Assembly: GCF_023501975.1 (NCBI RefSeq)
Contig: NZ_JAMFLH010000002.1
Location: 124,001 to 188,000 of the forward strand
Origin: Altererythrobacter sp. KTW20L
Lineage (GTDB): Bacteria; Pseudomonadota; Alphaproteobacteria; Sphingomonadales; Sphingomonadaceae
Length of the DNA stretch: 64,000 nucleotides
Reading direction: 5' to 3'
Positions 1 through 64,000 of this stretch are shown here, piece after piece; the first letter of the stretch is position 1, and the number at the start of each line of letters is the position of its first letter. Both the position numbers and the translations under genes were made by a program. The notes under the pieces are model-generated. The model was not told where the DNA came from and ran no database searches. It was given only the letters and a program-made list of their open reading frames with translations.

Positions 1-637
1 TGTCTCCCCATGGCGCCAGCCATTCGCGGAAGGCCTCGGGATCGGCCAGCGTGGCGGACAGCCCGACCCGCTGCATATCGGGGGCAAGTGCCTGCAACCG
101 GCTCAAGGACAAGGCCAGGAGGTCGCCGCGCTTCTGGGTGGCGAAGGCGTGGATCTCGTCCACCACCACGCGCTTCAGCCCGGCAAACATTGCCATGGAG
201 TCGGGATAGCTGAGCAGCAGTGACAGGCTTTCGGGCGTGGTGAGCAACACATTGGGCGGGCGCATGCGCTGGCGCTTCTTGCGGTCGGACGGCGTATCGC
301 CGCTGCGCGTCTCGATCCTGATATCGAGGCCCATCTCGGCCACCGGGGTGATCAGGTTGCGCTGCACGTCATGCGCCAGCGCCTTCAAGGGCGAGACATA
401 GAGCGTGTGCAGGCCTTCGGGCGGAGGAGCGCCTTGCAGCACCGAAGGGCAGAAGGCCGCCAGCGTGGGCAGGAACCCGGCCAGCGTCTTGCCCGCCCCG
501 GTATCGGCCACCAGCAACGCGTGCTGCCCTGCCAGCGAGGCGTGGAGCATTTCGGCCTGATGCCGCCGCACCCGCCAGCCGCGGCCTGCGAACCACTGGG
601 CAATCTCGGGCGGGACGGGAGGAGCGGCAGCAGCCAT
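1..637 (-). CDS. Lhr-like, probably ligase-associated, DEXH-box DNA helicase (partial, N-terminal part)
   Basis: The visible part is the N-terminal ~212 residues of a superfamily 2 helicase; the frame stays open off the left edge. Walker A reads ADTGAGKTLAGF, the DEXH box reads VVVDEIHAF, and motif Ia (YVSPLKALAHD) and a VGLSAT motif follow. The start of the protein (PPEIAQWFAGRGWRVRRHQ) matches the ligase-associated Lhr-like helicases that travel with a DNA ligase and an exonuclease in alphaproteobacteria; those partners would lie to the left. ATG at 637 is chosen; an in-frame GTG at 670 is an alternative. It begins shortly after the stop of the J-like gene, in the same direction, so it may be co-transcribed. 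The specific Lhr subtype is recognised from memory. Confidence 0.85.
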   Translation of the reverse strand, partial: MAAAAPPVPPEIAQWFAGRGWRVRRHQAEMLHASLAGQHALLVADTGAGKTLAGFLPTLAAFCPSVLQGAPPPEGLHTLYVSPLKALAHDVQRNLITPVAEMGLDIRIETRSGDTPSDRKKRQRMRPPNVLLTTPESLSLLLSYPDSMAMFAGLKRVVVDEIHAFATQKRGDLLALSLSRLQALAPDMQRVGLSATLADPEAFREWLAPWGD

Positions 638-681
638 GGCAAGGAGATAGGCCTCGCCCCCTTCCTTCACAATGTGGCGCG

Positions 682-2349
682 TCAGAGGATACGCAGCAGA
701 TCGGCCGAGACTGTCCCCGGGCGCGCCAGGACCACGTCGAGCATGGCGAGCTTGACCTGGCAGCGGCGCTGGTGGCCATTATCCTGCAATGCCGCATAGA
801 CCGTCTCATCGGCCAGGCCCGACCGGTCGATGATGGCGCCAACCACGTCGCCCGGAATGTCCGCCCGCAGTTCCCCGAATCTGGGATGGCTGGCCATCAG
901 CCCTGCCTCCCGAAGCCGGCGGAACATGGCCCGCTCGCGCTCCTGCGGCTCCACGCCCAGAATCACGTCGCCCAGCCCGGCCAGCCCCGCTTTGCGCATC
1001 GGGCAGTCTTCCCCGATACGTCCTTCGCGCTGCAGGGCCTGCAGCCACAACCGCTGGACCTCGTTGATTTCCACCAGTTCGCCGAACTCGGCAAGGCGCC
1101 GGGCATCGAGCGCAAAGACTCGGGCCACTTGCAGGGCGCGCACCAGGGCTTGTTCGTGGTTCTCGCCTGAGCGACGGGAGGAAAGATAGGCCGTGGTCAC
1201 ACCCGCGCGGAAGGCGGAATAGTCTTCGCCCGCCTCGACCGCGCCGTCCTTGCCCATGATCTGCTCCAGCGCGAGCCGCAGGCCCAACTCCTCCTCGCGT
1301 TCGGACATCGGGGTCTCAGCCTGGTTCTCGGCTGCGCTTTCGACCTGCGTTCGCGCATTCCGCTCGTTATTGTCCCCGCGGCTCAGCGCGCCGAACACCA
1401 CGGCAACCATCCATAGTATGCCGACGATCCGGATGATCCATCCGATGATCCCCGGCCCGCTGTCGGTCAGCCTGCGGTCCCACCAGCCCACGCGCTCGGG
1501 ATTGAGGTAGCTTTCAACCTCGGGATAGCGCTCGCGCACACCGTTGAGCAGGATGCGCACATCGTCCTTTTTCGCACGGAAGCGATCGAGGGGATTGGGC
1601 TTTCCCGGTCGCGCCAGTTCGGTCCAGACCTTGTGCAGCACATGGCCGGGCTGCCCCACGTTTTCGACAAAGCGCATCCCCCTGATGCGCAGGTTGAGGA
1701 AGCGCAGCGCCGGGCGTTCGTCGATCGTGCCCGCTTCGCCCAGCCAGTGGAATTCCTCGTTGGCCCGCTCGACCAGCGCGGCGGAACGCGGCCAGCCTTG
1801 CGCCATCATCTCGGCCAGGTGATGATCGATCGCATTGTACACTTCCAGCCGGGCGGCATGGGCCTCTGCCACCAGCGAGTTGACCAGGGCAAGGGCCTGT
1901 TCGTAGTCGGGGAGGGTAAAGCCATCGTCGCTGTAGTTCCCGTCCGGGAAGACCAGCTGGGCAAGGGCGCGCAACTGGCGCTCTATGCGCTGGCTGTCGG
2001 TTTCCGGCGGCTCTTCGCTGCCCCAGGCGCGGGTGCGTGCGCCCGGAACAGGGGGTTCGGCGGGCGCTTGGTCTGACTCGAGGACGACCGCATCCCAGTC
2101 GTCCGGCGAACCATAGTCAGCGCCATCGTCGCGATAGTCCGGCTCTTCGGGTGCCTGCTCCTCCGCCGCCCTGGCCGCCGCCGAAGCAGCCAGCCGCAGG
2201 GCAATGTCGCGCGCCTGCCGCAGCTTGGCAAAGCCCGCCACATCATTATCGACATCGAGCGCTTTCAGCTTGTCGGCATAGGCGCGACGGATGGCCGCCT
2301 TGTCGTCGGTCGCCTTGATCCCAAGGGTGCGCCAGCACTGCGCGCTCAT
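682..2349 (-). CDS. Membrane J-domain-like protein, putative partner of the adjacent Hsp70 (DjlB/DjlC type)
   Basis: 555 residues. The first ~55 residues look like a J domain (CWRTLGI, then [13 protein letters not shown], then [12 protein letters not shown]), but the HPD tripeptide expected between helices II and III is absent: the loop reads LDVDND. An acidic Pro/Glu/Asp-rich segment covers about 60-120, a helical region follows, and one clear transmembrane helix lies at about 299-322, then a soluble C-terminal domain. The start overlaps the stop of the Hsp70 gene by four bases, so the two are translationally coupled. In Escherichia coli HscC is paired with the membrane J proteins DjlB and DjlC, and this pair looks equivalent (inference). 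Client unknown. Confidence 0.75.
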
Positions 2350-4052
2350 AGGGGCGGGTTCGCCTCGAGGTTGTCGAGCACTTCGAGCAGGCCCTTTCGC
2401 ATATCGGTGATCTGGCGCGGGTCCTGCTTTTCCAGCGCGCCCTGGAACTCGGCAATCCAGCGCCCGACGAATTCGCGCGCATCGCCAAGGAAGCTTTCAT
2501 AGACGCGTTCCGCCCGGGCCAGCGCGGCGGCATTCTCCGCCTCGTCACGCGGGTGGACCTTGAGCGCTTCCAGCGCCTTGCGGCTACGGGCGATTTCGGT
2601 AGCGCTGCGTCCGTCATCCTCGTCCACGATCACCATGTTGCGGTGATAGCCGGACTTCGGCACGTCGATATCCACTTCGAGCAGGCCGCTGGAATCATAG
2701 GTGAAGCGCACGTTCACCACTACTTCGCCCGCCGGCGCGCGCGGCACCGGGATCTTCATCTCGCCCAGCTTGACGTTCTGCGTCACGTCGCGCGCCTCGC
2801 CCTGGTAGATCCCCGATACGATCTCCTGCTGGTTGTCGGCGGCGGTGGAATAGGACTGCACCCGGCTGACCGGCACCGGCGTGTTGCGATCGATGATGGG
2901 CGAGAAAATGGTGCCCAGCACGCGGCCATGGCTGTCGCGGTTGTTGACCTCGATCCCCAGGGTGAAGGGCGCGACATCGGTGATGCGGATTTCCTCCAGC
3001 CCCTCCCCGCCGCTCAGCAGCCCGGCCTGGACCGCCGCGCCCAGCGCCACGGCATGGTCCGGGTGGACAGTCGAATTGGGGAAGCGGCCGAACATGCGGG
3101 TCAGCGCCTTCTTCACCACCGGCATGCGGGTGGCGCCGCCGACCAGCACGATATCGGACAGCTCCTCCACGGCGATGGTGCAATCGCGCAAGGATCGCAG
3201 CACCGGATCGCGTAGCCGCTTGACCAGCGGGGCCACGGCGTCCTCGAACTCGTCCGTCGTGATCGTGCAGGCGGCGCGCTCGTCATCCGCGACCACGGCA
3301 AATTCGGCTTCTGCAGCAGCAGTCAGCGCGCGCCGGGTGCGTTCGGCGGCGAGGCCCAGCAGCGCCTCGCGCCGATCGCCCGGCAGGCGGTCGAGCATGG
3401 CGGCGGCCCCCAGCCGGGGCTCTGCCAGGCGCACCAGCGCAGCGTTGAAATCGTCGCCGCCCAGCCGGTTGTCACCCGCCGAGGCGCGCACTTCGACGAT
3501 CCCTTCGAACTTCTCCACGATCGACACGTCGAACGTGCCGCCGCCAAGATCGAACACCAGGAACGGCTCTCGGTCAGCCTGGTCCTGCAGCCCGAAGGCG
3601 AGGGCGGCCGCGGTGGGCTCGTTAATCAGGCGGCGTACTTCGAGGCCCGCGATCTCGCCCGCGCGGCGCGTGGCACGGCGCTGGCGCTCGTTGAAATAGG
3701 CCGGGACCGTAATCACCGTGCCTTCGGGCCATTGCCCGGTGGCATGTTCCACATCGGCGGCCAGTTGCGCCAGCAGCATGGCCGACAGCTCCTCGGCCGA
3801 ATACTTGCGCTTGCCGAGCGTAACGGTCGCCTGGGTCCCCATCATGCGCTTGAAGCTGGTGGCGGTCTGTTCGGGATGGGTTGCCAGCCGGTCGAGCGCA
3901 GCGGCACCGATCCAGCTCTGGCCCGACCGGTCGATCGAAACAGCCGACGGGGTGAGCAGTTCGCCCAGCCCATTGGGCACCAGCCGCGCCTCGCCATCCT
4001 GCCAGATCGCTACCGCGCTGTTGGTCGTGCCAAGATCAATGCCGACAATCAT
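2346..4052 (-). CDS. Hsp70 family molecular chaperone, HscC-like
   Basis: 568 residues, shorter than DnaK (about 640) and close to HscC. Nucleotide-binding motifs are intact: phosphate-1 loop GIDLGTTNS (4-12), [10 protein letters not shown] (116-125), phosphate-2 loop [11 protein letters not shown] (167-177) and the adenosine motif [10 protein letters not shown] beta-sandwich substrate domain follows, and the helical lid is short with no EEVD-like tail. It should act as an ATP-driven cytosolic chaperone recruited to the membrane by the coupled J-like protein downstream. No grpE or second dnaJ is next to it, so it is not the housekeeping DnaK operon. Confidence 0.88.
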
Positions 4053-4136
4053 GCTGCCCCCCGTGAGGCGGTTGATTTGGCGCGGAAAAGAACCGGCGGC
4101 AACTGCTGTTTTTCACTGGCTGGATAGTGTGCCGGA

Positions 4137-5492
4137 TCAGTTCTCTATCGGGGCCGGACCTTCACCCTGGGGCAGTTTGCGGGCCACCTCATGCTCGGCC
4201 GCATTCTCGCCCGGGAAGCGCGCGAACAGGGCCACGGCGGCAGCGATTGCCCACAGCGCGGCAACCGACCAGTAGAACAGTTGCGGACTGCCCTGCCCGG
4301 CGGTCAACCCCGCCAGGCTCGCCCCGATGGGCCGGCCGAAATTGCCCACGGCCATGTAGATGGTGAACTGGGTGGCGGCGATGGCGGGCGTACACATGCG
4401 CATGGCCATGGGGATCATCGCCACGAAATAGATGATGCCGACAAACTCCATGCCGATGGAATAGCCGACCAGCACCCGCGAATCGCTCCACCACGGCTGG
4501 GCCAGGGCCATGGCCACGGTGAGGGCAATGCCCAGCACAAGTGCCGCCGCCAGCGATCGCTGGGCGCCCGCCCGATCCACCAGCGCGCCGCCGACGAACA
4601 TACCGAAAATCCCCGCGACAAACCCCAGGGTGGAGATGAAATTGGTATACTCGGTAGCCTCCCAGCCGCCGGTTTGCTGGAACATCACCGGATGGAACGC
4701 CTCGAACCCGCCCGCCGGGATCGACCGGGTGATCAGCGGCAGGACCAGCAGCAGGCTGATCGGCACGAACGCGGCCCTGAAAGTTGTTTTCAGCAGCGGC
4801 AGCCAGGCACCGACATGGATATCGAGGTTGCGCGGATGGCTGCCCCCCCTGGTCCATGGCAGGCGGCGCTCCCCCTCCCGCTCGCGGATCGCGATGCCGA
4901 ACAGCATGACCAGGCCCGGCACCAGCGTACCGACGAGGAGGGCCACGGTAATGCCATAGCTGGTGAGCAGGTAGCCGCCCGCTGCCGTCGTGGCTGAAAT
5001 GCCCACGATCTGCGCCCCGCCCATGATCCCGCCAGCCTTGGCGCGCTCGTCCTCGGGCATTATATCCACGGCCAGGCTGTCGATGCCCACGTCCTGGAAG
5101 GTGACGGCGGCGTTGGCGCAAAAGCCGATGGTGGCAAGCAGCATCACGTTGCTGTGGGCAGGTGCCAGCACGGCTCCCACCACCAGGGCCACCACGATCA
5201 GCGATTGCGCGCCGATGATCCACACCCGCCTGCGGCCCATCGGCAGGAAGGTGTAGCGGTCGATGAAGAAGCCGTTCACGAACTTCAACGACCACGGCAT
5301 CGCAGCGATCGACACCACTGTGGCGATATCCGCCGTGCCTGCTCCGTTGGCGGCCATCCAGGTGGGCACGGCATAGAAGAACAGGCCGATGGGGAAGCCT
5401 TGCGTGAAATAGAACAGCACCAGCGTGACGAGGCGCAGCGCCTTGCTCTGCGTCAGGATGAGCGCGGAACGTCGCGCCGGAATGCTGGCCAT
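4137..5492 (-). CDS. MFS transporter, AmpG-like
   Basis: 451 residues with about twelve hydrophobic segments and no soluble domain. The N-terminal helix reads LVLFYFTQGFPIGLFFYAVP, which resembles AmpG-type permeases that import muropeptides, but the substrate cannot be settled from sequence. A G-rich stretch precedes the ATG at a suitable distance. It stands alone between the Hsp70 pair and the N-acetyltransferase, all leftward. Alternative: another MFS subfamily. Confidence 0.8.
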   Translation of the reverse strand: MASIPARRSALILTQSKALRLVTLVLFYFTQGFPIGLFFYAVPTWMAANGAGTADIATVVSIAAMPWSLKFVNGFFIDRYTFLPMGRRRVWIIGAQSLIVVALVVGAVLAPAHSNVMLLATIGFCANAAVTFQDVGIDSLAVDIMPEDERAKAGGIMGGAQIVGISATTAAGGYLLTSYGITVALLVGTLVPGLVMLFGIAIREREGERRLPWTRGGSHPRNLDIHVGAWLPLLKTTFRAAFVPISLLLVLPLITRSIPAGGFEAFHPVMFQQTGGWEATEYTNFISTLGFVAGIFGMFVGGALVDRAGAQRSLAAALVLGIALTVAMALAQPWWSDSRVLVGYSIGMEFVGIIYFVAMIPMAMRMCTPAIAATQFTIYMAVGNFGRPIGASLAGLTAGQGSPQLFYWSVAALWAIAAAVALFARFPGENAAEHEVARKLPQGEGPAPIEN

Positions 5493-5543
5493 GTTGCTGA
5501 TCCCCCCGGAAAGCGGCGAGTGTGAACGAAATGGCGCGCTTGT

Positions 5544-6398
5544 CTATCGGGGAAAAAGGGCGAGCCCGGCGACTTCGTCCTCGGACAGGCGGATTCCGAA
5601 CATCTCGGCCATGGCAATACGCCATTCCTCCCCGGTGCCGAGATCGCGCCGTTCGCCCACGCCTTTCCGCCCGATTGTGAGTGTAGTGCCGGTCAGGGCG
5701 ACGAAACCGGCAGGTAGCACGCGGCTGACGATCGGCCCTGCCAGGAAGCGCGATGCGGGCCAGGTGGCGGTCCAGTGGTTGGCCTGTTCGAGGTCCATCT
5801 GTTCGACATGGGCGAGATCGAAGCTGTACTGCGCCTGCCAGTCGCCATGTTCCAATGCGCGGCCATCGGTTGTTTCGCGCTGCCCCGCGCGTTCGATCAG
5901 CCATTCGCCCTGCGGTTCGCCCAGATAGCGCAGCCGGTGGCGCGCGCCATCGGGCGTGGCCTCTTCAGCCCCGTCCTCCAGCGGCAGCGGGGGCACGAAA
6001 CTGCCGCCAAAGCCCGCATCGGCCAGCCATAGCCGCCCCTCCAGTTCCGCCAGCAGCAGGACATGGGTGCGCGGGCCGGTAAAGCCTTCGGGCAGGGCGA
6101 GGCGCGGGCGGGCGAGAAGCGGGCGGGTGGCAATGCCGATGTCCGCCAGCATATCGGCATAGAGCCGATTCTGCTCGAAACAGTATCCCCCGCGCCCGCG
6201 CTCCACCAGCTTGGCGAAGACTGCCTGGCTGTCGATCAGGATAGGGCGGCAAAGCAGCACGTCGATATTCTCGAACGTGATCGCCTGCCGGTGCGCCCGT
6301 TGCAGCAGGGCCAGGCCATCGGGCGTGGGCGGAGGGGGAGCGTCGAGCCCGAGGCGGGCGCAATAGGCGGCAAGGCGGGTGGGAGAACTGTCCTTCAT
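5544..6398 (-). CDS. Arylamine N-acetyltransferase (NAT)
   Basis: 284 residues, the usual NAT length. It transfers acetyl from acetyl-CoA to arylamines or arylhydrazines. The catalytic triad is visible: Cys73 in RGRGGYCFEQN, His112 in RTHVLLL and Asp127 in LADAGFGG. The N-terminal segment (TRLAAYCARLGL) and FENIDVLL are family hallmarks. The ATG at 6398 is preferred because it fits the family; a longer in-frame start at 6446 would run into the end of the upstream DUF2059 gene. Physiological substrate unknown. Confidence 0.9.
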   Translation of the reverse strand: MKDSSPTRLAAYCARLGLDAPPPPTPDGLALLQRAHRQAITFENIDVLLCRPILIDSQAVFAKLVERGRGGYCFEQNRLYADMLADIGIATRPLLARPRLALPEGFTGPRTHVLLLAELEGRLWLADAGFGGSFVPPLPLEDGAEEATPDGARHRLRYLGEPQGEWLIERAGQRETTDGRALEHGDWQAQYSFDLAHVEQMDLEQANHWTATWPASRFLAGPIVSRVLPAGFVALTGTTLTIGRKGVGERRDLGTGEEWRIAMAEMFGIRLSEDEVAGLALFPR

Positions 6399-6417
6399 AG
6401 CATGGCCGGACCGGGGG

Positions 6418-7236
6418 TTAGAACCCCGATCTGAAACCTTCGTCACGGACCTCGTCGCCCCACTCGAGCGCGAACTGCAGGTCTTCGGCCGTCATGCCCA
6501 GCATCTGCGCCAGCCCCTTGCGCTCGGCGGGCGAAAGGTCGGCATAGGTCCGCACCGGCGGAAGATCGGCGGTCAGCGCGACCATCTCGGCTTCCATCGC
6601 CGCCATCGCCTCGAACATGGCGGGCATCTGTTGCATTATCGTGGCCGCCAGCCGCGGATCGGACGTCATGGTCAGCGACTTGCGGGCATAGGATGCGCCC
6701 GATGGCGTGGCGAAGAAGGCCGAGATATCGACCAGTTCTGCATCGGTGAAATGGATCGCATAGAGCTCGGCCATGGCGGTGCGCATGGCCGGTTCCATTG
6801 CGCCCATCATGCGCCCGGTCATGGCGGGGAGGGATTCAGCCTCGCGCTGCTTGCGGGTCCGCCATGCCGGATCGAGCAGGGTTGCGGCGGTCTCCGCCTG
6901 TTCGGGCGTAAGATCGAGTTCAACACCCGCCAGGTCGAGCCGTTCAGCCAAGACTGCGGCGGCATCGGGTTCGATCGTGGAGGCCAGCGGGGTGAGGAAG
7001 GTATCGAACATCGATCCCATCACGTCCTGCAGGCTGCCGGGCGGGATGATGGCGTTTACCAGCGCCTCGGCCGCAGGCAGGCGCGCCTGTTGCTCGGCGG
7101 TGAGCGGCTCGGCGGTGAACAGTTGCGCCATGCCGGCGAAGATATCGAGCTCCGCCCCGCCCTCGTCCTGCGCGGCGACCCCGCCAGGCGCGCAGACCAG
7201 CGCCAGCGGCGCGGCCCAATTCAGCAGTTTCCTCAT
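6418..7236 (-). CDS. Secreted DUF2059 domain protein
   Basis: 272 residues with an N-terminal signal peptide (hydrophobic to about residue 22, ending GVAAQDE), so probably periplasmic. Two similar helical halves carry DUF2059-like features: ALYxIHFTDAEL followed by AFFATPSGASYARKS is the diagnostic block. The biochemical role of this domain is not established. It lies between the phosphomannomutase and NAT genes in the same direction with short gaps, so it may be in one transcript with them. Confidence 0.8.
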   Translation of the reverse strand: MRKLLNWAAPLALVCAPGGVAAQDEGGAELDIFAGMAQLFTAEPLTAEQQARLPAAEALVNAIIPPGSLQDVMGSMFDTFLTPLASTIEPDAAAVLAERLDLAGVELDLTPEQAETAATLLDPAWRTRKQREAESLPAMTGRMMGAMEPAMRTAMAELYAIHFTDAELVDISAFFATPSGASYARKSLTMTSDPRLAATIMQQMPAMFEAMAAMEAEMVALTADLPPVRTYADLSPAERKGLAQMLGMTAEDLQFALEWGDEVRDEGFRSGF

Positions 7237-7258
7237 GCCCCGTCCCCCATTTATGGCA

Positions 7259-8674
7259 TCAGTGCCCGGCTTGCGGCCCGCGCTCCAGCCCCGAGGCCGC
7301 CAGTTGCTCGTCGATCTGTGCCATCAGCCGGTCGAGCCCGGCCTGGCTGTCGCTTTCCGCGCGGGCGACGAGCACGTCCTGCGTGTTGGAGGCGCGCAGC
7401 AGCCACCAACCGTCCTGCGATGTCACGCGCACGCCGTCGGTGGAATTCACCTCGTCCTCGCTGCCTTCCAGCCGTGCCTTGACCTCGTCGATCGCGGCGA
7501 ACTTGCGGCTTTCATCCACCTGGAAGCGCATTTCGGGTGTGTTGAGCATCTGCGGCATGTCGCTGCGCAATTGCGTGACCGATTTGCCCAGCCGCGCCGC
7601 TGCCGCGATCAGCCGGATCCCGGCATAGAGCGCATCGTCATAGCCGTAATAGGTGTCGGCAAAAAACACGTGGCCGCTCATCTCGCCGGCCAGCGGCGAA
7701 GAAACTTCCTTCATTTTGGATTTAATCAGCGAGTGGCCGGTCTTCCACATGATCGGCTGGCCGCCGCAGGCCGCGACATGGTCGAACAGGGCGCGGCTGG
7801 CCTTCACATCGGCGATAATTGTGGCTCCGGGGCGGCGATTGAGCAGGTCTTCGGCATAGATCATCAGCAGCTGGTCGCCCCAGATCACGCGGCCCTGGCC
7901 GTCGATTGCGCCGATTCTGTCGCCATCACCGTCGAATGCCACTCCGAAGTCGAGGGACTTTGCGGAGACAAGGCTTCGCAAATCCTCAAGGTTTTCCTCG
8001 ACAGTAGGATCAGGATGATGATTGGGAAATTCGCCATCGACTTCGGTAAAGAGCAGGTGATGTTCGCCTGGCAGCCGCGCGGCAAGCTTTTCGAGCGCCG
8101 GGCCCGCAGCGCCGTTGCCCGCATCCCAGCCAACCTTGAGTCCGGACAGGACTTCGGGATCGATCCCGTCGAGGCCGGTGAGCAGCCGGTCGATATACTC
8201 GTCGATGATATCTACGTCCTCGACCGTCCCGGTGCCCGCATCCCACTCGCCCGCCGCCGCCATCTCGCCCAGCTTCAGGATGTCCGCACCGAAGAACGGC
8301 CGGCCCTGGAATACCATCTTGAAGCCATTGTAATTGGCGGGATTATGGCTGCCGGTTATCTGAATGCCGCCATCCACCTCTTCGGCTGACGCTTCGGCAT
8401 AGTACAGCATCGGGGTGGGGCCCATGCCCACGCGGCGCACATCGACGCCGCTGGCGTTCAACCCTTCGACCAGAGCATGGCTCAGCATCGGGGAGCTCAC
8501 CCGCCCGTCCCAGCCGACCGCCACCAGTTTCCTGGCTTCCGGTCCCTTGGCCCGCGCGATCAGCGTGCCGAAGCCGCGCCCGATGGCCCGGGCATCGTCC
8601 ACCCCGAGCGTTTCGCCGATGATACCGCGGATGTCGTATTCGCGCAGGACGGTGGAGTGGAACTGGTGGGTCAT
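7259..8674 (-). CDS. Phosphomannomutase/phosphoglucomutase
   Basis: 471 residues. It interconverts hexose 1- and 6-phosphates for nucleotide-sugar and polysaccharide synthesis. The phosphoserine loop is TGSHNP with Ser109, the metal loop is DGDGD (248-252), the sugar-binding loop reads GEMSGHVFF, and the C-terminal phosphate loop is near LLRASNTQ. The start YDIRGIIGE is typical of the dual-specificity enzymes. It could supply precursors for the wecB/wecC sugar pathway about 46 kb away (inference). Confidence 0.93.
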   Translation of the reverse strand: MTHQFHSTVLREYDIRGIIGETLGVDDARAIGRGFGTLIARAKGPEARKLVAVGWDGRVSSPMLSHALVEGLNASGVDVRRVGMGPTPMLYYAEASAEEVDGGIQITGSHNPANYNGFKMVFQGRPFFGADILKLGEMAAAGEWDAGTGTVEDVDIIDEYIDRLLTGLDGIDPEVLSGLKVGWDAGNGAAGPALEKLAARLPGEHHLLFTEVDGEFPNHHPDPTVEENLEDLRSLVSAKSLDFGVAFDGDGDRIGAIDGQGRVIWGDQLLMIYAEDLLNRRPGATIIADVKASRALFDHVAACGGQPIMWKTGHSLIKSKMKEVSSPLAGEMSGHVFFADTYYGYDDALYAGIRLIAAAARLGKSVTQLRSDMPQMLNTPEMRFQVDESRKFAAIDEVKARLEGSEDEVNSTDGVRVTSQDGWWLLRASNTQDVLVARAESDSQAGLDRLMAQIDEQLAASGLERGPQAGH

Positions 8675-8703
8675 CGTGGCTCCTGGACTAGTGGCAGGCC
8701 CGG

Positions 8704-8991
8704 TCAGCTTCCCAGCCGGCCGGGCAATTCGTCGATCAACAGGTCGCGCGCGGCATTGGCCTCGTGCACCTGGTCATTGGTGCCGCCGCGATCCGGGTGG
8801 ACCATGGCGACAAGTCGCTTGTGTGCGGCAAGGATTTCCTCCCGGCCTGCCTGGGCTTCCACGCCCAGCAACTGCCGCGCGCGGAACACCGCCTGCTGGC
8901 GCGTGGTCAGCTTCTTCTCCCACGGCCAACGACCGGTGATGAGCTTGTATCCCACGCATATTGCACCGGCGAGTACGACCAGTTTCATCAT
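8704..8991 (-). CDS. Small membrane-anchored J-domain protein (Pam18/TIM14-like layout)
   Basis: 95 residues. One N-terminal hydrophobic helix (about 3-18) is followed directly by a compact J domain with HPD intact at 65-67 in MVHPDRGGTND; no G/F or zinc region is present. The order transmembrane helix then J domain, and the HPDRGG...EANAARDLL wording, recall mitochondrial Pam18/TIM14 and its alphaproteobacterial relatives. It would stimulate an Hsp70 at the inner membrane. It lies three bases downstream of mipZ, probably in one transcript. Confidence 0.85.
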   Translation of the reverse strand: MMKLVVLAGAICVGYKLITGRWPWEKKLTTRQQAVFRARQLLGVEAQAGREEILAAHKRLVAMVHPDRGGTNDQVHEANAARDLLIDELPGRLGS

Positions 8992-8994
8992 GGC

Positions 8995-9852
8995 TCAGGC
9001 GGCCTTCCCGGTCTCAAGCGCCAGTTGCGCCGTTGACTTGTTTGGGGGCTTGATGGGAGGCGCGTCCTTGGCAGGCATCGGCAGGGCAAGGCTCGCCACC
9101 AGCGTGCGCAGTTCCTGCCGGGCGACGAGGTGGCTGGTGCCCAGTTCACCCAGGTGGCCCTTGTCGAGCAGGGTCAGGCCCGAAGGAAACAGTTCGCGAT
9201 AGACCACCCGTTCGGACAGGCCGTGGGACACGCGGAAGCCCACCCGGCGCGAAAGTTCGCCCAGCGCCTGGTCAAGCCGCCGCTGGTTGCGGGCATCGCT
9301 GTGGCCGGTGCGGTTCCTGACCACCACCCAGTCCATCTGCCGCCGTTGCTGTTCGATGGCCGTGCGGCTGCGCTTCAGCCGGGCTTCCCAGATCAGCTCG
9401 GCATAGAAGCTGAGGCGGCGCACCTTGAAACTTTCGGCATCGACCTGGCCGATCAGGTCGAAATCGACAAAACTGTCGTTCATCGGCGTGACCAGGGTAT
9501 CGGCCTCGGTCGCCACGTGGCGGGCGAAGGGATCGTCGCGGCCCGGCGTATCGAAGATCAGGAAATCCATGCCCTGCCCCAGCCGGGCGACCTGTGCCTC
9601 CAGTTCCTCCACGGTCGAACCGTCGAACACCTCGCAGAGCGGGCCGGGCAGGTCGATCTTGCGGCGCGAGGCGGTTTCGGCGCGGTTCTCGCAATAGCGG
9701 TGCATGGTCGCCTGGCGCACGTCGAGGTCGATCGCCGCCACCTTTGCCCCCTGATAGGACAGCGCCACGGCCACGTGGACCGCCGTGGTCGATTTGCCCG
9801 TCCCGCCCTTCTCGTTGGCGAAGACAATGCGGTGGGGAGCGGAGAAGGTCAC
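8995..9852 (-). CDS. mipZ: MipZ, division-plane positioning ParA-like ATPase
   Basis: 285 residues. MipZ forms a bipolar gradient by binding ParB near origins and inhibits FtsZ polymerisation, placing the division site at midcell. The deviant Walker A motif NEKGGTGKSTTAVH (13-26) and the switch region FDTPGRDDPFARHVA are intact, and the length fits the alphaproteobacterial family. It is divergent from panC with a 76-base shared upstream region, and followed closely by the small J-domain gene. Confidence 0.92.
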   Translation of the reverse strand: MTFSAPHRIVFANEKGGTGKSTTAVHVAVALSYQGAKVAAIDLDVRQATMHRYCENRAETASRRKIDLPGPLCEVFDGSTVEELEAQVARLGQGMDFLIFDTPGRDDPFARHVATEADTLVTPMNDSFVDFDLIGQVDAESFKVRRLSFYAELIWEARLKRSRTAIEQQRRQMDWVVVRNRTGHSDARNQRRLDQALGELSRRVGFRVSHGLSERVVYRELFPSGLTLLDKGHLGELGTSHLVARQELRTLVASLALPMPAKDAPPIKPPNKSTAQLALETGKAA

Positions 9853-9928
9853 GATCGGGCAGGCTTTCTATGGAGCGTGGACATCGCTAGGGCTTTGCAC
9901 CGCATCTTCCTATCGGAGCCGAGCCCAA

Positions 9929-10801
9929 GTGCAAACCGTCAACCGCATCGAAACCCTTCGCGAAGCTGTGGATGACCTGCGACGGCAGGGAACTGTGGCG
10001 CTGGTAACGACCATGGGCGCGCTGCATGACGGGCACATGGCACTGGTCCGGGCGGCGCGCAAACAGGCGGCCAGCGTGGTCGTGTCGATCTTCGTCAATC
10101 CCACCCAGTTCGGCCCGAAGGAGGATCTCGCCGCCTATCCGCGCCCTTTGGCCGAGGACCAGGCCAAGCTGGCGGCAGAAGGCGTGGCCCTGCTGTGGGC
10201 GCCCGATGTGGATGCCATGTATCCGCCAGGCCATGCCACCACGGTCTCGGTTGCAGGGGTGAGCGAGGGGCTGTGCGGCGCTGTGCGGCCGGGGCATTTC
10301 AATGGCGTGGCCACAGTCGTGCTCAAGCTGTTCAACCAGGTGCAGCCCGACCTTGCCCTGTTCGGCGAGAAGGACTGGCAGCAGCTGGCCGTGATCCGCC
10401 GAATGGCGCGCGACCTCGACCTCACCCGTCCCCATGCGTCGCGCATCATCGGCGTGCCGACCGTGCGCGAGGCCGACGGGCTGGCGATGAGCAGCCGCAA
10501 CTCCTACCTCTCACCCGACCAGCGCCGGTCTGCCGCAGGGTTGAACGAAGCGATGCGCAAGGCGATTGCGCAGATCGAAGGCGGCGCAAACGTTGGCGCG
10601 GCGCTGGGCGGGCTGGAAGCGGACCTGCTGGCGGCTGGCTTTGGATCGGTGGACTATGCCAACCTCGTCAACGCCGATAGCCTGGCCGAATTGCACGAAC
10701 GCCCGCGCCATCCGGCCCGTCTGGTGGTGGCCGCGCGGATCGGCACAACCCGCCTGATCGACAATATGCCGGTCGGCCCAGAGGAAAGGGACGAGCCATG
10801 A
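9929..10801 (+). CDS. panC: Pantothenate synthetase
   Basis: 290 residues. It joins pantoate and beta-alanine using ATP in coenzyme A synthesis. TTMGALHDGHMALVR carries the adenylate HxGH motif; FVNPTQFGPKEDL, GEKDWQQL and MSSRNSYL are the other signature blocks. The start is a GTG at 9929, where the family begins (QTVNRIETLREAV); the frame is open further upstream, but that part is non-homologous and runs into mipZ on the other strand. Its stop overlaps the next start as ATGA. Confidence 0.93.
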   Translation: MQTVNRIETLREAVDDLRRQGTVALVTTMGALHDGHMALVRAARKQAASVVVSIFVNPTQFGPKEDLAAYPRPLAEDQAKLAAEGVALLWAPDVDAMYPPGHATTVSVAGVSEGLCGAVRPGHFNGVATVVLKLFNQVQPDLALFGEKDWQQLAVIRRMARDLDLTRPHASRIIGVPTVREADGLAMSSRNSYLSPDQRRSAAGLNEAMRKAIAQIEGGANVGAALGGLEADLLAAGFGSVDYANLVNADSLAELHERPRHPARLVVAARIGTTRLIDNMPVGPEERDEP

Positions 10802-11175
10802 CAGAAGACGATTTCCGCAGCTATGTCGCCGCCTTCAACGGCAATGACTTTGACGGCTTCGGCCGGTTCTACGCCGATGACGTGGTGTTCGAACTGGGCA
10901 GCAGCAAGCGCATCGTCGGGCGCGAGAACATCCTGGCGTTCTATCGCGAGGTGAAGGCGCATATCACCGAGGTTGTCACTCCGCTGGGCGTGCTGATCGG
11001 CCCGCGCCACGTGGCGATGTATTGCCACACCACTTTCGATACCTTCGCCGACTGGCCCGACTTCGAACTGTGGCCGACCATGGCAGGCGATCACCGCGAG
11101 GTGGAAACCATCGCCTGGTACGAACACGACGGAGCGCGCTTCACCCACATTCGGGGCGGGCGATTCAAGCCGTAG
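10798..11175 (+). CDS. NTF2-like / SnoaL-type domain protein
   Basis: 125 residues, the length of a single cone-shaped NTF2-like fold. YVAAFNGNDFDGFGRFYADDVVFEL is the classical first helix and strand, and FDTFADWPDF sits where the pocket is lined. Such proteins are small isomerases, dehydratases or ligand binders; no catalytic residue can be assigned here. It is translationally coupled to panC by a four-base overlap. Confidence 0.75.
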   Translation: MTEDDFRSYVAAFNGNDFDGFGRFYADDVVFELGSSKRIVGRENILAFYREVKAHITEVVTPLGVLIGPRHVAMYCHTTFDTFADWPDFELWPTMAGDHREVETIAWYEHDGARFTHIRGGRFKP

Positions 11176-11186
11176 GTGGAGGGATA

Positions 11187-11260
11187 TGGAGCGGGTAAGG
11201 GGAATCGAACCCCTCTAGCTAGCTTGGAAGGCTAGTGCATTACCACTATGCTATACCCGC
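11187..11260 (-). tRNA. tRNA-Gly (anticodon TCC)
   Basis: The reverse strand folds as a complete 74-base tRNA with acceptor stem GCGGGTA, the anticodon loop CTTCCAA giving TCC, the T loop GGTTCGATTCC, and an encoded CCA end. It decodes GGA/GGG. It stands between the NTF2-like gene and apt. Confidence 0.96.
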
Positions 11261-11306
11261 TTCAGGTGCGCCGCTTGCCATCGGCAGGGGGTTCTCGTCA
11301 AGCGTA

Positions 11307-11861
11307 TCAGTGTCCGGCGAATTCAATCAGCGATGTCGCCGCCACGCCCGCTTCGCGCAGCAGGTCCGCGCCGCCGAGGTCCGGCAGATCGATCACGAAC
11401 AGCGCGTGGTCGCATAACGCACCTGCCTGGTGCAGCAATCCGGCGGCGGCCAGCGCCGTGCCGCCGGTGGCGATCAAGTCATCTACCAGCAGCACGCGCT
11501 GTCCCGGTGCAACCAGCGTGGGGTCGATCTCTATCCGCGCTTCGGCATATTCCAGCGCATAGTCCGCGCCGATGGTGGGGACGGGCAGCTTGCCTGCCTT
11601 GCGCACCGGAATGAACCCGAGGCCGAGGCGCGCCGCCAGGGCCGCGCCGAAAATGAAGCCGCGCGCCTCGATCCCGGCCACGGCAGCCGTGCACGAAGGA
11701 GCGAGCGCGGCGAGAAGTTCGATGGTGGAGGCAAGGCCTTGCGGGTGAGCGACCAGGGTGGTCACATCGCGGAACTGGATACCACGCGCCGGAAAGTCCG
11801 GAACGGTGCGGACCAGCGCCTTGAGCTCCTCTCGGGTCAAGGCGCCGGTATGTTCCGTCAA
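11307..11861 (-). CDS. apt: Adenine phosphoribosyltransferase
   Basis: 184 residues from a TTG at 11861. It salvages adenine to AMP using PRPP. The PRPP loop reads VLLVDDLIATGGTA; FRDVTTLV and GIEARGFIFGAALA are the other family blocks. The family begins at LTREELKALVRTVPDFP. A longer ATG start at 11918 exists but would overlap petC by 55 bases, so the TTG two bases after the petC stop is preferred, which makes apt the last gene of the bc1 operon. Confidence 0.88.
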   Translation of the reverse strand: MTEHTGALTREELKALVRTVPDFPARGIQFRDVTTLVAHPQGLASTIELLAALAPSCTAAVAGIEARGFIFGAALAARLGLGFIPVRKAGKLPVPTIGADYALEYAEARIEIDPTLVAPGQRVLLVDDLIATGGTALAAAGLLHQAGALCDHALFVIDLPDLGGADLLREAGVAATSLIEFAGH

Positions 11862-11863
11862 TT

Positions 11864-12718
11864 TCAGTCTTCGCGCCGGGGCTTGACCGAGGCCCAGACG
11901 TTCTTCTTGGCGAGCCATGCCAGGATGGTCACGAAGAGCAGGAAGCCCATCACGATCCAGCCCATGCTCACGCGGTCCACCAGCGAAGGCTCGGCAGTCC
12001 AGGTCAGGAAGGCGGCCACGTCCTGCGACATCTGCCGCACGGTCGCTTCAGTGCCATCGGCATAGGTCACCTGGCCGGTGGTGGTCAGTGGCGGGGCCAT
12101 CGCCAGGTTGAGGTTGGCGAAATAGGGGTTGTGATAGAGGCCCGGGCCGGGGACCGAATCGGGGAAGCGCTCGGCCAGTTCGGCGGAAGGCTCCTGATAG
12201 CCGGTCAGCAGCGAGTACAGATAGGCCGAGCCGTGGTGGCGCGCCTTGGCCATCAGCGACAGGTCCGGCGGAATGGCGTTGTTGTTTGCAGCTGCCGCCA
12301 TCACTTCGTTGGCATAGGGATCGGGGAAGCGATCGGTCGGCAGGCCCGGACGGGTGCTCGCCTCACCGGTGTTGGGATCGATGCCCGGCACCAACCAGCT
12401 TGCCGCTTCGGCCTTAACCTCTTCCTCGGTATAACCGAGGTCGGCAAGATTGCGGAACGATACCTGGTTCAGCGAGTGGCAGGCCGCGCAGACTTCCTTG
12501 TAGACCTGATAGCCGCGCTGCAGCTGCGCCACGTCCCACCGCGGGGCGAGGCCATCGAAGCTGAAGCCGCCGCGCGGATTGTGCGCAGGCTCGTGGAAGG
12601 CATATTCGGCCGTTTCGGCAGCGGGCTCGGTAGCCTGGTTATAGGCGCCCACGACGAAGGCCAGCAGCGACACGAAGGCGAAGCCCAGACCAACAAGAAT
12701 TCCAACAAGGCGGATCAT
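11864..12718 (-). CDS. petC: Cytochrome c1 of the bc1 complex
   Basis: 284 residues. It passes electrons from the Rieske centre to soluble or membrane cytochrome c. An N-terminal hydrophobic signal is followed by the haem motif CAACH (77-81); the axial methionine is probably in the NLAMAPPL block, and a C-terminal anchor helix (MGWIVMGFLLFVTILAWLA) ends in a basic tail. It is a stand-alone c1, not fused to cytochrome b. Third gene of petA-petB-petC. Confidence 0.95.
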   Translation of the reverse strand: MIRLVGILVGLGFAFVSLLAFVVGAYNQATEPAAETAEYAFHEPAHNPRGGFSFDGLAPRWDVAQLQRGYQVYKEVCAACHSLNQVSFRNLADLGYTEEEVKAEAASWLVPGIDPNTGEASTRPGLPTDRFPDPYANEVMAAAANNNAIPPDLSLMAKARHHGSAYLYSLLTGYQEPSAELAERFPDSVPGPGLYHNPYFANLNLAMAPPLTTTGQVTYADGTEATVRQMSQDVAAFLTWTAEPSLVDRVSMGWIVMGFLLFVTILAWLAKKNVWASVKPRRED

Positions 12719-12745
12719 CGTATCTTTCCTTTTAACCCGCGCGCT

Positions 12746-14038
12746 TCAGACCGCCGGCGAGGCGTTTTCGCCCTGCACGGCCTTCTTGTCCGACTTCAGC
12801 ACCGCCTCGGTGATCGAGAACGGCAGCGGCTCGGGCCGTTCGATCGAGGAGATGATCGGCAGGATCACCAGGAAGTGCAGGAAGTAGTAGGCGGTGAAGA
12901 GCTGGCTGAGCATCACATAGGGCTCGGCCGCCGGAGCGCCGCCCAGGTAGAACAGGGCCGCCATGGTGGGGATAAGGCCGAACCAGAAGAACTTGCGGAA
13001 CAGCGGGCGGTAATGGCCCGAACGCACCGGCGACTTGTCCAGCCACGGCAGGAAGAACCACACCAGGATCGAGGCGAACATGGCCAGTACGCCCCACAGC
13101 TGGGCAGGCAGGATGAAATCGACCGTGAAGGCGCGCAGGATCGCGTAGAACGGATAGAAGTACCATTCGGGCACGATGTGCGCGGGCGTGCTCAGCGGGT
13201 TGGCCGGGATGTAGTTGTCCGGGTGGCCCAGCGCGTTCGGCATGAAGAACACGAAGGCGCAATAGATCAGCAGGAACACGCCCAGGCCGAAGCCGTCCTT
13301 GGCGGTGTAATAGGGGTGGAACGGCAGCGTGTCGCTCTCGCTCTTCACTTCAACGCCGGTCGGGTTGGACGAACCGGGGATGTGCAGTGCCCAGATGTGC
13401 AGGATCACGCATCCCGCAATCACGAAGGGCAGCAGGAAGTGCAGCGAGAAGAAACGGTTGAGCGCGGCGTTGTCGGGGGCATAGCCGCCCAGCAGCCACA
13501 CCTGCAGGCTCTCGCCGATCAGCGGGATCGCACCGAACAGGCCGGTGATGACCTTGGCGCCCCAGAAGCTCATCTGGCCCCACGGCAGCACATAGCCCAT
13601 GAAGGCGGTTGCCATCATCAAGAGGAAGATGACCACGCCGATCAGCCAGATCATCTCGCGCGGGGCCTTGTAGCTCGAATAGAACAGGCCGCGGAAGATG
13701 TGCAGGTAGATCACCACGAAAAAGGCGCTGGCGCCGTTGGCGTGCGCATAGCGCATGGCCCAGCCCCAGTTGACGTTGCGCATGATGTGTTCGACCGAAT
13801 CGAAGGCAACAGCCGAGTTGGCGGCATAGTGCATCGCCAGGACCACGCCGGTAACGATCTGCAGCACCAGGCAAAAACCGGCGAGCACGCCGAAGTTCCA
13901 CATGTACGACAGGTTGCGCGGCACGGGATAACCCGCGCCCACCGCGTTATAGACGAACCGCGGCAGGGGAAGTTTCTCGTCGAGATACTTCATCAGCGGG
14001 TTGGTGGGTTCGTACTGCTTGGCCCAGGGAAAACTCAT
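12746..14038 (-). CDS. petB: Cytochrome b of the bc1 complex
   Basis: 430 residues with eight or nine transmembrane helices, holding the two b haems and the quinol sites. The haem histidines are in the helices carrying MHYAANSA and YLHIFRGL and in the later helix with HFLLPF and [10 protein letters not shown]; the Qo-site PEWYF motif is present ([11 protein letters not shown]). Middle gene of the petABC operon, 17 bases after petA. Confidence 0.96.
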
Positions 14039-14055
14039 GGCTTGTGTCTCTCGCC

Positions 14056-14649
14056 TCAGCCGATCACGAGGGTGGTGTCGGTGATGGTAAATTCGGGAAC
14101 TTGGAGGTTGGTCGGCGCCGGACCCTTGCGAATACGCGCCGCCGTATCATAGTGCGAACCGTGGCACGGGCAGAAATAACCGCCGTACTCACCCTTCACT
14201 TCACCCTCCGCCGCACCCAGCGGCACGCAGCCGAGGTGGGTGCAGACACCCATCACGACCAGAATATTCTCGAAACCGACCTGGGTACGGTCGGCGAGCG
14301 ATTCCGCATCGCGCAGGTCGTCCAGCGACACAGCGTCGGCCGCGGCCATTTCTTCCGGCGTCAGGTTGCGCACGAAGACCGGCTGCTTGCGGAACACAGC
14401 CTTGATCGCCTGGCCCGGTTCGAGAGCGGAAATGTCGAGTTCGGTCGTGCTTTCGGCCAGCACGTCGGCCGAGGGGGCCATCTGGCTGATCAGCGGGATC
14501 AGCGTGAAAATGCCCGCGACCCCGGCCGAAGCCACGGCGGCGATCTCGATGAAGTCGCGGCGGCGAACGCCGTCCTCATGCGCGACTTCCCCGTTCGCGC
14601 CTGTTGGGGCCACGTGGTCTGAAGTGGCGGTATCAGTGGTGGTTGCCAT
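14056..14649 (-). CDS. petA: Rieske iron-sulfur subunit of the bc1 complex
   Basis: 197 residues. A twin-arginine type signal anchor (RRRDFIEIA, 29-37) leads into the single transmembrane helix. The 2Fe-2S ligands are CTHLGC (Cys136, His138) and CPCHGS (Cys160, His163), with Cys141 and Cys162 forming the usual disulfide. It is the first gene of petA-petB-petC. The 230 bases before it (14650-14879) hold no gene I recognise and presumably carry the operon promoter. Confidence 0.96.
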
Positions 14650-14879
14650 TACCTTGCCTTGACTGCCGGATTGCGCGCGGGTGGCCCGCCATCATCCGAT
14701 TAGAAACCCGTCCTGCCGCACACCGAAAGCTGCCCCTGTTCCGACGGTTTGGGCGGCGGCTTGGCGCGGCTGATAGACGAGCAAATCGCCCCTGCCAACC
14801 CGCCTTTTGTCACCTATGTCAGGTCCACCGGCATGACCAGCGGCCGGGAAGGGTTTTCCGCCGCCATTCTGCAGCGATT

Positions 14880-15557
14880 CTAAAGCGCGATGAGCGAAAA
14901 CTGGCGGCCATAGGTCGGCTCGCCGCGATGGGTGGCGCGGCGATAGGAATGGAAGCGCGCCTTATCGGCATAGGTATCGAGCGCCGTCTCCTCTATCCGG
15001 CCAATCCCTGCCGCCATCAGTCGCTGCACGACATAAGCCGGCAGGTCGAACTGCGCATGGCCCGCCCGGGCGGGTGCGAACAGGGCGGCATTGGCCGGAT
15101 CGTCGGCCAGCAGGCGCTCTTGGAAAGCGTCATCGACTTCATAGCTCGCTGCCGCAATCGTGGGACCGACAGCCGCCGCGATTCTGCCGCGCCTTGCGCC
15201 AAGTCCCTCCATCGCCGCCACGGTCGCCTCGATCACTCCGCCGAAGGCTCCGCGCCAGCCGGCATGGGCCGCGCCGATCACGCCCGCTTCGGTGTCGGCC
15301 AGCAGGACAGGCGCGCAATCCGCCGTGCGGATGCCTAGAACCAGGCCGGGCGTGGCCGTGACCAGTGCATCCACTTCGGGCGGCTCGCCCGCAAAGGGTG
15401 CGGCAACGACCAGCGCCCGCGCCGAATGGACCTGTCTGGCGAAGACCGGCGCCCCCGCAGCTACGAGATGAAAGCTCTCCGCACCGCTCTGCGCCGCATC
15501 GAGGAAGCCGTGGGCGACGCCGCCGAGCACGCTCGCGCGGATTACTTCCTCAGCCAA
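14880..15557 (-). CDS. pgeF: Peptidoglycan editing factor, laccase-domain (YfiH/PgeF family)
   Basis: 225 residues. The family is a copper/zinc-binding purine nucleoside phosphorylase-like fold reported to remove misincorporated residues from peptidoglycan precursors. Metal-site blocks are visible: RQVHSARAL, IRTADCAPVLLAD, and GAAHAGWRGAFGG. The start overlaps the end of pepN by eight bases, so it is coupled to it. Older names are polyphenol oxidase or multicopper oxidase family. Confidence 0.9.
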   Translation of the reverse strand: MAEEVIRASVLGGVAHGFLDAAQSGAESFHLVAAGAPVFARQVHSARALVVAAPFAGEPPEVDALVTATPGLVLGIRTADCAPVLLADTEAGVIGAAHAGWRGAFGGVIEATVAAMEGLGARRGRIAAAVGPTIAAASYEVDDAFQERLLADDPANAALFAPARAGHAQFDLPAYVVQRLMAAGIGRIEETALDTYADKARFHSYRRATHRGEPTYGRQFSLIAL

Positions 15558-18204
15558 GCGAGCGCGCCACTTGTTCGTGCGTATCGCGCGACAGCCTGTC
15601 GGCCCCGGCGATCCGTTCCAGCTCGGCCCGCATCAGCCCGGCCCGGCCCGGCTCGATCCGCTTCCAGCGGCCCAGCGGCGGCACGAAGCGCGCGGCGGTC
15701 TGCGGATTGAGCGGATCGAGCTCGAGGATCAGGTCGGCGATCATCCGGTAGCCTTCGCCATCCGCCGCATGGAATGCCGCCGGGTTGACGGCAAAAGCCA
15801 TGTAGAGCGCGCGCACGCGGTTGGGGTTCTTCAGGGTAAACTGCGGGTGCTGCGCCAGCGCCTTCACATGGTCCAGCGCATGGGGATGGAGCGATCCTGC
15901 CTGGAGCGAGAACCACTTGTCGATCACCAGCGGGTTGGCCTTGTAGCGGTTGTAGAAGTCGAGCAGCGCATGGGTGCGTTCAGGGCTGTCGAGCCCCGCC
16001 AGCACCATCAGTGCACCTTGCCGGTCGGTCATGTTGTCGGCAGCGCGGTATTGCGCGGCGGCCATCTCGGCGGCGAGCTGCGGGTTGCCTTCTGCGAGGT
16101 AGATCAGGGCCTGGGTCTTGACCTTGCGCGCGCCCCGCGCCTCTGCGGACAGGCTGTAGGGCACGGCGCTGGCCCCTTGGTGGAGTGCCACGAACTCGCT
16201 CTCCAGCGCTTGCGCCAGCGCGGCGCGCAGCTCCTGGCGCTCGGCATGGATCGCACCGGGATCGGCCACCAGCATCTGTTCGGCCAGATAGGCCTGGCTC
16301 GGCAGGATCAGCAGTTCGCCGCGCATCAGGTCATCCAGCGCAGGATCGGCCAGCACTGCCCCGAGCGCTTTGGCAATGGCCCTGCCCCCGGCTTCGCGCG
16401 CCTCTGCCGACAGAGTGCCCGCCACGGCATCCTTCAGGTGGGTGACGACCAGCTCCTGCATCGCCTCGTACCGGGCGAAGGGATCGTCATCCTGCGCCGC
16501 GAGGAACACCAGATCGTCGGCTGTCACCTGGCTGTCGATGCTGACCGGCGCGGTGAAGCCGCGGTTGATCGACAGGACCGGCGGCCGGGCATATCCACGA
16601 AAGCTGAAGCTATCTTGAGCCTTGTCGAGCACCAGCAGATGCTCGCCCTGGTGCGTGGCCGTTTCGCGGTCGAACAGGGCGACCTTGAGCGGGATCGGCA
16701 CCGGCTGCTTGTCGGGCTGGCCGGGGGTCGGCGGGACCACCTGCGACAGGTGCAGCGTGGCCGTGTCGCCCTGGTGCTCCACGCGGACCGTGACGCGCGG
16801 CGTACCGGCCTGCGAATACCACAGGCGGAACTGCGTCAGGTCCAGCCCCGCGCCATCCTCGATCGCCTTGATGAAGTCCTCGCAAGTCGCCGCCTCGCCG
16901 TCGTGGCGCTCGAAATAGAGATCGCAGCCTTTGCGGAAAGCTTCCGGCCCCGCCATCACCCGCATCATGCGGATCACCTCGGCACCCTTGTTGTAAACGG
17001 TGGAGGTGTAGAAGTTGGAGATCTCGCGGTAGGCATCGGGCCGGATCGGGTGGGCCAGCGGGCCGGAATCCTCGGGGAACTGCACCCCGCGCAATACCCG
17101 CACATCCTCGATCCGCTTGACCGGCGCGCTGCCCATGTCCTGGCTGAACAACTGGTCGCGCAGGACGGTAAAGCCTTCCTTCAAGGAGAGCTGGAACCAG
17201 TCGCGGCAGGTCACGCGGTTGCCCGACCAGTTGTGGAAGTATTCGTGCGCGATCACGCCTTCCACCCCGTCGAAATCGCCATCGGTGGCGGTTTCCGGAT
17301 CGGCCAGGACATAGCGTGTGTTGAACACGTTGAGGCCCTTGTTTTCCATCGCCCCCATGTTGAAATCGGAAACGGCGACAATGTTGAACAGGTCGAGATC
17401 GTATTCGCGGCCGAACACCTCCTCGTCCCACTTCATCGAAGCCTTGAGCGATTCCATCGCGTGGCCGGTGCGATCCTCGTCGCCCGCCCGGACATAGATG
17501 CCGAGTTCCACCTCGCGGCCGCTGCAAGTCATAAAGCTGTCCTTGCGCACCACCAGGTCGCCCGCGACCAGGGCGAACAGGTAGGCCGGCTTGGGCCAGG
17601 GGTCGTGCCATTCGGCCCAGTGGGTGCCGCCCGCGCCTTCGCCCTGCGCCGTGCAATTGCCATTCGACAGCAGGACGGGGAACATCGCCTTGTCGCCGCT
17701 CATCCTGACTCGATAGGTGGACAGGACATCGGGCCGGTCGGGGAAGAAGGCGATGCGGCGGAAACCCTCGGCCTCGCACTGGGTGCAAAGCATGCCGTTC
17801 GAGGCATAGAGGCCCATCAGCTGTGTATTGGCCGAAGGATCGATGCGGGTCGCCACTTCGACCCTGTGCCTGTCGCCCGGCAGGGTGATGACCAGATCGT
17901 CACCGTCCATCGTCCACGAATTGACTTCCTCGCCATCCACCTTGACCGACAACGGGACGAGGCCATCGCCGTTGAGGTGGAGGACATGGGTCGGCTCGGC
18001 GGCGGGATTGCGTTCTACCTCCAGCGTGGCGACCACTTCCGTCCGCTCCACCCCAAGCGCGAAGTCGAGCGAGACCTGCGGCACCAGCCAGCCGAATGGG
18101 CGGTAATCCTCGCGCCGTATCTCGACCGGCGAAGTCACTTCGTGGGCGGCGTCGGCCATTTCGGGGTTGCCATCGGGCGTCGAGGGGGTGCGCGCTATAT
18201 CCAT
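15550..18204 (-). CDS. pepN: Aminopeptidase N
   Basis: 884 residues, a full-length M1 zinc metallopeptidase. The exopeptidase motif GAMEN is at 284-288, and the zinc site HEYFHNW begins at His320 with the downstream glutamate in the helix after it. The order beta-barrel, catalytic domain, and C-terminal helical domain is normal. It trims N-terminal residues from cytosolic peptides. The first ATG is at 18204; an internal ATG 15 residues later is equally possible. Divergent from the SDR-like gene with 54 bases between. Confidence 0.95.
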   Translation of the reverse strand: MDIARTPSTPDGNPEMADAAHEVTSPVEIRREDYRPFGWLVPQVSLDFALGVERTEVVATLEVERNPAAEPTHVLHLNGDGLVPLSVKVDGEEVNSWTMDGDDLVITLPGDRHRVEVATRIDPSANTQLMGLYASNGMLCTQCEAEGFRRIAFFPDRPDVLSTYRVRMSGDKAMFPVLLSNGNCTAQGEGAGGTHWAEWHDPWPKPAYLFALVAGDLVVRKDSFMTCSGREVELGIYVRAGDEDRTGHAMESLKASMKWDEEVFGREYDLDLFNIVAVSDFNMGAMENKGLNVFNTRYVLADPETATDGDFDGVEGVIAHEYFHNWSGNRVTCRDWFQLSLKEGFTVLRDQLFSQDMGSAPVKRIEDVRVLRGVQFPEDSGPLAHPIRPDAYREISNFYTSTVYNKGAEVIRMMRVMAGPEAFRKGCDLYFERHDGEAATCEDFIKAIEDGAGLDLTQFRLWYSQAGTPRVTVRVEHQGDTATLHLSQVVPPTPGQPDKQPVPIPLKVALFDRETATHQGEHLLVLDKAQDSFSFRGYARPPVLSINRGFTAPVSIDSQVTADDLVFLAAQDDDPFARYEAMQELVVTHLKDAVAGTLSAEAREAGGRAIAKALGAVLADPALDDLMRGELLILPSQAYLAEQMLVADPGAIHAERQELRAALAQALESEFVALHQGASAVPYSLSAEARGARKVKTQALIYLAEGNPQLAAEMAAAQYRAADNMTDRQGALMVLAGLDSPERTHALLDFYNRYKANPLVIDKWFSLQAGSLHPHALDHVKALAQHPQFTLKNPNRVRALYMAFAVNPAAFHAADGEGYRMIADLILELDPLNPQTAARFVPPLGRWKRIEPGRAGLMRAELERIAGADRLSRDTHEQVARSLG

Positions 18205-18258
18205 GGGGTTCGATTTAGGTCCTTTCGCGCCCGCGTCCAGTGACTAGAAGGCAGGAGC

Positions 18259-19053
18259 ATGGAACATTTGCTGATCTTCGGCCTCGGCTACACGGCTTCG
18301 CACATCGCAGCGCGCCTGCGCGATCTTGGCTGGACGGTCGAGGCGACGGGCAGCGCGGGGACTGTCGCGTTCGACGATGCAGCGGCAGTTTCGGCAGCGC
18401 TTGTCCGGGCAAGCCATGTGCTCTCCAGCGTGCCGCCCGCCGATGGCGCGGACCCGGTGCTGGCGCGATATGGGGCCGGGATCGCCGGAAAGCACCTCGC
18501 CTACCTGTCCTCGACCGGGGTCTATGGCGACACACAGGGGGCCTGGGTCGATGAAAGCGCGCCCATCGGGGGCGGACGGCGCAGCGCGCGGGCAGAGGCC
18601 GATGCGGCCTGGCTGAACCTTGGCGCACAGGTATTCCGCCTGCCGGGCATCTATGGTCCGGGCCGCTCCGCGTTCGATCGGGTGAGCAGCGGCAAGGCCC
18701 ACCGGATCGACCTTCCCGGTCAGGTGTTCAGCCGGGTCCATGTGGACGATATCGCCAGCGGGGTTGTCGCGGCCCTCACCCGCAATGCGCCCGCCGGGGC
18801 CTACAACCTCGCCGATGACCTGCCGTGCAGCCAGAATGCGGTGATCGAACATGCCTGCCGCCTGATGGGCTTGGCCCCGCCTCCGATACAGTCGCTGGAC
18901 GAAGCGGGACTGTCTGCCATGGCGCGGGGGTTTTATCTGGAAAACCGGCGTGTGGCGAACGGCAAGGCCAAGCGCCTGCTGGGCTGGGTGCCGCAATATC
19001 CGACCTACCGCGAAGGGCTGGCGGCCATTATGCCTGCACCTGCCGCGCCCTGA
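18259..19053 (+). CDS. NAD(P)-binding SDR/epimerase-like protein (YeeZ type)
   Basis: 264 residues. The Rossmann motif is GLGYTASHIA at the N-terminus, and SSTGVYGD with later RLPGIYGPGRS matches extended SDR epimerases, though the usual YxxxK is replaced by VYGDTQGAWV, as in YeeZ-like proteins. Reaction unknown. A good Shine-Dalgarno (AGGAG) sits just before the ATG. Its 3' end overlaps the convergent exporter gene by 26 bases. Confidence 0.8.
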   Translation: MEHLLIFGLGYTASHIAARLRDLGWTVEATGSAGTVAFDDAAAVSAALVRASHVLSSVPPADGADPVLARYGAGIAGKHLAYLSSTGVYGDTQGAWVDESAPIGGGRRSARAEADAAWLNLGAQVFRLPGIYGPGRSAFDRVSSGKAHRIDLPGQVFSRVHVDDIASGVVAALTRNAPAGAYNLADDLPCSQNAVIEHACRLMGLAPPPIQSLDEAGLSAMARGFYLENRRVANGKAKRLLGWVPQYPTYREGLAAIMPAPAAP

Positions 19054-19945
19054 GCGCCACCACCAGCCCTGCCGTCGCCAGCACGGCACCCGCCACGGCC
19101 ACCGGGGTCCACTTGTAGCCTTCCAGCAAGGTGGAGATAACCATCGCCACCACAACCACCAGCACGCCATTATAGGCAGCCCGCCCTGCTCCCAACTGGC
19201 GCACCAGCTTGTAGTAGAGCGGGAATGTCACCACCGATCCGGCCAGGGCCAGCCATGCCGTGCCCAGCCAGTAGGCCGCATCGCGCGGGATCACCGGCGG
19301 ACCGTCGATGCCCCAGGCCAGCGCCACGTCCACCACGGTGCCATAGAGCATGGCCCAGGCCAGCAGCGTGACCAGGTGCACGTCCTTGCCTGCAGGCCCC
19401 GCCTGGATCACGTTGGCGATGGAGGCCGCCAGCATGGCCACCAGCGCCAGCCCCGCGCCCAGCGCGACATTGCCCGCCAGCGGCGCGGCTTGCCCTTCGT
19501 TCACCAGCAGCAGGGCGATCCCGGCAATGGCAATGGCGCTGCCCAGCACAAAGCGCGGGGTGATCGGCTGGCCCAGCATGATCCGCCCGAGCACCGCATT
19601 GGGCACCAGCATCAGCCCGATCAGCAGGGCAACGATGCCCGAGGTCAGGTGCAGTTCGGCCAGATAGACAAAGGTATAGTTGCCGCAGAACTGGAACAGC
19701 CCCATCGCCAGGGCCAGCCGGTGCGCCCGCCCCGGCATGGTGAGCGGCAGCCGCATCACCATGGCCAGCACGAACATTCCCGGCGTCGCCAGGGCAAAGC
19801 GCCAGGCGACCGACCAGTGGGCCGAGGTATCGCCGATCTGCCCGGTGATGACGAACCAGGTCGATCCCCAGATCAGCGCGACCAGCAGGAACGGCAAGGC
19901 GATGTGCGGCCGCAGCAGGGCATGCGGCGGAGGAGACTCGCTCAT
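19028..19945 (-). CDS. EamA/DMT family transporter
   Basis: 305 residues with ten predicted helices in two EamA repeats. The first helix LLVALIWGSTWFVI is the family signature. Members export amino acids, nucleotides or other metabolites. The start is set at 19945 where ATG overlaps the threonine aldolase stop (ATGA), so the two are coupled; the open frame continues upstream inside the aldolase gene in another frame and is not coding. A link to threonine or glycine export is a guess from context only. Confidence 0.88.
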   Translation of the reverse strand: MSESPPPHALLRPHIALPFLLVALIWGSTWFVITGQIGDTSAHWSVAWRFALATPGMFVLAMVMRLPLTMPGRAHRLALAMGLFQFCGNYTFVYLAELHLTSGIVALLIGLMLVPNAVLGRIMLGQPITPRFVLGSAIAIAGIALLLVNEGQAAPLAGNVALGAGLALVAMLAASIANVIQAGPAGKDVHLVTLLAWAMLYGTVVDVALAWGIDGPPVIPRDAAYWLGTAWLALAGSVVTFPLYYKLVRQLGAGRAAYNGVLVVVVAMVISTLLEGYKWTPVAVAGAVLATAGLVVALRARQVQA

Positions 19946-20949
19946 ATAGCGGCGATGGCGCGGGCCAGCGCCAGCGCGTCTTCCTGCCGCGTATCCCACG
20001 AACAGACGAACCGCGCCGTGCCATCGTCCCAGTCGTAGAAGGCGAAACCCTGTCCGCGCAGCGTCGCCCGTTCGGCAGGGGTCAGGCGCACGAAGAGCTC
20101 GTTCGATTGCGGGGCGAACAGCAGGCGCCCGCCCGCCCCGCCGGCAATCTCTGCAGCGGCGGCATTGGCCTGTCCCGCCAGCTCCAGCCACAGGCCATGT
20201 TCGACCAGCGCCAGGATCTGCGCCGCCACGAACCGCCCCTTGGAATGGAGGTGCCCGGCGCGCTTCCTGCGCCACCGGGCAAGGTCGGCCTTGCCCTCGT
20301 CGAAGAATAGCAGCGCTTCGGCGTCCATCGCGCCGTTCTTGGTGCAGCCGAAGCTCAGCGCATCGACCGGCCCCGCCGCCTCTGCCGCGCTGCACCCCAG
20401 CCACGCCGCCGCATTGGCAAACCGCGCACCGTCCATATGCAGGCCAAGGCCGTGCGCCCGCGCCAATGCGCCGATGGCGACGAGTTCGTCCGGCGCATAG
20501 GCGAGGCCATATTCGCTCGCCTGGGTGATGGACACGGCATGGGCCTGGACCTGGTGGATCCCGCGGGTGATTCCCGCCAGCACGGCCTCGATCCCGCCCA
20601 CATCCAGCTTGGCCCCCGAGCCATCGGCCAGCAGCAGCTTGGCGCCGTGAAGGTAGAACCCCGGAGCTCCGCACTCGTCGCTCTCGATATGCGATTCGCG
20701 GTGGCACACCACACCGCCGTGCGGTTCGACCATGGTGGCCAGCGCCAGGCAGTTGGCAGCTGTCCCGGTGCTGGCCCAGATCACCGCGCAAGGCCTGCCG
20801 AACAGATCGCTGAACACCACGTCAAGCCGCTTGCTCAGGGCATCGCCATCATAGGGCAGGTCCGGCCCGTCGGCATCGCGCATCGCCTGCCACACCCGGG
20901 GGTGGACGCGCGCCGCATTGTCGGAGAGGAACTGCCGGGAAGAAGCCAT
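19942..20949 (-). CDS. ltaE: Low-specificity L-threonine aldolase
   Basis: 335 residues. A PLP enzyme splitting threonine to glycine and acetaldehyde. The start FLSDNAARVHPRVW, the substrate block ASTGTAANCLAL, the HMDGARFANAA segment and the PLP lysine in SFGCTKNGAM are visible. ATG at 20949 is chosen; 20961 is an in-frame alternative. The gene is coupled to the DMT exporter by four bases and divergent from the GNAT gene. Confidence 0.88.
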   Translation of the reverse strand: MASSRQFLSDNAARVHPRVWQAMRDADGPDLPYDGDALSKRLDVVFSDLFGRPCAVIWASTGTAANCLALATMVEPHGGVVCHRESHIESDECGAPGFYLHGAKLLLADGSGAKLDVGGIEAVLAGITRGIHQVQAHAVSITQASEYGLAYAPDELVAIGALARAHGLGLHMDGARFANAAAWLGCSAAEAAGPVDALSFGCTKNGAMDAEALLFFDEGKADLARWRRKRAGHLHSKGRFVAAQILALVEHGLWLELAGQANAAAAEIAGGAGGRLLFAPQSNELFVRLTPAERATLRGQGFAFYDWDDGTARFVCSWDTRQEDALALARAIAAI

Positions 20950-20951
20950 GC

Positions 20952-20977
20952 GGAACGCCATGCCGCCAGTGGCCGTT
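20952..20977 (+). promoter_or_regulatory. EcfG-type stress promoter (GGAAC-N17-CGTT) before the GNAT gene
   Basis: GGAAC at 20952-20956 and CGTT at 20974-20977 with 17 bases between match the general stress response sigma promoter of alphaproteobacteria. It is 27 bases upstream of the GNAT ATG with a strong Shine-Dalgarno in between. The block is palindromic, so the same elements can be read on the minus strand, but there the -10 would be too close to the aldolase start. Confidence 0.55.
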
Positions 20978-21004
20978 CCTGACAAGTAAGGAGGCCTTTA
21001 GCCC

Positions 21005-21316
21005 ATGTCCGATCCAGCAAATCCGCCAATCACCCGCGAAACGACCGAACACGGCGGCGTCTATTACGCCAAAGTGGCCGGAGCCTCGCGCCAAGCCGAA
21101 CTCACTTGGCAGGACCGAGGCGGCGTGCGGCTGGTCGATCATACATTCGTCCCGCCCGAAGCCCGCGGGCAGGGTCTGGCGCTCAAGCTGGTCCAGGCGA
21201 TCGTGGCCGATGCGCGCAGCGAAGACTTCAGGATCGCGCCGGTCTGCCCTTATGTCGTGACCGCATTCGGCAGGAACCCGGACTGGGCCGACGTGCGGGC
21301 AGACATCCCGCGCTAG
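21005..21316 (+). CDS. Small GNAT-type N-acetyltransferase (YidJ/Gcn5-related)
   Basis: 103 residues, a minimal acetyltransferase fold. The acetyl-CoA pyrophosphate loop is ARGQGLALKL, with VDHTFVPPE before it and ICPYV-like VCPYVVTAF after it, as in the short YjdJ/human GTLF3B-like group. Target unknown. AAGGAGG lies ten bases before the ATG, and an EcfG-type promoter lies just upstream. Confidence 0.82.
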   Translation: MSDPANPPITRETTEHGGVYYAKVAGASRQAELTWQDRGGVRLVDHTFVPPEARGQGLALKLVQAIVADARSEDFRIAPVCPYVVTAFGRNPDWADVRADIPR

Positions 21317-21353
21317 ACTCGCGCCGGGGCGTGGCTTCGGCGGGGCGAACAAC

Positions 21354-21378
21354 GGAACGCCGTCATGGTCCACCCGTT
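21354..21378 (+). promoter_or_regulatory. EcfG-type stress promoter (GGAAC-N16-CGTT) before the PRC-barrel gene
   Basis: GGAAC at 21354-21358 and CGTT at 21375-21378 with a 16-base spacer, 64 bases upstream of the PRC-barrel ATG. The spacing and both elements fit the alphaproteobacterial general stress consensus, and PRC-barrel genes are common members of that regulon. Confidence 0.65.
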
Positions 21379-21442
21379 GGTTGGTTATGAGGCCGCAACG
21401 CAGCGACGTATGCGGCCAGCAACACCAACAGGAGACGCAACC

Positions 21443-21874
21443 ATGGCCCAGGCCTTTGACCAGCAGAACCGCTACAGCGATGACGAACTCACCCGCCGCC
21501 GCGATTTCGACCGCTCGCGCCCGCTCGACCGCGACGAGAGCACCAATCTCATCAGCTCCGACAAGGTTGATGGCACCACTGTCTATGCCACCGATGGCGA
21601 GAAGATCGGCCACATCAGCTACCTGATGATCGGCAAGCGTTCGGGCCGCGTGGAATATGCGGTGATGAGCTTCGGCGGCTTCTTGGGGATCGGCGAAAGC
21701 TATCACCCGCTGCCGTGGGACGTGCTCGACTACGACACGTCGAAGGGCGGCTATGTCGTAAACATCGACAAGGACCGCCTGAAAGACGCGCCCCGCTATG
21801 AACAGAGCAGCCAGCCGAGTTGGGACCGTCAGTATGGCGAGAATGTCTACAGCTACTACGGCTTCATGTACTGA
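21443..21874 (+). CDS. PRC-barrel domain protein
   Basis: 143 residues, cytosolic, highly charged. After a polar N-terminal tail, a single PRC barrel runs from about SSDKVDGTTVYATDGEKIG to WDVLDYD; such domains occur in photosynthetic reaction-centre H subunits and in stress-linked proteins that often bind RNA or membranes. AGGAGA sits seven bases before ATG 21443, which sets the start; the frame upstream is not part of the family. Preceded by an EcfG-type promoter and followed by a strong terminator. Confidence 0.86.
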   Translation: MAQAFDQQNRYSDDELTRRRDFDRSRPLDRDESTNLISSDKVDGTTVYATDGEKIGHISYLMIGKRSGRVEYAVMSFGGFLGIGESYHPLPWDVLDYDTSKGGYVVNIDKDRLKDAPRYEQSSQPSWDRQYGENVYSYYGFMY

Positions 21875-21894
21875 TTGCCGCATCAAGAGAGGAC

Positions 21895-21924
21895 AAAGGG
21901 CCTCGGCGCAAGCCGGGGCCCTTT
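21895..21924. terminator. Bidirectional intrinsic terminator
   Basis: A 13-base stem (AAAGGGCC.CGGC paired with GCCG.GGCCCTTT, one wobble) with a GCAA loop, flanked by A and T runs on either side. It separates the convergent PRC-barrel and PH-domain genes. Confidence 0.88.
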
Positions 21925-21929
21925 TCGTG

Positions 21930-23465
21930 TCAGCGCGGAAGGGCGGAGAAATCCACGCTGGCGATTGAAGTGAGCACAGCTTCGCGCATGGCTTCCGCTT
22001 CTTCCAGCAGCAGGCCCTCGAATGCCAAGGCGCCGCCCGCCAGCCCGAACCGCAGGTCCGCATAGCCGCGCCAGCGCCCCAGCGGGCCTTGCGCAATCTC
22101 GACCGAATGGAGCTTGATCCGGCTCGCCGCGACCAGCCTGGGTGACAGCCAGCCGCGCCGCGAAAGGATTTGCCGCCTGTCGACCGCGTGGCGCTCGAAG
22201 CGCCAGAGGAAATGTTGCCGCAAGGCAAGCAGCACGGCGAGAACCCAGACCAGCGGCGCGGCCCAGGCAACCTGCTCGATAAACAGCAGCACGATCCCCA
22301 CCATAACCAGCGGCAAGGCAGTAAACAGCGCCCGGTCAAAGCGATAGGCCCGGCTTGGCCGGTGCCAGTCCACGCTGTCATCCGGCAGTGTAAACCCGGC
22401 TACCTCGACAATCGGCGCGATTTCGGACTCCTGTGCAAAGGGCGCGACATCGTGGTTGGCCGATCCGGCATCCTGCGCCAGGCTGACGAAGGACAGCCCC
22501 CGCCAGCCCCACAGCCGCCGCACGAACCCGGTGGACACGATGATCGCCTGCACGCGGGCGGCGGGCATCACCACGTCGGTTTTCGTCAGCAGCCCACGGC
22601 GGCGGCGGAACCCGCGCGAGGTCAGGTCGAGCCGGAACTGCCAGTCGCGCAGCACGGTGCGCGCCACGCCTGTCACCAGCCCCAGCACGACCAGGCTGGC
22701 CAGCGCGATCAACACGCCCACCAACTGCGCCGCCATGCCCAGCCCGGTCAACCAGGCCTCCCACCCGGTGCCGGACAGGCGGCCTTCCCACTGGTCCACG
22801 TCCCACAGATCGAACGGCAGGAGGAATTCCAGCTGCTGCGTTGCGCCCGCCAGAACGGCAAAGACGATCAGCGAGAATTCGAACAGGCCGAACAACAGCA
22901 GCCTGCCCGGACCCATGGCGAACAGCAGGCGGCCTTCGGCCTCCGGCTGGGCCTCCGATTCGCTGGCAGCGGCGGCCACAGGCGCAAGCGTGCGCTGTTC
23001 ACGCACCACGTCGCGCAGGCGCTCGCCTTCATCCATCGACACATAGGCGAGCTTCAATTCGTCCTTGCCGCCCGCGCCGGTCTCGAACCGCACTTCGACC
23101 AGCCCCAACAGGCGCGGCAGCAGGCCCTGTTCAAGGCTGACATCCTGGATCCGTTCATAGGGGACCGAGCGGGCCGAGCGGCTGATGAGACCCTGCTCCA
23201 CCCGGATATCCTCCGGCCCCACCAAATAGCGTAGCCGCCGCCAAGACAGCCACGCGCCCAGCGTGACCAGCACCAGCACGGCAGCGGCGATAACGCCCAC
23301 CACCAGCACCGTATTGTCGAGCGAGCGGGCGCCAAACAGCGCGGCAACCGCGGGCAGGACCGCCTGCCGCATGCCCTGTACCGCGCTGACAAGGATCGCC
23401 AGCGGGTTGACCCGCTGCCAGCCCTGCGCGACCTCCTGCTCCAGTATTGTCTCGGGGACGGTCAC
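21930..23465 (-). CDS. Membrane protein with bacterial PH domains (YdbT-like)
   Basis: 511 residues with several pairs of transmembrane helices alternating with bPH2 domains; blocks such as VEQGLISRSARSVPYERIQD, a second at GFRRRRGLLTKTDVVMPAARVQ and a third at DRRQILSRRGWLSPRLVAASRIKLH mark three copies. This is the YdbT arrangement, always paired with YdbS. Function unknown, proposed to bind membranes. Start overlaps the upstream partner stop by four bases. Confidence 0.85.
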   Translation of the reverse strand: MTVPETILEQEVAQGWQRVNPLAILVSAVQGMRQAVLPAVAALFGARSLDNTVLVVGVIAAAVLVLVTLGAWLSWRRLRYLVGPEDIRVEQGLISRSARSVPYERIQDVSLEQGLLPRLLGLVEVRFETGAGGKDELKLAYVSMDEGERLRDVVREQRTLAPVAAAASESEAQPEAEGRLLFAMGPGRLLLFGLFEFSLIVFAVLAGATQQLEFLLPFDLWDVDQWEGRLSGTGWEAWLTGLGMAAQLVGVLIALASLVVLGLVTGVARTVLRDWQFRLDLTSRGFRRRRGLLTKTDVVMPAARVQAIIVSTGFVRRLWGWRGLSFVSLAQDAGSANHDVAPFAQESEIAPIVEVAGFTLPDDSVDWHRPSRAYRFDRALFTALPLVMVGIVLLFIEQVAWAAPLVWVLAVLLALRQHFLWRFERHAVDRRQILSRRGWLSPRLVAASRIKLHSVEIAQGPLGRWRGYADLRFGLAGGALAFEGLLLEEAEAMREAVLTSIASVDFSALPR

Positions 23466-23938
23466 CCGATCTCGCGCTTTACATGTTGGCGGATCGCCTC
23501 GCGCATTTCGACGGCGCGGGCATGGGCAAGGCCGGGCAGCACGACCGAGGCATTGTGCGTTCCTGCCGTATGCAGCACCAGCCGGGCAATGCCGAACGCG
23601 CGTTCGAGCGGGCCCTGCTCTACATCCAGGTGCTGCACCCGCCCGAACGGCACCACCGTATCACGCCGGAACAACAGCCCGCGCACCACGCGCAACCGGT
23701 CCTCGCCCATGTCATATCCCCGCGCATGGTAACGCCGCAGCGGCACCATCAGCGCCAGGACCAGCGCGACCAGCACGACCGGCACGAGGAAGGCGCCTGC
23801 AAACAACCTGCCCGAAACCTCCCCCACCAGCGCGGCGATCACGAAAGGCAACGCCATCAGCAGCGCTTGCACGCGCATAACCGTGACATAGGCCGGATCG
23901 AGCGGGGTCAGCCCCTCGTCATGTAGTGATCTGCTCAT
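23462..23938 (-). CDS. Membrane protein with one PH domain (YdbS-like)
   Basis: 158 residues. Two N-terminal transmembrane helices (about 24-75) precede one bPH2 domain with the pattern RVVRGLLFRRDTVVPFGRVQHLDVEQGPLER. It is the short partner of the adjacent YdbT-like protein and is coupled to it by an ATGA overlap. ATG 23938 gives the expected length; the longer open frame reaches into a repeat and tRNA-Thr and is not coding. Confidence 0.85.
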   Translation of the reverse strand: MSRSLHDEGLTPLDPAYVTVMRVQALLMALPFVIAALVGEVSGRLFAGAFLVPVVLVALVLALMVPLRRYHARGYDMGEDRLRVVRGLLFRRDTVVPFGRVQHLDVEQGPLERAFGIARLVLHTAGTHNASVVLPGLAHARAVEMREAIRQHVKREIG

Positions 23939-23984
23939 GGGTGCCCTATTGGCACAATACACCAAGCTTGCACAAGTCGGACTC

Positions 23985-24110
23985 GGGCGAACGGACCCGC
24001 AGGGTCCGCAAGGCCGAACGGCCGCCCGCAGCGCAGGGAGGCGAAGTCGACCGGTAGCGAGGAAAGCCAAGGCGGCGGATGCCGCCGCCGGCGCCTGAGG
24101 CGCCTGGCGA
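23985..24110 (-). repeat. Dispersed ATCC-loop repeat unit, copy A (3' of tRNA-Thr)
   Basis: Read on the minus strand it starts 3 bases after the tRNA-Thr CCA end, with a hairpin of six pairs (GGCGGC, loop ATCC, GCCGCC at 24071-24086), followed by the conserved tail TTGGCTTTCCTCGCT..., then GCGGGCGGCCGTTCGGCC, which forms a second small stem. Closest to copies B2 and C2. Confidence 0.8.
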
Positions 24111-24112
24111 AA

Positions 24113-24187
24113 TGGTGCTGCTGGGGAGGATTGAACTCCCGACCTCACCCTTACCAAGGGTGCGCTCTACCACTGAGCTACAGCAGC
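24113..24187 (-). tRNA. tRNA-Thr (anticodon GGT)
   Basis: Complete 75-base cloverleaf on the minus strand with acceptor stem GCTGCTG, anticodon loop TTGGTAA giving GGT, T loop GTTCAATCC and an encoded CCA. Decodes ACC/ACU. A copy of the dispersed repeat starts immediately after its 3' end. Confidence 0.97.
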
Positions 24188-24277
24188 CTTTTTCGACAGG
24201 CGCGCGCTATTGTCTTAGGGGCCTTGAAAGTCAAGCCAAGCTTGAGTGGACCCAAGAAAATCGCCAAGGATGCCGCC

Positions 24278-24436
24278 ATGGCGGGACAAGACAGCAAGAT
24301 GACGCGCGAGGAACGGCTGGCCGCGCAACTGCGCGAGAACTTGAGGCGGCGCAAGGCCCAGGCCAGGGCCCAGTCACGCGCCCAGGCTTCGGCCAAACCC
24401 GCCGCGCCCCTTCACAACGACGAATCGAGCGGCTAA
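24278..24436 (+). CDS. Small basic conserved hypothetical protein
   Basis: 52 residues, strongly basic and helical ([20 protein letters not shown] and an Ala/Gln/Arg tail), with no membrane segment. AAGGA lies seven bases before the ATG, and it sits 31 bases ahead of gpmA in the same direction. I recall similar short proteins in other sphingomonads, but I know no function. RNA binding is possible from the charge only. Confidence 0.65.
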
Positions 24437-24467
24437 CGGCTGCGCTCCCCGTTATAAGGAGCGCGAC

Positions 24468-25154
24468 GTGACCAGCCTTATCCTTGTCCGCCACGGCCAG
24501 AGCCAGTGGAACCTGGAAAACCGCTTCACCGGCTGGTGGGACGTGGACCTGACCGACAAGGGCGTGGCCGAGGCGATCGCTGCAGGCGAACTGCTGGTGG
24601 CCAAGAACCTGCTGCCCACCCTCGCCTTCACCTCGCTGCAGAAACGCGCGATCAAGACGCTGCACCTGGCGCTGGAGGCCTGCGAGCGGCTGTGGATCCC
24701 CGAAATCAAGGACTGGCGGCTGAACGAGCGGCACTATGGCGGGCTGACCGGGCTCGACAAGGCCGAGACCGCGGCCAAGCATGGCGAGGACCAGGTGAAA
24801 GTCTGGCGCCGCAGCTTCGATGTCCCGCCGCCGCCGATGGATGCGGGCGGGCCGTTCGACCTCGCCGCCGATGCGCGTTACGCCGGGATCGCCATTCCCG
24901 ATACCGAAAGCCTGAAACTGACCATCGAGCGCGTGCTGCCCTATTGGGAAGGCACGATCCTGCCGCAACTGGAGAAGGGCGAAACGGTGATCGTGGCGGC
25001 CCACGGCAACAGCCTGCGCGCACTGGTCAAGCACCTGTCGCAAATCTCGGATGAGGACATCACCGGCCTCGAGATTCCCACCGGGCAACCGATCGTCTAT
25101 GACTTCGACGACAAGATGCAGCCGGGTGAGCGGCATTACCTGAAGGATCGGTAG
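24468..25154 (+). CDS. gpmA: 2,3-bisphosphoglycerate-dependent phosphoglycerate mutase
   Basis: 228 residues, the dPGM length. It interconverts 3- and 2-phosphoglycerate in glycolysis. The phosphohistidine is His9 in [18 protein letters not shown]; the second histidine is in [15 protein letters not shown]. The start is a GTG with AAGGA seven bases upstream. It heads a rightward run with purE, purK, folA and ribF. Confidence 0.95.
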
Positions 25155-25159
25155 AGGAT

Positions 25160-25645
<486 letters not shown>

Positions 25646-25666
25646 GTGCCCGAGGCCCATGAACCC

Positions 25667-26731
25667 ATGACACTCCCCTCGTTACCGCCGGGCGCAACCA
25701 TCGGCATCCTTGGCGGTGGACAGCTTGGCCGGATGATCGCCATGGCGGCGGCGCAGCTCGGCTATCGCTGCCACATCTATGCGCCGGAAAAGGACAGCGT
25801 GGCAGCCGACGTGGCGGCGAAGTTCACCTGCGCATCGTGGCATGACCGCGAGGCGATGCAGGCTTTCGCGCAAGACTGCGCGGCGGTGACCTATGAATTC
25901 GAGAACGTGCCGGTGGCACCGCTGTCGGTCTTCTCCGGCGGCCAGCTGGCCCCCGGTGTGGCCGCGCTGGAAGTGGCGCAGGACCGTTTCCGCGAGAAGC
26001 GCTTTGTCGAACAACTGGGCGGCAAGCCCGCGCCCTATGCCGCGATCGACCACGATTCCGAAGTGGCCGACGCCGTGCACAAGGTCGGCGCGCCCGGCAT
26101 CATGAAGACCCGGCGCGACGGCTATGACGGCAAGGGCCAGTGGCGCATCGCCAGCGAAGGCGATGCTGCCGGACTGCGCGTGCCCGAAAGCGGCCTGGTC
26201 TATGAAGGGCTGGTCCATTTCGAGGCCGAATTCTCGGTCATCCTGGTGCGCAGCCGCACTGGCGAGGTGCGGTTCTGGGAATCTCCCCATAACACCCATG
26301 TCGGCGGTATCCTGTCGCGCAGCGAACTGCCTGCTCCGGCCATGGTGACGGGCCAGGTGGACGAGGCGCGCGCACTGGCAAGGCAGGTGGCCGATGCGCT
26401 GGACTATGTCGGCGTGATGACCTGCGAATTCTTCGCCACCACCGGCGGCCCGGTGTTCAACGAAATGGCCCCCCGGGTGCATAATTCGGGCCACTGGACC
26501 ATCGAGGGCGCGATAACCAGCCAGTTTGAGAACCACGTGCGCGCCGTGGCAGGCCTGCCGCTGGGCGATACGGCGAGCCTGGCCAAGCGCGTGACGATGG
26601 ACAACCTGATCGGGGCCGAAGCTTTCGACCTGCCGCGCCACCTCTCTGATCCTGCCGCCCACCTCCACCTTTATGGCAAGGCCGAGGCGCGCGATGGGCG
26701 CAAGATGGGCCACATTACGAGGGTTGGATAA
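25667..26731 (+). CDS. purK: N5-carboxyaminoimidazole ribonucleotide synthase
   Basis: 354 residues, an ATP-grasp enzyme making N5-CAIR from AIR, bicarbonate and ATP. The start reads TIGILGGGQLGRMIAMAAAQLGY; KTRRDGYDGKGQW and FNEMAPRVHNSGHWTIEG are the ATP and metal blocks. A GTG at 25646, adjoining the purE stop, is an alternative start; ATG 25667 is chosen because family homology begins just after it. Confidence 0.94.
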   Translation: MTLPSLPPGATIGILGGGQLGRMIAMAAAQLGYRCHIYAPEKDSVAADVAAKFTCASWHDREAMQAFAQDCAAVTYEFENVPVAPLSVFSGGQLAPGVAALEVAQDRFREKRFVEQLGGKPAPYAAIDHDSEVADAVHKVGAPGIMKTRRDGYDGKGQWRIASEGDAAGLRVPESGLVYEGLVHFEAEFSVILVRSRTGEVRFWESPHNTHVGGILSRSELPAPAMVTGQVDEARALARQVADALDYVGVMTCEFFATTGGPVFNEMAPRVHNSGHWTIEGAITSQFENHVRAVAGLPLGDTASLAKRVTMDNLIGAEAFDLPRHLSDPAAHLHLYGKAEARDGRKMGHITRVG

Positions 26732-26734
26732 ACA

Positions 26735-27223
26735 ATGACGCGTGAGGTCAACTTCGTCGTCGCCCGAGCCACCAACGGCTGCATCGCGGCCAATGACGAT
26801 GTGCCGTGGAAAATCCGCGCCGACCTGCAGCGCTTCAAGCGCCTGACGATGGGAATGCCCATGGTCATGGGCCGCAAGACCTTCGACAGCCTGCCCGGCC
26901 TTCTGCCCGGCCGCCGCCACATCGTGCTCACCCGCTCGACCACCTGGCAGGCCGAGGGGGCGGAAGTGGCCAACACCATCGAGCAGGCGCTGGTCCTTGT
27001 GGGAGACGGCGATTACTCGGTGATCGGCGGCGCGGAGATCTTCGCCCTGCTGGAGCCTTACGCCACCCGGTGGGACATTACCGAGGTCCATGAGGATACC
27101 GTCGGCGACGTCTTCATGCCCGCGCCCGATCCCGCGCAATGGGTGGAAACCGGCCGCGACCCCCAGCCCGCCGCCGATGGCTGGCCCGCCTATGATTTCG
27201 TCACCTACGAGCGGGTGCGGTGA
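26735..27223 (+). CDS. folA: Dihydrofolate reductase
   Basis: 162 residues. It reduces dihydrofolate with NADPH. NDDVPWKIRADLQRFK contains the substrate-site Asp (in RADLQ); MVMGRKTFDSLP, HIVLTRS and VIGGAEIFALL are the cofactor blocks. It starts three bases after purK and overlaps ribF by four, so it is in the same operon. Confidence 0.95.
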   Translation: MTREVNFVVARATNGCIAANDDVPWKIRADLQRFKRLTMGMPMVMGRKTFDSLPGLLPGRRHIVLTRSTTWQAEGAEVANTIEQALVLVGDGDYSVIGGAEIFALLEPYATRWDITEVHEDTVGDVFMPAPDPAQWVETGRDPQPAADGWPAYDFVTYERVR

Positions 27224-28167
27224 CGCAAGCTACGCTCGGCGGAGCGATGCTCGACCACCGCCAGCCGGTCCCCGAAGAGCTTCGAGGCGCGATTGTCGCC
27301 TTGGGCAATTTCGATGGCTTCCATCTCGGCCACCAGGCCGTGGTGGCGGAAGCGGTCGACTGGGCGAGGGCCGAAGGTCGCCCGGCGATTGTCGCCACCT
27401 TCGATCCACACCCGGTGCGCCACTTTGCCCCGCATGTTCCGCCCTTCCGCCTGACCACACTTGACCAGCGGCACGAGCTGTTCCGCGAGGCAGGCGCAGC
27501 GGCCATGCTGGTGTTCCATTTCGATGAGGCGCTGGCATCGACGGAGGCGCGCGCCTTTGTAGCGGACCTCCTCGCCGGACACGTGGGCGCGGCAGGCGTG
27601 GTGACGGGGGAGGACTTCACCTTCGGCAAGGCGCGCGGCGGCAATGTACAGGTATTGCGCGATGTCGGCGCGACTTGCGGGATCACCACCCGGCAGGTGG
27701 GGCCGGTCAAGATCGACGAACAGGTGGTCTCCTCCAGCCGCATTCGCGATGCGCTGAAGGCAGGTGACTGCGCCCTGGCCGAGCGCCTGCTTACCCGACC
27801 CTTTGCCATCCGCGGCGAGGTGATCCACGGCGACAAGCGCGGCCGCACCATCGGCTATCCCACGGCCAACATGGACATGGGTACATATCTGCGCCCGCGC
27901 TTCGGCATCTATGCCGTCAGCGGCCGGGTGCTGGCGACCGGACAGCCGCTGAAGGGCGCGGCGAACCTCGGCGTGCGGCCCACCTTCGATCCGCCCAAGG
28001 AACTGCTGGAGCCCTATTTCTTCGACTTTTCAGGTGATCTCTACGGGCAGGAGATCGAAGTCGAACTGCGCCACTTCCTGCGGCCCGAGGCAAAGTTCGA
28101 CGGGCTGGAGCCGCTGATGGCGCAGATGGAACGGGACTGCGCCGAGGCGCGGGCATTGCTGGGCTGA
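27220..28167 (+). CDS. ribF: Bifunctional riboflavin kinase / FAD synthetase
   Basis: 315 residues. The N-terminal nucleotidyltransferase half has GNFDGFHLGHQAVV and SSSRIRDALKAG; the C-terminal flavokinase half has GRTIGYPTANM and the GAANLGVRPTF block. It makes FMN and then FAD. Start overlaps folA by four bases. A family-typical gene; ileS follows after a repeat-bearing gap. Confidence 0.95.
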   Translation: MTQATLGGAMLDHRQPVPEELRGAIVALGNFDGFHLGHQAVVAEAVDWARAEGRPAIVATFDPHPVRHFAPHVPPFRLTTLDQRHELFREAGAAAMLVFHFDEALASTEARAFVADLLAGHVGAAGVVTGEDFTFGKARGGNVQVLRDVGATCGITTRQVGPVKIDEQVVSSSRIRDALKAGDCALAERLLTRPFAIRGEVIHGDKRGRTIGYPTANMDMGTYLRPRFGIYAVSGRVLATGQPLKGAANLGVRPTFDPPKELLEPYFFDFSGDLYGQEIEVELRHFLRPEAKFDGLEPLMAQMERDCAEARALLG

Positions 28168-28178
28168 GTTATAGTGGT

Positions 28179-28311
28179 CTCACACCAAGACCACTAAGGC
28201 ACTAAGGTGCCGCGCTGCGCCGCAGGCCCGGTTCGCCATTCCCGCCATTCGAATTTGAAGGGCTTCGCCCGTGGCCGTCCTCTCTTGGTGTCTTAGTGAC
28301 CTAATGTGAGG
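28179..28311. repeat. Imperfect inverted repeat between ribF and ileS
   Basis: The left end (28179-28207) carries CACCAAGACCACTAAGGCAC and the right end (28282-28311) carries CTTGGTGTCTTAGTGAC, which is its approximate reverse complement; about 75 bases lie between. I recall CACTAAG/CACCAAG-type repeats in other sphingomonads. No gene is visible in this 213-base gap, so it holds the repeat and presumably the ileS promoter. Confidence 0.6.
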
Positions 28312-28380
28312 CCCCCTTCCCCCTTGCCACTACGCGAACAAATTGCGCCCCGCGCGCCATCCGGCTAAGGCCCGCGCGAC

Positions 28381-31278
28381 ATGACTGAACCGCGCGATTA
28401 TCGAGACACCGTCTTCCTGCCGAAGACCGATTTCCCCATGAAGGCCGGCCTTCCTGCCAAGGAGCCGGGGATTCTCGCGCGCTGGCAGGACGAGCAGGTC
28501 TATGCCCGCCTCCGCCAGAGCCGCGAGGGCCGCGAGAAATTCGTGCTCCACGATGGCCCGCCCTATGCCAATGGCGACATCCACATCGGCCACGCGCTCA
28601 ACAAGGTGCTGAAGGATGCGGTCGTCCGCACCCAGACCCTGCTGGGCAAGGACGCGCCCTATATCCCCGGCTGGGATTGCCACGGCCTGCCGATCGAGTG
28701 GAAGGTGGAAGAAGCCTACCGCAAGAAGAAGCTCAACAAGGACGAGGTTCCGGCGGAGGAATTCCGCGCCGAATGCCGCGCCTATGCCGCGCATTGGGTG
28801 GAAGTGCAGAAGGCGCAGTTCCAGCGTCTGGGCATCACCGGCGACTGGGCCCGCCCCTACCTGACCATGGCGCCCGAGGCCGAGGCGCTGATCGTGGCCG
28901 AACTGCTCAAGTTTGCCGAAACCGGCCAGCTCTATCGCGGCGCCAAGCCGGTGATGTGGTCCCCCGTTGAGAAGACCGCGCTGGCCGAAGCCGAGGTTGA
29001 ATACGAGGACATCACCTCGACCCAGATCGACGTGGCGTTCGAGATTGTGGAATCGCCAATTGAAGCGCTCAAAGGCGCCTATGCGGTGATCTGGACGACG
29101 ACGCCGTGGACGATCCCGGTGAACCAGGCTTTGGCTTATGGGCCTGATGTTGAGTACGTTCTCGTCAATTGCGGCGGCGATGCAGCAATGTATCTCGTCG
29201 CGCGCGAGCTCGCTGATAGCTTTATCGCGCGCACGTCGAAGGAGATTCCGGGCGACTATTTCTACCGCAGCGAGAAAGAAGCCCTCATCAAAGGCGCCGA
29301 CCTCGCCGGCACCATCGCCCGTCACCCGATGCACCACCTCGGCGGGTTCTTTGCCGCGCCGCGTCCGCTTCTCCCCGGTGATTTCGTCACCACCGAGAGC
29401 GGCACCGGCCTCGTCCACATGGCGCCCGATCATGGCGAGGACGATTTCGACCTGTGCAAGGCGCACGGCATCAATCCGGTGTTCTCCGTGCAGGGCGATG
29501 GCAAGTATCGCGAGGACTGGCTGTGGCTGGGCGGCCAGGGATCGGTCATCAATCCCAAGTTCAACGCCCCCGATGGGCCGATCTGTTCGGACTTGCGCGA
29601 GGCGGGCGCACTGCTGGCCGCATCCACAGACTATCAACACTCTTATCCACACAGCTGGCGCAGCAAGGCCAAGGTGATCTTCCGCTGCACGCCGCAGTGG
29701 TTCGTGCCGATGGACAGGCCGGTCGCGCCGTTCGACTATCCGGTGGCTGACCTTGGCGGGATCGGTGCTGCCATTGCGCTGGGCGTGCAGGCGGATCACA
29801 CCGCGACTTTGCGCGAAACCGCGATGAAGGCCATCGGCGACACCGCGTTCTATCCCGACAAGGGCCGTAACCGCATCGGCTCCATGGTGGAAGGACGCCC
29901 CGACTGGGTGCTCAGCCGCCAGCGCGCCTGGGGCGTGCCGATCACGCTGTTCGTGGACCGCAAGACCGGCGAATACCTGGTCGATCCGCTGGTCAACCAG
30001 CGGATCGTGGCTGCGATCCGCGAAAAGGGCGTCGATGGCTGGTCCGACGAGGCCGCACCCGCGCTGCTCGGCCCGGATTACAACCCGGACGACTACGAAC
30101 GCATCGTCGATATCCTCGACGTGTGGTTCGATTCAGGCTCCACCCATGCCTTCGTGCTGGAAAGCGGCACCTGGCCGGAACTGCAATCACCTGCCGACCT
30201 CTATCTGGAGGGTTCCGACCAGCATCGCGGCTGGTTCCAGTCCTCGCTGCTCGAATCCTGCGCCACCCGTGGCCGCGCGCCCTACAAGGCGGTGCTGACC
30301 CACGGTTTCACGATGGACGCCAAGGGCATGAAGATGTCCAAGAGCCTCGGCAACACCATCAGCCCGTTGACGGTGATGGAGGAATACGGCGCGGACATCA
30401 TCCGGCTGTGGGCGCTCAGCGTCGATTACACCGCCGACCACCGCATCGGGCCGGAAATCCTCAAAGGCGTGGCCGACCAGTACCGCAAGCTGCGCAACAC
30501 CTTCCGCTACCTGCTCGGCGCGCTGGATGGCTACACCGATGCCGAAGCGGTTGCGGTCGAGGAAATGCCCGAGCTGGAACGCTATATGCTGGCGCTGCTG
30601 GGTGATCTGGACACGCGGATGAAGGCGGCGGTCGAGGCCTACGACTTCAACACCTACACCCGCGCTCTGGTCGATTTCTGCAACGAGGATTTGAGCGCCT
30701 TCTTCTTCGATATCCGCAAGGATGCGCTCTACTGCGACCATCCGGAAGACCTGCGCCGACGGGCCTATCGCACCACGCTCGACACCATGTTCCAGGCGCT
30801 GATCCGCTATGCCGCCCCGGTGCTGGTGTTCACGGCCGAGGAAGTGTGGCGCACCCGCTATCCCGACGGCGAGTCTGTGCATTTGCTGGAGTGGCCGGTG
30901 GTGCCGGTTGCCGAGAGCGACACCGCGCGCTGGTCCGCTATCAGGAGCTTGCGGGACCAGGTCTCCGAAGCGATTGAGCCGTTGCGGCGCGACAAGGTTG
31001 TCCGGTCGAGCCTTGAAGCAGAGGTCGCGATCTCGGACATGGAAAGCCTGCTTCGCGAGTATCGCGACTTGAGCGAAGACTTCCTCGCCGAACTGTTCAT
31101 CTCCGGTCCGGTCACCTTCGTGCCTTCCACCGAGGCTCCGGCGATCACCCGCACCACCCACCACAAATGCGGTCGCTGCTGGCGGCACCTGCCGGAAGTG
31201 ACCGAGGACGGTGCCTTGTGCGAACGGTGCGACGATGTCGTTACCCGGCTCGATGCCGAAGCGGGCGCGCCGGCATGA
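28381..31278 (+). CDS. ileS: Isoleucyl-tRNA synthetase
   Basis: 965 residues, class I synthetase. HIGH is at 68-71 and KMSKS at 651-655 (GMKMSKSLGN); the editing domain lies between, and a C-terminal zinc finger is formed by CGRCW and CERC. It ends in an ATGA overlap with lspA, the ileS-lspA order seen in many proteobacteria. No T-box leader is visible, as expected for this phylum. Confidence 0.97.
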   Translation: MTEPRDYRDTVFLPKTDFPMKAGLPAKEPGILARWQDEQVYARLRQSREGREKFVLHDGPPYANGDIHIGHALNKVLKDAVVRTQTLLGKDAPYIPGWDCHGLPIEWKVEEAYRKKKLNKDEVPAEEFRAECRAYAAHWVEVQKAQFQRLGITGDWARPYLTMAPEAEALIVAELLKFAETGQLYRGAKPVMWSPVEKTALAEAEVEYEDITSTQIDVAFEIVESPIEALKGAYAVIWTTTPWTIPVNQALAYGPDVEYVLVNCGGDAAMYLVARELADSFIARTSKEIPGDYFYRSEKEALIKGADLAGTIARHPMHHLGGFFAAPRPLLPGDFVTTESGTGLVHMAPDHGEDDFDLCKAHGINPVFSVQGDGKYREDWLWLGGQGSVINPKFNAPDGPICSDLREAGALLAASTDYQHSYPHSWRSKAKVIFRCTPQWFVPMDRPVAPFDYPVADLGGIGAAIALGVQADHTATLRETAMKAIGDTAFYPDKGRNRIGSMVEGRPDWVLSRQRAWGVPITLFVDRKTGEYLVDPLVNQRIVAAIREKGVDGWSDEAAPALLGPDYNPDDYERIVDILDVWFDSGSTHAFVLESGTWPELQSPADLYLEGSDQHRGWFQSSLLESCATRGRAPYKAVLTHGFTMDAKGMKMSKSLGNTISPLTVMEEYGADIIRLWALSVDYTADHRIGPEILKGVADQYRKLRNTFRYLLGALDGYTDAEAVAVEEMPELERYMLALLGDLDTRMKAAVEAYDFNTYTRALVDFCNEDLSAFFFDIRKDALYCDHPEDLRRRAYRTTLDTMFQALIRYAAPVLVFTAEEVWRTRYPDGESVHLLEWPVVPVAESDTARWSAIRSLRDQVSEAIEPLRRDKVVRSSLEAEVAISDMESLLREYRDLSEDFLAELFISGPVTFVPSTEAPAITRTTHHKCGRCWRHLPEVTEDGALCERCDDVVTRLDAEAGAPA

Positions 31279-31838
31279 TCGGCCGCATGACCGCCCTGTT
31301 CACCCGTGCCCGCCTCATCGGCCTGACCGCCGCGCTGGTCATTTTCGCTGCCGACCAGTGGTTGAAGAACTATGTGGTCGAGGTGCTGGGCCTGCGCCGG
31401 ATCGGCGATCACTATCCGCTGCTGCCGTTCTTCGACCTGACCCGCACCAACAATTATGGCGTCTCGCTCGGCATGTTCCAGGCGACCTCCATGGAAATGC
31501 GCTGGGGGCTTGTGCTGCTGACGGCGGGAATCGCGGCGGGCGTGTTCGTGTGGATCATGCGCGAGACGCAGAAATGGGACATTGCCGGGCTCAGCCTGAT
31601 CCTGGGCGGGGCGCTGGGCAATATCGTCGATCGCTACAGCCTGGGCTTTGTGATCGACTATGCCGACTTCCATATCGGCAGCGTTCGCCCCTTCATGATC
31701 TTCAACCTGGCCGATGCCGCGATCACCGTGGGCGTGGTGATTCTGTTATACCGTGCCTTGTTCATCGGCGAGAAACACGCCACAGAGCAGGACGAACCCA
31801 CAGCGGACACCACCCGCGGAGAGAACCAAGATGCGTAA
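31275..31838 (+). CDS. lspA: Lipoprotein signal peptidase II
   Basis: 187 residues with four transmembrane helices. It cleaves prolipoprotein signals before the lipid-modified cysteine. Catalytic aspartates are Asp128 (GFVIDYADF) and Asp147 (FNLADAAI), and GNIVDR is conserved. The ATG overlaps the ileS stop; the longer open frame inside ileS is not coding. The next gene encodes a lipoprotein, a likely substrate. Confidence 0.95.
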   Translation: MIGRMTALFTRARLIGLTAALVIFAADQWLKNYVVEVLGLRRIGDHYPLLPFFDLTRTNNYGVSLGMFQATSMEMRWGLVLLTAGIAAGVFVWIMRETQKWDIAGLSLILGGALGNIVDRYSLGFVIDYADFHIGSVRPFMIFNLADAAITVGVVILLYRALFIGEKHATEQDEPTADTTRGENQDA

Positions 31839-32229
31839 TGTTACCCGGATCACCCTTGCACTCGGCGCCTCCGCCATGCTGTCGGCCTGCGGCGGCGGGC
31901 TGATCGCAGCGCGTGACCGGCCGGATGAATTCGCCGTGCAGCGCCAGGCGCCGCTGGTGATCCCGCCCGATTTCTCGCTCGCCCCGCCCGCCCCCGGCGC
32001 CCCGCGCCCGGCGGAAGGCACTGCCGCGCAGCAGGCACTGGAAGCCCTGTTCCCCGCCGCCACGCGCAGCGCGGTGGAAACCAGCGCGCTCGACCGTGCA
32101 GGCACGCCCGAAGCAGCCATCCGCTCCACCGTGGGCGATCCGTCCACCTATACGGTGAACAAGGGCGTCACCACCCGCACCATCATCGCCGCACCCGAGG
32201 GTGACGGCCAGGCGGCGCGGGCTATCTAG
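31831..32229 (+). CDS. DUF3035-like lipoprotein
   Basis: 132 residues. A signal peptide ends in LSACGG, a lipobox with Cys20. The mature part has a Pro-rich start (PLVIPPDFSLAPPAPGAP), as in the DUF3035 lipoproteins found after lspA in sphingomonads, then an Ala-rich helix. Role unknown. It overlaps the lspA end by eight bases. Copy B1 of the dispersed repeat starts five bases after its stop. Confidence 0.82.
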   Translation: MRNVTRITLALGASAMLSACGGGLIAARDRPDEFAVQRQAPLVIPPDFSLAPPAPGAPRPAEGTAAQQALEALFPAATRSAVETSALDRAGTPEAAIRSTVGDPSTYTVNKGVTTRTIIAAPEGDGQAARAI

Positions 32230-32234
32230 TCTTT

Positions 32235-32334
32235 CGAAGGCGCATCCGCGCCTTCGTCCTCGGCGCTGATCCCTTCGGCTTCGCCTGCGGGGCACCTGCG
32301 GGCGGCCGCTTGGCCTTTGGTTCGCTGCGCGAAC
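32235..32334 (+). repeat. Dispersed ATCC-loop repeat unit, copy B1 (3' of the lipoprotein gene)
   Basis: Starts with an eight-pair hairpin (CGAAGGCG / CGCCTTCG, loop CATCCG, 32235-32256), then the tail TCCTCGGCGCTGATCCCT and GCACCTGCGGGCGG. It faces copy B2, so B1 and B2 together form a large imperfect palindrome with arms 32274-32334 and 32359-32419. Confidence 0.8.
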
Positions 32335-32358
32335 ATCCAACGCATCTTTGAGAGGCTA

Positions 32359-32475
32359 GTTCGGGCCGCAGGCTCGCAAGGCCGAACGGCCGCCCGCAGC
32401 GAAGGGAGGCGAAGCCGACCGGCAGCGAGGATAGCCAAGGGGCCGGATGGACCCGCCGGCGCTTGAGGCGAATCA
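32359..32475 (-). repeat. Dispersed ATCC-loop repeat unit, copy B2
   Basis: On the minus strand the hairpin is GGGTCC, loop ATCC, GGCCCC (32439-32454, one G-T wobble), followed by TTGGCTATCCTCGCTG and GCGGGCGGCCGTTCGGCC. Closest to copy A. Confidence 0.8.
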
Positions 32476-32483
32476 AGATTCCC

Positions 32484-32582
32484 GCCCGAAGGGTGGTGGA
32501 GGGGGCTGGCGCAACGCCGGACTTACCCCTCCGTCAGCGCTGCGCGCTGCCACCTCCCCATCGCTACGCGACAGGGAGGAAC
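32484..32582 (-). repeat. Second type of intergenic repeat with a terminator-like hairpin at the 3' end of the CNNM gene
   Basis: Just after the CNNM gene stop (minus strand) lies a hairpin CCTCCC...CGC TAC GCG...GGGAGG (32553-32579). The whole segment (CCCCTCCGTCAGCGCTGCG... and neighbours) is of a kind I recall from many alphaproteobacterial intergenic regions; only one copy is in this window. With B1 and B2 it fills the 353-base gap 32230-32582. Confidence 0.55.
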
Positions 32583-33875
32583 CTAAATCCGCACAACCAA
32601 CAATTTGTCTATCCGTCGCCCGTCCATATCGACCACTTCGATCCGCCAGCCCTGCTCCTCGAAGTATTCGCCCACCACCGGCAGCTTTTTCAGCTGGAAC
32701 AGCACAAAACCTGCCGCCGTGGCGAATTCGCGGTGTTCGGGCAGGTCGAGGCCCAGCCTGTTTGCCAGCATTTCGGCAGGCATGGTGCCCGACACCAGCA
32801 GCGATCCGTCCTCGCGCTCAACCACCATCGGCTCGTCATCGTCATCCTGGTGGCTGGCGAAGGTTCCGGCCATTGCCGACAGGAGATCGGCCGTGGTCAC
32901 CACGCCGTCGAGGTGGCCGTATTCATCGTGCACCATGGCCATGCGGGTATCGGAATGCTGTAGCACGCGCAGCGCGTCCATCGCATCGAGCTGGTCGGGC
33001 ACCACTTCCGCCTTGTAGAGAAGATCGCCCAGCACGATTGGCTGGCCCGCCACCTGCAGGGCCAGGATCTCGCGCACCTTGACCACGCCCAGCACCCGGT
33101 CTGGCGAGCCATCGCCTACAGGCAGCAGCGAATGGGGGCTTTCGGCCACCATCGAGAGGATCTCCTCCTCGCCGCCGGTCGCATCGATCCAGTCGAGTTC
33201 GGTCCTTGGCGTCATTAGTTCACGCACCGGCCGGTCGGCCAGCTTCATGATGCCCGACAGGATCGCCCGCTCCTGCTCCTCGATCACGCCGCTGCGGGTG
33301 GCATCGGCCAGGATCATCTGCAATTCCTCGCCGGTCAGCCCGTGCTCGCCCTTGTTGCGCACGCCCAGCAGGCGCAGGATCAGGGCCGACGAAGTGTCCA
33401 GCAGCCAGACGAACGGCGCGGTCACGCGGGCCAGCAACGCCATCGGTAATGCCATGACCTGGGCGATCGGCACGGCGGCGCGCAAGGCCAGTTGCTTGGG
33501 CACCAGTTCGCCCACCACCAGGCTGAGGAAGGTGGTGAGCACAATCACCAGCGCAAAGCCCGCATTGTCCGCCAGGTCTGCCGGGAAACCCAGCCATGCC
33601 AGCCGCTCGCCCACCGGCCCGCCCAGCGTGGCGCCCGAGACGGCGCCCGAAATCACCCCGATCAGGGTAATGCCGATCTGCACGGTGGAGAGGAACTTGC
33701 CGGGCTCTGAGGCGAGCTTGAGGGCGATGGCCGCGCTCTTGCTGCCGCCTTGGGCCTTGACCCGCAACTGCGCCGGCCGGGCCGAGACAATCGCCAGTTC
33801 CGACATGGCGAATACGCCGTTGAGCAGGATGAGCCCGACAAGGGCGGCGAAGTAATGCCAGGGAAAGGCTGTCAT
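32583..33875 (-). CDS. CNNM/CorC family membrane protein (hemolysin-like) with CBS pair
   Basis: 430 residues. An N-terminal CNNM transmembrane domain with four helices (LLNGVFAMSELAIVSAR) is followed by a CBS pair (PVRELMTPRTELDW and HDEYGHLDGVVT) and a CorC/HlyC domain. Such proteins act in magnesium or other divalent cation export. ATG 33875 is preferred to an upstream TTG at 33908. It shares an intergenic region with the divergent OmpA-like gene. Confidence 0.9.
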   Translation of the reverse strand: MTAFPWHYFAALVGLILLNGVFAMSELAIVSARPAQLRVKAQGGSKSAAIALKLASEPGKFLSTVQIGITLIGVISGAVSGATLGGPVGERLAWLGFPADLADNAGFALVIVLTTFLSLVVGELVPKQLALRAAVPIAQVMALPMALLARVTAPFVWLLDTSSALILRLLGVRNKGEHGLTGEELQMILADATRSGVIEEQERAILSGIMKLADRPVRELMTPRTELDWIDATGGEEEILSMVAESPHSLLPVGDGSPDRVLGVVKVREILALQVAGQPIVLGDLLYKAEVVPDQLDAMDALRVLQHSDTRMAMVHDEYGHLDGVVTTADLLSAMAGTFASHQDDDDEPMVVEREDGSLLVSGTMPAEMLANRLGLDLPEHREFATAAGFVLFQLKKLPVVGEYFEEQGWRIEVVDMDGRRIDKLLVVRI

Positions 33876-33954
33876 GGGAGACTTGTGGCTAGCAGATTTG
33901 GCGGCCAAGTCTAAGACTTATGGTTCCGGCCTAAGGCAGGGGGAGAGGCCGAGT

Positions 33955-33979
33955 GGAACCATGCAGACGACCGGCCGTT
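33955..33979 (+). promoter_or_regulatory. EcfG-type stress promoter (GGAAC-N16-CGTT) before the OmpA-like gene
   Basis: GGAAC at 33955-33959 and CGTT at 33976-33979 with a 16-base spacer, 78 bases upstream of the OmpA-like ATG. Matches the alphaproteobacterial general stress sigma consensus. Confidence 0.65.
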
Positions 33980-34003
33980 TCTCCCTCACACGATTTCAGG
34001 CCA

Positions 34004-34019
34004 TCACATGTTAATGTGA
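34004..34019 (+). promoter_or_regulatory. Perfect dyad in the leader of the OmpA-like gene
   Basis: TCACAT-GTTA-ATGTGA is a perfect 6-4-6 palindrome lying between the predicted promoter and the ATG. It may be a repressor operator or a small leader stem. No regulator is known for it. Confidence 0.35.
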
Positions 34020-34057
34020 CCGGACCTAGCCAAGCCGGATAACAAGAGGAGCAGTCC

Positions 34058-34741
34058 ATGACAAAATCCCGTTTTCTCGTTTCGAGTGTCGCAGCACTTT
34101 CAATGGTCGCACTGGTCGGCTGCGTCACCGATCCCAACACCGGTGAACGCACCGTATCGCGCACCGCCATTGGCGGTGTGGGCGGTGCCGGCCTTGGCTA
34201 TCTGCTGGGCAGCGTGATTGGCGGCGGAAAGACCACCCGCATCATCGGCGCCGGTATCGGCGCGGCCGCTGGCGGCTATGTCGGCTACCGGATGGACGAA
34301 CAGATCCGCGAGCTCGACGAAGTCACCGCCGGAACCGGCGTGGACGTGACCGAGACGCCCGATGGCAGCGGCATCCTGGTCAACCTACCCGATGTGACCT
34401 TCGCGGTCGATTCGGCCACGGTCAGCCCGGCCATGCGTGCCGTGCTCGACAACGTGGCGCAGTCCATGATCACCTATCCCAATTCGCTGGTCGACGTAAT
34501 GGGCCACACCGATTCGACTGGCAGCGCGACCTACAACCTCGACCTGTCGCGCCGCCGTGCCGAATCGGTTGCCAACTACCTGGTGTCACGCGGAGTCAGC
34601 CGCGCGCGGATCGAGACCATCGGCTATGGCGAAGAGTATCCGGTGGCGGACAACACCACGGCAGCTGGCCGCTCGGTCAACCGCCGCGTGGAGATCCGCA
34701 TCACGCCGGTGACCGAAGCCGACGTTCGCGCAGCATATTGA
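34058..34741 (+). CDS. OmpA-family lipoprotein with glycine-zipper region (YiaD/YfiB-like)
   Basis: 227 residues. The lipobox LVGC gives lipidation at Cys22. A glycine-zipper stretch (GGVGGAGLGYLLGSVIGGG and GAGIGAAAGGYVGY, about 40-75) precedes an OmpA peptidoglycan-binding domain whose diaminopimelate-binding residues are in GHTDSTGS and LSRRRAESV, ending NRRVEIRI. It anchors the outer membrane to peptidoglycan. GAGGAG stands before the ATG, and an EcfG-type promoter lies upstream. Confidence 0.92.
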   Translation: MTKSRFLVSSVAALSMVALVGCVTDPNTGERTVSRTAIGGVGGAGLGYLLGSVIGGGKTTRIIGAGIGAAAGGYVGYRMDEQIRELDEVTAGTGVDVTETPDGSGILVNLPDVTFAVDSATVSPAMRAVLDNVAQSMITYPNSLVDVMGHTDSTGSATYNLDLSRRRAESVANYLVSRGVSRARIETIGYGEEYPVADNTTAAGRSVNRRVEIRITPVTEADVRAAY

Positions 34742-34745
34742 GTTT

Positions 34746-34833
34746 CGCTGGCCCATCCGGGCCAGCGTCCTCGGTGCTGTTCCCTTCGGGGCACCTGCGG
34801 GCGGGCTTTGCCCTTTGGGGCCTGCAGCCCAAG
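34746..34833 (+). repeat. Dispersed ATCC-loop repeat unit, copy D (3' of the OmpA-like gene)
   Basis: Starts five bases after the stop with a perfect nine-pair hairpin (CGCTGGCCC, loop ATCC, GGGCCAGCG, 34746-34767), then TCCTCGGTGCTGTTCCCT and GCACCTGCGGGCGGGC. Closest to copies B1 and C1, with a short internal deletion. Confidence 0.8.
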
Positions 34834-34853
34834 CGAATGGAAGCTGGAATTGG

Positions 34854-34879
34854 AAAGGGCGGCCCGCTGGTCGCCCTTT
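34854..34879. terminator. Intrinsic terminator between OmpA-like gene and cysQ-like gene
   Basis: An eleven-pair stem (AAAGGGCGGCC with GGTCGCCCTTT, loop CGCT) followed by T on the plus strand and by A/T-rich bases on the other. It abuts the stop of the convergent phosphatase gene. Confidence 0.8.
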
Positions 34880-35677
34880 TCATTTGAGCGCGGGGATTTC
34901 TACCGAATATTTCTCCGCTCGTCCGGCCAGCCGCTCCACCGCCGCGCCGTGAATGGCGGGAGCGCTTACCAGCAGGCCGAAGGCGCGCGGGTCGCGCTTG
35001 TTGTAGGCCAGTGCCTGGCCGAAGGCGTCCGATACCCGGGCCCCTGCCTCGCGCGCGATCAGGGTGGCGGCGGCGACATCCCATTCGAAGCCCCAGCGCA
35101 GCGTTGCCAGCAGGTCCGCCCGGTCATCGGCCACCATGGCGATCCTGAGCGCGATGGAATTGGGCTTGTCGACCAGCACCAGGTCCGCATCCTCGCGCAT
35201 CAGCGAATCGGCCGGAACGCGCGACCCGGGGAAGTCGCGGCGCTTGCTCGCGCCGATATCCACCCCGTTGAGCCGCGCCCCCGTGCCCGCCGTGGCGGCC
35301 CAGACCTCGCCACGCGCCGGAGCCACCAGCAGTCCGAGCAATGGCCGCCCCGCGCTCACCAGCGCGACCGAGACCGCCCAACCTGTCCGTCCGCGCAGGA
35401 AATCGCGCGTCCCGTCGATCGGATCGACCACCCAGATGAGGTCGCGCTCCAAACGGGACGGGTCGTCGGCGGTTTCCTCGGATAGCCACCCGGCCGAGGG
35501 CAGCAATTTGCCCAGCTCCTGCTTCAGGAAGCCATCCACCTCGATATCGGCGGCGCAGACCGGGCTGTCGCCGCCCTTGTCCCAGCTTTCGACCGCATGG
35601 CCCGCGCCGGGCCACTGGCCGATGGCGATGGCTCCCGCCTCCACGCAAATGTCCCTCAGGCGAAAACGGTCTATCAT
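34880..35677 (-). CDS. cysQ: 3'(2'),5'-bisphosphate nucleotidase (CysQ-like, inositol monophosphatase family)
   Basis: 265 residues. Metal-site blocks are LSEETADD, WVVDPIDGTRDFLRG and the C-terminal GFEWDVAAATLIAREAG. CysQ removes the 3' phosphate of PAP made in sulfate assimilation; the alternative is a generic inositol monophosphatase. It is divergent from sucC with a 98-base shared upstream region. Confidence 0.85.
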   Translation of the reverse strand: MIDRFRLRDICVEAGAIAIGQWPGAGHAVESWDKGGDSPVCAADIEVDGFLKQELGKLLPSAGWLSEETADDPSRLERDLIWVVDPIDGTRDFLRGRTGWAVSVALVSAGRPLLGLLVAPARGEVWAATAGTGARLNGVDIGASKRRDFPGSRVPADSLMREDADLVLVDKPNSIALRIAMVADDRADLLATLRWGFEWDVAAATLIAREAGARVSDAFGQALAYNKRDPRAFGLLVSAPAIHGAAVERLAGRAEKYSVEIPALK

Positions 35678-35775
35678 CGCTGGCAGAATTGGTATGGGCT
35701 CGAACGCATTGCAAGCGCCGCGCGATGGTGCTTTAGCAGTTGCAGCATTCTCATCCGAAAAAAGGCCTCCCGCGC

Positions 35776-36975
35776 ATGAATATCCACGAATACCAGGGCA
35801 AGGAACTGCTGGCGAAGTTCGGCATCGGCATTCCGGCAGGCGTTGCGGCGCTGACCGTGGACGAAGCGGTCGCGGCGGCCAAGAGCCTGCCCGGCCCGCT
35901 CTATGTGGTGAAGGCGCAGATCCATGCCGGCGGACGCGGCAAGGGCAAGTTCAAGGAACTCGCCCCCGATGCCAAGGGCGGCGTGCGGCTGGCCAAGTCG
36001 GTCGAGGAAGTCGAGGCCAATGCGGTCGAGATGCTGGGGAACACGCTGGTCACCATCCAGACCGGCGATGCCGGCAAGCAGGTCAACCGCCTCTATGTGA
36101 CCGATGGCGTTGATATCGCCTCGGAATATTACCTGTCGATGCTGGTCGATCGGGCCACCGGGCGAGTCGCCATGATCGTTTCGACCGAAGGCGGCATGGA
36201 TATAGAGACCGTGGCGCACGATACGCCCGAGCTGATCACCACCATCACCATCGATCCGGCCACCGGATTCATGCCGCACCACGGCCGCGCCGTGGCCTTT
36301 GCGCTGAAGCTGACGGGCGACCTCAACAAGCAGGCGCAGAAGCTGGCAAAGCAGCTCTACACCGCCTTCACCACGCTCGATTGCGACATGCTGGAAATCA
36401 ACCCGCTCGTCGAAACCGTCGATGGCAACCTCCTGGTGCTCGACACCAAGATGAGCTTCGATTCCAACGCGCTCTACCGCCACAAGGATGTCGAAGCCCT
36501 GCGCGACGAGACCGAGGAAGACCCGATGGAGGTCGAAGCCTCCAAGTATGACCTGGCCTATATCAAGCTGGATGGCGACATCGGCTGCATGGTCAACGGC
36601 GCGGGCCTGGCCATGGCGACGATGGATATCATCAAGCTCAATGGCTCGTTCCCGGCCAACTTCCTCGATGTGGGCGGCGGCGCCAACAAGGAGAAGGTGA
36701 CCGCGGCCTTCAAGATCATCCTCAGCGATCCCGCCGTAAAGGGTATCCTGGTCAACATCTTTGGCGGCATCATGCGGTGTGACACCATTGCCGAAGGCAT
36801 CGTGGCCGCCGCACGCGAGGTGGACCTTTCGGTGCCGCTGGTGGTCCGGCTGGAAGGTACCAACGTGGACCTTGGCAAGGACATCCTCAACAAGTCCGGC
36901 CTGCCGATCGTGGCGGCGGACGACCTGGGCGATGCTGCCCGCAAGATTGTGGCCGAGGTCAAGCAGGCCGCCTGA
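35776..36975 (+). CDS. sucC: Succinyl-CoA synthetase beta subunit
   Basis: 399 residues, the normal length. It carries the ATP-grasp domain ([12 protein letters not shown] start, [16 protein letters not shown]) and the ligase domain with [15 protein letters not shown]. The enzyme makes succinate and ATP from succinyl-CoA in the citric acid cycle and needs the alpha subunit SucD, which is not next to it here and not seen elsewhere in the window. ATG 35776 fits the family. Confidence 0.96.
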
Positions 36976-36998
36976 TTCGCTCGCCATTCCCTCACTTG

Positions 36999-37034
36999 GG
37001 CCCGTTCGCCTTGCAATAGTCAGGCGGACGGGCC
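36999..37034 (+). terminator. Stem-loop downstream of sucC, possible terminator
   Basis: GGCCCGTTCGCC at 36999-37010 pairs with GGCGGACGGGCC at 37023-37034 (one mismatch, 12-base loop), 23 bases after the sucC stop. No T run follows, so it may stabilise the transcript end or need Rho. Confidence 0.5.
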
Positions 37035-37092
37035 AGAGGGACCTATCGACGCATTCCATGCAGTAGGCCTCGTCGGCTGAGAGACCACCCGT

Positions 37093-37114
37093 GCTCCCGC
37101 TTACCAACGGGAGC
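37093..37114 (+). promoter_or_regulatory. Hairpin covering the ribosome binding site of the 74-residue gene
   Basis: GCTCCCG (37093-37099) pairs perfectly with CGGGAGC (37108-37114) around an eight-base loop. The right arm contains the GGGAG Shine-Dalgarno seven bases before ATG 37121, followed by TTTT. It could hide the site, act as an attenuator, or be a terminator of an upstream transcript. Confidence 0.55.
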
Positions 37115-37120
37115 TTTTGT

Positions 37121-37345
37121 ATGAGCCGCGCGATCGACCTCACCCTCGCCGAAGACGATGTCCGCACCTGGTGCACCAAGCACAAGATCCCCGTCAGCGT
37201 GATCGAGCCCCTGCCATCGGGCGGCACGCACCTGGTCTGCATCACCGGGGCCGGGGCCGACGAAGTGCGGCTGCGGCTGGGCAAGCAGATCATGCCCGAA
37301 GTGGAAAAGCGCTTCCGGTTTTACCGCGCTCGCGCTCCGTTCTGA
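37121..37345 (+). CDS. Small conserved hypothetical protein
   Basis: 74 residues, soluble, mixed alpha/beta in appearance (LTLAEDDVRTWCTKHKIPVSVIE, then THLVCITGAGADEVRLRLGK). One Cys in each half, no membrane or signal segment. ATG 37121 is set by the GGGAG site. Function unknown. Its translation may be controlled by the hairpin just upstream. It follows sucC at a distance of 145 bases. Confidence 0.7.
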   Translation: MSRAIDLTLAEDDVRTWCTKHKIPVSVIEPLPSGGTHLVCITGAGADEVRLRLGKQIMPEVEKRFRFYRARAPF

Positions 37346-37448
37346 GCTTGCCGCCGGGCCTCGCCCGGCCTGCCTGTTACAATTTGCAATCATTCTGTGC
37401 TTGACCCCGGCATGGTGCGAATTAGCTTCGCACGCCGGAGGGATGTCT

Positions 37449-38363
37449 ATGAGGAAGCACACCAAGCGCTTGGCTTTAGGCATGCTGGCATGCGCCAGCA
37501 TGTTTGCCGTCACCACACCGCAGGCCACGGCACAAGACGGGACCCGCGTGTTCACTCGCACGGGCCAGTGGCAACTAGACGCGGCGGAAGAGGAATGCCG
37601 CATCGCGCGCGCCTTCACCAACGGCACCGATCAGGTGGCCCTGGCTTTGGAACGCAATCGAGCCGATCCGGTAGTGCGATTAGTTCTGGTCAGCAATGCC
37701 ATGACAACCTTCCGTACAGCCGAGGAGCTGGGATATCGTTTGCTACCATCGGGTGAGCAGCGTTCGGCGCGCTACATCCACGCCGAGATGGATGACGGGC
37801 AGCGATACTTCAACCTGGGGAATGTGCGGCTTGGCAATCCATCGCCGCCCACCGCAGAAGGCTCCGCCGCGCTCTATGATCGCGCTGCCGAGTTGGATCA
37901 TGCGGAGGCGATCACAGCCATCGAGATCAATTCAGGGCTGACTTCGCCGGTACGTCTGGAAACCGGATCGTTGCGCGACGCGATGCAAGCGATGCAGGTT
38001 TGCACCGACGATCTCCTGCTCTCGTGGGGCCTCGACTGGGAGAAACACCAGACGATGACGCGGCGCGTTGCTCCTGCCGGCCCTGCTTTCGAATGGGTCC
38101 CCACCGGAGTGGTCGGCTTCCAGGACTTTGCGGCCTTTGCCGGCGCGCGCAATCCATTTCGGGTAATGGTGGGTGCCGATGGCAAGCCGACCGCCTGTCA
38201 CGCCCACTGGGTCTCACTCGACGCGCGCAAGAACGACCAGATCTGCAACGGCATCATGCAGAACGGCAATTTCCTCCCGGCGCTCGACGCGGCGGGCGAG
38301 CCGATGGCAAGCTACTGGATGGTTGATTACATGGCCGGACTCAGCCGGCCCTTCGGGAGGTAG
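37449..38363 (+). CDS. Secreted hypothetical protein with TonB-C-like end
   Basis: 304 residues. A signal peptide ends near ATAQDG, so it is probably periplasmic. The middle part is not recognised. The end (VGADGKPTACHAHW... then DQICNGI..., F.PALDAAGEPM) resembles the TonB C-terminal fold pattern with two conserved cysteines common in sphingomonad secreted proteins. GGAGGG seven bases before ATG 37449 decides the start against ATG 37443. Base use is a little less GC-rich than its neighbours. No function can be assigned. Confidence 0.75.
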   Translation: MRKHTKRLALGMLACASMFAVTTPQATAQDGTRVFTRTGQWQLDAAEEECRIARAFTNGTDQVALALERNRADPVVRLVLVSNAMTTFRTAEELGYRLLPSGEQRSARYIHAEMDDGQRYFNLGNVRLGNPSPPTAEGSAALYDRAAELDHAEAITAIEINSGLTSPVRLETGSLRDAMQAMQVCTDDLLLSWGLDWEKHQTMTRRVAPAGPAFEWVPTGVVGFQDFAAFAGARNPFRVMVGADGKPTACHAHWVSLDARKNDQICNGIMQNGNFLPALDAAGEPMASYWMVDYMAGLSRPFGR

Positions 38364-38370
38364 GTTGCAC

Positions 38371-39654
38371 CTAGAACAGCTGGATCAGGGCGTGGATGGT
38401 AATTCCGGCCAGCCCGCCCACCAGCGTTCCGTTGATGCGGATGAACTGGAGATCGCGGCCAACTGCGTTCTCGATCCTGTCAGTGATGGTCTGCGGATCC
38501 CACCGCTTGACCGTTTCGGACACCAGCCGCACGATCTGTTCGCCATGGCGCTGGGCAATGCCCACGGCCGTGCGTCGCGCCAGCCGGTTGACCTGCAATT
38601 GCAGCACCGGATCGCTCTGCAGCTTTTCGCCCAGTTCGCGCAGCGCGCTGCCGAGCTGGCCTTCCATCGCCTTGTCGGGGTTGCGCGCCAGTTCGATAAG
38701 TCCGCGCCGCATCCGCTCCCACACGCCAATCCACCATTCGCCCAGCGCCGGGTTGGCGATGAGATCGGCCTTGGCGCGCTCTACCTTGGCGCGCAGGGCC
38801 GGATCCGATTGCAGGTCTGATGCGAACTTCGCCAGCCCCTCCTCCACCTTGCCGCGCAGGGGGTGGTCCGGGTTGACGAGGATTTCGGCCAGCAGGCGGT
38901 AAAGCCCGTCAAGCACGGAAGTGGACAGCTTCTCGTCCAGCCCGGTCCAGCGCAGCACGGCATTGGCGCGCTGGCGGATCATCTCGCGCACCATGTCCTC
39001 GTTGTCTTCCAGCGTCAGGCCCGCCCAGCGGATCATCCCGTCCATCAGCGGCAGGTGTTTGCGATCGGCAATGGCCGTATCGAGCATCTTGCCAAGCAGG
39101 GGCGAGACTTCCAGCTTGTCCACCTGCCGCGCCAGGCCTGCCTTCACCTGGCTGCCCAGCCGTTCGGGGTCGAGCGATTCCAATAGATCCACGAACAGCT
39201 GGACGATCCCGCTGCGGATGCGGCTCATCTCGCCTTCCCGCCTGGTGGCGAGGAAATCCCCCGCGGCGCGCGCCAGGTTCATATCGCGCAGCCGCCGGGC
39301 GACCACGTGGGGGGTGAGGAAATTGCGTCGCAGGAAGCCCGCCATGGTCTCGGCGATGCGATCCTTGTTCTGCGGGATGATCGCGGTGTGCGGGATCGGA
39401 ATGCCGAGCGGGTGACGGAACAGCGCGGTCACGGCGAACCAGTCGGCCAGGCCGCCGATCATCCCCGCTTCGGCAAAGGCCCGGACATAGCCCCAGACCG
39501 GATGGACCTCGCGCTGGGTATGGGCGAGGATGAACAGCAGGGCCATCGCCACTAGCAGCAGCGTGGCCGCAGTGCGCATGCGGCGGGCGCGATCGGGCAG
39601 CATGTCGGCCCGGCTGGCTGACATCGGGGGCCGGGAGGAGCCGGGTTTCGCCAA
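38371..39654 (-). CDS. DUF445 family membrane protein
   Basis: 427 residues. An N-terminal transmembrane helix (LLLVAMALLFILA) is followed by GMIGGLADWFAVTALFRHPLG, the family signature, then a long helical cytoplasmic or periplasmic domain, and a final hydrophobic helix (LVGGLAGITIHALIQLF). DUF445 proteins are widespread and of unknown function. It is convergent with the secreted hypothetical gene and downstream of the RND pair. Confidence 0.88.
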   Translation of the reverse strand: MAKPGSSRPPMSASRADMLPDRARRMRTAATLLLVAMALLFILAHTQREVHPVWGYVRAFAEAGMIGGLADWFAVTALFRHPLGIPIPHTAIIPQNKDRIAETMAGFLRRNFLTPHVVARRLRDMNLARAAGDFLATRREGEMSRIRSGIVQLFVDLLESLDPERLGSQVKAGLARQVDKLEVSPLLGKMLDTAIADRKHLPLMDGMIRWAGLTLEDNEDMVREMIRQRANAVLRWTGLDEKLSTSVLDGLYRLLAEILVNPDHPLRGKVEEGLAKFASDLQSDPALRAKVERAKADLIANPALGEWWIGVWERMRRGLIELARNPDKAMEGQLGSALRELGEKLQSDPVLQLQVNRLARRTAVGIAQRHGEQIVRLVSETVKRWDPQTITDRIENAVGRDLQFIRINGTLVGGLAGITIHALIQLF

Positions 39655-39665
39655 ACGCCTGCCCG

Positions 39666-42600
39666 CTACTCGGCGGGAGCAGCCCGGGGTTCGAGCGTAT
39701 CTCCGTCACCCGGCTTGTAAGTCAGTAATTTATCGCGCAGCCACGGGCCAAGCCGCTTTTCGAGGCCATCCGCCAGGCTGAAGCCAGCGGGGACGATCAG
39801 CAGGGTGAGCATGGTGGACAGGATCAGGCCACCGATCACCACCGTGCCCATCGGTGCGCGCCAGCCGCCATCCGTGCCGAAATAGCCGGACAGCGCAGTC
39901 GGCACCATGCCCGCAGTCATCGCCATCGTGGTCATCACGATCGGCTGGGCGCGCTTGTGGCCGGCCTCGACGATGGCGTCGCGGCGCGTGGCTCCGTTGT
40001 CCATTTCCTCCAGCGCGAAGTCGATCAGCAGGATCGAGTTCTTGGCGACAATGCCGAACAGCATCAGCACGCCGATAAACACCGGCAGGGACAGGGGCTG
40101 GCCAATTGCCCACAGCAGCAGCAAGCCGCCCAGCGGTGCCAGGAACAGCGAACCCATGTTGACCAGCGGCGAAACCAGGCGGCGGTAAAGCAGCACCAGC
40201 ACCGAGAATACCAGCAGGACGGCCGTGGACAGGGCAACCACGAAACTGTCCATCAACTGGCCCTGCCACTCGTCCTCGCCCACGGGCGTATTGGAAACAC
40301 CGGTTGGCAGGTTACGCATGATCGGCAGGTTCTGGATGGCCGACATCACCGTGCCGCGCGCGGCATCGGGAGCAAGGTCCGCACTCACGAAAACGCGGCG
40401 GTTCTGGTTGTAGCGTTCGATCGTGGTCGGCCCCATGCCCAGGCTGATCCCCGCGACACGCTCCAGCGGTACGGAGCCGCCGGTGGAGGTCGGCACCGGC
40501 AGGTTGCGGATGACCGACAGGTTGCGCCGGTCGGTCTCGGCCAGCCGGACACGGATCGGGATCTGCCGGTCCGACAGCGAGAACTTGGCCGCGTTCTGGT
40601 CAATATCGCCCAGCGTGGCGATGCGGATCGCCTGGCTCAGCGCCTGAGTCGTCACGCCAAGGCTGGCGGCGAGATCCTCGCGCGGGGTGATGATGAGTTC
40701 GGGCCGCTGCAGATCGACTTCGACCCGCGGACCGACGGCGCCTGCGACACCCTGCATCTGTTCGGCAAGGGTATTTGCAGCCTCTTCCAGGGCAACGGGA
40801 TTGGAGCCGGACAGCATGATCGAGATCGCCCGGCCCGTGCCACCGCCGCCGGGGCCCTGGTCCTGGAAATTGACCCGGGCATCGGGCACATCGGCCAGCA
40901 CGGGACCAAGCTCGCGGGTGAATTCCAGGCTGGTGCGTTCGCGATCGGGCTTGAATACCAGACGGACCATGCCGCTGCCTTCGTTGGCAATGCCCAGCGC
41001 CAGCGCGACTTCCTGTTCCTCGCTCATGCGGGCAGCCACGCGGCTGACCACTTCGTCGGTCTGCTCCAGCGTGGTACCCGGCACCAGGTTGATGCGTACC
41101 ATCGCGAAGTCACTGTCGGAATTGGGGAAGAACTGTGACGGGATGCTGGACGCGACAAAAGCGGTCAGGCCGAGCGCGCCGATCCCCACGCCCATCATCC
41201 ACACCCGGTGATCGAGGAATCGTGCGCCGAGGTAGCGGGCCCGGGCAGTGAAACGGGTGCTGTCATAACCCATGAAGAAACCGGCAATCAGGCCAATCAG
41301 GAAGTTGACGAACCCGCCAACCACATAGGCCGCGAGCACGATGGCAGCGATCAGCCAGCCGGACATGCCGCCTTCCTGCCCGCCGCCGTCCGCTTCGCCA
41401 CTGCTCATCAACCAACGGGCAACAATCAGAACAACCAGGCCGGTCACGACTGCCGCCAGGTGGAACCACGGGCTCGACCCGATCTTGCCGATGCGCGCCC
41501 GCATTTTGCGAAAGCCGCTGTCATCCAGTGACCAGTTGAGTAGCCGCATGTAGCGGTCCATCATACGGCCCTCGCCGTGCGATGCCTCGCCCTTGGACTT
41601 AAGGAAATAGGCCGCCACCATTGGCGTGATCGTACGCGCCACGGCCAGGCTCATCAGCACCGAGATGACCACGGTAAAGCCGAAGTTCTTGAAGAACTGG
41701 CCCGACACGCCCGGCATCAGCGCCACCGGCAGGAACACCGCCACGATCGAGAAGGTCGTGGCCACCACCGCCAGTCCGATCTCGTCGGCGGCGTCGATGC
41801 TCGCCTGATAAGCGCTCTTGCCCATGCGCATGTGGCGCACGATGTTCTCGATCTCCACGATCGCATCGTCCACCAGCACACCTGCGACCAGCCCCAGGGC
41901 AAGCAGTGACATGGTGTTGAGCGTAAAACCCATCAGATCCATGAAATAGAACGTCGGCACGGCCGACAGCGGGATCGCCAAGGCGGCAATGATGGTGGCG
42001 CGCCAGTCGCGCAGGAACAGGAAAACCACGATCACGGCGAGGATCGCCCCTTCGACCATGGCCGCCATCGAACTTTCGTACTGGGCGCGGGTATAGTCCA
42101 CTTCGGTGAACAGGCGGGTGAAGCGGATGCCCGGATTGGCTTCCTCGAGTTGCTGCAGGACCTCGATCGAATCGTCATAGACCGAAACGTCGCTTTCGCC
42201 GCGGGCGCGGGTGATCGAGAAGGTCACCACCTGGCGCCCGTCGATCTTGGCGAGCGACCTGATCTCGCCATAGGCATCGCGCACTTCGGCAATGTCGGAC
42301 AGCTTGACCGTGCGCCCGCCGCCCAGCGCGATCAGCGTCTGGGACAACTGGTAGGCGGTATCGGCATTGCCGAGGACGCGGACCGACTGGCGCGAACCGG
42401 CGATTTCGGCCTGGCCGCCGGCGGCATTAAGATTGGTCTGTCGCAGGGTCGAATTGACCGCCGCCGCCGAGACGCCGAGCGACTGCATACGCGCCGGATC
42501 GAGGATCACCAGGATTTCGCGATCGACGCCGCCGTTGCGGCTCACTTCGGCCAGGCCCGGAACGGTGAGCAGGGCCTTGGTGATGGTATCGTCGATGAAC

Positions 42601-43073
42601 CAGCTCAGCTGCTCCAGCGTCATGTCATCGGCGGTGACGCCGAAATAGACAATGGGCGAGGAGCTGGTCTGCTGCTTGGACACGCGCGGTTCGAGGATGC
42701 CATCGGGCAGTTCGCCGCGGATCTGGTCCACCGCCGCCTTCACCTCGTTGACCGCCTCGGCGATGTCTGTCCCCAGGGCGAATTCAACCTGGGTGGTGGA
42801 GCTGCCTTCAGATGCGGTGGAACGGATATTCTCGATCCCGTCCAGCGTCTGGACCGCCGCTTCGACCCGCTGGGTGATCTGGTTCTCGATCTCGCTCGGC
42901 GCTGCGCCGGGCTGCGAGATATTGACGATCACCACCGGGAATTCGATATCCGGCTGGTCCTGCACGTCCATCTGGTTGAACGCCATGATGCCGGCCAGCA
43001 TCAGTCCGAAGAAGGCAAGCAGCGGGACGATCGGGTTGCGGATCGACCATGCCGAGATATTGCGGAAGTCCAT
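39666..43073 (-). CDS. RND efflux transporter permease with an unusual insert
   Basis: 1135 residues, about 100 more than AcrB-type pumps. It has the RND plan: first helix ARSAWS-like [18 protein letters not shown], two large periplasmic loops, [14 protein letters not shown] in helix 4 with the proton-relay aspartates, and [17 protein letters not shown]. Between helices 6 and 7 about residues 505-615 form an insert with two or three extra hydrophobic segments ([39 protein letters not shown]). It pairs with the adaptor gene nine bases upstream. No outer membrane channel is nearby. Substrate unknown. Confidence 0.93.
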
Positions 43074-43082
43074 TGGGGATCC

Positions 43083-44306
43083 CTATTGCGTGGCTTGCGC
43101 GGCAGCAGCGGCGCTGGCGGCGGTTTCCACCACCGGCCGCACTGTCTCGCCCACCGTCAGGAAGCCGCCCGCGCGGGCCACGATCCGTTCGTTGCCGGTC
43201 AGGCCGCCGGCGATGAGGATGCCCTCGTCGCTGATCGCACCCAGCTGGATTTCGCGGCGTTCGACCACGTTCTCGGCATTGACCACCAGGACATAGCTGC
43301 CGTCGTCATCGGTCAGCACGGCGCTTTCTGGCAGGCGCGGTGCGACCACTGCGCCGCTGTCGATCTGGATCGAGGCGAAGCCACCCGGCCGCAGGGCAGC
43401 GTTATAAGGCATGGCGCAGCGCGCGGTGCCCTGGCGGGTCTGCTGGTCGATCACCGGGGCCTTCTGCCAGATCTGGCAAGTGAAAGTCTGGTCAGTGCCA
43501 ACCGGGATCACCGTGGCAGTCGCGCCAAGCGGAACATTGCCGAGCTCGGTTTCGCCGATCTGGGCCAGCAGTTCCATCTCGCCGCCGCGGGCGATAGAGA
43601 ACAATACGCCCGATCCGCCACCCACAACCTGGCCCGGCTCCACATTGCGTTCGAGCAGCAGGCCGGCGGCAGGCGCTACGATGTTGAGCTGGGCATTGCG
43701 CGCCTGGCGTTCGCCCAACTGGGCTTCGGCTACCAGCACGCGGGCATCTGCCGCATCGCGGGTGGCGGTCAGGCGGTCCACATCGGCCTGGCTGATGAAG
43801 CCGCGGTCCACCAGTTGCAGCGCGCGGTCGAGATTGGCCTGGGCAAGGCTGGCGTCGGCGCGGGCGACGGCGATCTGGGCCGAAGCGCTGGCGGTCTGCT
43901 GCGACTGGACCGAACGGTCGATCACGGCCAGCACCTGTCCTGCACTGACCCACTGGCCTGCTTCGACCGGGACGGACACCACCCGCCCGCCTTCGCCGAC
44001 CACGCCCACGGGCATTTCGCGACGTGCTGCCAGCGTTCCGGTGGCGTTGATGATTCCGGCATTGGTCGTCTGGCCCGGGCTGATGACAGTGACGGCGGGA
44101 ATCGCCGCTTCGCCGCTGCCGCCGGTAAAGGCCTGCGGCTCGTCGCCTCCGCTAAGGAGCACGGCGGCGCCAACCACAGCGATGATGGCGACGGCCAGGG
44201 CGATGATTACGTTGCGCTTCTTGCGGGCGCGCTGTTCTTCGCCGTCCTCCAGCAGGGTGCCGGATTCCGAAAGCTCGTTGACGTCCATCCGGGTCTCGTA
44301 ATTCAT
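43083..44306 (-). CDS. RND efflux periplasmic adaptor (membrane fusion protein)
   Basis: 407 residues. A cytoplasmic N-terminal tail and a transmembrane helix (NVIIALAVAIIAVVGAAVLL, about 33-52) anchor it; a lipoyl/barrel-sandwich domain (VPVEAGQWVSAGQVLAVID), an alpha hairpin (about 120-200) and a beta-barrel follow. It links the permease to an outer membrane channel. ATG 44306 is chosen, as the upstream open frame is non-homologous. Confidence 0.92.
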   Translation of the reverse strand: MNYETRMDVNELSESGTLLEDGEEQRARKKRNVIIALAVAIIAVVGAAVLLSGGDEPQAFTGGSGEAAIPAVTVISPGQTTNAGIINATGTLAARREMPVGVVGEGGRVVSVPVEAGQWVSAGQVLAVIDRSVQSQQTASASAQIAVARADASLAQANLDRALQLVDRGFISQADVDRLTATRDAADARVLVAEAQLGERQARNAQLNIVAPAAGLLLERNVEPGQVVGGGSGVLFSIARGGEMELLAQIGETELGNVPLGATATVIPVGTDQTFTCQIWQKAPVIDQQTRQGTARCAMPYNAALRPGGFASIQIDSGAVVAPRLPESAVLTDDDGSYVLVVNAENVVERREIQLGAISDEGILIAGGLTGNERIVARAGGFLTVGETVRPVVETAASAAAAAQATQ

Positions 44307-44480
44307 GCGCGCGTTCCGCCTCGATCTTCCGGCATGACGCGCCTTAGCAGGGCGGTTCCGGGCAGGCGACATGGCCTGTCTGCCGTGTATCACGGGGCCA
44401 TAGACGCTTGTTTACCTTGCTGCAACGCAACCATCGGCCAATTGCCAACGCGAAACGACGGGGGTCTGGCCGCAAGCCAA

Positions 44481-44518
44481 GGAAAAGGGCCGGAAACCCG
44501 CGGTTTCCAGCCCTTTCC
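44481..44518 (-). terminator. Strong hairpin, probable terminator of the GlsB-like gene
   Basis: GGAAAAGGGCCGGAAACC at 44481-44498 pairs with GGTTTCCAGCCCTTTCC at 44502-44518 (one bulge, one wobble). It lies in the 276-base gap between the GlsB-like gene and the RND adaptor, which holds nothing else I recognise besides the adaptor promoter region. Confidence 0.7.
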
Positions 44519-44582
44519 GGCGATTTGTATCATTTTGTCGAGAGCCCGGGCGATTGCACGGGTCCGGACGGCAGACGGGAGC

Positions 44583-44849
44583 TTAGCGCACCCGGCCGCG
44601 CTGGATCAGGTTGACGATCGCCAGCAACACGATGGCACCGGCAATGGCAATCAGCAGGCCGGTCAGCGAGAACGCCTGGACCGTACCCTGCACGCCGAGC
44701 AGCGGGCCTGCCAGCGCGTTGCCGATCACCGAACCGATGATGCCGACCACGATATTCCAGAAGATGCCCATCGAGGCATCGCGGTTCATGACCATGCTTG
44801 CCAGCCAGCCGGCGATGCCGCCGACGATGATTGCGATAATCCATCCCAT
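44583..44849 (-). CDS. GlsB/YeaQ/YmgE family stress membrane protein
   Basis: 88 residues with three transmembrane helices, typical of the family: GWIIAIIVGGIAGWLASMVM, then GIFWNIVVGIIGSVIGNALAGPLLG, then the final helix. Members respond to envelope or acid stress; mechanism unknown. AGGAGG before ATG 44849 fixes the start. An EcfG-type promoter is 50 bases upstream. A second family member lies about 170 bases further. Confidence 0.9.
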   Translation of the reverse strand: MGWIIAIIVGGIAGWLASMVMNRDASMGIFWNIVVGIIGSVIGNALAGPLLGVQGTVQAFSLTGLLIAIAGAIVLLAIVNLIQRGRVR

Positions 44850-44898
44850 GACTTGAATTCCTCCTGCTTGATGGCTCGGACTGGCCACACCCGCCTTC

Positions 44899-44923
44899 AA
44901 CGCAGGTAACCGCAGCATGTTCC
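44899..44923 (-). promoter_or_regulatory. EcfG-type stress promoter (GGAAC-N16-CGTT) before the first GlsB-like gene
   Basis: On the minus strand GGAAC (44923-44919) and CGTT (44902-44899) are separated by 16 bases, 49 bases before ATG 44849. Agrees with the general stress sigma consensus and with the stress association of this family. Confidence 0.65.
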
Positions 44924-44942
44924 GGAGGGCCGGTGGCGCGCA

Positions 44943-44984
44943 GCAGGAGGGGCCGGAGGCGCTGCCGCCCCGGCCTCCTTTGCA
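44943..44984 (-). terminator. Stem-loop downstream of the second GlsB-like gene
   Basis: GCAGGAGGGGCCGG (44943-44956) pairs imperfectly with CCGGCCTCCTTTGC (44971-44984) around a 14-base loop, 33 bases after the stop of the gene ending at 45018. Confidence 0.5.
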
Positions 44985-45017
44985 GGATGATTATTGTTTT
45001 GCTTTTGCGGTGAGGGT

Positions 45018-45293
45018 TCAGCCCGCCGCCTTGCCCTTTTTCACCTGCCGGTAGATCGCCAGCAGGACCAGCGCGCCGATAACCGCGGCAATGAAGCCCG
45101 GGCCTTCGCCCGGTTCATACCAGCCGATCATGCTTCCCACGAATCCGGCCACGGCGGCCCCGGCAATGCCCAGCAGGATAGTGACGAAGATATTGCCCCC
45201 GTCCTTGCCCGGCATAAGAAGCTTGGCCAGCGCACCCGCCAGCCCGCCGACGATGATCCAGCCGAGCCAGCCGTATTCCACGAAAAGATCCAT
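45018..45293 (-). CDS. Second GlsB/YeaQ family stress membrane protein
   Basis: 91 residues, three hydrophobic helices (LGWIIVGGLAGALAKLLMPG, then FVTILLGIAGAAVAGFVGSMIG, then FIAAVIGALVLLAIY) and a basic tail. It is diverged from the neighbour at 44583. A GGGGGA site precedes ATG 45293. No EcfG-type promoter is seen upstream, so it may be controlled differently. Confidence 0.88.
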   Translation of the reverse strand: MDLFVEYGWLGWIIVGGLAGALAKLLMPGKDGGNIFVTILLGIAGAAVAGFVGSMIGWYEPGEGPGFIAAVIGALVLLAIYRQVKKGKAAG

Positions 45294-45372
45294 GACTATT
45301 TCCCCCTCTCCAATTGGAAGAAGGTTAACATAGATCAATCAAGCCCTCGTGCAACAAGGGCCTGGCGCTGTT

Positions 45373-45672
45373 TCAGTACTTGAGCTGGCGTTCGTAGAGG
45401 TCGCGGTAATGCTGGATGCGGGTGACGCGCAGGCCCTGCATGCCCGAACGGTCCACGGCGCGCTGCCAGCTGGCGAATTCCTCCAGCGTCAGCGAATAGC
45501 GCTCAAGTACCTCGTCGATGGTCAGCAGGCCGCCATTGACGGCTGCCACGACCTCGGCCTTGCGGCGCACCACCCAGCGCCGCGTTTCGGGCGCGGGCAG
45601 GTCAGCAATGGTCAAGGGCTCGCCGAGCGGGCCGATTACCTGTGCCGGACGTATTTTCTGGTTCTCGATCAT
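45373..45672 (-). CDS. sciP: SciP, CtrA inhibitor (DUF1153)
   Basis: 99 residues. SciP binds the cell-cycle regulator CtrA and blocks transcription from CtrA promoters in alphaproteobacteria. The DUF1153 pattern is clear: LPAPETRRWVVRRKAEVVAAV, the helix-turn-helix GLLTIDEVLERYSLTLEEFASW, and RVTRIQHYRD. It starts directly after the stop of the 109-residue gene upstream, so they are in one transcript. Confidence 0.92.
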   Translation of the reverse strand: MIENQKIRPAQVIGPLGEPLTIADLPAPETRRWVVRRKAEVVAAVNGGLLTIDEVLERYSLTLEEFASWQRAVDRSGMQGLRVTRIQHYRDLYERQLKY

Positions 45673-46002
45673 TTATTTCCTCGGGTCGCTGCCGAAATCG
45701 GCATCATGCGACGCCCCATCAATGCAGCCGCTCCCTTTGCCATTGGCTAAATCTTCAGGGTTAACGACATGTTTTCCTTCAGCCAGCGCAGCGATGCGAC
45801 GGGCCGAGTGCGCATCGAAGCTGGCCAGGTGATCCTCGTGCGATTCGTGCCGGGATTCGTGCAGGGACTGGCGCAGGTCGCGCTCCGCCTCGAGCCGGGA
45901 GCACAAGTCGCTCCAGGTCAATCCGCGCAGGGATCCGGCGCTGGCGCCATCCTCGGCAGAATCGTGCGCCACGGGGGCCAGGGGCAGTTTTCCTTCGAAC
46001 AT
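45673..46002 (-). CDS. Conserved hypothetical protein upstream of sciP
   Basis: 109 residues from ATG 46002 (a TTG at 46023 would add seven). Soluble, charged, no signal or membrane helix; LTWSDLCSRLEAERDLRQSL and FDAHSARRIAALAEGKHVVNPEDLANGK look like two helices and a turn. I recall related proteins beside sciP in other sphingomonads but know no function. The tight link to sciP suggests a cell-cycle context (inference). Confidence 0.72.
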   Translation of the reverse strand: MFEGKLPLAPVAHDSAEDGASAGSLRGLTWSDLCSRLEAERDLRQSLHESRHESHEDHLASFDAHSARRIAALAEGKHVVNPEDLANGKGSGCIDGASHDADFGSDPRK

Positions 46003-46057
46003 GCCGCTGTCATAAGCGCGCAACCGTCAAGAAGCGGTAAACTGGGTCCTAACCATG

Positions 46058-46081
46058 TGTTACCCGCCCGATGTTACCCGC
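46058..46081. promoter_or_regulatory. Direct repeat in the sciP-mnmA divergent region
   Basis: TGTTACCCGC occurs at 46058-46067 and again at 46072-46081, a 14-base period, between the divergent starts. Next to it, minus-strand TTAG-N7-TTTA (46052-46038) is two mismatches from a CtrA box (TTAA-N7-TTAA). Both are candidates only. Confidence 0.35.
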
Positions 46082-46127
46082 TTGGCGGGAATCGGCAGAC
46101 CATTTGGCGAGAGTGGGCCTTGGGTGT

Positions 46128-47321
46128 ATGGGCCGCCGCATGGCCAGTTCCGTTTCCTCTCTCCCAGCCGTTTCCGGCGCGGTTAACGCCGCCGCCCTGT
46201 TCGACCTGCCGCGCCCCGCCGCCGAATGCCGCATCGTGGTGGCCATGTCGGGCGGAGTGGACAGCTCGGTGGTCGCCGCGCTCGCCGCATCCACCGGGGC
46301 CGAAGTGATCGGCATCACGTTGCAGCTCTATGACTATGGCGCCGCAACCGGACGCAAGGGTGCCTGCTGCGCGGGCGACGATATCGCCGACGCGCGGGCC
46401 GTGGCCGACCGGCTGGGCATTGCCCACTATGTGTTCGACCATGAAAGCCTGTTCCGCGAGGAAGTGGTCGAGCGCTTCGCCGACGATTACCTCGCCGGAC
46501 GCACGCCGATCCCCTGCATCCGCTGCAACATGGGGCCAAAGTTCACCGACCTGCTCGGCATGGCGCGCGAACTGGGCGCCGATTGCCTTGCCACCGGCCA
46601 CTATGTGCGGCGGGTAGAGGGTGAACAGGGTGTTGAACTGCACCGCGCGCTCGATCCGGCGCGCGACCAGTCCTATTTCCTCTACGGCACCACTGAACAG
46701 CAGCTCGCCTTCCTGCGCTTCCCGCTGGGCGGGCTACCCAAGGACGACGTGCGGCAGCTCGCCGCGCACTACGGCCTGGCCGTGGCCGCCAAGCCCGACA
46801 GCCAGGACATCTGCTTCGTCCCCGATGGCGACTATGCCAAGATCGTCACCAAGGTGCGGCCTGCGGGTGTGCGGCCCGGCAATATCGTCCATGCGCAGAC
46901 CGGCGAGGTGCTGGGGCGCCACCAGGGCATCATCCATTTCACCGTGGGCCAGCGGCGCGGGCTGGAGATCGGCGGACTGGCCGCGCCGCTCTATGTCGTG
47001 GCGCTGGACGCCGAAACCGCAGAGGTCCGCGTCGGCCCCAAGGCCATGCTGGCCGTGGCCGCCGCGCACATCGTTAAGACCAACCGCATCGGCCCGCTGC
47101 CCGAGGGCGGGCTGACGGCAAAGGTGCGCAGCCTCGCCAAGCCGGTTCCGGTCACGCTGGAGGGCGAGCCGGGCGGCGGCGCTCCCTGCATGATCCGCTT
47201 CGCCACGCCCGAATTCGGCGTCGCGCCGGGACAGGCGGCGGTGCTATATTGCGGCGACAGGGTGGTCGGCGGCGGCTGGATCGAATCGACCGAAGCCGCC
47301 ATCGCGCCCGAAGCCGCCTAG
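46128..47321 (+). CDS. mnmA: tRNA-specific 2-thiouridylase
   Basis: 397 residues from ATG 46128 (46140 is an alternative). It thiolates U34 of Lys, Glu and Gln tRNAs. The PP-loop is SGGVDSS (41-47); the catalytic cysteines are in PIPCIRCN and [12 protein letters not shown]. Convergent with the small Cys-motif gene, sharing the four bases CTAG for both stops. Confidence 0.94.
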
Positions 47322-47677
47322 TCTTCCCAGCTATCCAGCACGCAGCCGAAGCCTTCGCGGAAGCGGGCCGTGTCGCTGGCGACCAGTGGAACCCTGGCGG
47401 TGACCGACATGTCCGCCTCGTTCTCGCTCACGAAGACCAGCGCCATCCCGGCCACGAAATCGCCCTTGCAACTGGCGAGATCGCGCCCCCCGAGGTACTT
47501 GCACGAACAGGCCGTGCGCGCACCATAGGCGGTACCGGCGGCGGCTTGCCCTGCAATCGCCTCGCCGTTCCACCACAGGCCTGCGCCGACCAGCGCGAGT
47601 GCTGCCAGGGCCCAGCCTTTCCAGCTGCGCCGGGTGGTTCCGGAGGTCGTAGTGGAGTTCCTGTTTCGGGTTGCCAT
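47318..47677 (-). CDS. Small membrane-anchored protein with a CxC...GGR...C motif
   Basis: 119 residues. A basic N-terminus and one transmembrane helix ([15 protein letters not shown]) put the rest in the periplasm. The mature part has [19 protein letters not shown] and a late Cys in GFGCVLD. This block resembles the segment found near the N-terminus of some sphingomonad serine hydrolases, as I remember them. It is divergent from such a hydrolase with 30 bases between. Function unknown. Confidence 0.72.
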
Positions 47678-47707
47678 TCCTGCCTGCCTGCACGATTGAA
47701 TGCGCCC

Positions 47708-48862
47708 ATGACGCCAGCACCCTTTCCTAGCCGCACCAACAGGTTCTGGCCATTGCTTCTGCCACTTGTCCTGCTGGCAGGCTGCGGACAGGAAGGCCCA
47801 CCCCCGCTCCCGCCGCTGCCCGAAGGCGCGCTGGAAGCAGTGTCGGTCGAGCCAGGCGTGCCGCGCGAGACACTGGCCCGCGCAGTCGATGCGCTGTTCA
47901 CTGGCGAAGGCATCGGCGAGGGCACCGGCGAAACCCAGGCGCTGGTCATCTTGCACCGCGGCGAAGTGGTGGCCGAACGCTATGCCGATGGTTTTGCGCC
48001 CGACACCCGCTTCATCGGCTGGTCGATGTCGAAGACCGTCACCGCCGTCCTTATCGGCATGCTGGTGGCCGATGGGCGGCTGGCGCTCGACCAGAGCCCG
48101 CCGATCGAACACTGGCAGCGCGCCGGCGAGCCGCGTGGCGAGATTACCCTGCGCCAGCTACTGCAGATGCGATCGGGGCTGCGGCACGAGGAGGGGGCTG
48201 ACCCGGTTTACGAATCATCCGAAGTGCGGATGATGTTTCTCGACGGGCGCGCTGACATGGCCGCCTGGGCCGAAGCCCAGCCGCTGGCCCATCCGCCGGG
48301 CGCCGTGTTCCGCTATTCCACCGCCACCACGGTAATCCTGGCCGACGTGGCCGCCCGCCTGCTCGCCCCCGATGGCGGACCGAGCGACCGGCAGCAGGCC
48401 ATGGCCGATTTCCTCGACGCCCGCCTCGCCGTGCCGCTGGGCCTCGACAGCATGGTGGCCGAATACGATGCAGCAGGCACCATGGTGGCGGGCAGCGCGG
48501 TCTGGGCCAATGCCCGCGACTGGGCACGGTTCGGCGATTTCCTGCGCAACGGGGGCTCTTCCGGCGGCGTGCAGGTGGTGCCACGCGGGTGGATCGATTT
48601 CATGCGCAGCGAAAGCCCGCGCGCGCCCGACTATGGCGCGCAATTGTGGCTCAACCGGCCATCCGGCACCGACCGGGACGTGCTGTTTGCCGACCAAGGG
48701 CCTGACAGCGCCTTTGCCGCGCTGGGTCATCTTGGGCAGATCCTGTATGTTTCACCGCGACAAGGGCTAACCCTCGTGCGGCTTGGTCATACGTCGGGCG
48801 AGCAGCAGGATGCGCTGGTGGCTGCCGTGGCGGAGATTTCGGCGCTCTATCCGGTGCGCTAA
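47708..48862 (+). CDS. Serine hydrolase lipoprotein, beta-lactamase/class C-like family
   Basis: 384 residues. The lipobox LLAGC gives lipidation at Cys26. The SxxK motif is SMSK (Ser106, Lys109); a Tyr-Ser-Thr block (FRYSTATT) sits where class C enzymes have YxN, and GHLGQ may replace the KTG/HxG strand. Family members are esterases, DD-peptidases or 6-aminohexanoate-dimer hydrolase-like; a true beta-lactamase is less likely. Divergent from the small Cys-motif protein. Confidence 0.88.
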   Translation: MTPAPFPSRTNRFWPLLLPLVLLAGCGQEGPPPLPPLPEGALEAVSVEPGVPRETLARAVDALFTGEGIGEGTGETQALVILHRGEVVAERYADGFAPDTRFIGWSMSKTVTAVLIGMLVADGRLALDQSPPIEHWQRAGEPRGEITLRQLLQMRSGLRHEEGADPVYESSEVRMMFLDGRADMAAWAEAQPLAHPPGAVFRYSTATTVILADVAARLLAPDGGPSDRQQAMADFLDARLAVPLGLDSMVAEYDAAGTMVAGSAVWANARDWARFGDFLRNGGSSGGVQVVPRGWIDFMRSESPRAPDYGAQLWLNRPSGTDRDVLFADQGPDSAFAALGHLGQILYVSPRQGLTLVRLGHTSGEQQDALVAAVAEISALYPVR

Positions 48863-48872
48863 GGCCGCCGGA

Positions 48873-49793
48873 TCAGACCCGATCCGGCAGCAGTTCCTCG
48901 CCCTCGTCGCGCTGCAGGTCTTCAGGGTCAGGGTGGATCAGCACTTCGACGCCGGGGAATTCCGCCTCGATGCGCGCCTCGATCTCGTCCATCACCCGAT
49001 GCGCTTCGGCTACGGTCATCTGCGGATCGACCGCCGCATGGAACTGGACGAAATCGTTGGAGCCGCTGGTGCGGGTGCGCAGGTCATGTACGCCGCGCAA
49101 CTCCGGCTGGCGGGCGAGCACCGCCAGGAAGGCCTCGCGCCTTTCGTCGGACCATTCCTTGTCCATCAGGTCGTCAATCGCCCGGCCCGCCGCGCGCCAG
49201 GCACCCCAGCCCAGCCACACTGCGATGGCGAGGCCGAAGAACGGATCAGATCCTGCCACGTCCAGATAACGGTCGAGCACCAGCGCGGCGATCACCGCCA
49301 GGTTGAGGAACAGGTCGCTCTTGTAGTGCAGGTGGTCGGTGGCGATCGCCAGGCTGCCGGTGCGGGCCAGCACGTGGCGCTGCCAGGCAAGCAGGCCGAG
49401 CGTTGCCACCAGCGCGATCAGCGACACCGCGATGCCCTCGTCTGCCGCCGTCACCCGGGCACCCGAAATCCACTGGTCGATGGCGCGGAACGCCAGCCCG
49501 AGGGCCGACAGCGAAATCAGCAGGACCTGGAAAATCGCCGCCAGCGCTTCGGCCTTGCCGTGGCCGAACCGGTGGGTCGCATCGGCCGGGCGCGAGGCGA
49601 TCCACACGCCGGTCAGGGTCGCTACACTGGCAATGAGGTCAAGGCTGGTATCGGCCAGGCTGCCGAGCATGGCAGTGGAATCGGTGCGCCACACGGCCCA
49701 CAGCTTCATCCCCACCAGCAGCAAGGCGACCGAGATCGAGGCATAGGCCGCGCTGCGGTTGAGCTGCCCCCGCTCGGCGAAGGTTTCGCTCAC
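48873..49793 (-). CDS. Cation diffusion facilitator (FieF/YiiP-like)
   Basis: 306 residues with six helices and a C-terminal metallochaperone-like domain. [15 protein letters not shown] in helix 2 and [13 protein letters not shown] after it carry the metal ligands; the C-terminal half has the [22 protein letters not shown] pattern. It exports zinc, iron or other divalent metals by proton exchange. Its start overlaps the pdxH stop by four bases. Confidence 0.93.
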
Positions 49794-50395
49794 GGGTAAA
49801 GCAGCGTGCTCGACCAGCCCTGCCCGTCGCGGGTGAACTGGCGGCGTTCGTGCAGGCGATGGGCGCGGTCGGTCCAGAACTCGATGCGCTCGGGATCAAG
49901 CCGGAAGCCCGTCCAGTGGGGCGGGCGCGGCACTTCGCCGGCGCTTTCGCAAGCCGCGGCAATCTCGTCCACCCGCGCCAGATAGGTCTCGCGGCTGTCG
50001 AGCGGGCGCGACTGGACGCTGGCCGCCGAACCCACCTGGCTGGCGAAGTTGCGCGAGTGGAAATAGGCGTCTGCCTCTGCCGCGGTCACTTCTTCCAGTG
50101 GGCCTTCGATGCGGATCTGGCGGCGCAGGCTCTTCCAGTGAAACAGCAGGGCGGCCTGGGGGTTGGCAATGATCTCGGCCCCCTTGCGGCTCATGGCATT
50201 GGTGTAGAACACGAAACCGCGCTCGTCCTGCCCCTTCAGCAGCACCATCCGCACCGATGGCGCGGCATCCGGGGTGGCAGTGGCCAGCGCCATGGCATTG
50301 GCATCGTTGGGCTCGCTTGCCCGCGCCTCGGCATACCATGCCGCAAACAAGGCGAAGGGATCGGTGTGCGGAATGGCGTTTTCGGTATCGAGCAT
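49790..50395 (-). CDS. pdxH: Pyridoxamine 5'-phosphate oxidase
   Basis: 201 residues, an FMN enzyme making pyridoxal 5'-phosphate. [29 protein letters not shown] and the arginine-rich [12 protein letters not shown] blocks bind FMN; the end [13 protein letters not shown] is typical. The start overlaps nothing upstream; 90 bases separate it from the divergent J-protein gene. Confidence 0.95.
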
Positions 50396-50485
50396 GGATA
50401 GCGCTCTACTACTGGCGTGGTCCGAGGGGAAGCGCGCTGACGCAACCGCTTGCCACGGCGCATTGCATTACCTAGCTAACACACC

Positions 50486-51433
50486 ATGAGCGATCCCTAT
50501 TCCATCCTTGGCGTTTCCCGCAGCGCGAGCGAGGCGGAGATCAAGTCGGCCTATCGCAAGCTGGCGAAGGAACTGCACCCTGACCGGAACAAGGACAACC
50601 CGGCGGCGAGCGAGCGGTTCTCCACCGTCACCCGCGCCTATGACCTGCTGTCCGACAAGGACAAGCGCGCCCGGTTCGACCGTGGCGAGATCGACGCCGA
50701 TGGCAATCCGCGCGGCCCCTTCGGCGGCGGCGGCGGCGGTGGCGCGTTCGGCGGGGCTGGGGGCCATCGTCCCGGCGGACCGCAAGGCGGCGGCTTCGGG
50801 GCCGAGGAAGTCGATATCAGCGACCTGTTCGAAGGCCTGTTCGGCCGCGGTGGGGCCGGAATGGCCGGAGGCAGCGCGGGCTTCGGTCGTCGCCCGCCGC
50901 CGCCTCCACCGCGCCGGGGGGCCAACGTGTCCTATACGCTGCGCGTGCCCTTCACCGATGCCGCCACCCTCGCCGCTCAGCGGATCACCCTGGGCGATGG
51001 CAAGACGATCGACCTGAAACTGCCCGCAGGCGTAGAGGACGGCACCCAGATGCGCCTCAAGGGCAAGGGCGAGCCTGGTGCCGGGGGACCGGGCGATGCG
51101 CTGGTGGCCATCGCGATAGAGCCGCATGCCTTCTTCCGCCGCGATGGCGACGACGTGCTGCTCGACCTGCCGATCACGCTGGACGAGGCGGTGAACGGGG
51201 CCAAGGTCAAGGCGCCCACGGTGGACGGCCCCGTCATGCTGACCATCGCGCCGGGCTCCGGATCGGGCAAGGTGCTGCGACTGAAGGGCCGGGGCTTCTC
51301 CAAGAAGGGCGGCGGGCGCGGCGACCAGCGGGTCACGCTAGAAATTAACCTGCCCGAGGATCTGGACGATCTCGCCGCTCGGCTCGAAGGGTGGCAGGAT
51401 CAAACTGCGGTGCGCCAGCGTTTCGGCCTCTAA
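50486..51433 (+). CDS. J protein of the CbpA/DnaJ class B type
   Basis: 315 residues. J domain with HPD at 31-33 (KELHPDRNKDNP), a long Gly-rich linker (about 76-140), then two C-terminal beta domains (VSYTLRVPFTDAA...; LPITLDEAVNGAK). There is no cysteine-rich zinc domain. It works with DnaK in protein folding, and CbpA-like proteins bind curved DNA in enterics. Third J-related protein in this window. Confidence 0.92.
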   Translation: MSDPYSILGVSRSASEAEIKSAYRKLAKELHPDRNKDNPAASERFSTVTRAYDLLSDKDKRARFDRGEIDADGNPRGPFGGGGGGGAFGGAGGHRPGGPQGGGFGAEEVDISDLFEGLFGRGGAGMAGGSAGFGRRPPPPPPRRGANVSYTLRVPFTDAATLAAQRITLGDGKTIDLKLPAGVEDGTQMRLKGKGEPGAGGPGDALVAIAIEPHAFFRRDGDDVLLDLPITLDEAVNGAKVKAPTVDGPVMLTIAPGSGSGKVLRLKGRGFSKKGGGRGDQRVTLEINLPEDLDDLAARLEGWQDQTAVRQRFGL

Positions 51434-51511
51434 CGCCTTTACCGGGCGCTTCTTATGTCGGGAGGTGCGGTATCCTGCCACCCGCCCGACGAGACAGACT
51501 GGAGCCACCGC

Positions 51512-52513
51512 TTGACCAGCCAGGACACGCCCCACCAGCCGCCCGTTCCCGGCCCGCCCAAGCGCGATCTCTCGCCCGAGGCGCGGCGCCGGTCACCCCG
51601 CCGCCACCGGGAGCACCTGCTCGACCAGCCGCTGGCCGCGCGGTGCTGGATCGTCGGCAAGCGCGTGCTCAATGGCGCTTACAACGACGGGCTGATCCAT
51701 GCCGGCAACCTGGCCTATATGTCGCTGCTGGCGATCTTCCCCTTCTTCCTGACGGGCGCTGCCATCTTCTCGCTGGTCGGCGAGGTGGAGGAGCAGGCCG
51801 CCGCAGTGGGAGCCGTGCTTGCCGCCCTGCCGCCGGTAGTGGCCGACGTGCTGCGTCCCGTGGCCCTCAACGTGATCGAGGCGCGCAGCGGGTGGCTGCT
51901 GTGGCTCGGCGGGCTGTTCGGCCTGTGGACCGTGGGCAGCCTGATCGAGACCATCCGCGATATCCTGCGCCGCGCCTATGGCACCCACGCCACCCGCGCC
52001 TTCTGGCAGTATCGGCTGCTGTCCACCGGCATCATCATCGGCGCGGTGCTACTGCTGATGCTGTCGCTGATCGCCCAGGTGGCAATCGGCGCGGCCGAGC
52101 AGGTGATCGACGCCTGGCTGCCGCAACTGACCGACATGCTCAACCGCCTCGCCTGGACCCGGATCATCCCGGCAGTCGGCCTGTTCGGATCGATCTTCCT
52201 GCTGTTTTATACCCTGACCCCGGCCCAGTACCGCCGCAGCCGCTATCCCAAATGGCCCGGCGCGCTGCTGACCACCCTGTGGTGGGTGGGGGTAACCATC
52301 GCCCTGCCTCCTGCGCTGCGCTCGATGTTCAACTATGACCTTACCTACGGATCGCTGGCCGGCAGCATGATCGTGCTTTTCTTTTTCTGGCTGGTAGGAT
52401 TAGGGATGGTCGCAGGGGCGGAACTCAATGCCGCGCTGGCCGAACCGCCGGAGGACCATCCGGAGGACGAGGCGCTGGGTTTTGCGGTGCCGGAAGTGCA
52501 GGAGTACGGTTGA
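51512..52513 (+). CDS. YihY/virulence factor BrkB family membrane protein
   Basis: 333 residues from a TTG at 51512 with GGAG seven bases upstream; an ATG at 51455 without a ribosome site would add 19. Six helices; ILHAGNLAYMSLLAIFPFFL-type first helix and the YTLTPAQYRRSRYPKWPGALL block are family marks. Often misnamed ribonuclease BN; transport role uncertain. The stop adjoins the fabI ATG. Confidence 0.88.
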   Translation: MTSQDTPHQPPVPGPPKRDLSPEARRRSPRRHREHLLDQPLAARCWIVGKRVLNGAYNDGLIHAGNLAYMSLLAIFPFFLTGAAIFSLVGEVEEQAAAVGAVLAALPPVVADVLRPVALNVIEARSGWLLWLGGLFGLWTVGSLIETIRDILRRAYGTHATRAFWQYRLLSTGIIIGAVLLLMLSLIAQVAIGAAEQVIDAWLPQLTDMLNRLAWTRIIPAVGLFGSIFLLFYTLTPAQYRRSRYPKWPGALLTTLWWVGVTIALPPALRSMFNYDLTYGSLAGSMIVLFFFWLVGLGMVAGAELNAALAEPPEDHPEDEALGFAVPEVQEYG

Positions 52514-53317
52514 ATGGATGGGCTGATGAAGGGCAAACGCGGCCTGATCATGGGGCTGGCGAACGACAAGTCGCTGGCCTGGGGCATCGCGCAGAAACTG
52601 CACGAACACGGCGCGGAGATGGCCTTCTCGTTCCAGGGCGATGCGCTGAAGAAGCGGGTCCAGCCGCTGGCGGCGCAGGTCGGCAGCGACTTCCTGATCG
52701 AATGCGACGTGTCCGACATGGCTGCGATGGACGCCGCCTTTGCCGAGATCGAGGCGCGCTGGGGCACGATGGACTTCCTCGTCCATGCCATCGGCTTTTC
52801 CGACAAGGCGGAGCTGCGCGGGCTCTATGTCGATACCAGCCTCGACAATTTCTTGATGACGATGAACATCAGCGCCTATTCCTTCGTCGCCGCCACCAGG
52901 CGGGCGCGGGCGCTGATGCCGAACGGCGGATCGATCCTGACGCTGACCTACTATGGCGCGGAAAAGGTCGTGCCGCATTACAACGTGATGGGCGTGGCCA
53001 AGGCCGCGCTGGAGGCGAGCGTGAAGTACCTCGCCAACGATCTTGGCCCGGAGAACATCCGCGTCAACGCGATCAGCGCCGGACCGATCAAGACCTTGGC
53101 GGCGAGCGGGATCGGCGATTTCCGCTATATCCTGAAGTGGAACGAGCTGAACGCACCGCTGCGCCGCAATGTCACGATTGAGGATGTCGGCGGTTCGGGC
53201 CTCTACTTCCTGTCCGACCTCGCCAGCGGCGTGACGGGCGAAGTCCACCATGTCGATGGCGGATACCACGTGGTCGGCATGAAGCAGGAAGACGCGCCGG
53301 ATATCGCGCTTTCCTGA
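52514..53317 (+). CDS. fabI: Enoyl-[acyl-carrier-protein] reductase (NADH)
   Basis: 267 residues. It performs the last reduction in fatty acid elongation and is the triclosan target. GLANDKSLAWGIAQKL is the cofactor loop; catalytic Tyr and Lys are in TYYGAEKVVPHYNVMGVAKAALE; SAGPIKTLAASGI is the flexible loop. Starts directly after the BrkB gene and so is probably co-transcribed. Confidence 0.95.
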   Translation: MDGLMKGKRGLIMGLANDKSLAWGIAQKLHEHGAEMAFSFQGDALKKRVQPLAAQVGSDFLIECDVSDMAAMDAAFAEIEARWGTMDFLVHAIGFSDKAELRGLYVDTSLDNFLMTMNISAYSFVAATRRARALMPNGGSILTLTYYGAEKVVPHYNVMGVAKAALEASVKYLANDLGPENIRVNAISAGPIKTLAASGIGDFRYILKWNELNAPLRRNVTIEDVGGSGLYFLSDLASGVTGEVHHVDGGYHVVGMKQEDAPDIALS

Positions 53318-53370
53318 GGCCCTTGTTCCATATATGTTCCTTCCACGATTCGATGGAAGGAGTGATGGAC

Positions 53371-53766
53371 ATGGCAACAGGTGGATGCCGCTGCGGCGCG
53401 GTGCGGTACGAGATTTCGGGAGACGCGCTGCACAGCGCACTGTGCCACTGCCGCGATTGCCAGATGGCAGCGGGCGCACCGATGGTGGCCTGGCTGGCGG
53501 TCAAGGCCGAGGGCTTCACCCTGCTGCAGGGTAATCCTGCCAGCTATAACGGCGCGGGCCGGTCGATCCGGCACTTCTGCAGCATGTGCGGCACGCCGCT
53601 GCACTTCGTGAACGAGGAAATGCTGCCGGGGATCGTCGATATTCCGTCGGTAACGCTCGACGAGCCCGATGCGGCGGCACCGCAGGCCCATATCCAGGTG
53701 GCCGAGCGGCGGGCGTGGATGGCGGGTGCAGGTAACTTGCCTGAGTTCGAGCGATGGCCGGGTTGA
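53371..53766 (+). CDS. GFA/CENP-V family zinc protein
   Basis: 131 residues. Zinc ligands are clear: GGCRCGAVRY, CHCRDCQ and CSMCGTPLHF. The family includes glutathione-dependent formaldehyde-activating enzyme, but most members are of unknown substrate. GGAAGGAG nine bases before ATG 53371 decides the start over ATGs at 53353 and 53365. Last gene of the rightward run. Confidence 0.88.
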   Translation: MATGGCRCGAVRYEISGDALHSALCHCRDCQMAAGAPMVAWLAVKAEGFTLLQGNPASYNGAGRSIRHFCSMCGTPLHFVNEEMLPGIVDIPSVTLDEPDAAAPQAHIQVAERRAWMAGAGNLPEFERWPG

Positions 53767-53770
53767 GCAC

Positions 53771-53861
53771 AAAGGTGACAGAAGTGACAGTGTGTCACCT
53801 TTGATTTCGGCCTGGAAACGGCGGAATTTTGCGGGTTTGCGGGCCGGGTGACAAAGTGACA
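53771..53861. repeat. Cluster of GTGACA/TGTCAC motifs
   Basis: AAAGGTGACA (53771-53780) and TGTCACCTTT (53793-53802) form a perfect ten-base inverted repeat with GTGACA inside it (53784), and two more GTGACA follow at 53848 and 53856. It lies in the 319-base gene-free gap 53767-54085 between convergent genes. Confidence 0.6.
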
Positions 53862-53993
53862 CCTGCCCGGGAGAGAGCGCGATTGGCGCGGGGGGTTTAA
53901 CGGTAGGAAAGAGCCGGGCCGGGATATGGGCTGGGTTGGGTGGTGTAGGAAAGCTCCGTTGCAATCCAGCGCCGTCGCGTGAAGTCACTCCTT

Positions 53994-54063
53994 CGTCATT
54001 CCCGCGCAGGCGGGAATCCAGCGCGAACCTCGGAACTGGATTCCCGCCTGCGCGGGAATGACG
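53994..54063. repeat. Perfect 28-base inverted repeat (REP-like)
   Basis: Arms 53994-54021 and 54036-54063 are exact reverse complements (core ATTCCCGCGCAGGCGGGAAT) with a 14-base loop. This core is of a type I recall as a common dispersed repeat in sphingomonads and other proteobacteria. It ends 22 bases before the wecC stop and may terminate transcription from both sides. Confidence 0.85.
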
Positions 54064-54085
54064 AATCTTAAGAGCAGCGCTTAGT

Positions 54086-55399
54086 TCACCCCGCCTTGCG
54101 CAGATCCTCGACCACAGCCGCAACCGCTTCAGCCCGCGGCTGATCGGGCCAGATGCCGCGCGTGTCATAGACCTGCTTCGTGGCCCGTTCGGCGAGCGGC
54201 ACGCTCTTGAACACGTCGTGATCGACCAGCACGATCATCACCGCGCAATCCTCCAGCGCCGAATCGATATCGGTGTGGACCGCGCCGGTGCCTTCGAATT
54301 CGCGCGGCAGTTCGGCGGCGTGGGGCTCGACCACGTGGATCCGGTCACCGAAGCGGCGGGCCAGCGTGGCCGCCACCAGCCGCGCGGGGCTCTCGCGGAA
54401 ATCGTCGATGTTGGCTTTGAAGGCGAGGCCGAGGCAGGCGACTTTCGCATGCGGATTGGCTTCCACCAGCGCGGCGGCTTGCGCGATCACGTGGTGGATC
54501 TTGCCATCGTTCACCCCGCGCGCAGTGCGGATCAGCGGGCTTTGTTCGGGGGCTGCTGCCACGATGAACCACGGATCGACCGCGATGCAATGCCCCCCCA
54601 CGCCGGGGCCGGGGGTGAGGATGTTGACGCGCGGGTGGCGGTTGGCGAGCTTGATCACCTCCCACACGTCCAGCCCCATCGCGTCCGAGATGATCGACAG
54701 CTCGTTGGCAAAGGCGATGTTGACGTCGCGATAGGCGTTTTCGACCAGCTTGGTCATTTCGGCGCTCTTGGCATCGGTGGTAATGCAGGTGCCGCGCACG
54801 AAGCGCTTGTAGAAGGCCAGCGCCTTCCTCGCACAACGCGGCGTGATCCCGCCGATCGAGCGATCGTTGTTGGTCAGTTCTTCGAGGATGCGCCCCGGCA
54901 GCACGCGTTCGGGGCAATAGGCGATCGAGACGTCGGGCGTGCCGCTGCACAGACCCGGCATGGCCAGATCGGGGCGTTCGGCGGCGATCATGTCGCGCAT
55001 CTGCTCGGTCGTGCCCACAGGACTGGTCGATTCTAGGATCACCACATCCCCTGCCTTCAGCACCCGCGCCACGTTGCGCGCGGCATCGAGCACATAGGTG
55101 AGGTCCGGCGTGTGGCGGCCATCCTTGGCGAACGGCGTGGGCACGGCGATCACGAACACATCGGCGGGCGCAATCTCAAGCGAGGCAGTCAGCAGCCCGC
55201 GCGCAACCACGCCCTGCACCAGCCCGTCGAGATCGACCTCCTCGATATGGATCTCGCCGCGGTTGATCGTGTCCACGACATGCGGCGTCACATCCACCCC
55301 GTGCACCCGCATCCCGGCCCGCGCGATGATCGCAGCGGTGGGCAGCCCGATATAGCCGAGGCCGATGACAGAAACGGTGGGCAGAGTCTCGCCGCGCAT
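54086..55399 (-). CDS. wecC: UDP-N-acetyl-D-mannosamine dehydrogenase
   Basis: 437 residues. It oxidises UDP-ManNAc to UDP-ManNAcA for surface polysaccharides. The NAD site is GLGYIGLPTAAIIARAG (13-29); the catalytic cysteine is Cys271 in GVGGHCIAVDPWF; LVENAYRDVNIAFANEL is the central helix. Its partner wecB lies 550 bases upstream beyond an unrelated insert. Confidence 0.94.
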   Translation of the reverse strand: MRGETLPTVSVIGLGYIGLPTAAIIARAGMRVHGVDVTPHVVDTINRGEIHIEEVDLDGLVQGVVARGLLTASLEIAPADVFVIAVPTPFAKDGRHTPDLTYVLDAARNVARVLKAGDVVILESTSPVGTTEQMRDMIAAERPDLAMPGLCSGTPDVSIAYCPERVLPGRILEELTNNDRSIGGITPRCARKALAFYKRFVRGTCITTDAKSAEMTKLVENAYRDVNIAFANELSIISDAMGLDVWEVIKLANRHPRVNILTPGPGVGGHCIAVDPWFIVAAAPEQSPLIRTARGVNDGKIHHVIAQAAALVEANPHAKVACLGLAFKANIDDFRESPARLVAATLARRFGDRIHVVEPHAAELPREFEGTGAVHTDIDSALEDCAVMIVLVDHDVFKSVPLAERATKQVYDTRGIWPDQPRAEAVAAVVEDLRKAG

Positions 55400-55544
55400 G
55401 GAATGCCTTTCGCGTGTGTGGTGCGGACAGGCATTGGCGGAAAAAGGTTTATGTTCGGGTAACGATGGGGCGGTTCGGCTTCAAATGCGGTGTGTTGGCT
55501 TACGAACCTGTTGCGGACATAGGCCGTCCTTGGGATAGTGGGGC

Positions 55545-55871
55545 ATGGTTGGTCGCATTTCCGTTTTGAGAAAGCTGCTCGACCGCTGGTCGCGGCAGCA
55601 AGAGACAGCGTTGTGGCAGATGACGGAGCGCAAGACGGCATTCAAACGCATCGCAGGATTCTCAAAGTCGGAACGTGTCGACGCCAAGTTCTTCCTCCTA
55701 GCGGTCGCGCCATTTGTTCCGGTCATGATCTCGGACGAACTGGGCTTATCGCGCGGTGTTCTGTGGCACGGTTGGTTTTGGCTCAGTGTGATTTGGGCAG
55801 TCGGCATCTTCGCAGTGGGGTGCGCTTCCTATTGGCGAGCCTTCCGCCGGTCTCTGGAGCGAAAGCCATAG
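55545..55871 (+). CDS. Orphan small membrane protein between wecC and wecB
   Basis: 108 residues. A basic, amphipathic N-terminal half (VLRKLLDRWSRQQETALWQ) and two hydrophobic segments (FFLLAVAPFVPVMISDEL; GWFWLSVIWAVGIFAVG). Not recognised. It lies on the strand opposite to both flanking wec genes, has a weak ribosome site, and is visibly less GC-rich than its neighbours, which suggests acquisition. It may not be expressed. Confidence 0.5.
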   Translation: MVGRISVLRKLLDRWSRQQETALWQMTERKTAFKRIAGFSKSERVDAKFFLLAVAPFVPVMISDELGLSRGVLWHGWFWLSVIWAVGIFAVGCASYWRAFRRSLERKP

Positions 55872-55948
55872 CGTCTGCTTTCCACCCAATTCCAGCCGTT
55901 CGAAGCCGAAGTCGCGGGCCCCAAAAGCAGCCGCTTGGACAATCCAAA

Positions 55949-57070
55949 TCACCCCGCCAGCAAATCGCAGATCCTCCGCGCCGAGTGCCCATCACCAAAC
56001 GGATTGTGCGCCTGCGCCATCGCGGCATAGGCGGCGCGATCGTCGAGCAGCCGCGTTGCTTCGGCCACGATGCGGCCCGCATCGGTGCCGACCAGCATGG
56101 CCGTGCCGGCCGCCACGCCTTCGGGGCGCTCGGTCGTTTCGCGCATGACCAGCACCGGCTTGCCGAGCGCGGGGGCTTCTTCCTGCACGCCGCCGCTGTC
56201 GGTCAGCATCAGGTCGGCAATGGCGAGCAGGCGGGCGAAGTGCGGGTAATCGAGCGGTTCGATCATGGCGACATTGCCGATCCCGCCCAGTTCCTGGTCC
56301 ATCACCGCGCGCACGTTGGGGTTGAGGTGGACGGGGAAGATTACCGCCACATCGTCCCGCGCGGCTAGGCGGCGCACGGCGCTGGCGATCTGCGCCATGC
56401 CCTCGCCGAAATTCTCGCGCCGGTGGGTGGTCACGCCCACGATGCGTTTGCCCGCGAATCGCTGTTCCAGCGGGGCGAGGCCTGATGCCAGTTCCGGCTC
56501 GGCCTCGATCCGTGCGGTGATCCAGTGCAGCGCGTCGATCACCGTGTTGCCGGTGACGTGGACGGTGGCGGGGTCGATATTCTCCGCCAGCAGCGCGGCT
56601 TGCGCGGTCTCGGTCGGCGCGCAGTGCAGTGCAGCGATGGAGCCGATGATCTTGCGGTTCACCTCTTCCGGCCAGGGATGGTAGATCGAGCCGCTGCGCA
56701 GCCCCGCCTCCACATGGCACACCGGGACCTTGCGGTAATAGGCAGCCAGCGCGCCCGCCATGGCCGTGGCCGTATCGCCCTGCACCACGACCCAGTCGGG
56801 CTTTTCCTCGTCCATCACCCGGCCAAGGCCAGTGATCAGCCGCGCGGTCAGTTCGTCCAGCGTCTGGTCCGGCTGCATCAGGGCAAGATCGTGGTGCGGG
56901 GTGAGGCCCGCGATGTGGAGCACCTGGTCGAGCATCCCGCGATGCTGGCCGGACACGCAGACACGGCTGTCGAAGCGGCTGTCCGCTTCCAGCGCGTGGA
57001 CCAGCGGGAACAGCTTGATCGCTTCGGGGCGGGTGCCGAAGATGGTGAGGATGCGGGCTGGTGCAGTCAT
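55949..57070 (-). CDS. wecB: UDP-N-acetylglucosamine 2-epimerase (non-hydrolysing)
   Basis: 373 residues. It converts UDP-GlcNAc to UDP-ManNAc. ILTIFGTRPEAIKLFPLVHAL at the start, VQGDTATAMAGALAA, HVEAGLRSG and LTDSGGVQEEA are the family blocks. With WecC it gives a two-step route to UDP-ManNAcA; no glycosyltransferase is near. Confidence 0.95.
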   Translation of the reverse strand: MTAPARILTIFGTRPEAIKLFPLVHALEADSRFDSRVCVSGQHRGMLDQVLHIAGLTPHHDLALMQPDQTLDELTARLITGLGRVMDEEKPDWVVVQGDTATAMAGALAAYYRKVPVCHVEAGLRSGSIYHPWPEEVNRKIIGSIAALHCAPTETAQAALLAENIDPATVHVTGNTVIDALHWITARIEAEPELASGLAPLEQRFAGKRIVGVTTHRRENFGEGMAQIASAVRRLAARDDVAVIFPVHLNPNVRAVMDQELGGIGNVAMIEPLDYPHFARLLAIADLMLTDSGGVQEEAPALGKPVLVMRETTERPEGVAAGTAMLVGTDAGRIVAEATRLLDDRAAYAAMAQAHNPFGDGHSARRICDLLAG

Positions 57071-57132
57071 GTCCCGCCCATAGCCCGGCGGTGGTTAACT
57101 ATGAACTACGAGAAGACTGAGGCCTACGAGGC

Positions 57133-57696
57133 CTATTCGCCAACCGTCGGAAGCGGCTCGTCCTCTTCGCCCGGCAGCGGGGCGTCGCGTTCGGCTTCGA
57201 GGCGCTCCAGATAGGCGCGTTCGAGTTCTTCCACCCGCGCCTGGGTGCGGGCGGCATCGACGTCGATGGTTTCGAGCCGTTCGGCGCGGGCCTGTTCGAT
57301 CTGCAGGCTGAAGCGGCGTTCCGGCGCATTCTCGCGCGCGGCGACCTGGGCTTCGATCTCGGCGATGGAGCAGCCGAGTTCGGCGCCCCCGCCAATATTG
57401 TTGCACGCGTTGGGCGCCAGGGAACCGACATTCTCGGTCGCCCGGACGCGGTCGGCCCAGCTGCGGTTTTCCGGGCTCTGGCCCTGGCGAAGCTGGCTCG
57501 GGATGCGATAGGGATCCTCGATCTCCTCGCACACCACGATGGTGTTGGGGTCTTCGGACTGCGGACATGTGCCACCAGCGGGGATCTGGACCATCATGAT
57601 CCGCTCCGAATCGGCCTGGGCCCCGGTGTTCTGCGCGGCGGCAGGCAGGGCGACGAGGCCCAAGGCAATTGCGGCAGGAACGGTAAGGCGGGTCAT
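57133..57696 (-). CDS. Secreted hypothetical protein with an IVVC...YRIP segment
   Basis: 187 residues. A signal peptide ends at PAAAQ. The mature protein has TIVVCEEIEDPYRIPSQLR, a wording I recall from several sphingomonad secreted proteins (IVVCGR...YRIP), then cysteines in APNACNNIGGGAELGCS and a long acidic, coiled helix (about 125-170). Periplasmic or outer-membrane associated; no function known. Confidence 0.72.
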   Translation of the reverse strand: MTRLTVPAAIALGLVALPAAAQNTGAQADSERIMMVQIPAGGTCPQSEDPNTIVVCEEIEDPYRIPSQLRQGQSPENRSWADRVRATENVGSLAPNACNNIGGGAELGCSIAEIEAQVAARENAPERRFSLQIEQARAERLETIDVDAARTQARVEELERAYLERLEAERDAPLPGEEDEPLPTVGE

Positions 57697-57782
57697 CTGG
57701 TCATGTCCTCGAATGGTGCGGCATCATCGGTGCCTGCTGCTGAACCCATAGTGAAGCGCTGGTTCCTCCACATTGGGCCTGA

Positions 57783-58307
57783 TCAAATCTTCTCCGACAA
57801 TCGGATCGCGGCGCGGCAGCCAAGGCGCACGGCGGCGGAAAACAGGGCATAGGCCGGGGCCTTTTCCGCCCCTGCCGCAAGCGCCGCATCGCGGTGTTCG
57901 CGTTCGTCATCCCTGAAACGGGCGATCATGCCGGCCAGTTCCGGATCGTCGCCACTTGCTTCCAGTTCGTCAAGCTGGGCGGTGTAGTGCCGGTCGATCT
58001 CTTCCTCGATCGCGGCGGTGCAGGCCATGGCGGCCTCGGGCCCGATCAGCGCCGATCCGGCACCAAGGGCAAAGCCCGCCACGTTCCAGAACGGCTGGAG
58101 CGCGGTTGGCCGCACGCCGCGACGCGCCATCAGGGCATCGAACTGGGCCCGGTGATCGGCTTCCTGCCCGGCCATGGCGCGGATCTCCGCCGAATGCGGC
58201 CCGCGATCGCCCATCACCGCCAGTTGCCCGGCATAGATGCGCGTGGCACCGAATTCGCCCGCCTGGTCAACGCGGATCATGGACGAACGGTCGGGTGCAA
58301 TGCTCAT
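57783..58307 (-). CDS. coq7: Demethoxyubiquinone hydroxylase (Coq7 family)
   Basis: 174 residues. A di-iron membrane-bound oxygenase of ubiquinone synthesis. Carboxylate and histidine ligands are visible in VDQAGEFGA, GQEADHRAQF, AIEEEIDRHY and RDDEREHRD. ATG 58307 with GGAAAG upstream is chosen; the longer frame lies in dsbB. It follows dsbB by ten bases. Confidence 0.93.
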   Translation of the reverse strand: MSIAPDRSSMIRVDQAGEFGATRIYAGQLAVMGDRGPHSAEIRAMAGQEADHRAQFDALMARRGVRPTALQPFWNVAGFALGAGSALIGPEAAMACTAAIEEEIDRHYTAQLDELEASGDDPELAGMIARFRDDEREHRDAALAAGAEKAPAYALFSAAVRLGCRAAIRLSEKI

Positions 58308-58317
58308 GCTCTTTCCA

Positions 58318-58791
58318 TTACCTTCTGGTCTTCTTTCGCAGCAGGGCGAATATGGTGATCGCCCCGCCAATCGAAAAGATCGCGTTGAACCCGGCAAGCG
58401 AGATACCCATCAGGGTCCAGGCTGGAATGTCGCACGAAATCGTCGGCTGGGCCAGGATCGCCTCCAGCGCATCGCCGCCGGTGGTGGGCGCCAGGGCGCA
58501 GGCGGTGATCCCTTCCCACCAGTCATATTCGACCCCGGCATGGAACACGCCGATCAGGCCCGAGACCAGGATCGCGACAGCCGCCAGCCCCACCAGCGGG
58601 CGGCGCTGGGGCGGCATGGCATAGGCGGCAATGGCGAAGACCAGTGCGGCGAAATGCGGCCAGCGCTGCCACCAGCACATCTCGCACGGATAGAGGCCGA
58701 AGCCATATTGCGACACATAGGCGCCCGCCAGCAACAGTGCCGGAATGGCCAGCGCCAGCCGCTGGGCGTGGAATTCCCCCTTGCGCATCAT
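58318..58791 (-). CDS. dsbB: Disulfide bond formation protein B
   Basis: 157 residues with four helices. It reoxidises DsbA and passes electrons to quinone. The first pair is CEMC (Cys36, Cys39) and the second pair is Cys98 and Cys120. It is the link between periplasmic disulfide formation and the ubiquinone pool, and coq7 follows in the same direction. Confidence 0.9.
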   Translation of the reverse strand: MMRKGEFHAQRLALAIPALLLAGAYVSQYGFGLYPCEMCWWQRWPHFAALVFAIAAYAMPPQRRPLVGLAAVAILVSGLIGVFHAGVEYDWWEGITACALAPTTGGDALEAILAQPTISCDIPAWTLMGISLAGFNAIFSIGGAITIFALLRKKTRR

Positions 58792-58798
58792 CCCAGAC

Positions 58799-60154
58799 CT
58801 AGTTGCGAGAAGCAGGGGCAGCGCGCGTAGCCACAGTCACCCGCGACGTGCGGCGCAGGGTTTCCAGCGCATAGTGCAGCTGGAAGTCCTCGATGCCCTG
58901 TTCCTCCAGCTCGGCCGAGGTAAGCAGGAAGCGCGGGTCGTCGATCCGGTCGCGTTCCAGCGCCTCGTCCTCGCGGTTGATCTCGTTGACGAGGTGACCG
59001 CGCAGGTCGCTTTCGCGCAGGGCATAGCGCTGGCGCCGCTCGGCATCGGGATCGGACAGCTGGGGCACGCGGATATCGGGCGCGATCCCGCCTTCCTGCA
59101 CACTGCGGCCCGAAGGGGTATAGTAGCGCGCGGTGGTGAGCTTCAGGGCCGAATCGCGGGTCAGCGGCAGCAGGGTCTGCACCGAACCCTTGCCGAAGCT
59201 GCGCTCGCCCATCACCAGCGCCCGGTCATGGTCCTGCAGCGCACCGGCCACGATCTCGCTGGCCGAGGCCGAGCCTTCATCGATCAGCACGATGATCGGC
59301 ACGCCTGCGGCAGCATCGCCGCGATAATAGGTCTCGGCCTGGTAGAACACCGTGTCGGCGCGGTTGCGGCCGCGCTGCGAGACGATCTGGCCGGAGGACA
59401 GGAACAGGTCCGACAGGGCCACGGCCTCATCCAGCGAACCGCCGGGATTGCGCCTGAGGTCGAGCACCAGGCCCGACAGCCTGCCACCAGCTTCACTGCG
59501 CAGGGCGGCCAGCGCAGCGTTGACATCGGCCCCCACGTCGCGGCTGAATTCGTTGACGCTGATGTGGCCTATGTTGCCAGCCATCAATTCATGGGTCACC
59601 GGCTCAAGGTCGATCACGCCACGCGTCACGGTGACTTCCAGCGGCTCGTCACGGCCGGGGCGGAACAGGGTGAGGTCCACCGTGGTGCCCGCCACGCCGC
59701 GCATCTGTGCCACGGCATCGTTGATATCCAGCCCGAAGATCAGGCTGCCATCGATATGTGTGATGAAATCGCCCGCCTTGATTCCGGCTTCCTCTGCCGG
59801 ACTGCCGCGGAACGGGCTGACCACCTTGACCGCGCCATCGTCCATCTGGATCGAAATGCCGAGGCCCTGGTAATTGCCGTCAATCATCGTCTCCAGCCGC
59901 TCAAGCGAGGCACCGTCCAGATAGGCCGAATGCGGATCAAGCGCAGCCAGCATCCCGTCGATCGCGCCGCGGATCAGCACCTCGTCCTCCACCGGCTCCA
60001 CGTAACTCGCCTTGATCCGCTGGTAGGTGGCGAACAACCGGGCGAACTCGGGCGAGGCGCGGCTTTCGACCTGGGCGAACCCCGCCGTGGTGGCAGGCAG
60101 CAGCGCAATGGCCGTGCACAAGGCGGCAGCACGAAGAACGGGAGCGAATTTCAT
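58799..60154 (-). CDS. ctpA: S41 carboxyl-terminal processing protease with PDZ domain
   Basis: 451 residues. Signal peptide (to about 27), PDZ domain (about 95-180), and the protease core with catalytic Ser297 in EGSASASE and Lys322 in SFGKGSVQT. It processes periplasmic or cell-wall enzymes. It lies downstream of envC, a conserved alphaproteobacterial order, suggesting control of peptidoglycan hydrolysis at division. Confidence 0.94.
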   Translation of the reverse strand: MKFAPVLRAAALCTAIALLPATTAGFAQVESRASPEFARLFATYQRIKASYVEPVEDEVLIRGAIDGMLAALDPHSAYLDGASLERLETMIDGNYQGLGISIQMDDGAVKVVSPFRGSPAEEAGIKAGDFITHIDGSLIFGLDINDAVAQMRGVAGTTVDLTLFRPGRDEPLEVTVTRGVIDLEPVTHELMAGNIGHISVNEFSRDVGADVNAALAALRSEAGGRLSGLVLDLRRNPGGSLDEAVALSDLFLSSGQIVSQRGRNRADTVFYQAETYYRGDAAAGVPIIVLIDEGSASASEIVAGALQDHDRALVMGERSFGKGSVQTLLPLTRDSALKLTTARYYTPSGRSVQEGGIAPDIRVPQLSDPDAERRQRYALRESDLRGHLVNEINREDEALERDRIDDPRFLLTSAELEEQGIEDFQLHYALETLRRTSRVTVATRAAPASRN

Positions 60155-60244
60155 CAGCGGTCTGTTCCTGTCATATCCCAGCAGCGTTGTATCGCAGGCC
60201 CGGGCTTAACGCCAGATGAGGATCGGCACGGCCAAAGTGGGGTA

Positions 60245-61450
60245 TCAGCGCGCGAATTCCAGCGGATTGACCGCCTCGCCATCGCGACGCAGTTCCAGCG
60301 TCACGGTGGGCCTACCCGGCCCCGCCACGCCGATTGGCGCGCCGCCGACCAGTTCGTCGCCCACGGCCACGTCGCTGCGGGCGAGGCCGGTGACAAGGCT
60401 GGTCCAGCCGCCCGCGTGCTCGATAATCACGATCCGGCCATAGCCGCGATAGGGCCCGGCAAAGGCCACCCGGCCCGCTGCTGGTGCCACTACCTGGGCA
60501 TTGGATCGCGGGGCCAGCGTCAGCCCCTGGCTCAGCACCCCGCTTACCGGCGCGCCGAATCCGGTTACCGTGCGGCCGGCGACCGGCAGGATATATGGCG
60601 CGGGCGCGCCGACAGGTGCACTGGCAGAAGTGATCGCTGCGGGCTCCTCGGCGACAAGCGGCGCATTTCCTTCGGGCCGCAGCAGGGGTCCGGGAAGTTC
60701 GGCGAGGCGGTTGCGCAGCACGGCGGCACGGTCAAGCTCGCCCACCAGGGCATCGAGATCACGCGCCTGTTCGCCCAGGGCCAGCGCCCGTTCGGCCTCG
60801 CGGCTGGCCAGGCTTCCCGCCTCGCGCGCGGCGAGTCGCTGGCGCGCTTCGAGTGCGGCCAGTTCGGTGCGCCGCTCGGCCAGTGCAGCTTCCTCCTGCC
60901 GCAGGACCTGCGTGGCCTGTGTGGTTTCCTGCCGCAACACGGCCTGTCGATCGATCGCGGCGCGCAGGGCCACGGTGCGCGCCTCGACCTGCGGCACGGT
61001 GCTGGCCATCACGGCGCGTAGGTAAACCAGATCGCGCACTTCGCCCGGACGCAGCAGCGACAGGGCGACGGGACGGCGCGAGAACTGCTGCAGGGCGGCA
61101 GTCAGGGTAACGATGGGGCGCTGTTCGCGGCCAAGGGCACTGCGCAGCCGCGCCTGTTCCTCGCCAATCAGGGCCAGCCGCGCATCGGCGGCGGCGATCC
61201 CGGCTTCGGCCTGCTGGACCCGCGCGGCAAGCGCGGCGGCCTGGCGGGCGGTGCGATCGACCGCGTCCTGGCTGGCGGCGGCCTCGGCTTCCAGCCGGAC
61301 GGAGCGCGCTTCTGCCGCCTCGCGCTCGGCCAGGGCCTGTTGCAGGGCGGCGCGGGTCTCGCCCGCGTCCTCGAACACCGGCGCGCGCTGGGCCATGGCA
61401 GCAGTGCCAAGCACGGCGCAGGCAAACAGCAGGACGAGCATACGCGACAT
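60245..61450 (-). CDS. EnvC-like activator of murein amidases (degenerate M23)
   Basis: 401 residues. Signal peptide (to about 20), long coiled coil (about 25-240), and a LytM domain (about 285-400). The zinc residues of active M23 peptidases are missing: GLTLAPRS stands in place of HxGxD, and TVTLELRR in place of HLHFE; the pattern GYGRIVIIEHAGGW and GEAVNPLEF match EnvC. It therefore probably activates cell-separation amidases rather than cutting peptidoglycan. Confidence 0.9.
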   Translation of the reverse strand: MSRMLVLLFACAVLGTAAMAQRAPVFEDAGETRAALQQALAEREAAEARSVRLEAEAAASQDAVDRTARQAAALAARVQQAEAGIAAADARLALIGEEQARLRSALGREQRPIVTLTAALQQFSRRPVALSLLRPGEVRDLVYLRAVMASTVPQVEARTVALRAAIDRQAVLRQETTQATQVLRQEEAALAERRTELAALEARQRLAAREAGSLASREAERALALGEQARDLDALVGELDRAAVLRNRLAELPGPLLRPEGNAPLVAEEPAAITSASAPVGAPAPYILPVAGRTVTGFGAPVSGVLSQGLTLAPRSNAQVVAPAAGRVAFAGPYRGYGRIVIIEHAGGWTSLVTGLARSDVAVGDELVGGAPIGVAGPGRPTVTLELRRDGEAVNPLEFAR

Positions 61451-61454
61451 GGCG

Positions 61455-61877
61455 CTATCCTGACCTGTGATAGGGGTGTCCGGCAAGGATTGATGTGGCG
61501 CGGAACAGTTGTTCGGCCAGCATGGCGCGGGCCAGCAGGTGCGGCCAGGTGGCACGCCCGAAAGCCAGCAGCAGGTCGGCCTGCCCCCGCTCCTCGTCGG
61601 AATGGCCATCCGCCGCACCCAGCACGAAGCGGCATTCGCGCATCCCGCCATCGCGCCATTTTTCGAGGATGGCGGCGAGTTCCTCCGACGACAGGTCGCG
61701 CCCCTTCTCGTCCAGCAGCACGGTGCGGCACGGGGTCAGCGGATCGGGAATGCGGCCGCCTGTTTCGGGCAGTTCTGTGAGCTTGAAGGGCCAGGTCAGG
61801 CGCTTTTCATAGCGCTGGACCAGTTGCTCTTCCGGCGAGCGGGCGATCTTTCCGCGAGCGATGATGTGGAGGAGCAT
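61455..61877 (-). CDS. rlmH: 23S rRNA (pseudouridine1915-N3)-methyltransferase
   Basis: 140 residues, a small SPOUT methyltransferase. LLDEKGRDLSSEEL, FVLGAADGHSDEERG and the C-terminal AEQLFRATSILAGHPYHR are the SAM-binding knot. ATG 61877 with GGAGG next to it sets the start. Between rsfS and rlmH lies a pair of dispersed repeats. Confidence 0.95.
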   Translation of the reverse strand: MLLHIIARGKIARSPEEQLVQRYEKRLTWPFKLTELPETGGRIPDPLTPCRTVLLDEKGRDLSSEELAAILEKWRDGGMRECRFVLGAADGHSDEERGQADLLLAFGRATWPHLLARAMLAEQLFRATSILAGHPYHRSG

Positions 61878-61910
61878 TTTTTGTTTCGCCTCAAGCGGAT
61901 CCCTTGCTTT

Positions 61911-62010
61911 CCGCACCCCCATCTGGGGGCGCGGTCCTCGGTGCTGATCCCTGCACTACGCTTCGGGGCACCTGCGGGCGGGCGTTTGCCCTATGTGGTC
62001 CGCTTGTCGC
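61911..62010 (+). repeat. Dispersed ATCC-loop repeat unit, copy C1
   Basis: Hairpin CCGCACCCCC, loop ATCT, GGGGGCGCGG (61911-61934), then TCCTCGGTGCTGATCCCT and GCACCTGCGGGCGGGCG. It is on the plus strand in the rsfS-rlmH gap and faces copy C2. Confidence 0.8.
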
Positions 62011-62039
62011 GGACCAGACCAGCTTACCGAGGAAGCGCG

Positions 62040-62135
62040 GGGACGGGCCGGAGGCCCGCAAGGCCGACCGGCCGTCGCGCGTCGCCGCGCGGTAGCCTAA
62101 GGGGCCGGATGGCCCCGCCGGCGCTTGAGGCAAGA
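62040..62135 (-). repeat. Dispersed ATCC-loop repeat unit, copy C2 (3' of rsfS)
   Basis: On the minus strand it starts a few bases after the rsfS stop: GCCTCAAGCGCCGGCG, then the hairpin GGGGCC, loop ATCC, GGCCCC (62101-62116), then TTAGGCTACC and GGCCGGTCGGCC. It is closest to A and B2. Confidence 0.8.
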
Positions 62136-62139
62136 CAAG

Positions 62140-62580
62140 TCAGGCCATTCCGACCTTTTCGTCGCCGAAGCCCCACATCCTCTCAAGGTTGTAGAAGCTG
62201 CGCACTTCGGGGCGGAACAGGTGGACCACCACGTCGCCGGTGTCGATCAACACCCAGTCGGCTGCGGGCAGGCCTTCCACGCGCGGCGGGGCATAGCCGT
62301 TCTGCTTGACCTTCTCGGCCAGCTTGCTCGCCATGGCAGCGACCTGCCGGGTGGATCGGCCCGAGGCGATGATCATGTGATCCGCGATCGAGCTCTTGCC
62401 TTCCAGCGGGATGGAAACGAGGTCCTGCGCCTGATCTTCATCGAGCTGTTCGAGAATCAGGGCGTGGAGCGAGCCGGGTTCGGCGGTGATGCTGTGGTCT
62501 GGATTGCTGGTCATGGAAATGATGGTTGCGGTGCCGGAAACTGCCGGGTGGGCTTGCGCCATGTGCGGGCTATCGGTCAT
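62140..62580 (-). CDS. rsfS: Ribosome silencing factor
   Basis: 146 residues. RsfS binds ribosomal protein L14 and blocks subunit joining in stationary phase. The domain starts at LHALILEQLDEDQAQDLVSIPL; SIADHMIIASGRSTRQV and DWVLIDTGDVVVHLF are conserved. The first ~30 residues are non-conserved, so ATG 62514 is a possible shorter start. It lies between nadD and rlmH, as in most alphaproteobacteria. Confidence 0.93.
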   Translation of the reverse strand: MTDSPHMAQAHPAVSGTATIISMTSNPDHSITAEPGSLHALILEQLDEDQAQDLVSIPLEGKSSIADHMIIASGRSTRQVAAMASKLAEKVKQNGYAPPRVEGLPAADWVLIDTGDVVVHLFRPEVRSFYNLERMWGFGDEKVGMA

Positions 62581-62656
62581 CGCGACGTGTCATGCTCCTG
62601 TGTCGAATGAATGGAGAATACCGACCCATAGCAGACATGCGACAGGCCGGAGCGCC

Positions 62657-63343
62657 TCATGCGTCCCGGTCCGGTGCTTGACTGCGAAGTAGGGAATGCG
62701 TGACTTCGTCCCGAAGAACCGGCCCAAGTGCCGGACCATGTGCAAGGCCGGAAAACCGGCTCGCCCAGTGCGGATCCGCCTGCCTTATGGCCGTGGCCGA
62801 GCGCGGATCGGGATCGAAACGCAATTCTATCAGCGCCGGTGCGCTCCATTCGCCCCGGTTGGACAATCGGGCTGCGGACAACCGGTAACGCCGCAGCCAA
62901 GCCATCGCGGGGCTCGCGATAGCGGCGTCATCATAGCCGGGGCGGGCAATGACCGCAATCGGCAATTCGCGGGCGATCTGCCGCCAGTTCTTCCAGCGGT
63001 GGAACTGGGCCAGGTTGTCGGCCCCCATCAGCCACACGAACCGACGTTTGGGATAGCGCCGCTTCAGCGCGCGCAGGGTATCCACGGTATAGCGGGTGGC
63101 GAGCTCCTGCTCGATCGCTGTCACCCTGATCGGCGCCCGCCGCGCCTGCCTTTGCGCCGAGCGGAAGCGCGCAGCGAGTAGGGCCATGTTGCTCTGCGGT
63201 TTCAACGGGTTGCCGGGCGAAACCAGCCACCAGGCCTCGTCCAGCCCGAGCGCGTCGATGGCGAACAGCGTCACCCGCCGGTGACCGCGATGGGCAGGGT
63301 TGAAGCTGCCGCCCAGCAGCCCGGTGATCGGGCCTCGCTTCAC
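62657..63343 (-). CDS. nadD: Nicotinate-nucleotide adenylyltransferase
   Basis: 228 residues. It adenylates nicotinate mononucleotide in NAD synthesis. GLLGGSFNPAHRGHRRV holds the HxGH motif (18-21); RFVWLMGADNLAQFHRW and the later SATAIR (SxTxIR) block are conserved. The start overlaps the aldo/keto reductase stop by four bases. Confidence 0.94.
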   Translation of the reverse strand: MKRGPITGLLGGSFNPAHRGHRRVTLFAIDALGLDEAWWLVSPGNPLKPQSNMALLAARFRSAQRQARRAPIRVTAIEQELATRYTVDTLRALKRRYPKRRFVWLMGADNLAQFHRWKNWRQIARELPIAVIARPGYDDAAIASPAMAWLRRYRLSAARLSNRGEWSAPALIELRFDPDPRSATAIRQADPHWASRFSGLAHGPALGPVLRDEVTHSLLRSQAPDRDA

Positions 63344-64000
63344 CTGTTCGGACGGCGCGGCGTTACGCGGAAGCCGTGCCGCACGTCCTGCGCCTTGATC
63401 GCCCAGGCGGGGTATTCATCGTCGAGCTTGCCCACGGCGTCCAGCGCGGCGAGCTCTTCATGGGTCAGTTCGATATCGCTCGCGGCGAGGTTCTGCGCCA
63501 GCTGTTCGGGCCGCTTGGCCCCCATGATCACGCTGGCGGTGACCGGCTGGTGAAGCAGCCAGGCGAGCGCAATGGCCGCCACCCCCACGCCGCGCGCCTC
63601 TGCCATCGGCCGCATCGCCGCCACGGCCTCTGCCGCCATGCGCTTGTCGGCGCGGGGGAAATCGAGCTTTGCCCGCCGCCCCTCGCCCGACACCGCGCCA
63701 TCTTCGCCAAAATCGTACTTGCCCGACAGCAGGCCGCCCACCAGCGGGCTCCACACCATCAGGCCGAGGCCTTCGCTGAGCATCATGGGCACGATTTCGC
63801 GCTCCAGCTCGCGGCCCGAGACGGCGTAGAACGCCTGGTTGGAGACGAACCTGTCCCAGCCGCGCAATTCGGCAATGCCCAGCCCCTTGGCGATCTGCCA
63901 CGCCGCCCAGTTCGATACCCCGACATAGCGCGCCCTCCCGCTGCGCACGATGTCCTCCAGCGCGCGCAGGCCCTCCTCCATCGGGGTGTTGGGATCCCAG
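63340..64000 (-). CDS. Aldo/keto reductase (partial, C-terminal part)
   Basis: The visible 220 residues are the C-terminal two thirds; the frame is open at the right edge, where it reads WDPNTPMEEGLRAL. VRSGRARYVGVSNWAAWQIA, WSPLVGGLLSGKYDF and SVIMGAKRPEQLAQNL are typical of the YajO/Tas-like group of NADPH aldo/keto reductases. The active-site Tyr and Lys would be beyond the edge. Substrate unknown. Coupled to nadD by ATGA. Confidence 0.9.
   Translation of the reverse strand, partial: WDPNTPMEEGLRALEDIVRSGRARYVGVSNWAAWQIAKGLGIAELRGWDRFVSNQAFYAVSGRELEREIVPMMLSEGLGLMVWSPLVGGLLSGKYDFGEDGAVSGEGRRAKLDFPRADKRMAAEAVAAMRPMAEARGVGVAAIALAWLLHQPVTASVIMGAKRPEQLAQNLAASDIELTHEELAALDAVGKLDDEYPAWAIKAQDVRHGFRVTPRRPNR

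Follow-up and report, generated by a model that had tools for sequence, protein, structure and literature searches.

The RIME and ABC elements of rhizobia and the YPAL elements of Yersinia are mosaic palindromic intergenic elements, with YPAL located near stop codons, and REPINs are paired palindromes. The repeats described here are likened to RIME, ABC and YPAL by general description. They also resemble REPs and BIMEs, which one study describes as short palindromic repeats that form inverted dimers and are located chiefly between genes that converge or run in the same direction; in the two species for which a diagram is given, the distance to gene 3' ends is within 20 bp (PMC3733652). Because published REPs share this habit, 3'-end placement as such is not new. 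In the same study, REPs of the CGTC superfamily are defined by an unpaired CGTC tag, a stem of 8-9 bp with A-T in the first two pairs, a loop of 4-5 and a CCA tail, and are reported to lack a known transposase (PMC3733652). The present repeats also resemble REPINs, characterized as miniature mobile DNA built on REPs, with dynamics of their own within the genome (PMC3116915), as well as MITEs and enterobacterial intergenic repeats, presented as small, non-autonomous mobile elements of ~100-300 nt in intergenic regions (PMC2229807, PMC2759123).

Our literature search found no published description of the hairpin-module family reported here. A total of 3,055 REPs was counted in Erythrobacter cryptus with one paper's own tool (PMC12306157); these may overlap with the present family, as the passages available from that paper give no motif. 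The repeats were found in a stretch of 64,000 nucleotides from Altererythrobacter sp. KTW20L (contig NZ_JAMFLH010000002.1, positions 124,001 to 188,000), referred to below as the window. Our best reading is that they represent a mobile mosaic REP/BIME-like repeat without RAYT, characterized by base-exact docking at gene ends and by exchange of the end hairpin.

Unit anatomy, copies and host range

One unit is ~90-120 nt long and is composed of a leader (TTTGTTTTN), a terminal hairpin of ~9 bp (H1) with the loop ATCC or CTCC, a conserved TCCTCG foot directly after it, and the hairpins H2, H3 and, usually, H4. Units are either solitary or, commonly, arranged as inverted pairs with H1 at each outer end. 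All six units reported by the initial annotation were present in the window where it had placed them and, set in a common orientation, were characterized by a T-rich leader, H1 and a tail of further hairpins, as follows.

23993..24112, minus strand: unit A, type Y; the CCA of tRNA-Thr is followed without a gap by the T-rich leader; outer limit set at the last hairpin, by eye
24086-24071, minus strand: H1 of unit A, GGCGGC-ATCC-GCCGCC, 26 nt behind the CCA and followed by further hairpins
32230..32334, plus strand: unit B1, type X; stop codon of the lipoprotein gene followed by a leader of 5 nt; E 2.8e-17
32235-32256, plus strand: H1 of unit B1, followed by the TCCTCG foot, H2, H3 (32304-32315) and H4 (32320-32334, by eye)
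32363..32476, minus strand: unit B2, type Y; forms an inverted pair with B1; inner end approximate
32454-32439, minus strand: H1 of unit B2, one mismatch
34742..34830, plus strand: unit D, type X with a short H2 loop; 4-nt leader behind the stop codon of the OmpA-like gene; H1 at 34746-34767; E 2.0e-15
61903..62015, plus strand: unit C1, type X; inverted partner of C2; E 4.5e-18
61911-61934, plus strand: H1 of unit C1, ATCT loop, one mismatch
62045..62139, minus strand: unit C2, type Y; its first base immediately follows the stop codon of rsfS; H1 at 62116-62101

What had been reported for these six units was confirmed. The H1 loop was ATCC, except for ATCT in C1, and the stems did pair in spite of their differing sequences, with one mismatch each in the B2 and C1 stems. 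The two proposed tail types were found again: in type X (B1, C1, D), H1 was followed by TCCTCGGTGCTG or a close variant, and in type Y (A, B2, C2) by TTGGCT or TTAGGCT and the sequence downstream. A third tail type (TCCTCGCTAGA...) was observed in relatives. B and C were indeed inverted pairs, with their hairpin heads outward and their tails facing inward, and the placement of A, B1, D and C2 at 3' ends held, behind the CCA of tRNA-Thr for A and behind stop codons for the rest. At the head of C1 there was no gene end; this head faced the following gene, which we take to be rlmH and which starts at a distance of 34 nt. The names tRNA-Thr, lipoprotein, rsfS and OmpA-like were likewise taken over from the initial annotation or presumed.

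Nested units were observed by eye at five loci (L050, L181, L214, L220 and L224), where one unit contained the beginning of a second leader and H1, either immediately within its TCCTCGG foot or immediately after its hairpin. This pattern suggests a preferred joining point.

A perfect inverted repeat of 30 bp, formed by TTCGTCATTCCCGCGCAGGCGGGAATCCAG and its complement with 14 nt between the arms, was also present in the window at 53992-54065. By its resemblance to the published description, it could be a CGTC REP dimer in head-to-head arrangement.

When the own genome (3,088,045 bases in 35 contigs) was searched by BLAST with the B region, many partial copies were obtained. With a covariance model built on 14 aligned X units (86 positions, 23 pairs), 15 copies were identified in this genome at E <= 2.1e-14, and two more between 1e-4 and 1e-3. 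Among 41 relatives, the model matched all 25 genomes of the genus, the own genome included, and none of the 16 from other families. The own genome had 17 matches and 23 of the 24 other genus genomes had 6 to 49 each; one weak match was found in G016. In draws of more than 40 genomes few candidates were scored per genome, and negatives may hide weak copies; in the family-wide draw, matches were obtained in 60 of 249 genomes, representing 27 of the 96 genera, and in the order-wide draw 45 of 246 genomes did, all 45 belonging to the same family, with the remaining genomes only partly listed by family. A search of named genomes with the consensus pattern returned 22 stretches, including some from Erythrobacter, Aurantiacibacter, Alteraurantiacibacter and Parerythrobacter. 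Carriage by plasmids or phages was considered and set aside, as one 286-base composite had no match in either the plasmid or the phage collection.

The repeats had been proposed to form a spreading family, and the number of copies in the own genome and its relatives exceeded that first reported. Few copies, no enrichment at 3' ends and no covariation had been named as outcomes that would speak against the proposal; none of the three occurred.

Docking behind stop codons and tRNA ends

To describe the position of units relative to genes, we used 118 units, corresponding to the 127 model matches minus 7 exact duplicates and 2 matches without an upstream gene; many of the 127 were the strongest per genome rather than a random sample, and gene calls came from a small codon-score script rather than from annotation. 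The head side faced the 3' end of the nearest gene in 86 of the 118 units. A same-strand stop codon was located 0-30 nt from the unit in 66 of them, which bears out the reported 3'-end placement, with a distance of exactly 9 nt in 25 units and of 3-4 nt in 11, and an opposite-strand gene was found at 0-30 nt on the head side in 2/118. Measured from H1, a stop triplet lay 9 nt ahead in 30/118 units, 12 nt ahead in 12, and 3 and 4 nt ahead in 10 each, while each offset from 13 to 39 nt accounted for 0-8 units. The units at exactly 9 nt belonged to 13 separate clusters of upstream proteins (68 proteins compared). No such peak was observed on the tail side of the 64 single units (at most 3 of 22 at one distance). 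Moreover, 17 units, some of them mutually orthologous, were linked to tRNA genes, and H1 began 9-10 nt behind the CCA in 7 of these. The leader TTTGTTTTN was found both near and far from stop codons and is therefore part of the element. At L221, the unit appeared, by eye, to be inserted in the last codons of a gene, supplying a new stop.

The units had been suggested to be terminators. As standard intrinsic terminators, they did not withstand comparison: a GC-rich hairpin followed by a T run is not what they present, since the T-rich stretch stands before H1 and not after it, and terminator-like sites were found in 9 of 120 units in sense orientation, 0 of 120 in antisense and 2 of 118 upstream control segments. 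Positions 31900-35000 of the window had one such site, versus 1.7 in shuffled sequences. A search of the window against Rfam at the gathering threshold returned two tRNAs only, and a search of 32200-32500, the region to which a threshold of E 1 was applied, gave no match.

We also considered whether the T-rich leader might be the T-tract of a native terminator. A hairpin below -8 kcal/mol ending at the leader was found in 7/25 of the exact-9 units versus 3/25 control windows, in 12/41 of the other near units versus 18/41 controls, and in 9/52 of the far units versus 15/52 controls. As the excess was confined to the exact-9 units, this origin was judged weak, with L052 and L231 as single clear cases, by eye, of a native hairpin before the leader.

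A broader role at RNA 3' ends was also considered. The units might be cis-acting modules, selected gene by gene and acting as folded transcripts, that serve as an unusual terminator, an exonuclease block or a processing site. That the units lie in sense orientation, at a distance from stop codons and tRNA CCA ends that is exact to the base, would be expected of such modules, as would the conservation of body and foot and the recurrence of units behind the same genes across several genomes and genera. In addition, at one site (L241), the place of the element was taken in the sister sequence by an intrinsic terminator: a 14-bp terminator was present at 11075-11106 of L292 (G002) and none was found in the element-bearing composite of L241 (G024). 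Against this explanation, H1 is followed by TCCTCG and not by T, terminator-like sites are few, and several orthologous gene ends have no unit.

The type of non-canonical pair also argues against folding of the transcript. If folding of the transcript were selected, G-U pairs should be tolerated on the gene strand, where they were in fact rare. In 120 distinct units, the gene strand had 2 G-U and 21 A-C pairs in the inner part of H1, 6 and 17 in H2, and 4 and 3 in H3, i.e., 12 versus 41 altogether, counted on copies that are related and not independent; the terminal H1 pair (10 and 10) was left out of this comparison. The excess of A-C is a hint, drawn from related copies, that the opposite strand folds. 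Overall, a function of the units at RNA 3' ends may possibly exist, judging by sequence, but we consider selection of each unit as such a module to be somewhat unlikely.

Covariation, block change of H1 and presence in sister genomes

The conservation of pairing across differing stems, a claim of the initial annotation, proved strongly covariant when compared with shuffles. In the 14 aligned units, the structure paired in 97.2% of cells, with 33 double changes versus 9.8 in shuffles. In the 127 matches (120 distinct), 96.9% of cells were paired and 425 cells showed double changes, versus 121.8 in shuffles and at most 61 when the structure was slid along the alignment, an alignment that leans towards the model because it was fitted to it. 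Covariation exceeded 500 of 500 shuffles on all five measures for the 120 distinct units, and on four of five for the 14 units, the fifth (further pair types) exceeding 498 of 500.

To determine how H1 changes, we compared orthologous unit ends in two pairs of sister genomes, G002 and G024 on the one hand and G011 and G013 on the other. The ortholog table contained 38 rows, two of which were omitted because their outside flanks scored poorly, although one of the two, L212/L251, has the appearance of a true replacement, leaving 36 comparisons; one G024 hairpin figured in two rows, both counted as block changes, and identities exclude gaps. Eighteen of the 36 ends had no double-changed inner H1 pair, 5 had one or two, and 13 had three to five out of eight. 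Stepwise change thus also occurs, at the 5 ends that differed by one or two pairs. The next 60 nt were retained at 7 of the 13 block-changed ends, with 56-60 bases aligned at 93-100% identity; the remaining 6 had a differing body as well or a nested unit. The outside flank beside the leader also differed at several ends (e.g., L222 and L258). At ends with such differences in flank or body, a larger stretch may therefore have been replaced, or a new unit inserted at the same position. L231/L257 was the cleanest case, with a new stem at both ends, between a conserved flank and a conserved body. The arms of block-changed ends were found at another locus of the same genome in 8/13 and 12/13 cases, and those of the other ends in 10/23 and 13/23.

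Covariation is usually read as selected RNA structure; here, 53 of the 61 double-changed inner pairs fell in the 13 block-changed ends, which makes block-changed hairpins a warning for RNA-motif discovery. Matching changes in H1 look largely copied rather than slowly evolved. The original proposal that the structure is either selected or copied as such therefore leans towards copying, with 13 of 36 ends changed as a block and 7 of these with their body kept. The simplest cause would be ectopic exchange through shared sequence, sometimes including more of the unit. A mutational artefact, in which template switching at replication perfects imperfect palindromes and nothing passes between copies, would account for the rarity of mismatches, which were of more than one kind, and for the 90 perfect stems among the 152 found by pattern. 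However, template switching copies one existing arm, whereas block-changed ends differed from the sister in both arms, and the new arms were mostly present at another locus of the same genome; we thus hold this explanation to be very unlikely.

Stems were diverse (14 distinct stems in the 17 units of one genome) and any one genome tended to have a single loop sequence, a pattern that would be expected of a factor reading the loop and not the stem. ATCC or ATCT was found in 17 of 17 units of G000, ATCC in 35 of 37 of G002 and CTCC in 14 of 14 of G011; loops were less uniform in G024 (ATCC in 31/36) and G013 (CTCC in 14/18), and mixed in G015, G017, G018 and G291. One conceivable reading, which we regard as unlikely, is a dedicated Erythrobacteraceae system in which hairpin-capped modules would be placed at exact gene ends and their terminal hairpins swapped, a lineage-specific factor would read the four-base loop and TCCTCG, and the module would replace the native terminator at the 3' end of the gene.

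Sister species differed in whether a given site carried a copy of the unit. In G002 and G024, 15 of 24 and 15 of 22 sites, respectively, were paired; of the remaining 16 sites, nine had an aligned sister region, L216, L217, L228 and L250 could not be located, L245 and L255 were rearranged, and L236 lay outside the comparison. In G011 and G013, ten pairs were used, and one G011 site and four G013 sites without an ortholog lay outside the comparison. Three of the nine aligned loci corresponded to a single clean gap in the sister (L214, L221, L229), one to a gap holding 15 unrelated bases (L215), and one to a replaced intergenic region (L241). Instead of the whole composite of L232 (G002), the sister locus L288 (G024) held, near position 9,850, a lone palindrome of the form TTTTG-stem-ATCC-stem-CAAAAC, possibly a remnant of deletion or excision. 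The comparison was not clean at L213, L246 and L254. By eye, the surroundings of the corC-like gene and of rsfS carried differing composites, single units or none in the genus genomes. No target duplication was seen by eye at the few junctions available, and no longer autonomous copy with an internal gene was identified from the spacing of the matches listed.

In the sister region of L254 (L293), the gap was filled by another palindromic repeat, of the CGTCATTGCGAGCGGAGCGAAGCAATCC type.

Taken together, we consider it probable that the units form a family of small mobile mosaic repeats, REP/BIME- or MITE-like with an anatomy of their own, whose H1 is exchanged between copies. A trans-acting enzyme would recognize the hairpin in single-stranded DNA by its loop and foot and not by its stem sequence; ectopic recombination through shared sequence would swap H1, and at times more of the unit, between copies; and such block swapping, more than stepwise compensatory mutation, would produce most of the covariation between the compared sister species. 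The units would presumably be transcribed as 3' UTR. Such an enzyme, a mechanism of docking and a benefit to the host gene are all putative, and no transposase could be linked to the units. Base-exact docking and a conserved body would also be expected from a selected 3'-end function, which speaks against the mobile-repeat reading. Base-exact docking raises the question of which enzyme or selection senses the gene end and of how new 3' UTRs arise, and the family offers many natural copies, absences and swaps as test material.

Comparison with described repeat families

The units could be ordinary REPs of the GTAG or CGTC superfamily, moved by a RAYT transposase. They are palindromes located downstream of genes, form inverted dimers and reside in an alphaproteobacterial host. 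Published REPs were placed less than 20 bp from the 3' ends of convergent genes in two species, and the ends of GTAG REPs were reported often to supply the stop codon (PMC3733652). However, Y1_Tnp (PF01797) had 0 matches in the own genome, where a link to RAYT is thus not supported, and was found in 2 of the 25 genus genomes (G009 and G018). The unit is also several hairpins long and not 20-40 bp. No GTAG tetranucleotide was present beside the palindrome, the consensus being TTNCG on one side and TCCTCG on the other. The stem of ~9 bp and the loop of 4 fit the CGTC definition, but the outer pairs were mostly C-G or G-C and not A-T, the CG of CGTC was paired, and there was no CCA tail. Movement as RAYT-driven REPs is accordingly highly improbable in our judgment.

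Compared with BIMEs, the mosaic arrangement is shared, with inverted pairs of the types X-X, X-Y and X-Z and heads outward. Unlike REPs and BIMEs, the present units comprise several hairpins over ~90-120 nt, with free stem sequence, a fixed loop, the TCCTCG foot and a T-rich leader. They also differ in their position, which peaks at exactly 9 nt behind stop codons and at 9-10 nt behind tRNA CCA ends, and in that their terminal hairpin changes as a block between orthologs. REPINs differ in that the own genome is without RAYT, the present units are much longer and their stems are diverse within one genome. Presence or absence in sisters is shared with MITEs, as are inverted ends, although in paired elements only, single units having one such end; no target duplication was evident at the few junctions read by eye, no parent insertion sequence was apparent from the spacing of the matches listed, and the hairpin ends, unlike those of MITEs, are not simple terminal repeats. 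The present family has a distinct multi-hairpin unit that is without the tag, the stem rule and the tail of the published REP families.
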